37,344 nucleotides of DNA from NCBI GenBank assembly GCA_945949525.1, contig CAMFES010000009.1, positions 1-37,344 of the forward strand. Reading direction: 5' to 3'. The DNA comes from an uncultured Veillonellaceae bacterium. Lineage in GTDB: Bacteria; Bacillota; Negativicutes; Selenomonadales; Selenomonadaceae. The notes beneath the pieces are model-generated. The model was not told where the DNA came from, did no database searches, and saw only the letters and a program-made list of their open reading frames with translations. Each line of letters starts with the position of its first letter. Position 1 is the first letter of the stretch. Below, in pieces: positions 1 through 37,344 of the stretch. Position numbers and translations under genes: made by a program.

Positions 1-61
1 CCGCCAGCTCCCCTGCCGGACGGCGGGCATCATGTTCCAAAAGCTCTAATAATTCACGCAT
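1..61 (-). CDS. Lrp/AsnC-family transcriptional regulator, N-terminal fragment
   Basis: The reverse strand begins an ATG at 61 preceded by a good ribosome binding site (AAGGAG about 7 bases upstream). Twenty codons are visible before the window edge: MRELLELLEHDARRPAGELA. The pattern LLELLEHDAR followed by a second helix start resembles the N-terminal winged helix-turn-helix of Lrp/AsnC regulators, which commonly open with a motif like LLEILEKDAR. The family binds DNA as dimers or octamers and usually senses amino acids. The rest of the gene lies outside the window, so ligand domain and targets cannot be judged. It is divergent from the YhcH-type gene at 325. Confidence 0.6.
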   Translation of the reverse strand, partial: MRELLELLEHDARRPAGELA

Positions 62-94
62 ATTTATCGCTCCTTTTTTTACATAGTAATAAAT

Positions 95-123
95 TTTATA
101 TCATATACAGGGAAATTTTGCAA
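95..123 (-). promoter_or_regulatory. Promoter of the leftward Lrp/AsnC gene
   Basis: On the reverse strand TTGCAA (118-123) and TATAAA (95-100) are separated by exactly 17 bases, 34 bases upstream of the ATG at 61. This fits a sigma-70/SigA promoter. Confidence 0.5.
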
Positions 124-229
124 TGAAAAACCAAAAGTATAATTCATTTGACTGAAAATTGATAAAATTTTACGTATACAAGAGAAAATACTGAAAAAGT
201 ATTGGGGATAATTTTCCTGTAACATTACA

Positions 230-256
230 TTGCATAAAGTTGGATTTTTGTATAAA
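230..256 (+). promoter_or_regulatory. Weak candidate promoter for the YhcH-type gene
   Basis: TTGCAT (230-235) and TATAAA (251-256) are separated by only 15 bases. An alternative -35 is TTGACT at 148-153 without a convincing -10. The 124-324 interval is AT-rich and holds no gene that I can support, so it is probably the divergent control region for the two flanking genes. Confidence 0.25.
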
Positions 257-324
257 ATAGTCTTGGTGTATTCTTTTGTAATGAAAGTTTTAGGCGGACT
301 GTTTTTTCAAAGGAGTCGATAGAC

Positions 325-801
325 TTGATTATAGGAAATATCAACGAGGAGGCTTCCGGCTTCAGCAAGTACCCGGAGGCTGTCAGGGAAGCCCTGCAAT
401 ACCTGTGCAGGCAGGATTTTAAGAACATGGAGGATGGCAGGTATCCGATTCATGGGGAGGACAGCTTTGCTATTTTGCAGCGCTACGATACCCGTGTGCC
501 GGAAAGCGGCAAGCCGGAGGCCCACCGTCAGTATGTGGATATTCAGTACATTGTGGAGGGCCGTGAGGAGCTGGGCTGGTGCCCGATGAGCCCGGAGCTG
601 AAGGTCTGCGAGCCGTACAATGCCGAAAAGGATATTGTTTTCTTTGACAAGCTGATTCCTATCAGCGGCATTACCCTTGAGGCCGGCAGCTTTGCGGTGC
701 TGTATCCGACGGATGTGCATCGTCCCTGCGGCTCCGTGGGGGATGCTCCTGCGCCTGTGACAAAGGTGGTAGTAAAGATTGCGGTTGACTACGTCAGGTA
801 G
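325..801 (+). CDS. YhcH/YjgK/YiaL family (DUF386) protein
   Basis: A 158-residue protein with the length and motifs of the YhcH/EbgC/YiaL cupin-like family. The metal-site region shows PEAHRQYVDIQYIVEGREELGW (about residues 71-92) and a later VLYPTDVHRPC (about 131-141), where His and Glu/Asp normally line a beta-barrel cavity. Family members are linked to sialic acid or other sugar catabolism, perhaps as anomer or sugar-binding enzymes; the substrate here cannot be told from sequence. Start: TTG at 325, chosen because AGGAG lies at 311-315 and the protein start MIIGNI is typical. No sugar catabolic genes are beside it; purL follows 68 bases later, and a short hairpin with a T-rich tail just after the stop may be a weak terminator. 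Confidence 0.8.
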   Translation: MIIGNINEEASGFSKYPEAVREALQYLCRQDFKNMEDGRYPIHGEDSFAILQRYDTRVPESGKPEAHRQYVDIQYIVEGREELGWCPMSPELKVCEPYNAEKDIVFFDKLIPISGITLEAGSFAVLYPTDVHRPCGSVGDAPAPVTKVVVKIAVDYVR

Positions 802-869
802 CAATTTTTTTATTTTTTGGGGTAGCTTGGATAACCATGTTTTTTAATATAAGTGATGGAGGCAAATCA

Positions 870-3800
870 ATGAGTGTAAGAAGAATTTTTGTAGAAAAGC
901 GACAGGGCTTTTTCGACATTCCGGCCCAGCAGCTGTGTGACGATCTGGTGGAGAGCTTCCGCCTGACCGGACTGAAGGCGGTCCGCCTGTTCAACCGCTA
1001 CGATATAGAGGGGCTGAGTGACGAGGAGTATGCTCAGGTAAAATCTGTGGTTTTTTCTGAGCCGCCTGTAGACGTTATCTACGAGGAGAAGCTGCCTGAC
1101 TTCCCTAATTCTACTGTGTTTGCTGCAGAGTATCTGCCTGGACAGTATGATCAGACTGCGGATTCCGCTGCCCAGTGCGTTCAGCTGGTGACCCAGAAGG
1201 AGCGCCCTGTGATTGCTACAGCCCGGGTGGTTGTGCTGGTAGGTGATGTGGATGCTGATGCTGTCCAGAAGATCAAGGATTATTATATTAACGCTGTGGA
1301 GAGCCGTGAGGCTTCCATGGAAAAGCCTGATACCCTGGACATGAAGTTCGAGGTGCCTGCCGATGTGGAGGTCCTGGAGGGCTTCAACGAGATGGATGAG
1401 GCTGCCCTTCAGCAGTTCATGGACAGCCGCGGCTTTGCCATGAGCTTTGAGGATTTGAAGTTCTGCCAGGAGTATTTCCGTGATACGGAGAAGCGCCAGC
1501 CTACCATTACCGAAATTCGCGTAATTGATACCTACTGGTCCGATCATTGCCGTCATACCACCTTTACCACGGCCATTGACCTGGTGGACATCGAGAAGGG
1601 CTATTACAGCAAGCCGATTGAGGATGCCTACAGGCAGTATCTGGCTGACCGCAAGGAGCTTTATACCGGGCAGAACAGGGATGTTACCCTGATGGACCTG
1701 GCTGTTATCGGCATGAAGGCCCTTAGGAAGCAGGGCAAGCTGGAGGATTTGGACAAGTCTGATGAGATTAATGCCTGCAGCATCGTTGTCAATGCTGATA
1801 TTGACGGCAAGAATGAGGAATGGCTGGTTATGTTCAAGAACGAAACCCATAACCATCCTACCGAGATAGAGCCTTTCGGCGGTGCGGCTACCTGCCTGGG
1901 CGGTGCCATCCGCGACCCGCTGTCCGGCCGTTCCTATGTGTATCAGGCCATGCGCGTAACCGGTGCCGCAGACCCTAGGCGTCCTGTCAGCGAAACCCTG
2001 AAGGGCAAGCTGCCGCAGAAGAAAATCACTCTGGGGGCAGCGGCAGGCTACAGCTCCTACGGCAACCAGATAGGACTTGCAACCGGACAGGTTTCCGAGG
2101 TATATCATGAGGGCTTTTTGGCAAAGCGTATGGAGATTGGCGCTGTTATTGCGGCTGCGCCAAAGGTGAATGTTGTCCGCGAGGTTCCGTCCCCTGACGA
2201 TGTTATCGTGCTGGTGGGGGGCCGTACCGGCCGTGATGGCTGCGGCGGCGCTACCGGCTCCTCCAAGGAGCATACCCTTGAGTCCCTGACCGCCTGCGGT
2301 GCCGAGGTGCAGAAGGGTAATCCGCCTACGGAGAGGAAGATTCAGCGCCTGTTCAGGAATCCTGAAATCAGCCGTATGATCAAGCGCTGCAACGACTTTG
2401 GTGCAGGCGGCGTGTCCGTTGCCATCGGCGAGCTGACCGACGGTCTGGTGATTGACCTGGATGCCGTCAAGAAGAAGTACGAGGGACTGGATGGCACCGA
2501 GCTGGCTATTTCCGAGTCCCAGGAGCGCATGGCTGTAGTAATCACCCGTGACAACGTGGAGAAATTCGTAGCTGCTGCCGATGAGGAAAACCTGGAGGCC
2601 ACCGTGGTGGCAGTTGTTACTGACAACCGCCGTCTGGTGATGAACTGGCGGGAGAAGACCATTGTCAACCTGAGCCGCGATTTCCTGGATACCAACGGCG
2701 TAAAGCAGCATATCAGCCTGGTGGTTGAAGCTCCGGAAAAGGACAGGTGCTATCTGGATCAGATTCCTGGCAAGGTGGCGGCTCTGGCTCCTGACTTGGA
2801 GAAGGCATGGCTGGAAAATCTGAAGGATCTGAATGTGTGCAGCCAGAAGGGACTGGCGGAGCGCTTTGATTCCTCCATCGGTGGCAACAGCGTACTCATG
2901 CCGTTTGGCGGCAAGAACCAGCTTACCCCTACCGAGGGCATGGTGGCAAAGCTGCCTGTGCTGGGGGCAGAAACCACTACAGCTACGGCTATGACCTATG
3001 GCTACAACCCTTATCTCATGGAGTGGAGCCCGTTCCACGGTGCCATGTACGCGGTGATTGAGTCCGTGGCCAAGATGGTGGCTCTGGGCGGCCGTGCCGA
3101 CAAGGTGCGCCTGACCTTCCAGGAGTATTTTGAGAGCCTGGGCAGTGACAGCAAAAAGTGGGGCAAGCCGTTTGCGGCCCTGCTGGGTGCCCTGTGGGCG
3201 CAGCACCAGCTGGAAATCCCTGCCATCGGCGGCAAGGATTCCATGTCCGGTACCTTTATGGATCTGACCGTGCCGCCTACCCTTGCTTCCTTTGCGGTGG
3301 ATGTGATGAAGGCTGACAATGCGGTTTCACCTGAGTTCAAATTTACCGGCAGCAAGGTTTATTACGTGCCTATGGCCAAGGATGAGCTGGCTATGCCGAA
3401 CTTCCCTAAGCTGAGGGCCGTATATGAAAAGGTAAGCAATTTTATTGCGGCCAGAAAGGTGTTCGCCGCTTCCAGCGTCCGCATGGGCGGTATGGCTGCC
3501 GCTATTACCAGGATGTGCCTGGGCAACGGCATCGGCTTCAGGTTTGCCGGCAAGCCTGACATGCAGGAGCTGTTTAAGGCTGACTACGGCGCACTGATTC
3601 TTGAGGTGGCCGCTGATTCCGATATAGAGAAGGCGCTGGCAGGTACCGGCTGCTATGAGCTGGGCACCACCACCCAGAACAGCAGCATCGTCATCGGTGA
3701 TGCTGTGGTTTCCTTCAATGATGCCAGGAAGGCATATACTTCTCCGCTGGAGAAGATTTTCCCGACCAGCGTCAAGACCTCCGACAAGGGGGCCAGCGAG

Positions 3801-4649
3801 TATCTTTACACTGGCGGCAACAGGGTGAAGCCGCAGATTGGCATCGCAAAGCCAAAGATTTTTATTCCGGTGTTCCCAGGTACCAACTGCGAATATGATA
3901 CGGCAAGGGCCTTCCGCCGTGCCGGCGGCGACCCGCAGACACTGGTTATCCGCAACCTGACGCCGCAGGCTGTTGAGGAGTCCGTTGAGGCCATCGTCAA
4001 GGGCATCGAGGCTTCCCAGATTATCATGCTGCCGGGCGGCTTCAGCGGCGGCGACGAGCCGGACGGCTCCGGTAAGTTTATTGCGGCTATCTTCCGTAAC
4101 CCTCGCATCAAGGAGGCCGTTCACAAGCTGCTGCAGCAGCGTGACGGATTGATGCTGGGCATCTGCAACGGCTTCCAGGCGCTGATTAAGCTGGGACTGG
4201 TGCCGTATGGAGAAATTCGCGACCTGGATGCGGCATCGCCGACCCTGACCCACAACCAGATTGGCCGCCATGCCTCCTGCATGGTGCGCACCAAGGTGGT
4301 ATCCAACCTTTCTCCGTGGTTCAACAACGTGAAGCCGGGTGAAATTTTCACCATTCCTATTTCCCACGGTGAGGGACGCTTCTTTGCGGACAAGGAGGTT
4401 GTGGCGAAGCTGCGCATCAACGGGCAGATTGCCACCCAGTATGTGAATGAGGCGGGAAATCCTACTCTGGAGATGCCGTTTAACCCGAATGGCTCCGTCA
4501 ATGCCATCGAGGGCATCACCAGCCCTGACGGCCGAGTGCTGGGCAAGATGGGACACTCCGAGCGTATCGGCGAGTCCGTGGCCATGAATGTGCCGGGCAA
4601 CCAGGATCAGAAGATTTTTGAGGCAGGTATTGCCTACTACAAGCTCTGA
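870..4649 (+). CDS. purL: Phosphoribosylformylglycinamidine synthase, single-chain type
   Basis: PurL converts FGAR, glutamine and ATP to FGAM in de novo purine synthesis. The 1259-residue chain has the clostridial single-polypeptide architecture: N-terminal PurS-like part, FGAM-synthase linker domain (DTYWSDHCRHTTF near residue 220), two AIRS-type ATP-binding halves (FKNETHNHPTEIEPFGGAATCLGG near 330; GGKDSMSGTF near 790), and a C-terminal class I glutamine amidotransferase. The nucleophile is Cys1099 in GICNGFQ, and HGEGRF provides part of the triad. Start: ATG at 870 follows GGAGG at 858-862; an upstream in-frame ATG at 837 has no ribosome binding site and would add eleven atypical residues. 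It stands alone, without other pur genes, and ends in a strong terminator. No purine riboswitch fits in the 68-base leader. Confidence 0.95.
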   Translation: MSVRRIFVEKRQGFFDIPAQQLCDDLVESFRLTGLKAVRLFNRYDIEGLSDEEYAQVKSVVFSEPPVDVIYEEKLPDFPNSTVFAAEYLPGQYDQTADSAAQCVQLVTQKERPVIATARVVVLVGDVDADAVQKIKDYYINAVESREASMEKPDTLDMKFEVPADVEVLEGFNEMDEAALQQFMDSRGFAMSFEDLKFCQEYFRDTEKRQPTITEIRVIDTYWSDHCRHTTFTTAIDLVDIEKGYYSKPIEDAYRQYLADRKELYTGQNRDVTLMDLAVIGMKALRKQGKLEDLDKSDEINACSIVVNADIDGKNEEWLVMFKNETHNHPTEIEPFGGAATCLGGAIRDPLSGRSYVYQAMRVTGAADPRRPVSETLKGKLPQKKITLGAAAGYSSYGNQIGLATGQVSEVYHEGFLAKRMEIGAVIAAAPKVNVVREVPSPDDVIVLVGGRTGRDGCGGATGSSKEHTLESLTACGAEVQKGNPPTERKIQRLFRNPEISRMIKRCNDFGAGGVSVAIGELTDGLVIDLDAVKKKYEGLDGTELAISESQERMAVVITRDNVEKFVAAADEENLEATVVAVVTDNRRLVMNWREKTIVNLSRDFLDTNGVKQHISLVVEAPEKDRCYLDQIPGKVAALAPDLEKAWLENLKDLNVCSQKGLAERFDSSIGGNSVLMPFGGKNQLTPTEGMVAKLPVLGAETTTATAMTYGYNPYLMEWSPFHGAMYAVIESVAKMVALGGRADKVRLTFQEYFESLGSDSKKWGKPFAALLGALWAQHQLEIPAIGGKDSMSGTFMDLTVPPTLASFAVDVMKADNAVSPEFKFTGSKVYYVPMAKDELAMPNFPKLRAVYEKVSNFIAARKVFAASSVRMGGMAAAITRMCLGNGIGFRFAGKPDMQELFKADYGALILEVAADSDIEKALAGTGCYELGTTTQNSSIVIGDAVVSFNDARKAYTSPLEKIFPTSVKTSDKGASEYLYTGGNRVKPQIGIAKPKIFIPVFPGTNCEYDTARAFRRAGGDPQTLVIRNLTPQAVEESVEAIVKGIEASQIIMLPGGFSGGDEPDGSGKFIAAIFRNPRIKEAVHKLLQQRDGLMLGICNGFQALIKLGLVPYGEIRDLDAASPTLTHNQIGRHASCMVRTKVVSNLSPWFNNVKPGEIFTIPISHGEGRFFADKEVVAKLRINGQIATQYVNEAGNPTLEMPFNPNGSVNAIEGITSPDGRVLGKMGHSERIGESVAMNVPGNQDQKIFEAGIAYYKL

Positions 4650-4664
4650 TACAAAATATGAAGT

Positions 4665-4691
4665 GCGGCTCCCTGCGGGGGGCCGCTTTTT
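4665..4691 (+). terminator. Rho-independent terminator of purL
   Basis: Nine-pair stem GCGGCTCCC / GGGGGCCGC (one G-U pair) with a TGCG loop, followed by five T, 16 bases after the purL stop. Confidence 0.85.
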
Positions 4692-4776
4692 GTATGTGTA
4701 AATTTGTTAGAAAAAAATAAAAAAATTTTTCAAGTTAGCAGGAAAAAAACACCCTTGTGGCGAATAATAACTCGAA

Positions 4777-4812
4777 AAGAAGTTGCGGATGTCCGGGGGA
4801 TTTCCGCTTCTT
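4777..4812 (+). promoter_or_regulatory. Imperfect stem-loop in the glpK leader
   Basis: AAGAAG..GCGGA (4777-4789) can pair with TCCGC..TTCTT (4803-4812), leaving a 13-base loop, 36 bases ahead of the glpK ATG. There is no T-run, so it is not a terminator. It could be a leader structure or protein-binding site. Sequence upstream (4692-4776) is very AT-rich and probably holds the glpK promoter, but no clear -35/-10 pair stands out. Confidence 0.35.
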
Positions 4813-4848
4813 AGTGGCGTTAGTATTTTTGCAGAGGGGGATTTTTGA

Positions 4849-6351
<1,503 letters not shown>

Positions 6352-6383
6352 TTGCAGTCCGGTCTGTAACTTATAGTTTAGTT

Positions 6384-6418
6384 ATCCTCACCTGTGCAGC
6401 TGCTGCACAGGTGAGGAT
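6384..6418 (+). other. Perfect 15-bp stem-loop between glpK and dhaK
   Basis: The arms 6384-6398 and 6404-6418 are perfect inverted repeats of 15 bases (ATCCTCACCTGTGCA and its complement) around a five-base loop. The following bases (GTATTTCC) are not a real T-run. It may terminate some transcripts or act as an RNA-processing or stability element that separates glpK from dhaK expression. Confidence 0.7.
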
Positions 6419-6463
6419 GTATTTCCCCGTGGGTTGGCTATGGAATGTTAGGAGGGTATTATT

Positions 6464-7453
6464 GTGAAGAAAATTATCAATGCAGTGGAAAATGTGGAAG
6501 AGGAAATGATTCTCGGTCTTGTGAAGTCAGCGCCTGATAAGCTGCGCAAGCTGGATTGCGGCAACGTGGTGGTGCGCGCCAACAAGAAGGAGGGCAAGGT
6601 TGCCCTGGTAAGCGGCGGCGGCAGCGGCCATGAGCCTGCCCATGGCGGCTATGTAGGCGAAGGCATGCTGGATGGCGCAGTTGCCGGTGCGGTGTTCACC
6701 TCTCCTACGCCGGATCAGATTTATGAGGCGATCAAGGCAGTTGCCACAGACAAGGGTGTGCTTTGTATCGTCAAGAATTACACCGGTGATATTATGAACT
6801 TCGAGATGGCAATTGATATGGCCAAGGACGAGGATATTATAGCTGATTACGTGGTTGTAAACGATGATGTGGCAGTGAAGGATTCCCTTTATACCACCGG
6901 TCGCCGCGGCGTAGCCGGTACGGTCCTGGTACACAAGATTGCAGGCGCTCTGGCAGAAACCGGTGCCAGCCTGGAGGAGGTAAAGGCTGTAGCGGAGAAG
7001 GTTATTGCCAATGTGCGCACCATGGGCATGGCAATTACCGCCTGCACCATGCCGGCTGCCGGCAAGCCTGGCTTTGAGCTGGCAGATGATGAGATGGAAA
7101 TCGGTATTGGCATTCATGGTGAGCCGGGTACCAGCCGTGAAACCCTGAAATCCGCCAATGATATTGCAGATGAGCTTTTGAACAGAATTGTCGAAGATAT
7201 TGACTATACAGGCAAGGAAGTTGCTGTTATAATTAATGGCATGGGCGGAACTCCATTGATGGAGCTGTACATTGTAAATAATTACGTAGCTGACTTCCTG
7301 GCAGAAAAGGGTATCAAGGTTTATGACACAATGGTGGGCAACTACATGACCTCTATTGAGATGGCAGGCTTTTCCATTACACTCCTGCGTTTGGACGATG
7401 AATTGAAGAAGCTGTATGATGCCAAGGCAGATACTCCTGCTTTAAGGAAATGA
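6464..7453 (+). CDS. dhaK: PTS-dependent dihydroxyacetone kinase, DhaK subunit
   Basis: DhaK binds dihydroxyacetone covalently and hands it to DhaL for phosphorylation to DHAP with a phosphate from the PTS. The 329-residue protein contains the three residues used by the E. coli enzyme at identical numbering: His56 in GGGSGHEPAH, Asp109 in NYTGDI, and His218 in GIGIHGEPG, the His that forms the hemiaminal with substrate. Start is GTG at 6464 preceded by GGAGGG (6451-6456). It follows glpK by 112 bases with a strong stem-loop in the gap and precedes dhaL by 22 bases, so dhaK-dhaL are surely co-transcribed. Confidence 0.95.
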   Translation: MKKIINAVENVEEEMILGLVKSAPDKLRKLDCGNVVVRANKKEGKVALVSGGGSGHEPAHGGYVGEGMLDGAVAGAVFTSPTPDQIYEAIKAVATDKGVLCIVKNYTGDIMNFEMAIDMAKDEDIIADYVVVNDDVAVKDSLYTTGRRGVAGTVLVHKIAGALAETGASLEEVKAVAEKVIANVRTMGMAITACTMPAAGKPGFELADDEMEIGIGIHGEPGTSRETLKSANDIADELLNRIVEDIDYTGKEVAVIINGMGGTPLMELYIVNNYVADFLAEKGIKVYDTMVGNYMTSIEMAGFSITLLRLDDELKKLYDAKADTPALRK

Positions 7454-7475
7454 TGTTCGAGGGGAGCTGTTTTAA

Positions 7476-8099
7476 ACGATTACGAATGAAAAGACCATTG
7501 AGATTTTAAAGGCTGTTGCAGCCCGCATAGAGGAAAAGAAGGACTATCTGACGGAGCTGGACAACGAGATTGCCGATGGTGACCACGGTGTAAACATGGC
7601 AAAGGGCTTTAATGCGGTGATTCCGAAGCTGGAGGCCATGTCCGGCAAGGACATTGGTTCATTGCTGAAGACCACGGGCATGACGCTGGTTTCTACTGTT
7701 GGCGGTTCGGCAGGGCCTCTGTATGGCACTGCCTTTATGAAGGCAGGCGCCGCCTTGAAGGACAAGATGGAAATTGACAGCAAGGATCTGGTTGTGGCAC
7801 TGGAGGCTGCTATTGGCGGCATCAAGATGCGCGGCAAGGCAACTACCGGTGAAAAGACCATGCTGGATGCTATCTGTCCTGCTTATGACGCCCTGAAGGC
7901 GGCTGTTGAGGCCGGTGAGGATATGAAGGCGGCTGTTGCCAAGGCTGTCGAGGCCGCCCGCGCCGGTGTGGAGTACACCAAGACCATCAAGGCAACCAAG
8001 GGCCGTGCAAGCTATATAGGAGACAGGAGTATCGGTCATCAGGATCCGGGAGCTACGTCTTCTATGTATATGCTTGAGGTATTGCTGGAGCATATCTAA
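7476..8099 (+). CDS. dhaL: Dihydroxyacetone kinase, DhaL (ADP-binding) subunit, apparent ACG start
   Basis: DhaL carries a tightly bound ADP that is rephosphorylated by DhaM and transfers phosphate to DHA on DhaK. The Mg-ADP site is three Asp in LDNEIADGDHG (residues 29, 34, 36 from the start proposed here, one less than E. coli 30, 35, 37). Those codons lie upstream of the first in-frame ATG (7596), so that ATG cannot be the true start. The frame is open back to a TAA at 7473 and has no ATG, GTG or TTG before 7596. The ACG at 7476 sits nine bases after AGGGGAG (7460-7466) and gives 207 residues, the family length; one base change would make it ATG. Alternatives are the ATT at 7479 or a sequencing error. 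The glycine-rich SLLKTTGMTLVSTVGGSAGPLYGTAF region is intact. Confidence 0.88.
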   Translation, partial: TITNEKTIEILKAVAARIEEKKDYLTELDNEIADGDHGVNMAKGFNAVIPKLEAMSGKDIGSLLKTTGMTLVSTVGGSAGPLYGTAFMKAGAALKDKMEIDSKDLVVALEAAIGGIKMRGKATTGEKTMLDAICPAYDALKAAVEAGEDMKAAVAKAVEAARAGVEYTKTIKATKGRASYIGDRSIGHQDPGATSSMYMLEVLLEHI

Positions 8100-8122
8100 G
8101 CGGGATTTTGGATGGATGTAGA

Positions 8123-8150
8123 GAAGTGGGGAAGTTCGCTTCCCTGCTTC
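8123..8150 (+). other. Stem-loop with TTCG tetraloop between dhaL and dhaM
   Basis: Twelve pairs (two G-U) between 8123-8134 and 8139-8150 close a TTCG tetraloop, an extra-stable RNA hairpin. The tail ATTTGTTGTG is a poor T-run, so it could be a leaky terminator or an RNA stabiliser after dhaL. Confidence 0.65.
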
Positions 8151-8155
8151 ATTTG

Positions 8156-8186
8156 TTGTGTGGTTGTATGAGAGGGTAGATATAAT
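8156..8186 (+). promoter_or_regulatory. Candidate promoter for dhaM
   Basis: A perfect -10 TATAAT at 8181-8186 is preceded by TTGTGT at 8156-8161 with a long 19-base spacer, 36 bases ahead of the dhaM ATG. Together with the hairpin just upstream it suggests dhaM can be transcribed separately. Confidence 0.4.
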
Positions 8187-8221
8187 AGTTTGTGCTTATA
8201 GTGTAAAAGGAGATGGGACGG

Positions 8222-8608
8222 ATGGTAGGTATCGTAGTTGTATCTCATAGCCAGTGCCTGGCAGAGGGAGCCGTGGAGCTGGCAAAAATGATGGCCGGCA
8301 ATGCACGGATTGCTGCAGCTGGCGGATTAGAGGATGGTACACCAGGCACCAGCTTTGAAAAGATAATGGCGGCTATAGAAAGCGTTTATTCAGAGGATGG
8401 CGTTGCAGTGCTTATGGATATGGGGAGTGCTGTGATGACCACGGAAATGGTGATAGAATCTCTGGGGTATGATAATGTATTCATGCTGGATGGCCCTGTG
8501 GTGGAAGGGGCTATTGTGGCAGCGCTGGAGGCTTCCCTGGGAACGCCCTTGGAGGAGCTGCAGGCGAAGGTTGATGAGGCCAGAGCCACAAAAAAGCTTG
8601 ACCTGTGA
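8222..8608 (+). CDS. dhaM: Dihydroxyacetone kinase phosphotransfer subunit DhaM (single EIIA domain)
   Basis: DhaM takes phosphate from HPr and passes it to ADP on DhaL. This 128-residue form has only the EIIA-Man-like domain: MVGIVVVSHSQCLAEGAVELA with the phosphorylatable His at residue 9, then the IEDGTPGTSFEKI-type segment and VAVLMDMGSAVMTTEM, which packs round the active His. The E. coli protein adds HPr and EI-like domains that are absent here, as in most Firmicutes. Start: ATG 8222 lies nine bases after AAAGGAG (8206-8212); the ATG at 8213 touches the ribosome binding site and is less likely. It closes the glycerol/DHA cluster and is followed by a strong terminator. Confidence 0.92.
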   Translation: MVGIVVVSHSQCLAEGAVELAKMMAGNARIAAAGGLEDGTPGTSFEKIMAAIESVYSEDGVAVLMDMGSAVMTTEMVIESLGYDNVFMLDGPVVEGAIVAALEASLGTPLEELQAKVDEARATKKLDL

Positions 8609-8640
8609 GCTGTTTTGGCATGTATGTGCATTTTTTTGGA

Positions 8641-8697
8641 AGGCAAGGTAAAAATCACATTTTTCAGGAAGTGTGATTTTTATTTTGCCTTTTTTTA
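8641..8697 (+). terminator. Terminator after dhaM
   Basis: AAAAATCACA (8650-8659) pairs with TGTGATTTTT (8672-8681) and outer AGGCAA (8641-8646) with TTGCCT (8685-8690), followed by seven T. It is A/T-symmetric, but the T-run favours + strand termination. Confidence 0.85.
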
Positions 8698-8712
8698 TCT
8701 ATATGATATAAT
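8685..8712 (+). promoter_or_regulatory. Extended -10 promoter of the DMT transporter gene
   Basis: TTGCCT (8685-8690), 16-base spacer, TGA then TATAAT (8707-8712). The -35 overlaps the last arm of the dhaM terminator. It lies 26 bases before the TTG start at 8738. Confidence 0.6.
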
Positions 8713-8737
8713 CAAAAAGATATGAAAGGGTGATTTT

Positions 8738-9610
8738 TTGCGAGGATATTTATATTTGCTCATGGCTTCCTTTCTGTGGGGGACTACTTTTGTTGCCCAG
8801 CTGACGGGCATGGAATGCATCGGACCCTTTACTTATGGCATGGGCAGGTACGTTATAGGCTTCTTTGTGGTGCTTGCGATTTGGGCGGCCTTCAGGCGGC
8901 AGCGGCAGTGCGCGAAGGCTGAGGGACGCTATATTTCCGGCTGGAAATTCGGCATCGGTGCTGGCTGCATCATGTTTGTGGCATCTGCCTTTCAGCAGTT
9001 TGCCCTGCTGTTTACCACAGCGGGAAAGGCGGCTTTTATTACCTGCCTGTACATCATATTTGTGCCCCTGTTTGCCAGGCTGATTGGCAAGATAATCCGG
9101 CTGGAGAACTGGTTGGGAGCTTTTGTGGCAGCGGCAGGTCTTTATTGCCTGTCGGTACAGGGGGAGCTTGACCTGAACTACGGTGATGTGCTGGCGTTCA
9201 TCTGCTCGATTTTTTGGGCATTTCATATTTTATTTATTGACAGATACGCGGAAAGAGCAGACAATATTGAATTATCCGCTGCCCAGCTGGCGGTTTGTGC
9301 CGTGCTGAATACCGGGGCCTGCTTCCTGCTGGAGCCCTTTGAATGGCAGCAGCTGGCAGATGCTGCGGTACCGATACTCTATGCGGCAGTCCTGTCATCA
9401 GGTGCGGCATTTACTCTGCAGATTATGGGGCAGAGGACGGCGGAACCGGCACCGGCAGCTGTGATTATGAGCCTTGAGTCGGTGTTTGGCGCACTGGCCG
9501 GCTGGCTGATTCTTGATGAGAGAATGTACAGCGTGGAAATAATCGGCTGTGTGCTGATGCTGGCGGGGATGCTGATTACCCAGGCGGGTGTAATCCTGCA
9601 CAGACGATGA
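8738..9610 (+). CDS. EamA/DMT-superfamily transporter
   Basis: A 290-residue integral membrane protein with the two EamA repeats and about ten membrane helices. The first opens with YLYLLMASFLWGTTFVAQ, the typical EamA start in which WG(T/S)xF is conserved. The second ends with APAAVIMSLESVFGALAGWLILDE, the usual C-terminal EamA signature, then a last helix and a short basic tail HRR. Members export small metabolites or amino acids; no substrate can be assigned. Start is TTG at 8738 with AAAGGG seven bases upstream. The gene has its own promoter; the FtsZ-like gene starts 91 bases later with no terminator between, so read-through is likely. Confidence 0.88.
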   Translation: MRGYLYLLMASFLWGTTFVAQLTGMECIGPFTYGMGRYVIGFFVVLAIWAAFRRQRQCAKAEGRYISGWKFGIGAGCIMFVASAFQQFALLFTTAGKAAFITCLYIIFVPLFARLIGKIIRLENWLGAFVAAAGLYCLSVQGELDLNYGDVLAFICSIFWAFHILFIDRYAERADNIELSAAQLAVCAVLNTGACFLLEPFEWQQLADAAVPILYAAVLSSGAAFTLQIMGQRTAEPAPAAVIMSLESVFGALAGWLILDERMYSVEIIGCVLMLAGMLITQAGVILHRR

Positions 9611-9701
9611 GCCGTGGTGGCTGGTGCAGGCAGCCCGGAGGATGTGCAGAAGGTTTGATTTGTGGAATTATGGATTTAGATGATATAGAGGAGGCACAAA
9701 C

Positions 9702-10928
9702 ATGGCAGAGGTGCAGAACGGAATTAAGGGAGCGGTAATTACCATAAAAATTGTAGGTATAGGCGGCGGCGGCAATAATGTCCTGCGCCGTCTGGCTCAG
9801 GATGGCTTTGACAAGAATCAGCTGCTGGCGATTAATACAGATGTGCGTCAGCTGAAGATTCTGGAGGCCGAGGGGATTCCGTGCCTTCTGGTGGGAGCTG
9901 CTACAACCAGGGGCCGGGGTACCGGCGGCAATGTAGAAAAGGCTCAGAATGCAGCTATCGCCGACAAGGAGGAGATTGCCAAGGCCGTTGCCGGTTCTGA
10001 TCTGGTGTTCCTGACTGCCGGTATGGGCAAGGGCGTGGGGACAGGAGCTGCTCCTGTAGTGGCCAAGATTGCCCACGATATGGGGATTCTGACTGTAGGC
10101 ATGGTGACGCTGCCGTTTACCCATGAGGGCTCCCGCAAAATGGATACCGCCAAGGCAGGCGTGGAGCTTTTGCGTCAGAATATGGATGCCCTTGTGGTGG
10201 TCAACAACGATAATATTGAAAAGCTGCCGGAATTCCGCCGCATTACGGTGGGAGAAACTTTTTCTCTGGTGGATGAGGTGCTGCGCCAGTCCATCGGCAG
10301 CATCGTGGAGATGATAGAAACAACCGGCGTAGTCAATGTAGATTTTGCAGATGTCAAGACGATCTTTACCCAGGGCAGCACCAGTGAGGCCATCATGGGC
10401 ACCAGCGTGGGCAGAACCGCCCTGGAAGCGGTACAGAATGCCATCAACAGCCCGCTGATTGAGATTTCCGTCCGTGGCGCCCGCGGCATCATTGTCAATA
10501 TTACCGGCAATTCTTCCCTGGCGCTGGACGCTGTACGAGAGGCGAATATTTTCCTGTGCGAGAATACCCATCCTGATGTCAACAATATTTTTGGCCTGGT
10601 TGTGGATGAGAGCATGGGCAACCAGGTGCGGGCAACCATTATTGCTACGGATTTTGATCCGAAGGTGCTTCTGGAGCTGAAGAATCAGATTAAGCCCATT
10701 GCTTTTACCGGGCAGGAGCCGCCAAAGCCGAGCCTTTATGGCGATAAGCCGCCTGTGACCCGCGGTACGCTTTTTGGCGGTGCGGCTGAGCGAAAGGCAG
10801 GTGGCGCCGGGCTGGGGGCAAGCTCCCAGGCTGCACCAAGGCAGGATGTGAATGATGTTGATGTGCCTGAGTTCATGCGCAGGAAAAATCCGGCACCGCT
10901 GATGTTTGGCAGGCGTGACAAGGAATAG
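9702..10928 (+). CDS. Divergent FtsZ-family (tubulin-like) GTPase
   Basis: The 408-residue protein aligns by eye with FtsZ along its length: IKIVGIGGGGNNVLRRL (T1, residues 14-30), AINTDVRQL (T2), TTRGRGTGGN (T3), the T4 signature, TLPFTHEG (T5), the NND segment (T6), and NVDFADVKT with Asn212, Asp214 and Asp217 (T7, catalytic on the neighbouring subunit). It ends in a linker of about 60 residues and a DVPEFMRRKN tail, like the FtsA/ZipA-binding tail of FtsZ. The tubulin signature GGGTGTG is changed to GKGVGTG (Lys110, Val112). It is not in a dcw cluster (no ftsA, ftsQ or mur genes adjacent); tcdA follows by 25 bases. It may be a second FtsZ with altered GTP turnover, or a lineage variant of the main FtsZ. 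Ribosome binding site GAGGAGG precedes the ATG. Confidence 0.85.
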   Translation: MAEVQNGIKGAVITIKIVGIGGGGNNVLRRLAQDGFDKNQLLAINTDVRQLKILEAEGIPCLLVGAATTRGRGTGGNVEKAQNAAIADKEEIAKAVAGSDLVFLTAGMGKGVGTGAAPVVAKIAHDMGILTVGMVTLPFTHEGSRKMDTAKAGVELLRQNMDALVVVNNDNIEKLPEFRRITVGETFSLVDEVLRQSIGSIVEMIETTGVVNVDFADVKTIFTQGSTSEAIMGTSVGRTALEAVQNAINSPLIEISVRGARGIIVNITGNSSLALDAVREANIFLCENTHPDVNNIFGLVVDESMGNQVRATIIATDFDPKVLLELKNQIKPIAFTGQEPPKPSLYGDKPPVTRGTLFGGAAERKAGGAGLGASSQAAPRQDVNDVDVPEFMRRKNPAPLMFGRRDKE

Positions 10929-10953
10929 AGGATAGCTGCAGGGGAGAGTTTGT

Positions 10954-11682
10954 ATGCTGGATCAGTTTTCGCGCACCAGAATCCTGCTGGGCAATGAAGC
11001 CATGGAAAGGCTGGCTGCCAGCAGGGTGGCCGTGTTCGGTGTGGGAGGCGTGGGCTCCTACGCGGCAGAGGCGCTGGTGCGGTGCGGTATAGGCAATTTT
11101 GTGCTGGTGGACAGCGATGAGGTGAGCCTCACCAATGTGAACCGCCAGATTCATGCCACACTTGACACGGTGGGGCAGCGCAAGACCGGGGTGATGGCGG
11201 AGCGCATGCGAAGCATTAATCCTGCGGTGGAGATACAGGAGATTAATGAGTTTTATCTGCCGGAGAATCATGATTTGTTCTTTGAGGGCAGAATTGACTA
11301 TATTGTGGACGCCATTGATACCGTAAAGAGCAAAATTGATTTGATTCTTGAGGCGGACAGGCGGCAGATTCCCATCATCAGCAGCATGGGGGCGGGCAAC
11401 AAGCTGAACCCGGCTATGCTGGAGGTATCTGATATCTACAAGACCAGCGTCTGCCCGCTGGCAAGGGCTCTCCGGCAGAAGCTGAAAAAGCTGGGCGTCA
11501 GGAGGCTGAAGGTGGTCTACTCCAGGGAGGAGCCGCTGAAGCCAATGCTGATTGAGGGACATACCGAGGAGCCGCCAGGCTCCAGGCATACGGTGCCGGG
11601 CAGCATGTCCTTTGTGCCATCGGTGGCGGGCCTGATTGCAGCCAGCGAGGTGGTCAAGGATTTGTGCTGTATAAATCGCTAG
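10954..11682 (+). CDS. tcdA: tRNA threonylcarbamoyladenosine dehydratase (TcdA/CsdL, ThiF family)
   Basis: TcdA uses ATP to cyclise t6A37 to ct6A37 in ANN-decoding tRNAs. The 242-residue protein has the E1-like ThiF/MoeB fold: glycine loop VFGVGGVGSYAAEAL (residues 27-41), VDSDEVSLTNVNRQ with the ATP-contacting Asp, Asn and Arg, the DAIDTVKSK segment, and the TcdA-specific SSMGAGNKLNP and SDIYKTSVCPLAR. It lacks the Cys-X2-Cys zinc pairs typical of MoeB and ThiF. Ribosome binding site GGGGAGAG lies just upstream of the ATG. It follows the FtsZ-like gene by 25 bases in the same direction and is probably co-transcribed with it. Confidence 0.9.
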   Translation: MLDQFSRTRILLGNEAMERLAASRVAVFGVGGVGSYAAEALVRCGIGNFVLVDSDEVSLTNVNRQIHATLDTVGQRKTGVMAERMRSINPAVEIQEINEFYLPENHDLFFEGRIDYIVDAIDTVKSKIDLILEADRRQIPIISSMGAGNKLNPAMLEVSDIYKTSVCPLARALRQKLKKLGVRRLKVVYSREEPLKPMLIEGHTEEPPGSRHTVPGSMSFVPSVAGLIAASEVVKDLCCINR

Positions 11683-11705
11683 CTTAATATTGTTTTGCGT
11701 ATATA

Positions 11706-11755
11706 ACAAAGAGGTTATATTGCTGGCAGGAACGCCGGTGGTATAGCCTCTTTGT
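11706..11755 (+). terminator. Long stem-loop after tcdA (probable terminator without T-run)
   Basis: Arms 11706-11719 and 11742-11755 form 14 pairs (ACAAAGAGG continuing into TTATA, one G-U) around a 22-base loop with an inner GGC/GCC. The following GCGTTATT is not a T-run. It separates tcdA from the PucR-type gene. Confidence 0.5.
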
Positions 11756-11826
11756 GCGTTATTGGCGGCATTTGTGCAGCTGGTATATTTGTGTTTTCCA
11801 TGTTGTTCACGAAAGAGGTGATTGAT

Positions 11827-12531
11827 ATGCTGACATGCGGTGATTTGAAAAATCTGCCTGTACTGCAAAGGATAAGGTATCTGACGGGGGAAAGCGGCCT
11901 AAATAATCCCATCCGCTGGATTTTTGTGCCGGAAACGGAGGATTTTGCCCCATGGATTCATGGCGGGGAGCTGCTGATTATCAGCGGTGCTGTTTCCCAG
12001 CGCAAGGATTTTCAGGTGGGCCAGGTGCTGATGGAGGCCATGCGGCTGAAGATGGCAGGTGCAATTATGCTGGTGGGGGACAATTATATACAGAGGGTGC
12101 CCAAGGAGGCTGTTACGAGGGCGATGGAGCAGGATTTTGCCATTATGGCTATTCCCTGGAATGTGCCGCTGGTGGATATTCAGGAAAGTGTGGCCAGGGC
12201 TATTGTGGACAGTGCTGCCCAGCTGAATGCGGACAACGCCCTCGAGCTGCTGCTGGAGGATAAAATAAGCGCCAGGGAATATGCGGGCTTTGTACTGTCA
12301 CCCTTTGCGGCACAGGATGAAAAGAATTACAGCAGCCTGCTGGAAACCCTGACGGCGTATTTCGACTGCAACGGCAACATTCTCAAGGCGGCTGAGCTGC
12401 TGTTTATTCACCGCAACACGGTAAAATATCGTCTGGGGCAGGCGGAAAACCTGCTGGGCTGCTCCCTGGACAATGCCGACGTGCGTCTAAGGCTTCATCT
12501 GGCGCTGTATATTCATCGGCAGATGAAATAA
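11827..12531 (+). CDS. Short PucR-family transcriptional regulator
   Basis: A 234-residue protein with two recognisable ends. Residues 3-120 resemble the PucR N-terminal purine-catabolism regulator domain (LTCGDLKNLPVL, WIFVPETEDFAPWIHGGELLIISG). Residues 177-234 are the PucR C-terminal helix-turn-helix (LLETLTAYFDCNGNILKAAELLFIHRNTVKYRL). PucR proteins are usually 400-550 residues with a GGDEF-like middle domain, which is almost wholly absent here. Start: ATG at 11827 is six bases after AGAGGTG; an earlier in-frame start at 11752 lies inside the stem-loop. Targets are unknown, but the short-chain dehydrogenase gene next door is a candidate. Confidence 0.82.
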   Translation: MLTCGDLKNLPVLQRIRYLTGESGLNNPIRWIFVPETEDFAPWIHGGELLIISGAVSQRKDFQVGQVLMEAMRLKMAGAIMLVGDNYIQRVPKEAVTRAMEQDFAIMAIPWNVPLVDIQESVARAIVDSAAQLNADNALELLLEDKISAREYAGFVLSPFAAQDEKNYSSLLETLTAYFDCNGNILKAAELLFIHRNTVKYRLGQAENLLGCSLDNADVRLRLHLALYIHRQMK

Positions 12532-12542
12532 GGACAAAAGGC

Positions 12543-12569
12543 GTTTATTGTGCAGTGTGTACAATAAAC
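12543..12569. promoter_or_regulatory. 9-9 bp palindrome between the PucR-type and SDR genes
   Basis: GTTTATTGT (12543-12551) and ACAATAAAC (12561-12569) are perfect inverted repeats separated by nine bases, 13 bases past the regulator stop. It could be an operator for the regulator or a weak terminator; no T-run follows. Confidence 0.45.
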
Positions 12570-12688
12570 ACCGGGCCTGTACAGCATTATGCACAAAGAT
12601 AATCTGTTTTGTTGACAGCGGCCTGCAGGCTGGTTTCGTCAGCCTCCGGCGGTATGGCATATCTCAGGGTATGCTGTACCGCTTTTTG

Positions 12689-12697
12689 TGCTATAAT
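12689..12697 (+). promoter_or_regulatory. Extended -10 promoter of the SDR gene
   Basis: TGC followed by TATAAT (12692-12697), 40 bases before the ATG at 12738. No good -35 is seen 16-18 bases upstream. A perfect TTGACA at 12612 has no matching -10. Confidence 0.45.
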
Positions 12698-12737
12698 GAG
12701 CTGTATACTGTTTGATGCAGAAAGGCTGGGATAGATT

Positions 12738-13475
12738 ATGGGCAGGGTAGCTTTGATTACAGGAGGTACGTCGGGAATCGGGCTGGCGGCAGCAGAGCTG
12801 TTTTTACAGGAGGGCTGGCAGGTGGCTGTCATGGGCAGGGATGCAGGCCGCGGGCAGAGGGCGGCTGACGGGCTGGGGCATGGAGCCGTGTATGTGCAGG
12901 GGGATGTGTCAAAAACGGAGGATTGCCGCCGTGTCGTGGCTGAAACGGCAGGGCGGCTTGGCGGTCTGGACGCCCTGATAAACTCGGCCGGGATTTATTT
13001 TGAACGCGCCATTGAGGACATGGAGGAGGCGGAGTTTGACAGAATGCTGTCCGTCAACCTCAAGGGGACGTATTTCATGACAAGATATGCCGTGGAATTT
13101 ATGAAGAAGCAGGGGCATGGCTGTATAGTAAATGTGTCCTCGGATGCAGGCGTGCATGGCAATCTGCTGTGCAGTGCCTACTGTGCCTCCAAGGGGGCAG
13201 TCAATATGTTCACCAAGGCCATGGCGCTGGAGCTGGGGCCCTTTGGCATACGCATCAATGCGGTTTGTCCGGGGGATGTGCTGACCCCTCTGACGGAGGC
13301 GCAGCTGGCACAGTATCCGGACCGGGAGCAGGCGCTGCGGGAAATGGGCAGTGTCTACCCTGTGGGAAGGATTGCCTCGGCGGAGGAGGTAGCGGCTGTA
13401 ATCAGGTTCCTTTGCACGGAGGAGGCAGGCTTTGTCAACGGCGCCCTGTGGAGCATAGACGGCGGACTGACCTGA
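12738..13475 (+). CDS. Short-chain dehydrogenase/reductase (FabG-like)
   Basis: Classical SDR of 245 residues. The Rossmann glycine motif is TGGTSGIG at 8-15, the strand-4 motif is NSAG at 82-85 (usual NNAG), the catalytic Ser is in NVSSDAG (about 132-138), and the YxxxK pair is Tyr148/Lys152 in AYCASKGAV. The catalytic Asn is in VNLKGT (107-112). It would use NAD(P)H to reduce a ketone or oxidise an alcohol. The closest well-known family is 3-oxoacyl-ACP reductase, but there are no fatty-acid genes beside it, so the substrate is open. A purine-rich Shine-Dalgarno (AAAGGCTGGGA) precedes the ATG. It sits behind a PucR-type regulator that may control it. Confidence 0.88.
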   Translation: MGRVALITGGTSGIGLAAAELFLQEGWQVAVMGRDAGRGQRAADGLGHGAVYVQGDVSKTEDCRRVVAETAGRLGGLDALINSAGIYFERAIEDMEEAEFDRMLSVNLKGTYFMTRYAVEFMKKQGHGCIVNVSSDAGVHGNLLCSAYCASKGAVNMFTKAMALELGPFGIRINAVCPGDVLTPLTEAQLAQYPDREQALREMGSVYPVGRIASAEEVAAVIRFLCTEEAGFVNGALWSIDGGLT

Positions 13476-13525
13476 TACAATGTGCTTCTGTCATCCCTGA
13501 ATAGCTGATTTTACGGATTTTTTAG

Positions 13526-13555
13526 TTGATGAATTGGCTTGATATGTGATAAAAT
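13526..13555 (+). promoter_or_regulatory. Candidate promoter of the glycosyltransferase gene
   Basis: TTGATG (13526-13531), 18-base spacer, TAAAAT (13550-13555), about 70 bases before the ATG, in an AT-rich stretch between GC-rich genes. Confidence 0.4.
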
Positions 13556-13625
13556 TTAATTTAAAGTAATTGTAATTTTCGTTCAGAATGTGTCCGGGCG
13601 GGGCATGGCAGAGTAGAGGTGCGCT

Positions 13626-14747
13626 ATGGGAAAACGTTTTTTGCTGGTTACGGCATCTATTGGTTCCGGCCATGAGAAGGCTGCCAGTGCTATTGCCGAC
13701 GGCATAAAAGCCCATTTTTCCGGAGCGGAAATCAATATTGTGGATTTCATGCGCTGGGACACGTCCTTTGTCAATGCCTTCATGAAGAGCTGCTACCTGA
13801 AGATGCTGGCCATGGTGCCCAATCTGTACGAGTTTATGTACCGTTTTACCGATGGCGAGAAAAAAGGCGGCTTTATTCAGCTTTTGATGGCTCAGGCCAT
13901 GTCCCGCTCCATCAAGGGATTGATAAATAGGTACAGGCCTGATGTGATTGTGTGTACGCACCCCTTTCCGGCAGAGGCGGTGTCGCATCTTGGTGACAGC
14001 TGGCGCAGCCGGTTTGTTTCTGCGGCGGTTATAACGGATTATTCGGTTCATCGCATGTGGATCTGTCCCAATATGGATTTGTATTTTGTAGGCTGTGACT
14101 TTATGAAAAAGCAGCTGATTGCCGATGGTATACGTGAGGATATTATTCATGTTACGGGCATACCTGTGGGCAGTGATTTTTGTCGGAAATGGGACAAGGC
14201 GGAGTGCCGTAGGGAGGCCGGACTGTCTGTCGATGAGCCAGTGGTGCTGATGATGGGCGGCGGCCTGGGGCTGGGACATATTACGGCTGCACTGGCGCAG
14301 CTGGAAAAGCTGCCAGACAGGCTGCAGCTTCTGGTGGTTGCAGGCAGGAACAATGAGCTGAGGCTGCAGGCGGAGCGGTTTGGAGCCGGTTCTCACCACA
14401 GTGTGCATGTTTATGGTTATACGGACAGGATATGTCGGCTGATGGGGGCGGCGGATGTATTGGTGACGAAGCCGGGGGCATTGACGCTGACGGAGGCCAT
14501 GTCCATGCGCCTGCCTATGGTGCTGCACGAGCCGATACCGGGGCCGGAAACAGACAATGCCAGATATATGTCCGGCTGCGGGGCGGCTGTCTGGCTCCAT
14601 GCAGGCGATAATCTGGCCTGTGTCATAAGGGAGCTTCTGGCAGAGGAGCATGCTCTGCCGGATATGGCACTGGCGGCTGAAAGGAATATGCGGCCGGAAG
14701 CGGTGCGGGAAATTACGAGGGAAATTGCAAGACTGTTGCAGTCTTAG
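13626..14747 (+). CDS. MGDG synthase/UgtP-like glycolipid glycosyltransferase (GT28)
   Basis: A 373-residue cytoplasmic, membrane-associated glycosyltransferase. The N-terminal MGDG-synthase domain starts LLVTASIGSGHEKAASAI (residues 6-23), where GxGH is the conserved motif of UgtP and MGDG synthases. The C-terminal MurG-like domain holds VVLMMGGGLGLGHI (about 200-213) and the nucleotide-sugar signature VLVTKPGALTLTEAM (about 279-293). Family members add glucose or galactose from UDP-sugar to diacylglycerol to make glycolipids. The genomic context (SDR upstream, zinc-ribbon gene downstream) does not identify acceptor or sugar. AGAGGTG provides the ribosome binding site. Confidence 0.88.
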   Translation: MGKRFLLVTASIGSGHEKAASAIADGIKAHFSGAEINIVDFMRWDTSFVNAFMKSCYLKMLAMVPNLYEFMYRFTDGEKKGGFIQLLMAQAMSRSIKGLINRYRPDVIVCTHPFPAEAVSHLGDSWRSRFVSAAVITDYSVHRMWICPNMDLYFVGCDFMKKQLIADGIREDIIHVTGIPVGSDFCRKWDKAECRREAGLSVDEPVVLMMGGGLGLGHITAALAQLEKLPDRLQLLVVAGRNNELRLQAERFGAGSHHSVHVYGYTDRICRLMGAADVLVTKPGALTLTEAMSMRLPMVLHEPIPGPETDNARYMSGCGAAVWLHAGDNLACVIRELLAEEHALPDMALAAERNMRPEAVREITREIARLLQS

Positions 14748-14804
14748 AGGGGTTGTATCAAAGATTTTTCCATGGTGTGGAAAGAACAGGCGGAGTGAGG
14801 CAGG

Positions 14805-15602
14805 GTGGCAGTAAGTAAGCTGGAAAAAGGAAATGACGGTAAATTTTCCTGTCCTGAATGCGGACAGGGATTGGAATATTTGTCAGGCGGCCAGGTGCGT
14901 GTTGTGGATGGCATGGTTGACTATGATAATGTGAAGCCGAAGTATATTTGCCGCAAGTGTGGCAAGTATTATCGGGAGCTTTTGAATACCGGGTATTATG
15001 ATGTGTTTTTTCTGTTGCCGGAGGATTTGGCGGCACTGGAAAGACAGCAGGCAGAGGAGGCCAAAAAGGAAGCCGAGGAGAAAAAGCATAGGAAGAAAAA
15101 TTTTGGCAGTCCGGTGACGGCACTTCTGACCAATGCACAGGGGGGATATGACTGCCCGGTATGCGGCAAGGCCATGGTGCATAGCGAGGGGGGAGCTGTG
15201 CGGATTGTGAATGGCAGGGTTGACTATGAAAACGTGAAGCCGCGGTATATTTGTTATGACTGCGGCACCTTTTACAGGGAGCTGCTTCGTTCCGGGCTGT
15301 ACGAGGTGTTCGAGCTTCCGGAGGAGGAAAGGACCCCGCCGCCTCCGCCTGCACCAAAGCCGAAGCGCAAAATCAAGGCTACAGGCGATTTGCCACCTAC
15401 GCAGCTGAAAAGGGATGCCAACGGAAACTGCGAGTGCCCGCGCTGCGGCGCAAATATGGAGTTTTTGGAGCCGGGAGCCGTGAAGATTGTAGATGGCAGG
15501 GCGGATATGTCGGATACTGTGGCAAGGTTTAGATGTAATGAATGTGATTCGCTTTATCGAAGGATTGCCACCACTAATTATTTTCAGTGGAGCGAAAAGT
15601 AA
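14805..15602 (+). CDS. Protein with three tandem CX2CX29CX2C zinc-ribbon repeats
   Basis: I do not recognise this 265-residue protein by name. It contains three copies of one unit, each with two Cys pairs at identical spacing: Cys16/19-49/52, Cys117/120-150/153, Cys211/214-244/247. Between the pairs lies a G(A/Q)V(R/K)(I/V)V(N/D)G strand and a DY(D/E)NVKP(K/R)YIC segment; after the second pair comes YREL. This is expected to make three zinc ribbons. Repeats 1 and 2 are joined by a charged, probably coiled-coil stretch (about residues 73-98) and repeats 2 and 3 by a proline/lysine linker. There is no signal peptide or membrane helix. Start is GTG at 14805 after GGAGTGAGG. It precedes divIC by 27 bases, so it may share the divIC transcript. 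The function is unknown; nucleic acid or protein binding is a guess. Confidence 0.85.
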   Translation: MAVSKLEKGNDGKFSCPECGQGLEYLSGGQVRVVDGMVDYDNVKPKYICRKCGKYYRELLNTGYYDVFFLLPEDLAALERQQAEEAKKEAEEKKHRKKNFGSPVTALLTNAQGGYDCPVCGKAMVHSEGGAVRIVNGRVDYENVKPRYICYDCGTFYRELLRSGLYEVFELPEEERTPPPPPAPKPKRKIKATGDLPPTQLKRDANGNCECPRCGANMEFLEPGAVKIVDGRADMSDTVARFRCNECDSLYRRIATTNYFQWSEK

Positions 15603-15629
15603 ATGGCGTTTAGTTAGGAGACGTTGACT

Positions 15630-15932
15630 GTGGAAAACAATGCAAAGGGAAAGGGCAGCGGCCGTGGCTTCAACTGGTTCGCCCTGCTTTTGGCGGCTAT
15701 TTTTATATATTCCGGCTGGATTCTGGCGGGACAGCAGATGACGCTGGGAGAGCTGGGCAACGACATGGCGGCGGCCCAGGACAGGCTGCAGAGCGCCAGG
15801 GCGGAAAATCAGCAGCTGAAGGACGAGAACGCCATGCTTTATGATGAGGCGTATATTGAAAAGCTGGCACGGGAAGAGCTGGGCATGACGCGAAAGGATG
15901 AAATGCCTTATATTTACGCTGATAATAAATAA
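15630..15932 (+). CDS. divIC: Septum formation initiator, DivIC/FtsB family
   Basis: A 100-residue single-pass membrane protein: short basic N-terminus, one membrane helix (FNWFALLLAAIFIYSGWILAG, about residues 14-34), then a coiled coil (LGELGNDMAAAQDRLQSARAENQQLKDEN) and a conserved YIEKLAREELGMTRKDE tail, where the ELGM-type ending is diagnostic for FtsB/DivIC. It would join the divisome with FtsL and FtsQ outside the membrane. Start: GTG 15630 is nine bases from AGGAG (15616-15620); the TTG at 15624 is too close. Position directly before the S1 gene matches Bacillus divIC-yabR. Confidence 0.87.
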   Translation: MENNAKGKGSGRGFNWFALLLAAIFIYSGWILAGQQMTLGELGNDMAAAQDRLQSARAENQQLKDENAMLYDEAYIEKLAREELGMTRKDEMPYIYADNK

Positions 15933-15962
15933 TTGACACTTTGCCTGTTTGAAGGGTATAAT
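15933..15962 (+). promoter_or_regulatory. Consensus promoter of the S1-domain gene
   Basis: TTGACA (15933-15938) and TATAAT (15957-15962) with an 18-base spacer; both hexamers match consensus. It starts at the base after the divIC stop, so the S1 gene should be strongly and independently transcribed. Confidence 0.85.
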
Positions 15963-15996
15963 GCCATTAAGTTAAAATTTTTAAGGAGGAAATGTT

Positions 15997-16506
15997 TTGT
16001 CCATTGAAGTTGGAAGTATTGTAGAGGGTGTAGTGAGCGGCATTACCAATTTTGGCGCATTTATCAACCTGCCGGAGAACAAGGTGGGACTGGTGCATAT
16101 TTCGGAGGTTGCCGATGTCTACGTGAAGGACGTCAAGGATTTTCTGAAGGAGCAGGATAAGGTCAAGGTCAAGGTGCTGTCCATTGATGACAAGGGGAAG
16201 ATAGGGCTTTCAGTGAAACAGGCACAGGAAAAGAAGCCTGAGGAACAGCCGCAGCGTGAGCAGAGGGGCTTTGCGGCCCGGCAGCAGCACGAGGGCGGCA
16301 GCGGCTTCCAGCGCGGTGATGGCTTTCGCGGTGCAGGCGGTGATTTTCGTCGTAGCGGCAGTCAGCGTTTTGGCAGTGCGGGGACTAATGCCTCCTTTGA
16401 GGACAAGCTGTCAAGATTTTTGAAGGACAGCGATGAGCGTCTTACCGATCTCAGCCGCAAGACTGACAGCAAGCGCGGCGGACGGGGCGGCGGACGCAGG
16501 AGATAA
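15997..16506 (+). CDS. S1-domain RNA-binding protein with RGG-rich tail (YabR/YugI-like)
   Basis: A 169-residue protein. Residues 1-72 form an S1 domain (GSIVEGVVSGITNFGAFINLPENKVGLVHISEV, then VKVKVLSIDDKGKIGLSVK). The rest is low-complexity, rich in Arg, Gly, Gln and Phe (GGSGFQRGDGFRGAGGDFRR), with a short hydrophobic patch ASFEDKLSRFLKDSDERLTDLSRK and an end RGGRGGGRRR. S1 proteins bind single-stranded RNA; RG-rich tails add non-specific RNA contacts. The start is TTG at 15997, eight bases after AGGAGGA. It lies in the divIC-tilS position of the Bacillus yabR gene. Confidence 0.88.
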   Translation: MSIEVGSIVEGVVSGITNFGAFINLPENKVGLVHISEVADVYVKDVKDFLKEQDKVKVKVLSIDDKGKIGLSVKQAQEKKPEEQPQREQRGFAARQQHEGGSGFQRGDGFRGAGGDFRRSGSQRFGSAGTNASFEDKLSRFLKDSDERLTDLSRKTDSKRGGRGGGRRR

Positions 16507-16531
16507 TTTAGGAATTATATATATTAAGCAG

Positions 16532-16561
16532 GAAGCACCTTTTGACGGGGTGCTTCTTTTT
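16532..16561 (+). terminator. Terminator after the S1-domain gene
   Basis: GAAGCACC (16532-16539) pairs with GGTGCTTC (16549-16556), followed by five T. Confidence 0.85.
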
Positions 16562-16617
16562 AGGTAGTTCGGACAATGGCAGGAGAAAAACAGAAAAGGA
16601 TAGAAAAGTGATATGCG

Positions 16618-18087
16618 ATGGATATACTGAAAAGCTTTGAGAAAAACTGGCGGGAAAATATAGCGCTGCCAGCGGGGACGCTGGTGCTGGCGGCCTGTTC
16701 CGGCGGCATAGATTCCCTGGCGCTTCTGGATATTCTGGATGTGCTGAAGGACAGGCTGGGCATACAGGTTGCTGCTGCTCACTTTGAGCATGGCATCAGG
16801 GGGCAGGCCTCCCTGGAGGATGCGGATTTTGTCCGGGAATTCTGCAGGCGGAGGGGGATTGACTGCCACGTGGATTTTGCCAGTGTGCCGGAGGAGGCAG
16901 CCAGGTCCGGGGAATCCCTGGAAACGGCGGCCAGGAGGCTGCGGTATGATTTTCTGCGCCAGACTGCCGCAAGGCTTGTCCGGCAGGAGGTCGCGGCCCA
17001 TGTGGTGATTGCCACGGCTCATCATCGTGACGATCAGGCAGAAACTGTCCTGATGCATCTTATTCGCGGCACAGGTGTCAGGGGACTGGGGGGCATCAGG
17101 GCAGGACAGGGGGATTTGGTACGCCCTTTGCTTTTTGCCGGCAAGAAGGAGCTGGCGGCTTACTGCCAGCTTCGCCAGCTGTGCCCACGGCATGATGCCA
17201 CCAATGATGAAGCGGACTGCTTTAGAAACAGGCTGCGGCTGAAGCTTTTGCCGCTGCTGGTGGAGGAGTACAATCCGGCCATAGGAGATGCGCTTTGCCA
17301 GCTGGCGGATTTGGCGCAGGCTGATGAGGATTATCTGCAGCATTCAATGGAAAGCTGCTGGCAGGAGCTGGCAAGGGAAAGGGCTCAGGGCTTTGATTTG
17401 GCTCTTGAGGGCTTTTTGCGCCAGCCTCTTGCCATGCAGAGGCGGCTGGTCCAGCAGGCCGCCTGGCAGGCTTCCGGCAGCCAGCTTTCGTACGTGCAGG
17501 TGCAGTCCGTGCTGCAGCTGGCAAAAAATGGCAGGACGGGAGCGGAATTGCAGCTTTCCTTCGGCCTGCGGGCGGGAATTTCCTATGATTTTTTGTATAT
17601 AATAAAAAAGACCATTCCATTTTCAGAAAATAATGGTAAAATGGATAGCGTGGGGGAGATTGAGAAAATACCGCTGCAGGTGCCGGGGATTACCCGTCTG
17701 CCGGATGGAGGCAGCATCGTGGCAGAGCTGGCAGCCTCAGCAGCGCAGCTGAACAGGCTGTGCCGGTCTGCAGGTGCTGACGAAGGCAGAGGCATCGGCA
17801 GGTGGGTTGTTTACGGCGATTGGAACAAGTGTAATCAGCCTCTGACAGTCCGCCACAGAAGGAAGGGCGACCGCGTCAATGTAGGCAGCGGACACAAAAA
17901 GCTAAAGGATTTCCTGATTGACAGCCGCATACCAAGGCTGCAGCGTGACCGGTTATGGCTGGTGACCTGCGGCAGCGGTGAGGAAGAGCGTATTTTGTGG
18001 ATTCCGGGTGTCCGGCGCTTTGATGAGGCGGCGTCAGATGAACAGACGAAAAATTTTTTTATTTTTCACATGAATAATGAGGGATAA
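16618..18087 (+). CDS. tilS: tRNA(Ile)-lysidine synthase
   Basis: TilS attaches lysine to C34 of the CAU-anticodon tRNA-Ile, changing decoding from AUG to AUA. The 489-residue protein has the PP-loop ATP pyrophosphatase motif CSGGIDSLALLDIL (SGGIDS at 28-33), the AHFEHGIRG segment where most relatives have VDHGLR, and ATAHHRDDQAETVLMHLIRGTG (about 132-153), all typical. The C-terminal half carries the TilS tRNA-binding domains (WVVYGDWNKC, RHRRKGDRV, KKLKDFLIDSRIPRLQRDRLWLV). The ribosome binding site before the ATG is weak (AAAAGTG), with a better AAGGA 17 bases away. It ends 13 bases before hpt. Confidence 0.95.
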   Translation: MDILKSFEKNWRENIALPAGTLVLAACSGGIDSLALLDILDVLKDRLGIQVAAAHFEHGIRGQASLEDADFVREFCRRRGIDCHVDFASVPEEAARSGESLETAARRLRYDFLRQTAARLVRQEVAAHVVIATAHHRDDQAETVLMHLIRGTGVRGLGGIRAGQGDLVRPLLFAGKKELAAYCQLRQLCPRHDATNDEADCFRNRLRLKLLPLLVEEYNPAIGDALCQLADLAQADEDYLQHSMESCWQELARERAQGFDLALEGFLRQPLAMQRRLVQQAAWQASGSQLSYVQVQSVLQLAKNGRTGAELQLSFGLRAGISYDFLYIIKKTIPFSENNGKMDSVGEIEKIPLQVPGITRLPDGGSIVAELAASAAQLNRLCRSAGADEGRGIGRWVVYGDWNKCNQPLTVRHRRKGDRVNVGSGHKKLKDFLIDSRIPRLQRDRLWLVTCGSGEEERILWIPGVRRFDEAASDEQTKNFFIFHMNNEG

Positions 18088-18100
18088 AGGAGTAGACAAA

Positions 18101-18637
18101 ATGTTAAATGATTTGGCAAGCGTTATGTTTGACGAGGCAGCACTGGCTGCCAAATGCCGCGAGATGGGACAAGAGCTGACAAGGGATTATGAAGGCAAGG
18201 ATGTGCTGGTGGTAGGTATTTTGAAGGGGTCGGTAATGTTTTTTGCCGATTTGGTGCGCCAGATAAATGTGCCGCTGAATATTGATTTTATGGTGGCTTC
18301 CAGCTACGGAAACGGCACGGAAACCAGCGGCAGGGTAAATATCAAGAAGGATCTGAGCGTTGATATCAGGGGCAGGCATGTGCTTTTGGTAGAGGATATC
18401 ATTGATTCCGGCGTCACCATGAGCCAGCTAATGGCGGAGCTGAAGAAGCGGGAGCCTGCCAGCATCAGGCTTTGTGCCCTTTTGAGCAAGCCGTCCCGCC
18501 GACAGGTGGATGTGCAGATTGATTACTGCGGGTTTGAGGTGCCGGATGAATTTCTGGTAGGCTATGGGCTGGATTATGCGGAAAAATACCGCAACCTGCC
18601 GGTGATTGGCGTTTTGAAGCGGGAAATTTATTCTTGA
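18101..18637 (+). CDS. hpt: Hypoxanthine phosphoribosyltransferase
   Basis: Hpt makes IMP/GMP from hypoxanthine/guanine and PRPP. The 178-residue protein shows the flexible loop MVASSYGNGTETSG (64-77), the PRPP-binding VLLVEDIIDSGVT (94-106) and the C-terminal VPDEFLVGYGLDYAEKYRNLP. Start: ATG 18101 sits eight bases after AAAGGAG (18086-18092); the earlier in-frame ATG at 18077 overlaps tilS and has no such site. It is in the conserved tilS-hpt-ftsH order. Confidence 0.95.
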   Translation: MLNDLASVMFDEAALAAKCREMGQELTRDYEGKDVLVVGILKGSVMFFADLVRQINVPLNIDFMVASSYGNGTETSGRVNIKKDLSVDIRGRHVLLVEDIIDSGVTMSQLMAELKKREPASIRLCALLSKPSRRQVDVQIDYCGFEVPDEFLVGYGLDYAEKYRNLPVIGVLKREIYS

Positions 18638-18647
18638 TGCTATAACG

Positions 18648-18676
18648 TTGTGGAAAGTAATAATTAATGCTATAAT
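18648..18676 (+). promoter_or_regulatory. Promoter of ftsH
   Basis: TTGTGG (18648-18653), 17-base spacer, TGC then TATAAT (18671-18676), an extended -10 promoter about 65 bases before the start codon. Confidence 0.7.
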
Positions 18677-18741
18677 TATTCTCTGTGAGGGCTCCATGGC
18701 TTTTGGATACGTGGCAGGCTCTTGCGGAAGGAGGATTGGAA

Positions 18742-20739
18742 TTGGATAAATTCATGAAAAATGTAGCATTTTACCTGCTCATTATATTTGTTGCTATATC
18801 TGCTATAGATTATTTTTCCCAGCAACAGCAGCCAAAAACTCAGGAAATGAATTACACTGATTTTATGGCACAGGTTGACAGCGGCGAGGTGTCCAAGGTC
18901 GTACTGACTGAGAATGTGGTCAAGGGAACCCTTTCTGATGGCACGGAGTTCAAGGCTGTTATGCCGGGCTTTCCGTATCAGGAGGAAAATCTTGTAGATA
19001 AGCTGCAGGCGAAAAATGTTACAGTAAAGGCGGAAAATCCGCCGGAGCCACCTTGGTGGTCGGCGCTTTTCTCGTCCCTGCTGCCTATACTTTTGCTGGC
19101 AGGCATGTGGTTCTTCTTTATGAATCAGACCCAGGGGGGCGGCGGCAAGGTCATGTCCTTTGGCCGCAGCCGTGCCAAGATGAGCGGCGGTGACAAGGTA
19201 AAGGTACATTTTTCCGATGTGGCCGGTGCGGATGAGGCAAAGCAGGAGCTGCAGGAGGTTGTGGAGTTCCTGAAGCAGCCGAAGAAGTTCAACGAGCTGG
19301 GGGCAAAGATTCCGAAGGGCGTACTGCTTTTCGGCCCTCCGGGTACAGGTAAGACCTTGCTTGCCAAGGCAGTTGCCGGTGAGGCCGGTGTGCCGTTCTT
19401 TTCCATCAGCGGCTCTGATTTCGTAGAAATGTTTGTGGGCGTGGGTGCTTCCCGTGTCCGTGATTTGTTTGACCAGGCGAAGAAGCATGCTCCTTGTATC
19501 GTGTTTATTGATGAGATTGATGCGGTGGGACGCCAGCGTGGTGCAGGTCTTGGCGGCGGCCATGATGAGCGTGAGCAGACCCTGAACCAGATGCTGGTGG
19601 AGATGGACGGCTTTGCCGCCAATGAGGGTATCATCATCATTGCGGCTACCAATCGCCCGGATATACTTGACCCGGCGCTTTTGCGTCCGGGACGTTTTGA
19701 CAGGCAGATTGTGGTGGACAAGCCTGACGTGAAGGGACGCCTGGCTATTCTGAAGGTGCATATCAAGGGTAAGCCTATTGCCAAGGATGTGGACCTGGAT
19801 GTACTGGCCCGCCGTACTCCCGGCTTTACCGGTGCGGACCTGAGCAATCTGGTGAACGAGGCTGCGCTTCTGGCAGCACGGCGCAACAAGAAGAGTATTT
19901 TTATGTCAGAGCTGGAGGACTCCATCGAGCGTGTTATTGCCGGGCCGGAGCGCAAATCCAAGGTCATGAGCGACAAGGAAAAGCGCCTGACGGCTTATCA
20001 TGAGGGAGGACATACTCTGGTGGGGATGCTGCTGCCGAATGCAGATCCTGTACACAAGGTAACGATTATTCCTCGCGGCAGGGCAGGGGGCTATACCCTG
20101 ATGCTGCCGAAGGAGGATCGCTCCTATGCCACCCGCAGCGAGCTGCTGGACAAGCTGAAGACCCTTTTGGCAGGCCGCGTGGCGGAGGAGGTTGTGCTGA
20201 AGGAAATCAGCACCGGCGCCCAGAATGATATTCAGCGGGCTACCCAGATGGCTCGCAGCATGATTATGGAATACGGCATGAGCAAGCACCTGGGGCCTAT
20301 TGCCTTTGGTGAAAGCAGTGACCATCAGGTATTTTTGGGCAGGGATTTAAACAATCAGCGCAACTATTCCGAGGAGATAGCTTCTGATATCGACCGGGAG
20401 GTTTACAAGCTGATTACCTCTGCTTATGAGGAGTGCCGCATCATACTGTCGGATAATATCGACAAGCTTCATGCCATCGCAGAGGCCCTGATTGAGAAGG
20501 AAACCCTGGAGGCAGACGAGCTGAAGGATATTGTTGGTTTTGGCAACGTGACGGAGAAGGAATCCAATGATGACGGCGACAAGGCCGACGAGGATGAGGA
20601 CAACACCGCCACTCCCCTGCTGATGCCTCTCGATGAGGAAGCTCCGGCGGCCGTACGGGAAAAGGCAAGGGAAAAGGAACCGGTGCCTGTGGATGTCACC
20701 AATCCGGAGCCTAATCTGAATACGTCAATGAAAGAATAA
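18742..20739 (+). CDS. ftsH: ATP-dependent zinc metalloprotease FtsH
   Basis: Membrane-anchored AAA+ protease for quality control of membrane and regulatory proteins. The 665-residue protein has an N-terminal membrane helix (about 8-24), an extracytoplasmic FtsH-ext domain, a second helix ([20 protein letters not shown], about 114-133), Walker A GPPGTGKT at 198-205, Walker B IVFIDEID, the second region of homology [21 protein letters not shown], and the zinc motif HEGGH at 420-424. The acidic low-complexity tail (about 615-665) is variable in the family. Start: TTG 18742 is seven bases after AAGGAGG (18728-18734); ATG 18754 is a possible alternative but too far from that site. Confidence 0.96.
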
Positions 20740-20796
20740 AATTTCAAACGAGTAGAATTTAATGCCATCCTATCAAGATGGTTGTGAGATAAAAAG

Positions 20797-20827
20797 GCGG
20801 CATTGGTTTTATCCATGCCGCTTTTTT
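20797..20827 (+). terminator. Terminator after ftsH
   Basis: GCGGCAT (20797-20803) pairs with ATGCCGC (20815-20821), extended by GG/CC past one bulged T, followed by six T. It ends only 28 bases before the asparaginase start, so part of that gene's leader is this hairpin. Confidence 0.82.
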
Positions 20828-20854
20828 AGGTTTTCAAAGGAGAGGGGTATAGTT

Positions 20855-21850
20855 ATGAGCGAGATTATTCTGGAGTATACCAGGGCAGGTCATGTGGAGA
20901 ACATTCATCGTGCAGATGTGGTAGCCGTCAACTGCAAGGGGGAGATGTTGAAGGAGGCAGGCAACGGCAGGCTGCCTATGTTCTGGCGCAGTGCCGCCAA
21001 GCCTTTTCAGGCCCTGGCCTTTGTGAAGAACGGCGGCCTTGAGAAATACGGCCTCACAGACAGGGAGCTGGCCTTTCTGGTGTCTTCCCACAGCGGCGAA
21101 CCTTTCCATGTGGAGCTGGTGCAGGGGATTCTGGCCAAGCTGGGGCTGACTACCGATGTGCTGAACTGCGGCGCTGCCCGCCCCATGAGCGGCAAGGCCA
21201 ATGTGGAGCTGATTAAGAAGGGGGAGCGTCCCCAGGCTGTGCATAATGCCTGCTCCGGCAAGCATTCCCAGATTCTTGCCCTGTGCCAGATGATGGGGTT
21301 GCCTGTGGAGGATTATATCAAGCCGGACCATCCGGCCCAGAAGGTGATTTTCCAGCATGTGGCAATGGCCTCCTGCATGCCGGAGGACAAGCTGGAAATC
21401 GGCATTGATGGCTGCGGCGTGCCGGTATTCTACCTGCCGCTTGACCACATGGCCAGGGCTTATGCCCGCCTGGGCAGCCCGGACAAGGGTGAATGGGGCG
21501 AGTATGAGGCTGCGGCAAGGACTATCCGCGATGCCATGGCTGCCCATCCTGACGCCCTGGCAGGTACCGGCCGCATTGATACGGCCATCTCTCAGATTAC
21601 CGGGGGAAGGGTAATTGCCAAGATTGGTGCTGATGCCGTGTACTGCATGGCTGTAAGGGACGAGGACATGGGTATTGCCTTCAAGGTGGAGGACGGCGAC
21701 TATGGCGCTGTAAATCCTGCTGTCATGGCGGTGCTGAAGTATATGGACATTCTTACGAAGGACGAGTATGACCAGCTTCTGGCCAAGTATCCGCCGGTGC
21801 TGAAGAATCACCGTGGCGATGTTATCGGTACCATTGAATACAAGCTGTAG
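20855..21850 (+). CDS. Asparaginase (AnsA-II type, PF06089-like)
   Basis: A 331-residue protein of the thermolabile/Rhizobium-type asparaginase family, distinct from the AnsA/AnsB fold. Family marks seen: MFWRSAAKPFQALAF (about 43-57), LVSSHSGEPFHV (about 76-87), NACSGKHSQILALC (about 132-145) and IGIDGCGVPVFYLPL (about 184-198), with paired Ser-Lys and His residues of the active site. It would hydrolyse asparagine to aspartate and ammonia; some family members are uncharacterised. Start ATG 20855 follows AAAGGAG and is preferred over an upstream in-frame ATG at 20762 inside the terminator region. birA follows by 54 bases. Confidence 0.85.
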   Translation: MSEIILEYTRAGHVENIHRADVVAVNCKGEMLKEAGNGRLPMFWRSAAKPFQALAFVKNGGLEKYGLTDRELAFLVSSHSGEPFHVELVQGILAKLGLTTDVLNCGAARPMSGKANVELIKKGERPQAVHNACSGKHSQILALCQMMGLPVEDYIKPDHPAQKVIFQHVAMASCMPEDKLEIGIDGCGVPVFYLPLDHMARAYARLGSPDKGEWGEYEAAARTIRDAMAAHPDALAGTGRIDTAISQITGGRVIAKIGADAVYCMAVRDEDMGIAFKVEDGDYGAVNPAVMAVLKYMDILTKDEYDQLLAKYPPVLKNHRGDVIGTIEYKL

Positions 21851-21904
21851 AACCTGGTACGGACTATCAATTGTGAGATAATTGTATTGCAGAGGAGGCG
21901 CGTG

Positions 21905-22873
21905 ATGCGTTCCAAAATTCTTGAACTCCTGCGTTCACGGCAGGACGGCTGTATCTCCGGGGAGGAAATAGCCAACCGTCTGGGAGTGTCCAGGACGGCT
22001 GTCTGGAAGCATATCAATGAGCTGAAGGCGGCAGGCTATCATATTGAAAGCAGGGCACGGAGTGGTTACTGCCTGACGGGAACGCCTGACAGGCTGCTGC
22101 CGGAGCTGATAACCCACAACCTGCATACCAGGCTCCTGGGGCAGACTGTCATCAGCTTTGATGATATTCCCTCCACCAATGACGAGGGTAAAAAAGCCGC
22201 GGCGGCAGGTGCTGACGAGGGCACGGTGATTGTAAGCGAGATGCAGAGTACCGGCAAGGGACGCCTGGAGCGGAGCTTTTTCTGTCCCCGCGGCGGCGTG
22301 TGGTTTTCTGTGATTCTGCGGCCTGATTTTCTCCCTCAGGAGGCACCGAAGTGTACGCTGCTGGCGGCAGTGGCCGTGGCCAGGGCCATGCGGGAGCAGG
22401 GGCTGGAGGCCGGTATCAAATGGCCAAACGACATATATTGCCGGGGCAGGAAGCTGACAGGCATTCTCACGGAGATGAGTGCCGAGATGGACAGAATAAA
22501 TTACGTGGTCATCGGCACGGGCATCAATGTGAATATTCCGCTGGCCAGCTTTCCGGAGGAGCTTCGGGACAAGGCGGGCTCCATGTCGGATATGCTGGGG
22601 CATGATGTAGACCGTGTGGCTTTCCTGCAGGGGGTTCTGCAGCACATGGAGGAGCTGTATGTGGATGTGCTGAGGAATGGCTTTGCCGGGCTCCTGGAGC
22701 AGTGGCGGCAGTATTCCATTACTCTGGGACAGGAAATCAATGTGCTGGGCATGCAGGAGAGCTTTACCGGCACTGCGAAGGATATTGATGCCGACGGCGC
22801 CCTGCTGGTGGAAACAGATGGCGGCATAAGGCGCGTACTGGCAGGAGATGTGTCAATCAGGCCGAAAAATTAG
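21905..22873 (+). CDS. birA: Bifunctional biotin operon repressor / biotin-protein ligase
   Basis: Class II BirA, 322 residues. Residues 1-60 form a winged helix-turn-helix (ISGEEIANRLGVSRTAVWKHINELKAAGYHIESRARSGYCL), and the rest is the ligase: STGKGRLERSFFCPRGG (biotinyl-AMP loop, usual form GRGRxGR), KWPNDIYCRGRKLTGILTEM, and VVIGTGINVN. It biotinylates carboxyl-carrier proteins and can repress biotin genes. GAGGAGG lies six bases ahead of ATG 21905. No biotin synthesis genes are in the window; a biotin carboxylase gene is at 28078, but not its carrier protein. Confidence 0.94.
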   Translation: MRSKILELLRSRQDGCISGEEIANRLGVSRTAVWKHINELKAAGYHIESRARSGYCLTGTPDRLLPELITHNLHTRLLGQTVISFDDIPSTNDEGKKAAAAGADEGTVIVSEMQSTGKGRLERSFFCPRGGVWFSVILRPDFLPQEAPKCTLLAAVAVARAMREQGLEAGIKWPNDIYCRGRKLTGILTEMSAEMDRINYVVIGTGINVNIPLASFPEELRDKAGSMSDMLGHDVDRVAFLQGVLQHMEELYVDVLRNGFAGLLEQWRQYSITLGQEINVLGMQESFTGTAKDIDADGALLVETDGGIRRVLAGDVSIRPKN

Positions 22874-22882
22874 TATATAGCC

Positions 22883-22919
22883 GGGACTGCAGGGGGACTT
22901 TGTGTCCTGAGGCAGTCCC
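22883..22919 (+). terminator. Stem-loop between birA and coaX
   Basis: GGGACTGC (22883-22890) pairs with GCAGTCCC (22912-22919), with an inner GGAC/GTCC. Only CTTGCGAT follows, so it is terminator-shaped without a T-run and may be leaky or an RNA processing site. Confidence 0.5.
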
Positions 22920-22952
22920 TTGCGATAAAAGCAAGATGATTTGGGGGATTTT

Positions 22953-23717
22953 ATGCTCTTAGTAATAGATATTGGCAACAGCAATATTGTCATGGGGACC
23001 TACATTGGCAAAAAGCTGCAGCACCATTGGCGTATTTCTACCGACCGCCAGAAAACCAGTGATGAGTATGGTCTTTTGCTGGAAGGCATTTTTCGGCATC
23101 ATAATTTTGGCATGTCCGATATTGATGCGGTGATTATTTCTTCCGTTGTGCCGCCGCTGGTTATTCCAATGGAAAAAATGTGTGAGCGCTATTTTCATCT
23201 GAAGCCTCTGGTGGTGGGGCCTGGCATCAGGACCGGCATCAAGCTGAAATATGAAAACCCGAGGGAGATTGGCGCTGACCGCATTGTGAATGTAGTAGGA
23301 GCATACGAGCAGTATGGCGGCCCGCTGATTGTCATTGATATTGGTACAGCTACCACCTTTGATGTGGTGGACACCAATGGGGACTTTTTGGGAGGCGTTA
23401 TTTCCCCGGGGCTGGGCACGGCTGCCGAGGGTCTGTTTCAGCGTGCTGCCAAGCTGCCCCGCATCGAGCTGGTAACGCCAAAGAACATCATCTGCCGCAA
23501 CACCATCAATGGTATGCAGGCAGGTCTGATTTTTGGCTTTGCCGGACATATTGACGCCATAGTTCACCGCATCAAAAAGGAGTATGGCAAGGAGATGGAG
23601 GTTGTTGCCACAGGCGGCTTTGCCAAGATGATTGCCAAGGAGTCGACGACTATTGACAGGATAGACTATTTCCTGACGCTGACGGGGCTGCGGGCCTTGT
23701 ATGAAAGGAACCACTGA
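22953..23717 (+). CDS. coaX: Type III pantothenate kinase
   Basis: CoaX phosphorylates pantothenate, the first step to coenzyme A, and unlike CoaA is not feedback inhibited by CoA. The 254-residue ASKHA-fold protein starts LLVIDIGNSNIVMG (phosphate-1 loop) and has ENPREIGADRIVN and IVIDIGTATTFDVVD (phosphate-2, about 128-142), plus a late GGFAKM. Start ATG 22953 follows GGGGGA; an upstream TTG at 22941 is inside that site. It overlaps dusB by one base (TGATG). Confidence 0.94.
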   Translation: MLLVIDIGNSNIVMGTYIGKKLQHHWRISTDRQKTSDEYGLLLEGIFRHHNFGMSDIDAVIISSVVPPLVIPMEKMCERYFHLKPLVVGPGIRTGIKLKYENPREIGADRIVNVVGAYEQYGGPLIVIDIGTATTFDVVDTNGDFLGGVISPGLGTAAEGLFQRAAKLPRIELVTPKNIICRNTINGMQAGLIFGFAGHIDAIVHRIKKEYGKEMEVVATGGFAKMIAKESTTIDRIDYFLTLTGLRALYERNH

Positions 23718-24673
23718 TGCGGATAGGTAATTTTGAGTTTGAATATCCTGTTTTTTTGGCTCCTATGGCGGGAGTTACGGATACCCCCTACAGGATTCTG
23801 GCGCGGGAGATGGGCTGTCCCCTGGTGTATTCGGAGATGGTCAGCGACAAGGGTATTAATTATCGCAACGAGCATACCCTGAATATGCTGAAGACGGAGC
23901 AGGAGGAGCGTCCTATGGCCATGCAGCTTTTTGGTGCAGAGGCTGACAGCGTGGCGCGGGCGGCGGAGTATGTGGCCTCTTTGGGCTGTGCGGATATTCT
24001 TGATTTTAATATGGGCTGCCCGGCTCCCAAGGTTGTAAAGAACCACGAGGGCTCCGCCATGCTGAAAAATCCGGAGAACGCCTACAGGGTGCTAAAGGCG
24101 CTGGTGGGGGCCGTGGATATGCCGGTAACGGTCAAGATGCGCATTGGCTGGGATGACAAGAGCATCAACATCATGGAAATGGCGCAGCTGGCCCAGGAGG
24201 CCGGTGTGGCCGCTATTGCCATCCACGGCAGGACGCGGGAGCAGTTTTACCGGGATCAGGCCGACTGGGCAATCATCGGCCGTGTGCGTGAGAGCCTGCA
24301 GATTCCGGTGATAGCCAACGGCGATGTGCGTAATGTGCAGGATTTGGCGAAAATCCGCCAGGTGACGGGCTGTGAGGCTGTCATGGTGGGCAGGGCGGCC
24401 CAGGGCAATCCCTGGATATTCCGCCAGCTTACCGAATATTTGAGGACAGGCACTGTATTGCCGGGACCAACCATGGAGGAGAGAAAGGAAGTCATCATCC
24501 GCCATCTGGATATGCTGTTGAAATTCAAGGGGGACTACATAGGACCAAGGGAGATGCGCAAGCATGCCACCTGGTATACCAAGGGCATCAAGGGCAGTGC
24601 GGAGCTGAGGTGCCTCTTTAACCAGGCTGTATGCCGGGATGATTTTCTGCGCATACTGGAAAAGATGAAATAA
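23717..24673 (+). CDS. dusB: tRNA-dihydrouridine synthase DusB
   Basis: FMN enzyme that reduces U to dihydrouridine in tRNA. The 318-residue protein shows the FMN/TIM-barrel start FLAPMAGVTDTPYR (13-26), the catalytic Cys101 in DFNMGCPAPKVVK, the MPVTVKMRIGWD segment, HGRTREQFYRDQADW, and VIANGDVRN, then the Dus C-terminal helical domain. Its ATG overlaps the coaX stop, so the two are translationally coupled; AAAGGAA inside the end of coaX is the ribosome binding site. Confidence 0.94.
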   Translation: MRIGNFEFEYPVFLAPMAGVTDTPYRILAREMGCPLVYSEMVSDKGINYRNEHTLNMLKTEQEERPMAMQLFGAEADSVARAAEYVASLGCADILDFNMGCPAPKVVKNHEGSAMLKNPENAYRVLKALVGAVDMPVTVKMRIGWDDKSINIMEMAQLAQEAGVAAIAIHGRTREQFYRDQADWAIIGRVRESLQIPVIANGDVRNVQDLAKIRQVTGCEAVMVGRAAQGNPWIFRQLTEYLRTGTVLPGPTMEERKEVIIRHLDMLLKFKGDYIGPREMRKHATWYTKGIKGSAELRCLFNQAVCRDDFLRILEKMK

Positions 24674-24686
24674 GCATGAGTTAACG

Positions 24687-24717
24687 GGCATCAATGAGGC
24701 AGGTATGCACTGATGCC
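24687..24717 (+). other. Small inverted repeat between dusB and the aminopeptidase gene
   Basis: GGCATCA (24687-24693) and TGATGCC (24711-24717) are perfect inverted repeats with a 17-base loop. No T-run follows. The role is unclear. Confidence 0.25.
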
Positions 24718-24748
24718 GAGATTAGTACAGATGATAGAGGTATTGGAT

Positions 24749-26158
24749 ATGTCAGAGGAAAAAAAGGAAAATAGCGAAAAGAAGGAGCTGGCTGTCTGGA
24801 ACAGCTACAGCGATGAGGAGAAGGAGGCCCTTGCCAGCCTGAATGAAAGCTACAAGGCTTTTCTCAGCAGCTGCAAGACGGAGCGGGAAAGTACGGAGGA
24901 AATTGTCCGTCAGGCAAGGGAAAAGGGCTATCGCGATTTGCAGGAGATTATTGAGGGAGGCGAAGGCCTGAAGCCGGGGGACAAGGTATATGCCGTCTGC
25001 ATGAAGAAAGCAGTTGCCATGTTCAACATCGGTACCATGTCCATGGAAAAGGGCATGGCAATTCTGGGTGCCCATATTGATACCTGCCGCCTTGACCTGA
25101 AGCAGAGGCCCCTTTACGAGGATGGGGGCATGGCCTATTTTGATACCCACTACTACGGGGGCATCAAGAAGTATCAGTGGGTTACCCTGCCTCTGGCCCT
25201 GCATGGGGTAGTGGTGAAGAAGGATGGCAGCGTGGTGAAGGTGGTTATCGGCGAAAAGGAGGATGACCCTGTTTTCTGCGTAACCGATCTTCTTATCCAC
25301 CTTTCCCAGAAGCAGATGGAAAAGAAGGCCACTGTGGTAGTGGAGGGTGAGGATCTGGATGTCCTCATCGGCAGCCATCCGCTGGAGGGCAAGGAAAAGG
25401 ATGCGGTCAAGGCTGGCATTCTGGAGCTTTTGAAGGCGCAGTACGGCATAGAGGAGGACGATTTCGTGTCCGCTGAGCTGACCATGGTGCCTGCCGGCAG
25501 GGCAAGGGATCTGGGCATTGACCGCAGCATGGTGCTGGCCTACGGCCATGATGACCGGGTATGTGCCTATACATCTCTGGCTGCCATGCTGGAGGTGGAC
25601 AAGGTGGAGCGTACCTCCTGCTGCCTGCTGGTGGACAAGGAGGAAATCGGCAGCGTAGGTGCCAGCGGCATGCAGTCACGGTTTTTTGAAAATGCGGTGG
25701 CAGAAATTCTTCATGCCCTGGGGGGCTACAGCGGCCTTTCCACCCGCCGCTGTCTGGCAAACTCCTACATGCTGTCCTCAGATGTCAGCTCCGCCTTTGA
25801 CAGCCTTTATGCCAGTGCCTACGACAAGAAAAACTGCGCTTATCTGGGCAAGGGCATGGTGCTGATGAAGTTCACCGGCTCTAGGGGAAAGTCCGGCTCC
25901 AACGATGCCAGTGCGGAATATCTTGGCAGGCTCCGTGGCGTGCTGGATCAGCACAAGGTCAGCTTCCAGACTGCTGAGCTGGGCAGGGTTGACCTGGGCG
26001 GCGGCGGCACCATCGCCTATATCATGTCCCTCTACGGCATGAATGTAATTGACAGCGGCGTGCCGGTGCTTAGCATGCATGCACCCTGGGAGGCTGTCAG
26101 CAAGGTGGATGTATATGAGGCCTACAAGGGCTACAAGGCGTTTCTGCAGGAAATCTAA
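24749..26158 (+). CDS. M18-family aspartyl aminopeptidase-like protein
   Basis: A 469-residue zinc aminopeptidase of the M18 type found in Firmicutes. Metal and catalytic motifs by eye: LGAHIDTCRLDLK (His and Asp of zinc site 1), THYYGGIKKYQWVTLPLALHG, the long beta domain with GSHPLEG, LAYGHDDRVCAY (bridging Asp), LLVDKEEIGSVGASGM (catalytic Glu and zinc Glu), and VLSMHAPWEAVSKVD (last His). Start: ATG 24749 (MSEEKKE) lies eight bases after ATAGAGG; an in-frame ATG at 24713 would add twelve unusual residues and is a weaker choice. The enzyme would trim N-terminal residues from peptides; residue preference cannot be read. Confidence 0.87.
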   Translation: MSEEKKENSEKKELAVWNSYSDEEKEALASLNESYKAFLSSCKTERESTEEIVRQAREKGYRDLQEIIEGGEGLKPGDKVYAVCMKKAVAMFNIGTMSMEKGMAILGAHIDTCRLDLKQRPLYEDGGMAYFDTHYYGGIKKYQWVTLPLALHGVVVKKDGSVVKVVIGEKEDDPVFCVTDLLIHLSQKQMEKKATVVVEGEDLDVLIGSHPLEGKEKDAVKAGILELLKAQYGIEEDDFVSAELTMVPAGRARDLGIDRSMVLAYGHDDRVCAYTSLAAMLEVDKVERTSCCLLVDKEEIGSVGASGMQSRFFENAVAEILHALGGYSGLSTRRCLANSYMLSSDVSSAFDSLYASAYDKKNCAYLGKGMVLMKFTGSRGKSGSNDASAEYLGRLRGVLDQHKVSFQTAELGRVDLGGGGTIAYIMSLYGMNVIDSGVPVLSMHAPWEAVSKVDVYEAYKGYKAFLQEI

Positions 26159-26178
26159 GGCTTTAAAGAAGTGTTTTT

Positions 26179-27330
26179 ATGACGGAATTTTTGATACGGA
26201 AATTTGTTAAGGATTTTGATAATGTAAACAATTCCGATGTGCGTAAGGAGTATGGCCTTTTGAGCGGCGGTGTGGGGATATGCGTAAATCTGCTGCTCTG
26301 CACCATGAAGCTGGTGACGGGCTTCGTCAGTGGCTCCGTGGGGATTATCGGCGATGGAATCAACAACCTTTCAGATGCAGGAAGCTCTGTTGTAACCATG
26401 CTGGGATTGAAGATGTCGGCCAAGCCTGCGGATGAGGAGCATCCCTATGGACACGGGCGCATCGAGTATATTGCGGCACTGGTCATTGCCGGGATAATCC
26501 TGCTGGTGGGCTTTGAGCTGATGAAGACCTCCGTGGAAAAGCTTCTGGATCCGGAGCCAGTGGAGGTTTCGGCTGCTGCCATTGCCGTCATGGCGGCATC
26601 AGTGGCCTTCAAGGTATGGCTGGGGGCATTTAACAGGCATCTGGGCAGGAAAACAGACTCTCCTGCCTTTAACGCAGTAGCCATGGACAGCATGACCGAC
26701 TGCGTTGCCACTTCTGTGGTTATTGCCTGCCTTCTGATGTATTGGTGTACAGGCTACAATCTGGATGGCGCTGCAGGCATTGTGGTAGGCATATTTATCA
26801 TGTACAGCGGCTGGGGGGCGGCCAGTGAAACCCTGCAGCCCATTCTGGGAAAGCCTGCGGACCCGGAAATCCTGGGCAGGATCATGGAGATTGCCGTCAT
26901 GGATAAGCGTGTGCTGGGGGTTCATGATGTGATGGCGCACAGCTACGGGCCGGGCAATGTTTTTGCCTCCGTGCATATCGAGGTAACCTCTACTATGACG
27001 CTGATGGAGGCCCATGCGGTGGCCAGCCGCCTGGAGCATGCTATTGAGAAAGAGCTGGAGGTTCATGCCATAGTGCATGTGGATCCGAAGCTTGTGGGCA
27101 ATCCTGAGTTTGATGCCCTGCTGGAAAGCCTGTCAGAGGAGCTGAAGGGCATAGACGGAAGCCTGAGCATGCACGATGTGCATATCTTCCACGGCAGCCG
27201 CCTGGTGTTTGATGTGGAGGTGCCTTACAGCTTTCCTATGAGCGATGAGGAGCTTACGGAGCGGATTGTATCGGCTATGGAGGCAAGGGAGCCTGCCTAC
27301 AGGGTGGCGGTCAAGCTGGACAGGATGTGA
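26179..27330 (+). CDS. Cation diffusion facilitator, probable manganese type
   Basis: A 383-residue CDF exporter with six membrane helices and a longer C-terminal cytoplasmic part than YiiP (about 170 residues, including the HGSRLVFDVEVP region). Metal-site residues in helix 2 are Asn62-x3-Asp66 (INNLSD) and in helix 5 Asp170-x3-Asp174 (MDSMTD). Zinc/iron CDFs such as YiiP have Asp-x3-Asp and His-x3-Asp at these places; the Asn/Asp plus Asp/Asp set is the one described for Mn-exporting CDFs such as MntE. HPYGHGRIEY follows helix 2, as usual. Starts 20 bases after the aminopeptidase stop with a weak AAAGAAG site. Mn export is an inference. Confidence 0.88.
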   Translation: MTEFLIRKFVKDFDNVNNSDVRKEYGLLSGGVGICVNLLLCTMKLVTGFVSGSVGIIGDGINNLSDAGSSVVTMLGLKMSAKPADEEHPYGHGRIEYIAALVIAGIILLVGFELMKTSVEKLLDPEPVEVSAAAIAVMAASVAFKVWLGAFNRHLGRKTDSPAFNAVAMDSMTDCVATSVVIACLLMYWCTGYNLDGAAGIVVGIFIMYSGWGAASETLQPILGKPADPEILGRIMEIAVMDKRVLGVHDVMAHSYGPGNVFASVHIEVTSTMTLMEAHAVASRLEHAIEKELEVHAIVHVDPKLVGNPEFDALLESLSEELKGIDGSLSMHDVHIFHGSRLVFDVEVPYSFPMSDEELTERIVSAMEAREPAYRVAVKLDRM

Positions 27331-27331
27331 G

Positions 27332-27350
27332 CCGGCAGGGAAGCTGCCGG
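27332..27350 (+). terminator. Stem-loop directly after the CDF gene
   Basis: CCGGCAG (27332-27338) and CTGCCGG (27344-27350) with a five-base loop, two bases after the stop codon. No T-run follows, so it is only a possible terminator. Confidence 0.4.
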
Positions 27351-27396
27351 GAGGAGCAGTCTGCAGGCTCACAGGGCAGTCCGTGGAAAAAACAGC

Positions 27397-27433
27397 AAAA
27401 AAAAAGACTGTCCGCAACTTGTGCAGGACAGTC
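27397..27433 (-). terminator. Terminator of the superoxide reductase gene
   Basis: Read on the reverse strand, GACTGTCC (27426-27433) pairs with GGACAGTC (27406-27413) and is followed by nine T (27397-27405). This is the strongest terminator on the reverse strand here. Confidence 0.85.
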
Positions 27434-27453
27434 ATACAGGGGAATATGGATTA

Positions 27454-27502
27454 GCCGCCGCCGCTGTTTGGCCGCCTTCAGATGGCTTGCCAGCGCGGCG
27501 GC
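27454..27502 (-). other. GC-rich stem-loop just after the superoxide reductase stop
   Basis: GCCGCCGCCGCTG (27454-27466) pairs with CAGCGCGGCGGC (27491-27502) apart from one bulged C, with a 24-base loop. It lies between the stop codon and the T-tailed terminator of the leftward gene, so the mRNA would end in two hairpins. Confidence 0.4.
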
Positions 27503-27515
27503 AGCGGGAGAGCTG

Positions 27516-27899
27516 TTAGTTTATATCTGCCTTCCAGAGACCATGCAGATTGCAGTAAGCATAGATACTCTCTATGTGTTCGCCCTGATTGAGGGTGAAG
27601 GTTGCCTCCGGTGAATTGGCAGGACTGAGAATTTTCCGCTGGATGCTGTGATTGGTTTTGAGGACAATCCAGCCGATGAAGTGTTCCGGCACCATAGGAT
27701 GCTCGACAGAACCCACCGTTACCTTTACGATGCTGCCAATAAGCCTGTAGACAGGCACATGCTTTTCCAAAGAGGCGTCTACGGAGCCCGGCACAAGCTG
27801 TTTCATTTTTTGTCCGCAGCAGGTAAGCGGTGCGCCCGAGTCCTGAATCATCTCCACAATGTTTCCACATTGTTCGCAATAACAAAATTTTGGTGTCAT
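27516..27899 (-). CDS. Desulfoferrodoxin-type superoxide reductase
   Basis: A 127-residue two-iron superoxide reductase that reduces superoxide to peroxide without making oxygen, a defence typical of anaerobes. The desulforedoxin centre I is complete: Cys8, Cys11, Cys27, Cys28. Centre II ligands are His47 (EKHVPV), His67 (EHPM), His73 (PEHFIGW), Cys116 and His119 (CNLHGLW). An additional Cys6 precedes centre I. The ATG at 27899 has AAGGAG about 11 bases upstream. It is a single-gene unit: a terminator lies on each side (28031-28063 upstream belongs to the biotin carboxylase gene). Confidence 0.93.
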   Translation of the reverse strand: MTPKFCYCEQCGNIVEMIQDSGAPLTCCGQKMKQLVPGSVDASLEKHVPVYRLIGSIVKVTVGSVEHPMVPEHFIGWIVLKTNHSIQRKILSPANSPEATFTLNQGEHIESIYAYCNLHGLWKADIN

Positions 27900-28030
27900 A
27901 AAATATCACTCCTTCTCATATATGCGTATCAATATTTTCATGCTCTAAGTATACTGGCTCAGGCTGAAAAATATCTGTGCCAGTATGAAAATAATCTGTA
28001 CATAAGAGAATTTTTTTTATTAATTGAATC

Positions 28031-28063
28031 AAAACGGCAGTACCTTTAAGGCACTGCCGTTTT
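28031..28063 (-). terminator. Terminator of the biotin carboxylase gene
   Basis: AAAACGGCAGT (28031-28041) and ACTGCCGTTTT (28053-28063) form an 11-pair stem. The reverse-strand transcript ends in four T, and the forward reading has six T, so it can act in either direction. Confidence 0.75.
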
Positions 28064-28077
28064 TTACATTTGGGGGA

Positions 28078-29481
28078 TTATTCGTAAATATTTGCCGTTG
28101 CCTTATCAGCAAAGGCTTTTAACTCCCTAAGGGAGCATTTTGCGGGTATATGTTCATACGCCTGCAGGCGCTTTTGGACAAACTGCGTGTCAATGTTGCC
28201 AGTGCAGAAAAAATCATCCTCAAGAATGCGCTGGTGCAGGGGGATGGTGGTTTTTACCCCTTCTACATGAAATTCCTTGAGGGCACGTTTCATTATTTTG
28301 ATGGCATCGCCGCGGGTTCGTCCGATGGCTATGACCTTGGCGATTAGGGAGTCATAATATGGCTCGATGGAAAGCTCTGCCGTAAAGCCGCTGTCAAAGC
28401 GTATGCCGGGACCGCCTGGTTCGTGCCATTTTGTAATTCTTCCAGGGGAAGGCATAAAGTTATTTTCAGGATCCTCTGCATTGATGCGGCATTCGATGGC
28501 ATGACCATGAGTGCGGATATTCTTCTGAACTATCTCCAGCGGTTCACCGGCAGCTATTCGTATCTGTGTGCGTACCAAATCAATATTGGTTACGGCTTCG
28601 GTAATGCCATGCTCCACCTGCACGCGGGGGTTGATTTCCATGAAGTAGAACTGATTATTTGATAAATCCAGCAGAAATTCTACTGTACCGATGTTGGTAT
28701 AGTGGACGCTTTTTGCAGCCTTTACCGCTAAAAGTCCCACTTCCTGCCGCATGGCATCTGTCAAGGCGATGGATGGAGATTCCTCCAGCAGCTTTTGGTT
28801 GCGACGCTGAATAGAGCATTCACGTTCTCCAAGATGAATGATGGAGCCATAATTGTCGGCCACAATCTGTACTTCGATATGACGGGAACGTTCTATGTAA
28901 TGCTCAAAATAAAATTTTACCTTTTCGATATCTACGATTTGCAGGATTTCCTTCAGCTCGGCAGCGTTATGGGCGACAAACATACTTTTTCCACCGCCGC
29001 CGGATACCGGTTTCAGGATGACCGGATAGCCAACGTCCTTTGCCGCATCCAGCGCCATCTCATTACTGGTCAGAGGCTCGCTGCCCTTCGCCATAGGGAT
29101 GCCGGATGGCTCCATGGCCGCTCTAGCCACATCCTTGTCACCTACCTGACGAATGGTGACAGCAAGAGGTCCAATCCATGCAAGGCCTGCCTTTGCCACC
29201 ATTTCGGCAAAATCAGCATTCTCTGAGAGAAAACCATAACCTGGATGTATGGCATCTGCGCCTGTTTCTATGGCGGCATTTATTATGGCCTTCATATTCA
29301 GATAGCTTTCGCTGGCATCGGATGCGCCAATGTGGCATGCCAGGTCTGCCAGCTGCACATGCATAGCGTTGGCATCAGCATCAGAGTAGACTGCGACAGT
29401 TTCTATATCCATTTCCTGACAGGCACGAATAATGCGCACGGCAATTTCACCGCGATTGGCTATGAGGATTCTCTTGAACAT
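28078..29481 (-). CDS. Biotin carboxylase subunit (AccC-like), stand-alone
   Basis: A 467-residue ATP-grasp biotin carboxylase: N-terminal MFKRILIANRGEIAVRIIRACQ, HPGYGFLSEN (80-89), ATP-grasp core with KPVSGGGGKSMFV (157-169), GERECSIQRRNQKLLEESPS, FYFMEINPRVQVEHGITE, and the C-terminal AHAIECRINAED-type segment. It carboxylates biotin on a carrier protein for acetyl-CoA, propionyl-CoA, oxaloacetate or pyruvate enzymes. Oddities: the glycine-rich loop reads GGGGKSM where GGGG(R/K)GM is standard (Ser166), and VEHG replaces VEHP. No accB, accD or other carboxylase subunit is adjacent, and its own promoter and terminator make it a single-gene unit. It may be a second copy serving a different reaction. 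GGGGGA precedes the ATG. Confidence 0.85.
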   Translation of the reverse strand: MFKRILIANRGEIAVRIIRACQEMDIETVAVYSDADANAMHVQLADLACHIGASDASESYLNMKAIINAAIETGADAIHPGYGFLSENADFAEMVAKAGLAWIGPLAVTIRQVGDKDVARAAMEPSGIPMAKGSEPLTSNEMALDAAKDVGYPVILKPVSGGGGKSMFVAHNAAELKEILQIVDIEKVKFYFEHYIERSRHIEVQIVADNYGSIIHLGERECSIQRRNQKLLEESPSIALTDAMRQEVGLLAVKAAKSVHYTNIGTVEFLLDLSNNQFYFMEINPRVQVEHGITEAVTNIDLVRTQIRIAAGEPLEIVQKNIRTHGHAIECRINAEDPENNFMPSPGRITKWHEPGGPGIRFDSGFTAELSIEPYYDSLIAKVIAIGRTRGDAIKIMKRALKEFHVEGVKTTIPLHQRILEDDFFCTGNIDTQFVQKRLQAYEHIPAKCSLRELKAFADKATANIYE

Positions 29482-29542
29482 AAAATATTCCCCCTAAGAT
29501 ATTCTATCATCCTAACGATAACTTAAAGTAATTCTAAGAAAG

Positions 29543-29571
29543 ATTATACCCACAAAGATAAATAAAATCAA
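29543..29571 (-). promoter_or_regulatory. Promoter of the biotin carboxylase gene
   Basis: On the reverse strand TTGATT (29566-29571) and TATAAT (29543-29548) are spaced by 17 bases, 62 bases before the ATG at 29481. Confidence 0.7.
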
Positions 29572-29738
29572 TATATCTATAAAAAATATATATACAATTT
29601 ACAAATTATAACTACAAGAAATAATTAATAATATTTATAGTTAGCAAAAGTTACACAGATAGAAATCACTAATATCAAGGTAATCCGGAGAATTATATGT
29701 TTTAAGATATATTCACTATAATTTTTATTTATACTTGC
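29572..29738. other. Very AT-rich intergenic stretch
   Basis: This interval between the LysR stop and the biotin carboxylase promoter is dominated by A and T (for example runs of ATATAT and AATTAAT). No gene, clear hairpin or terminator is seen. It may contain activator sites or the upstream element of the promoter at 29543-29571. Confidence 0.5.
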
Positions 29739-30620
29739 TTAGTCAGCTGCTGTATACCTGTTGAGAATGAAGCGCTGGAAGATGGCCGCAGAAGGGGTCA
29801 GGGGAGTAGTGGTATTCCAAGCTATGCCAATGGCGCGTTGACACACTGGGAAGGAAATAGGCAGGAAGGTGATATCTGGTGAAAGCAGGGCGGGGATTTT
29901 TGGCAGCAGGGCGATACCAAGTCCTGCTTTTACCAGTCCGGCTACTGAGAAGATATCGGCTCCTTCAAAAACGATGTCAGGTGATATGCCTGCCAGCTCA
30001 AAAAACTGATCGGAAAGTAGCCGCAGTGTAAATGTGGATTCCAGCACGATGAATGGTTCCGAGGCTGTTTCTTGGAGATTTATCTGACTTTTGGCAGCGA
30101 AGGGATGATTTTTTGGCACGGTCAGATAGAGTTCTTCGGAGCAAAGATATATCCAGCCGACATGTTCTGCTGAAATCATGGCAGAGCATAGGCAGAGATC
30201 TACCTTGCCCTCCTGCAGGCTTTGCCCGAGGCTGGCCGGGGTATCTTGTTTGAGCGAAATGGAAATATGTGGATATTGTTCACGAAAGGCGCACAGCAGC
30301 TGTGGTACGAAATAGCTGCCAAGGGACTGGATGAAGGAAAGGCGGATACTGCCTTTTTCCGGGGAATCGGTAGAAATAAGGCTTCGACCAAGCTCCAGCT
30401 GGCGTAGTCCTTTTTCGACATAGGTCAGAAATTTCCTGCCTTCGGCGGTAAGTTCCAGCTGTTTCTCACTGCGGTCAAAGAGCTGTACGCCCAATTCTGT
30501 TTCAAGCTTGGCGATGGAACGACTGAGAGCAGGCTGGGAAACGGCAATTGCCTTTGAGGCATTTGTAAAATGTTTGATGCGGGCAAGTGTGCAAAAATAT
30601 TCAAGCTGATGCAGTTCCAT
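29739..30620 (-). CDS. LysR-family transcriptional regulator
   Basis: A 293-residue LTTR: N-terminal winged helix-turn-helix MELHQLEYFCTLARIKHFTNASKAIAVSQPALSRSIAKLETELGVQLFDR, then a LysR substrate-binding domain (IRLSFIQSLGSYFVPQLLCAFREQYP and following). The ATG at 30620 has GGAG nine bases upstream; a longer frame to 30704 lacks that and begins with atypical sequence. It stands between a biotin carboxylase gene (same strand, downstream) and a divergent MFS gene. The usual LysR arrangement makes the divergent gene the prime target, with the palindromes at 30749-30758 and 30843-30862 as candidate sites. The inducer is unknown. Confidence 0.9.
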   Translation of the reverse strand: MELHQLEYFCTLARIKHFTNASKAIAVSQPALSRSIAKLETELGVQLFDRSEKQLELTAEGRKFLTYVEKGLRQLELGRSLISTDSPEKGSIRLSFIQSLGSYFVPQLLCAFREQYPHISISLKQDTPASLGQSLQEGKVDLCLCSAMISAEHVGWIYLCSEELYLTVPKNHPFAAKSQINLQETASEPFIVLESTFTLRLLSDQFFELAGISPDIVFEGADIFSVAGLVKAGLGIALLPKIPALLSPDITFLPISFPVCQRAIGIAWNTTTPLTPSAAIFQRFILNRYTAAD

Positions 30621-30748
30621 GTATAAATCTCCTTTGCAAAAAATGGTGGTTATTTTTTTTAGAACAGTACAGGGCTGTTTCAGTAGAAGATTATACGCAG
30701 GCATAGCTAAAAAAACAATGGAATTTTATGCAAAATTTTTATGGTTTG

Positions 30749-30758
30749 TCATGCATGA
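30749..30758. promoter_or_regulatory. Palindrome TCATGCATGA in the LysR/MFS divergent region
   Basis: A perfect ten-base palindrome sharing the TCATG half-site with the larger palindrome at 30843-30862. It may be a second binding site for the same regulator. Confidence 0.35.
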
Positions 30759-30842
30759 ATGTAATAATAATCACAAGCATGAGTAGTGCAGTCCGAAGAT
30801 TTACTGCTGGGGAAGGCGATGAGGCGGATTGATTTATGCACA

Positions 30843-30862
30843 TCATGTATGATGATACATGA
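30843..30862. promoter_or_regulatory. Candidate LysR operator upstream of the MFS gene
   Basis: TCATGTAT and ATACATGA are perfect inverted repeats with a four-base spacer. They lie just upstream of a weak promoter-like pair (TTGGAC 30873-30878, 17 bases, TTATCT 30896-30901), as expected for an activated promoter. The spacing is compatible with the T-N11-A class of LysR sites. Confidence 0.45.
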
Positions 30863-30927
30863 CTTTTACATATTGGACAAATTGTAGCTACGGGATTATC
30901 TTCTTATGCGAAAGGAGAGCGTTAGCT

Positions 30928-32391
30928 ATGCGTTATAATGACATTGGTTTTGCAAGTGAATTATCCAAGGAAATGAATATTTCGGAGAGTGATGTGGAGG
31001 ATATTCTCATGCGTCAGGGTATAACAGGCCTGTATCGAAGGAGAGAAGTGACATGTCATGACAGGGCAGATAATATGTCGGGCATGTCCGTCAATGGGCA
31101 GGAGCATGTTTTGTATGATGTTGACAGCAGTGAGGAACCCAACAGGGAGTTGACAGGAGAAAAGCTATGGACAGCAGGCTATATTCTTGATATTATAGTC
31201 AATTTTCTGGTATATGTTGTCCATTATCAGCTGATGCTTTGGTCTACCAGTTATTCTATCAGCACATGGCATGTATCCATTAGCATGGCAGGTCTGGCAT
31301 CTGGAATTTTTGTTTTGGGTTCCTTGGTGATGCGCCTTCCGGCAGGCAGATATATAGATTTGGTAGGGCGACGCAGAATGTTTTTGTGCGGTACAGCGGT
31401 GTATTTTTTGCTGATGCTGATGTATGGATTTTGTTCGGGTTTTGCATCCTTTATGCTGGTGCGTTTTTTGCAGGGGATGGCCTTTGGCGCAACATCTACG
31501 GCTGCCAGCATTATTGCGGCTTCCCTGATTCCTTTGAAACGGATGGGCAGTGGCATCGGATATTATACGCTTGGTGTAACGATGGCATCGGCTGTTGGGC
31601 CGTTTGTGGCATTGGGCTTTATCAATGCAGGCAACTTTAACGCCAGCCTTATGGTTTGTACCGCTATGACGATAGTTATTTTTGGATTATCCTTGTTGGT
31701 AAAGGTGCCGGAAAGGGCTTTGACGAAAAAGGATCTGGCAGATTTTCAGGGATTTTCATTATGCGACTTTATTGCAAAAAAGTCAGTGGCTATTTCATTG
31801 ATAGCCTTGGTAGGTGGTGTCTGCTATTCAACTGTCCTCAGCTATTTGGGAGAATATGCATCCGCTAATGGTATGGCTGATTTTGGTGGCAGATTTTTCT
31901 TTTTGTGCTTTGCAGCGGCATCCATTCTTAGCCGTCCGTTGATTGGCTGGCTCCTGGATAACAGAGGCGGCAATGTAGTGATTTATCCGGCTATGATGAT
32001 GCTGATAATTTCCATGCTGACTGTAGCCTTTGCTGTTAACGATTACGTGCTGCTGGCAGGTGGTGTCTTTCTTGGAATAGGTTATGGCAGTATTACAGCT
32101 GCATGTCATGCCCTGGCCCTGCATTGCTCCTTATCCCGTAAGGTAGGGGTGGCTACCTCAACCTATTTTATGCTGCTGGATATGGGAACGGGGGTTGGTC
32201 CATACTGTCTTGGCAGTGTAGTTCCTCTTTTCGGCTTTTCGGCCTTGTACATATTTGCCGCATTTATTGCTGTGCTGGGATTTTGCGGTTATTTTTTCTC
32301 AATGGGGAGGTTTCAGCGGTTTTCCATTGAACGATTGAACAGGGAACGAGCCATCAAGAGCCGGGCAGCTATGCATGGTCTTCATGCCTGA
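30928..32391 (+). CDS. MFS transporter with an N-terminal cytoplasmic extension
   Basis: A 487-residue major facilitator with about twelve membrane helices. Motif A is MRLPAGRYIDLVGRRRMF (about 128-145), and the second-half equivalent SRPLIGWLLDNRGGN is present, so it is a complete MFS fold. The first helix begins only at about residue 76. The preceding segment is hydrophilic and starts MRYNDIGFASELSKEMNISESDVEDILMRQGI, which reads like a small helical, helix-turn-helix or HU-like motif, followed by a flexible acidic stretch. Start ATG 30928 has AAAGGAGAG nine bases upstream; an earlier in-frame start at 30859 has none. It is divergent from the LysR gene. The substrate is unknown; drug or metabolite efflux is possible. 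Confidence 0.88.
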   Translation: MRYNDIGFASELSKEMNISESDVEDILMRQGITGLYRRREVTCHDRADNMSGMSVNGQEHVLYDVDSSEEPNRELTGEKLWTAGYILDIIVNFLVYVVHYQLMLWSTSYSISTWHVSISMAGLASGIFVLGSLVMRLPAGRYIDLVGRRRMFLCGTAVYFLLMLMYGFCSGFASFMLVRFLQGMAFGATSTAASIIAASLIPLKRMGSGIGYYTLGVTMASAVGPFVALGFINAGNFNASLMVCTAMTIVIFGLSLLVKVPERALTKKDLADFQGFSLCDFIAKKSVAISLIALVGGVCYSTVLSYLGEYASANGMADFGGRFFFLCFAAASILSRPLIGWLLDNRGGNVVIYPAMMMLIISMLTVAFAVNDYVLLAGGVFLGIGYGSITAACHALALHCSLSRKVGVATSTYFMLLDMGTGVGPYCLGSVVPLFGFSALYIFAAFIAVLGFCGYFFSMGRFQRFSIERLNRERAIKSRAAMHGLHA

Positions 32392-32421
32392 AGGTGTATA
32401 CAAAATATTTCAAATCCAGGG

Positions 32422-32450
32422 TTGACACTTTTTTCATTCAGTGCTAATAT
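32422..32450 (+). promoter_or_regulatory. Strong promoter of the cobalamin riboswitch transcript
   Basis: TTGACA (32422-32427), 17-base spacer, TGC then TAATAT (32445-32450). The start of transcription would be near 32457, about 45 bases before the riboswitch core. Confidence 0.8.
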
Positions 32451-32500
32451 AGAGCCGTAAGTTGAATTTGTTGAACCTATAGAACTGAATATGGATTGGA

Positions 32501-32692
32501 ACAGGTGCCTATATGCCTTGTGCATAGGCCTAACAAGAGAAGCCGGTTTGAGGCCGGCGCGGTCCCGCCACTGTAGCAGGGAGCAAAACCACATTTTATG
32601 TCACTGGAGCAATCTGGGAAGGCGTGGTTGAGCGATGATCTGGAGCCAGGAGAACTGCCTGTTTAGCAATCACCGTTAGACCTGCGAGTGAT
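32501..32692 (+). promoter_or_regulatory. Cobalamin (B12) riboswitch
   Basis: Hallmarks of a cobalamin riboswitch are present in order: closing stem ACAGG (32501-32505) / CCTGT (32658-32662); the core GCGGTCCCGCCACTGT (32559-32574); the B12 box AGCCAGGAGAACTGCCTG (32644-32661); and, right after the closing stem, a hairpin ATCAC/GTGAT (32669-32673, 32688-32692) in the place of the L13 kissing-loop element. A transcription terminator follows at 32724-32752. High AdoCbl or MeCbl would be expected to cause termination. No protein gene starts within 530 bases of the aptamer. Confidence 0.92.
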
Positions 32693-32723
32693 GGGAAGGG
32701 GATTTTTTTACAACTGTGTGCAT

Positions 32724-32752
32724 AAATCCTGGCTTTTGGTCAGGATTTTTTT
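32724..32752 (+). terminator. Terminator of the cobalamin riboswitch
   Basis: AAATCCTG (32724-32731) pairs with CAGGATTT (32741-32748), followed by more T (to 32752). Its place 31 bases after the riboswitch hairpin makes it the likely expression platform. Confidence 0.82.
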
Positions 32753-32775
32753 GTGGCATGTTGGCGATGTATTTG

Positions 32776-32803
32776 TTGTACAATTTTGGGCAACTGATAT
32801 TGT
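32776..32803 (+). promoter_or_regulatory. Candidate promoter of a small RNA
   Basis: TTGTAC (32776-32781), 16-base spacer, TGA then TATTGT (32798-32803), an extended -10 promoter. The transcript would begin near 32810, exactly where the rod-like RNA structure starts. Confidence 0.4.
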
Positions 32804-32809
32804 TTGTGT

Positions 32810-32990
32810 GCCATAATGCAGTGCAAGGACCTTTCCTCATTGGCGGTAATGGCTTTGACGAAAGGTTTTTCTTTGTGGTTTCAGCGCTGCAAAGAAAGCA
32901 TTGCTCATACATTTCATTCATGGTTGCGGGTGCAGTGGACTGCACTCTGGCGACAGGGCCTCGGAGCAAGTTTCCGGGGCCCATTTATTT
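32810..32990 (+). ncRNA. Putative structured small RNA, rod-like, 6S-RNA-like
   Basis: This stretch has no convincing protein gene but can fold as one long rod. Closing helix: GCCA (32810-32813) / TGGC (32948-32951), then a 3x3 internal loop and TGCAGT (32817-32822) / ACTGCA (32939-32944). A short GACC/GGTT helix follows, then a large unpaired centre, GGTAATG (32845-32851) / CATTGCT (32899-32905), and a final stem TTTCTTTG (32868-32875) / CAAAGAAA (32890-32897). A terminator hairpin closes it at 32956-32982. A rod of about 140-180 nt with a wide central bubble is the architecture of 6S RNA, but I could not confirm conserved 6S bases. A competing local hairpin GTGCAG/CTGCAC (32930-32945) exists. 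The alternative is a small RNA fed by read-through from the cobalamin riboswitch. Confidence 0.4.
32956..32990 (+). terminator. Terminator of the putative small RNA
   Basis: GGGCCTCGGA (32956-32965) pairs over all ten positions with TCCGGGGCCC (32973-32982), one being T-G; the reverse-strand reading would have a C-A mismatch there, so + strand RNA is favoured. The tail ATTTATTTT is T-rich though broken. Confidence 0.6.
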
Positions 32991-33038
32991 TACAGCTCCA
33001 TAAATATTTTAAATCACAAGATAAATAACGCATAAGGC

Positions 33039-33088
33039 TATAACTAGAGGTTATAACGCGATGATAATGATAAAGGAAATATATCATT
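33039..33088. promoter_or_regulatory. Two inverted repeats upstream of the GntP-family gene
   Basis: TATAAC (33039-33044) / GTTATA (33050-33055) with a five-base spacer, and AATGATA (33066-33072) / TATCATT (33082-33088) with nine. Both are just upstream of the promoter at 33122 and are candidate regulator-binding sites. Confidence 0.35.
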
Positions 33089-33121
33089 TGCTATTATTGT
33101 TAACAAGTGCTAATTAGGTGC

Positions 33122-33150
33122 TTGACAATTATTTGGCATGCTGATATTAA
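33122..33150 (+). promoter_or_regulatory. Promoter of the GntP-family permease gene
   Basis: TTGACA (33122-33127), 17-base spacer, TGA then TATTAA (33145-33150). It shows the permease has its own promoter and need not depend on the cobalamin riboswitch. Confidence 0.6.
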
Positions 33151-33156
33151 TATATA

Positions 33157-33188
33157 AGCTGGCAGCTTTTGGGGATTGCCTGCCAGCT
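33157..33188 (+). other. Stem-loop in the permease mRNA leader
   Basis: AGCTGGCAG (33157-33165) and CTGCCAGCT (33180-33188) pair perfectly over nine bases with a 14-base loop. It lies at the likely 5' end of the transcript, without a T-run, so it may be a 5' stabilising hairpin or an operator. Confidence 0.55.
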
Positions 33189-33226
33189 GGATGTGTGTAG
33201 TGTGATTATAGGAGGAGTAAGATTTA

Positions 33227-34642
33227 ATGGACACAGCAATAATTTTTGTTGCCCTGATCGGTTTGATGGTAATGGCGTACCGGGGGGCATCTATTATTCT
33301 GATTGCACCAGTGTTTGCGGTGGTTGCCGCACTGGGCAGCGAGCATGCCTCACTGCCTGTATTCAGTGAGCTGTACATGACAAAGGCGGCTGAATATCTG
33401 AAAAATTATTATCCGATTTTTTTGTTTGGCGCAGTTTTTGCACGCCTGATGGAAAAGGGCGGCATGGCTGCTTCCGTAGCCGGCAAGATTATTGAGCTGC
33501 TGGGAGAAAAGAGAGCTGTGCTGGCGGTGCTTCTGGGCTGTGGTGCCCTGACCTACGGCGGCCTCAGCGTGTTCGTTGTTGCGTTTGTAATGTATCCTTT
33601 CGGTGCGGTGGTATTCAAGAAGGCGGATATTCCGAAGCGCCTTCTGCCTGCCGCGCTGTGGATGGGTATTTTTTCCTTCGCCATGGTTGCTATGCCGGGG
33701 ACGCCGCAGATTCAGAATATTATTCCTTCTTCTTATTTCGGTACATCTACCTGGTCCGGCATGGGCATAGGTATTTTTGCCACCGTTGTGTTCCTGCTGA
33801 TGGGCTGGGGCTGGATTTCCTTCCGTGCCAAGCGGCTGAAGGCAGCCGGTGAAGGGTATGGTCGTCACATTGAGTTCAGCCAGCGCAGGCACAAGATTCC
33901 CAATCCAAACTGGAAGGTTTCTGTTATTCCGTTGATTATGGTTATCGGGTTGAACGTTTTCCTGTCCAATCCCTTCAACTGGGATTGGGCCTTTCATTGG
34001 GACCAGGATGCTCTTGAGTCGTTGGCTCCTCTGAAAATCAGCCTGCTGGCTCATTCTGTAGCCAAGATTTCCGCCGGCTGGTCCATCACCATTTCATTGA
34101 TTTTGAGCAGTATTGTGGCGGCCATTATCGCCCGCAGGCATCTGCGCATCACTGATGGCATGATGTCAACCATCAACGGCTCCGCTATTTCTTCCTGCAG
34201 TGCCGTGCTGAATGTGGCCTCCGGTTATGCCTTTGGCTGTGTGGTTGTGAGCCTGGGCGGCTTTGTGGTCATCAAGGATTTGCTGCTGAATCTTGATTTT
34301 GGCGGCGGCCCGCTGTTTTCTGCGGTACTGACTACCAATGTAATGTGCGGCTTTACCGGTTCTGCCTCCGGCGGCCTGACCATCGCCCTGTCCATGCTGG
34401 GGGACCAGTGGGCGGCTATGGCGGCACAGGCCGGGATTCCTCTGGAGGTGCTGCATCGCATTGTGGCGATTTCTTCTATCGGCATAGATCCGGTGCCTCA
34501 TTGCGGCGCGCTGGTTACGATGCTGGCCATTTGCGGCTTGAGCCACAAGGACTCCTATGGAGATATTGCCATTCTGATGGGAATGAAGTTTTTGGTGCCG
34601 TTCCTGTGTGTAATTTTCTATATGGTGACGGGAATCGCCTAA
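33227..34642 (+). CDS. GntP-family permease
   Basis: A 471-residue membrane protein with about twelve to fourteen helices, matching the GntP (gluconate:H+ symporter) family. Recognisable are YPIFLFGAVFARLMEKGGMAASVAGKIIELLG (about 61-92), GGLSVFVVAFVMYPFGAVVFKKADIPKRLLPAAL, PGTPQIQNIIPSSYFGT, and the late SGYAFGCVVVSLGGFVVIKDLLLN and GSASGGLTIALSMLGDQW. Family substrates include gluconate and other sugar acids or hydroxy acids; the substrate here is unknown. The ATG at 33227 has AGGAGGAG 7-8 bases upstream. It is a single-gene unit with its own promoter and terminator. Confidence 0.87.
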   Translation: MDTAIIFVALIGLMVMAYRGASIILIAPVFAVVAALGSEHASLPVFSELYMTKAAEYLKNYYPIFLFGAVFARLMEKGGMAASVAGKIIELLGEKRAVLAVLLGCGALTYGGLSVFVVAFVMYPFGAVVFKKADIPKRLLPAALWMGIFSFAMVAMPGTPQIQNIIPSSYFGTSTWSGMGIGIFATVVFLLMGWGWISFRAKRLKAAGEGYGRHIEFSQRRHKIPNPNWKVSVIPLIMVIGLNVFLSNPFNWDWAFHWDQDALESLAPLKISLLAHSVAKISAGWSITISLILSSIVAAIIARRHLRITDGMMSTINGSAISSCSAVLNVASGYAFGCVVVSLGGFVVIKDLLLNLDFGGGPLFSAVLTTNVMCGFTGSASGGLTIALSMLGDQWAAMAAQAGIPLEVLHRIVAISSIGIDPVPHCGALVTMLAICGLSHKDSYGDIAILMGMKFLVPFLCVIFYMVTGIA

Positions 34643-34659
34643 TTGAATCACGAAAGCTT

Positions 34660-34691
34660 TGGTGGCACAGCGGGACTGTGCCACCATTTTA
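34660..34691 (+). terminator. Terminator after the GntP-family gene
   Basis: TGGTGGCACAG (34660-34670) pairs perfectly with CTGTGCCACCA (34676-34686), followed by TTTTAGCTTTTT. Confidence 0.88.
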
Positions 34692-34742
34692 GCTTTTTAG
34701 GGAGTTTGTTGTGCGCTGCCGCGATTAATGTCTTTTGTATGA

Positions 34743-34771
34743 TTGACAGAAGGCTCGGAGTATGATAAAGT
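34743..34771 (+). promoter_or_regulatory. Promoter of the DAACS symporter gene
   Basis: TTGACA (34743-34748), 17-base spacer, TGA then TAAAGT (34766-34771), an extended -10 type promoter 58 bases before the start codon. Confidence 0.55.
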
Positions 34772-34829
34772 ATAAAAGCATAGTTTTAATATATGTTATT
34801 AACATATTCAATTGAAAGAAGGTTTTGGT

Positions 34830-36110
34830 ATGTCTGAGAATAATAAAAGGACTTCTGTGGCGGCAACTGCCAGGGAGGCCATGGCCAGAAATGATGCTGC
34901 AGCCCAGAAAAAGCAGCTATTTCTTTGGTTTGGCGCCCTGATAGCAGGCGGCGTACTGGGGTGGCTGCATATTGAAACACTGAACGGGCTGTTTGATTTT
35001 ATTGCCACTGTGTTTACAAGGCTGTTTCAGTTTATCGCCGTGCCGACTATTGCGCTGGCAGTAATCACGACACTGGCAGATCTGGGTAGCAAGAAGGAAA
35101 CAGGCAGGATTTTTGCACATGCTGTTACCTACACCCTGCTGACTACATTTTCAGCGGCGCTGGTGGGACTGGTTATGTACAATTTGATTGCTCCCGGCAA
35201 TCTGCCGATCGAAATTGTTGGTGCCGGAGCTGCCGATGTGCCGCAGAAGCTGGAAAAGCTGTCCTACTATGAGCATTTTCTTTCTGTTATTCCAAACAAT
35301 ATGCTGCAGCCGTTTTTGGCGGGTAATGTGCTTTCAGTGCTTCTGATTGCGGCCTTTGCCGGCCTGGGGCTTGCCTTTATGCCGGAAACGGAGAACCGCA
35401 CGGTGCTTCTGAAGGGCATCAAGGGATTGCAGGAGCTTTTGTTTACCATGATACGCGGCATCCTCTATGTACTTCCTCTGGGGATTCTGGCCTTTGCGGC
35501 CCAGCTGTCTGCCCAGATTGAGGCAGGTGTGATTGTGGGCTCCCTGGGCAAGTACGTAGCTGTGGTACTGGGTGGCAATGCGGTGCAGTTTTTTATCGTT
35601 CTGCCGCTGTTCCTGCTGGCGCGGGGGCTGAATCCGCTGCACGTTTTTCGCCAGATGTCCCCGGCTATTGCCGTGGCTCTCTTTACCAAGAGTTCTGCCG
35701 GTACTCTGCCGGTAACACTGGCTTCTGCCGAGAACAATCTCAAGGTCAATACCAAGGTATCCCGCTTTGTGCTGCCAATTTGCACCACTATCAATATGAA
35801 TGGCTGTGCGGCCTTTATTCTGGTCACTTCGCTGTTTGTGATGCAGAATGCGGGTATTGAGCTGACCATGGGGACGATGATTACCTGGCTGTTTGTGGCT
35901 GTGCTGGCGGCAATCGGCAATGCAGGGGTGCCTATGGGCTGTTATTTTCTCACCCTTTCCCTGATGTCTTCTCTGGGGGTGCCGCTGGGAATCATGGGCA
36001 TTATTCTGCCAATCTATACAATTATAGATATGATAGAAACTGCCGAAAATGTCTGGTCGGATTCTACCGTGTGCGCCATGACGGATCATGACCTGAGAGG
36101 AAAAATTTAA
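34830..36110 (+). CDS. Dicarboxylate/amino acid:cation symporter (DAACS family)
   Basis: A 426-residue sodium- or proton-coupled carrier of the GltP/GltPh/DctA type, with about eight helices and two re-entrant loops. The hairpin-1 serine-rich motif reads FTKSSAGTLPVTLASAENN (about 286-304; usual SSSATLP), and helix 7 reads TTINMNGCAAFI, where archaeal and bacterial glutamate carriers have NMDGT. The Asp to Asn change suggests an altered cation or substrate site. The family takes up glutamate, aspartate, C4-dicarboxylates, serine or threonine. The ATG at 34830 is seven bases after AGAAGG; an in-frame TTG at 34812 has no better site. Confidence 0.9.
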   Translation: MSENNKRTSVAATAREAMARNDAAAQKKQLFLWFGALIAGGVLGWLHIETLNGLFDFIATVFTRLFQFIAVPTIALAVITTLADLGSKKETGRIFAHAVTYTLLTTFSAALVGLVMYNLIAPGNLPIEIVGAGAADVPQKLEKLSYYEHFLSVIPNNMLQPFLAGNVLSVLLIAAFAGLGLAFMPETENRTVLLKGIKGLQELLFTMIRGILYVLPLGILAFAAQLSAQIEAGVIVGSLGKYVAVVLGGNAVQFFIVLPLFLLARGLNPLHVFRQMSPAIAVALFTKSSAGTLPVTLASAENNLKVNTKVSRFVLPICTTINMNGCAAFILVTSLFVMQNAGIELTMGTMITWLFVAVLAAIGNAGVPMGCYFLTLSLMSSLGVPLGIMGIILPIYTIIDMIETAENVWSDSTVCAMTDHDLRGKI

Positions 36111-36131
36111 GATGTTTTCGTGATTGTTTGG

Positions 36132-36163
36132 AAATAGGAGGCTCTTTGCTGGGCTTCCTATTT
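36132..36163 (+). terminator. Terminator after the DAACS symporter gene
   Basis: AAATAGGAGGCTC (36132-36144) pairs with GGGCTTCCTATTT (36151-36163) with two G-U pairs and a six-base loop, followed by TGCTTTG. Confidence 0.7.
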
Positions 36164-36220
36164 TGCTTTGATGGATCGGAAGGGTGTTGAAAATTTTTTT
36201 ATCTATGTATTGCAAGGGTA

Positions 36221-36249
36221 TTTTATGGCGAAGGCTTTTACAGTATAAT
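36221..36249 (+). promoter_or_regulatory. Candidate promoter of the ABC transporter operon
   Basis: A perfect TATAAT (36244-36249) with only a poor -35 (TTTTAT, 36221-36226, 17-base spacer), 65 bases before the start codon. Confidence 0.4.
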
Positions 36250-36314
36250 TGTGAGGTAGGCAGAAGTGCTGGTTTTGCAGGATTGATTATGGGAATTGGT
36301 GCAGGTGATGGTTG

Positions 36315-37268
36315 ATGATAAAGGTTGAGGGGCTGACGAAGGAGTTTATCAGAAAGGGCAGGGACGGTAAGGCTGTCAGGAAGCTGGCGGTGGACGGGTT
36401 GTCCTTTGAGATAGGGCAGGGGGAAATTTTTGGACTGCTGGGGCCTAATGGTGCCGGCAAGACGACCACTATCAGGATGCTGACCATGCAGACGGAAAAA
36501 TCCGCCGGCAGGATTTTTTATGATGGCATGCCCCTGGAGGGCAATGAGAAGGCCATCAAGGAAATGATCGGCATTGTTCCACAGCATATCAATTTTGATA
36601 ATGATTTGAGTGTTGGCCACAACATGGAGCTGCATGGCAGGCTCCATCACATGAGTGGGGCGGACAGGAGGCGGCGGATTGGAGAGCTTTTGAGGTATAT
36701 TGAGCTGGAGGATACGGTGAATATGCCTCCGAGGCAGCTGTCAGGCGGCATGAAAAGACGGCTTCTGATTGCCCGCGCCCTGATACACAGCCCAAGGATT
36801 CTTTTTATGGATGAGCCCACGGTGGCACTGGATCCCCAGGTCAGGCGGCGCATCTGGGATTTAATCCGGGAGATGGCTGCCAGCGGAGTGACGGTGCTTC
36901 TGACCACCCACTATATAGAGGAAGCGGAAAATCTCTGCAACAGGGTGGCGATTATCAACAAGGGCAGGCTGGTGGACATAGATACCCCCGCTTCCTTTTG
37001 CCAGCGCATGGGCAGGATTGCCGTGGAATGGAACGGCACGGCAGAAGGGGGAGTTGGCATCGGGAGCGGCAAGGCAGAAGCAGGCAGTGGTGCTAAAGGC
37101 GGTACTGCCGGTGAGCTGCATGAAAGCAGCCGTCAGTATCGCTTTTTTGACAGCCGCAGGGAGGCTGCTGAGTTCATGGCGGCTCAGGAGCTGGAGGATG
37201 CCAGGATAAGGCGCTCCAACCTGGAGGATGTGTTCATTGAGCTGACTGGCAGAAGGGAGGGGCTGTAA
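36315..37268 (+). CDS. ABC transporter ATP-binding protein (ABC-2 / drug or polymer export type)
   Basis: A 317-residue ATPase of the DrrA/CcmA-like exporter class. Walker A GPNGAGKT 43-50, Q-loop Gln90, signature LSGGM 142-146, Walker B ILFMDE 162-167 with DEPTVALDP, and switch His199 are intact. The C-terminal domain has a glycine/alanine-rich insertion (about residues 241-266, GTAEGGVGIGSGKAEAG and on), which looks like a flexible linker and is not seen in most relatives; its end SNLEDVFIELTGR is typical. Start: ATG 36315 with AGGTGATGG just upstream; TTG at 36312 is possible. It overlaps the next gene by one base (TAATG), so the pair forms an exporter. Confidence 0.9.
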   Translation: MIKVEGLTKEFIRKGRDGKAVRKLAVDGLSFEIGQGEIFGLLGPNGAGKTTTIRMLTMQTEKSAGRIFYDGMPLEGNEKAIKEMIGIVPQHINFDNDLSVGHNMELHGRLHHMSGADRRRRIGELLRYIELEDTVNMPPRQLSGGMKRRLLIARALIHSPRILFMDEPTVALDPQVRRRIWDLIREMAASGVTVLLTTHYIEEAENLCNRVAIINKGRLVDIDTPASFCQRMGRIAVEWNGTAEGGVGIGSGKAEAGSGAKGGTAGELHESSRQYRFFDSRREAAEFMAAQELEDARIRRSNLEDVFIELTGRREGL

Positions 37269-37344
37269 TGCTCTTGCAGGATATTTGGACGGTGTTCTGG
37301 CGGGACTGGATTGTGCTGCAGCGGCGGCTGAAAAAGTTTATTTT
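37268..37344 (+). CDS. ABC-2 type transporter permease, N-terminal fragment
   Basis: Only 25 complete codons are in the window. The start ATG overlaps the stop of the ATPase gene by one base. The visible residues MLLQDIWTVFWRDWIVLQRRLKKFI match the amphipathic, basic N-terminus that precedes the first membrane helix of ABC-2 permeases. Assignment rests mainly on coupling to the ATPase gene. Confidence 0.65.
   Translation, partial: MLLQDIWTVFWRDWIVLQRRLKKFI

Follow-up and report, generated by a model that had tools for sequence, protein, structure and literature searches.

The cobalamin riboswitch in the window (the whole stretch of 37,344 nucleotides analysed here) probably governs a stand-alone small RNA (sRNA) that acts in trans on the mRNAs for B12 synthesis and uptake. 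Riboswitches are usually cis elements; in this case, a conserved base-pairing RNA appears to let a metabolite riboswitch act in trans on its own biosynthetic pathway, so that a single sensor could control genes elsewhere in the genome. The window belongs to contig C9 of a draft genome from Anaerovibrio, a rumen-type genus of the Selenomonadaceae (G000; assembly 82.6% complete). The following features were located in it:

32422-32450, + strand: promoter of the unit, TTGACA-17-TAATAT with a TG before the -10 (10/12 in the consensus scan; conserved in the aligned relatives)
32486-32676, + strand: cobalamin riboswitch aptamer, RF00174 (104 bits)
32644-32651, + strand: B12 box, AGCCAGGA, inside the RF00174 aptamer
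32724-32748, + strand: T1, the riboswitch terminator (consensus scan), with its 5' arm, TCCTGGCT, at 32727-32734
32830-32870, + strand: T2, a hairpin CCTTTC...GAAAGG followed by TTTTT (pairing kept and letters changed in relatives)
32868-32897, + strand: hairpin A of the putative sRNA, stem TTTCTTTGTGG/CTGCAAAGAAA, loop TTTCAGCG (covariation)
32898-32919, + strand: putative seed of the sRNA, GCATTGCTCATACATTTCATTC, with the near-invariant stretch GCAUUGCUCAUACAUUUCAUUC (conservation; complementary to the cbiF leader of the same genome)
32956-32992, + strand: T3, the putative sRNA terminator, a GC-rich hairpin (32956-32982) with a T-rich tail (consensus scan; hairpin kept in relatives with a different sequence)
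33122-33153, + strand: promoter region of the permease, TTGACA at 33122 and TATTAATAT near 33145-33153 (conserved in 15/15)
33227-34642, + strand: neighbouring permease open reading frame, not part of the unit (weak CitMHS match, below the cut-off)

The aptamer aligns to RF00174 over its full length (model positions 1-189, E 3.5e-25), and its score compares with a gathering score of 31.5. The 5' arm of T1 can pair at 8 of 8 positions with the B12 box and is a possible antiterminator, and a compensatory version of the box and the arm (AGTCAGGA/TCCTGACT) is found in two loci, L009 and L010. This anatomy is that of an OFF switch with read-through in the absence of B12, from which transcription, the B12 response and corrinoid binding are inferred. 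With B12 bound, the B12 box would stay in the aptamer and T1 would end transcription; without B12, the box would pair with the T1 arm and the polymerase would continue past hairpin A and the seed as far as T3, whose hairpin has 11 pairs, 8 of them G-C, so that the sRNA would be made. T2, whose role is not established, may serve as another terminator or as a site for processing; it precedes the seed and might stop transcription there, which is a caveat to the trans-acting sRNA. The consensus scans alone are weak evidence (8 promoters vs 3.8 in shuffles, 8 terminators vs 4.2), and in the window the -10 of the permease promoter falls under their threshold. The layout is confirmed by conservation, which is decisive: the whole order of promoter, riboswitch, T1, conserved element, and T3 is kept, ahead of the same permease, in 15/15 aligned same-genus genomes, whose loci were collected by DNA similarity. 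An initial annotation of this DNA had described a promoter, a full cobalamin riboswitch, a terminator, another terminator-like hairpin at 32956-32982, and a protein gene from 33227 with its own TTGACA at 33122, and each of these is borne out, although that promoter's -10 is weak in the window. T2, the covarying hairpin A, and the ultraconserved stretch at 32898-32919 lie beyond what it had described.

In the alignment of the 15 same-genus loci, a near-identical block occupies approximately 32868-32925 between T2 and T3, and it is present in a single copy in the window's genome. Between species, the block differs by indels of 1 nt and 5 nt and is therefore non-coding; a protein-coding gene in the interval was rejected on account of these indels and of the open reading frame 32716-33003, which has no Pfam match. 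With its own promoter and terminator and no conserved open reading frame, the element has the marks of an sRNA, and that it is an sRNA rather than a lost gene is well supported, albeit from the DNA alone and without expression data. In hairpin A, 10 of the 11 pairs change on both sides, and none of 500 shuffles was as good; 96.0% of the cells are paired, a figure that drops to 80.3% in shuffles and to 60-65% in slid controls. These values are somewhat favourable, as the alignment had been fitted to the model. The invariance of the seed likewise stems in part from a collection of loci selected by pattern, but the DNA-similarity and covariance-model searches are independent of that filter. In G003 and G011, a terminator-type hairpin stands in place of hairpin A, directly 5' of the seed. 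No existing Rfam family scored above its gathering score in 32677-33260, where only sub-threshold chance matches were obtained, and a description of this sRNA family was not found in the open-access literature.

An exact-pattern scan for the core in 84,980 genomes gave 39 stretches, of which 32 were judged genuine; these come mostly from named Selenomonadaceae, namely Anaerovibrio, Schwartzia, two labelled Megamonas, and uncultured members. The other seven (L041, L042, L054, L058, L061, L063, and L065) were set aside as chance. Because the pattern scan selects for the core, we built a covariance model, R1, from the hairpin and the seed without any riboswitch sequence. R1 matches 75 of 300 Negativicutes genomes, mostly Selenomonadaceae and a few from other families, and a cobalamin riboswitch lies just upstream on the same strand for 84 of the 92 R1 matches; Rfam confirmed it in all 16 loci tested. 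The eight riboswitch-less matches comprise two targets, five that are among the weakest, and L173, a good match without a detected riboswitch. The sRNA occurs across a bacterial family that is common in rumen and gut. Two tandem sRNA copies with slightly different seeds share one upstream B12 riboswitch, at a spacing of ~120-300 nt, in L126, L128, L129, L130, L138, and L160. G028, which belongs to another family, has two copies (L107 and L108), each with its own B12 riboswitch and with the seed variants CATTGCTCATATATT and CATTGCTCATAAATT, so the sRNA is not limited to Selenomonadaceae.

The two riboswitch-less R1 matches that are targets (L196 and L197) run antisense to the 5' region of cbiL (TIGR01467, above the cut-off), and the site in the cbiL mRNA, GAAATGTATGAGCAATAATCTTTGCAG, is complementary to the seed and to part of hairpin A. 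G003 also has a cbiL site, in otherwise diverged sequence. We rejected cbiL as a universal target, the site being present only in G001, G003, and G014. In the window's genome, a search for the 22-nt seed complement with up to 3 mismatches returned only the sRNA itself; a site in the cbiF leader, GAAATGTATGGGCAGTG, surfaced with the 15-nt core and was recognised after the cbiL sites had been found as antisense R1 matches. This site (G000:C7:40448-40464, outside the window) is the complement of the seed if two G:U pairs are allowed, and is located 58 nt 5' of cbiF (TIGR01465, above the cut-off), between cbiT and cbiF of a cbiD-E-T-F-G cluster in which D, E, T, and G are named from sequence resemblance only.

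The site pattern GAAATGTATGRGCA gave over 130 matches in 161 genomes of the family, as against 2 for the reversed pattern. Most of them are the sRNA itself, and many of the non-sRNA matches that were fetched lie in leaders of B12 genes, including cbiF and cbiL. The site is found in 16 CbiK-gene leaders from 16 genomes of a related genus (two of the genes checked as PF06180, the others assigned by shared sequence), and also in the leaders of three periplasmic binding proteins (PF01497) and one SLH porin; some sites lie inside coding sequence or ahead of unrelated genes (nuoF-like, HTH). In Selenomonas-type genomes that carry the sRNA, a search with the 20-mer complement returned the sRNA plus scattered weak matches only; that no target emerged there counts against trans action, as do the sites in coding sequence or ahead of unrelated genes. 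The complementarity of the sRNA to the unlinked mRNAs of cbiF, cbiL, and cbiK is conserved, and actual pairing is inferred from it. The seed would pair with sites ~40-105 nt upstream of the start codons of cbi genes; its partner would be cbiF in the genome of the window, cbiL in three further members of Anaerovibrio, and cbiK together with a periplasmic binding protein in the related genus. Among the other sites, GAAATGTATGAGCA in L297, L298, L299, L300, and L302, which come from another genus that has the sRNA, overlaps the Shine-Dalgarno (SD) sequence and the initiation codon of a nuoF-like gene (PF01512), and by its position this gene is a possible repressed target. In three related genomes (L230, L231, and L304 in G007, G002, and G015, respectively), an exact seed-complementary intergenic site precedes a small HTH gene.

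No cis B12 riboswitch was detected in the 27 target sequences scanned. In contrast, the CbiK loci of Anaerovibrio (L057) and G028 (L109) do have one; they share the target gene family and the control by B12 with the present system, but their riboswitch stands in cis and is absent from the leaders that carry the sRNA site. If the sRNA model is true, the system would show how control by a riboswitch can move from cis to trans, with cbiK under a cis riboswitch in some genera and bearing an sRNA site in another.

The cbiK leaders indicate what the pairing might do. In 13 of 15 cbiK loci, a -35/-10 pair puts the transcript start just ahead of an anti-SD arm, which is followed by the site and then by the SD. 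The cbiK leaders keep the ribosome site concealed in a hairpin. The anti-SD arm varies between genomes (CTCCTC, CCTTGAA, CCTTTGC, and CCCTTTAACTT), and its SD partner varies along with it. The sRNA 3' of the seed varies in step: GCUGAGGA against UCCUCAGC, GCCGAGGA against UCCUCGGC, and CAAAUUGCCGG against CCGGCAAUUUG. In this flank, outside the 14 nt that were searched for, cognate pairing reaches -13.0 kcal/mol vs -9.2 kcal/mol for non-cognate pairing (permutation p 0.0001, n = 19), whereas the difference in the other flank is not significant (p 0.11). Predicted SD openness, computed for 15 cbiK leaders, rises from 0.13 for the leader by itself to 0.57 when the cognate sRNA segment is added, and shuffled RNA gives 0.15 (Wilcoxon 6e-5). 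Owing to the relatedness of the genomes, both the permutation and the Wilcoxon p values overstate the case; even so, no fewer than three distinct matched forms are left. Blocking the loop site alone fails to open the majority of cbiK leaders in the model, and pairing that reaches the anti-SD arm opens them. In these leaders, the sRNA would pair with the anti-SD arm as well as with the site and free the ribosome site, and B12 genes without their own riboswitch would be expressed more strongly when B12 runs short. On the prediction of the folding model, activation of cbiK is the most likely effect of an sRNA produced under B12 scarcity. DsrA and RprA are sRNAs that activate rpoS by freeing a ribosome site that is otherwise hidden; the pairing predicted here, with the arm of the leader hairpin that is inhibitory, is similar, but the transcription of the present sRNA is itself gated by a metabolite riboswitch. 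Pairs of sRNA and target with natural compensatory changes make the proposal testable.

Activation is predicted for cbiK only. In the case of Anaerovibrio cbiF and cbiL, including those of the window's genome, pairing of the sRNA with the leaders is likely, but the folding model predicts no opening of the ribosome site and the direction of the effect is not predicted; the predicted openness with the sRNA mostly falls. This behaviour is what would be expected if the same B12-gated sRNA repressed its targets, through pairing near the ribosome site or through decay, as fine-tuning or B12-sparing, and the site over the SD and start of the nuoF-like gene in one genus has the classic geometry of repression. 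Nevertheless, cutting B12 production during a B12 shortage would be self-defeating, and in the model the cbiK leaders are shut by themselves and open once the cognate sRNA is present, so that we regard repression as unlikely, without discarding it. We lean towards activation throughout the family, namely a trans relay in which the seed and an SD-mimic of the riboswitch-gated sRNA would open the cbiK, cbiF, cbiL, and binding-protein leaders, replacing cis riboswitches.

The few known B12-gated regulatory RNAs, EutX/Rli55 and AspocR, target either a regulator protein or the gene for it. EutX of Enterococcus and Rli55 of Listeria are riboswitch-gated RNAs that capture the ANTAR protein EutV via dual hairpins (PMC5821096). 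They resemble the present RNA in that the terminator of a B12 riboswitch decides on a longer, trans-acting non-coding RNA that is made without B12 (PMC5821096). The RNA of the window could likewise bind a regulator protein, with the mRNA matches being secondary: a B12 riboswitch is followed by hairpins and no gene, and an ANTAR protein gene is present in the window's genome. However, the most conserved part here is not two hairpins but an unpaired stretch complementary to cbi mRNAs, and the cognate pairing with mRNA covaries. Furthermore, ANTAR proteins were not found in any of four genomes of another genus (drafts, 85-94% complete) that have the sRNA together with cbiK sites or relatives of such sites. 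We consider such a sponge improbable, and EutX and Rli55, which the initial annotation had named as precedents, hold as analogies but not as the same mechanism. The single ANTAR-domain protein of the window's genome is encoded at G000:C105:560-715, outside the window. AspocR of Listeria is an RNA of ~1,400 nt, antisense to the neighbouring pocR, which it represses (PMC8079631); there too, B12 causes premature termination at the riboswitch and the full-length RNA base-pairs on a B12-related gene (PMC8079631). Compared with AspocR, the present RNA is short, its apparent targets are several and unlinked, and its predicted effect on cbiK is activation. It is not antisense to an adjacent regulator gene, the next gene in the window being on the same strand and the neighbours varying between genera.

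The riboswitch and the later hairpins might instead form a cis leader that regulates read-through into the permease, which follows the unit in all 15 same-genus genomes. Between them, however, lie T3 and the permease's own conserved promoter, and in other genera the unit is found without the permease, ahead of convergent or unrelated genes. The closest gene downstream is convergent to the unit in L046, L049, L051, L056, L068, and L075, and the riboswitch there therefore has no adjacent mRNA to control. Read-through into the permease was ruled out on these grounds, and a cis leader is very improbable. The initial annotation had suggested that an RNA, not a protein, is under the control of the riboswitch; the gene-less order across the genus and these convergent arrangements uphold this, transcription being inferred. 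It had also considered deletion of the gene, and had named a conserved coding gene in relatives that is degraded here, or B12-dependent transcripts running on into the permease gene, as what would refute its reading. A riboswitch left over from a deleted B12-controlled gene would agree with the lack of an interval match to the known protein families searched, but we give it next to no credence and rule it out by synteny, as none of the 15 aligned same-genus loci has an intact or degraded protein gene in the interval, which is highly conserved and structured.

Two further arrangements were observed around the unit. An inverted repeat, TATAACTAGAGGTTATA, at 33039-33055 of the window, 5' of the permease promoter, is kept in most relatives and is a possible operator. 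In L044, L055, L057, L060, and L071, a second B12 riboswitch lies ~2 kb past the sRNA and is followed by cbiK and, in some of these loci, by an ExbB-like gene; the window has a dicarboxylate symporter-family gene at this position.
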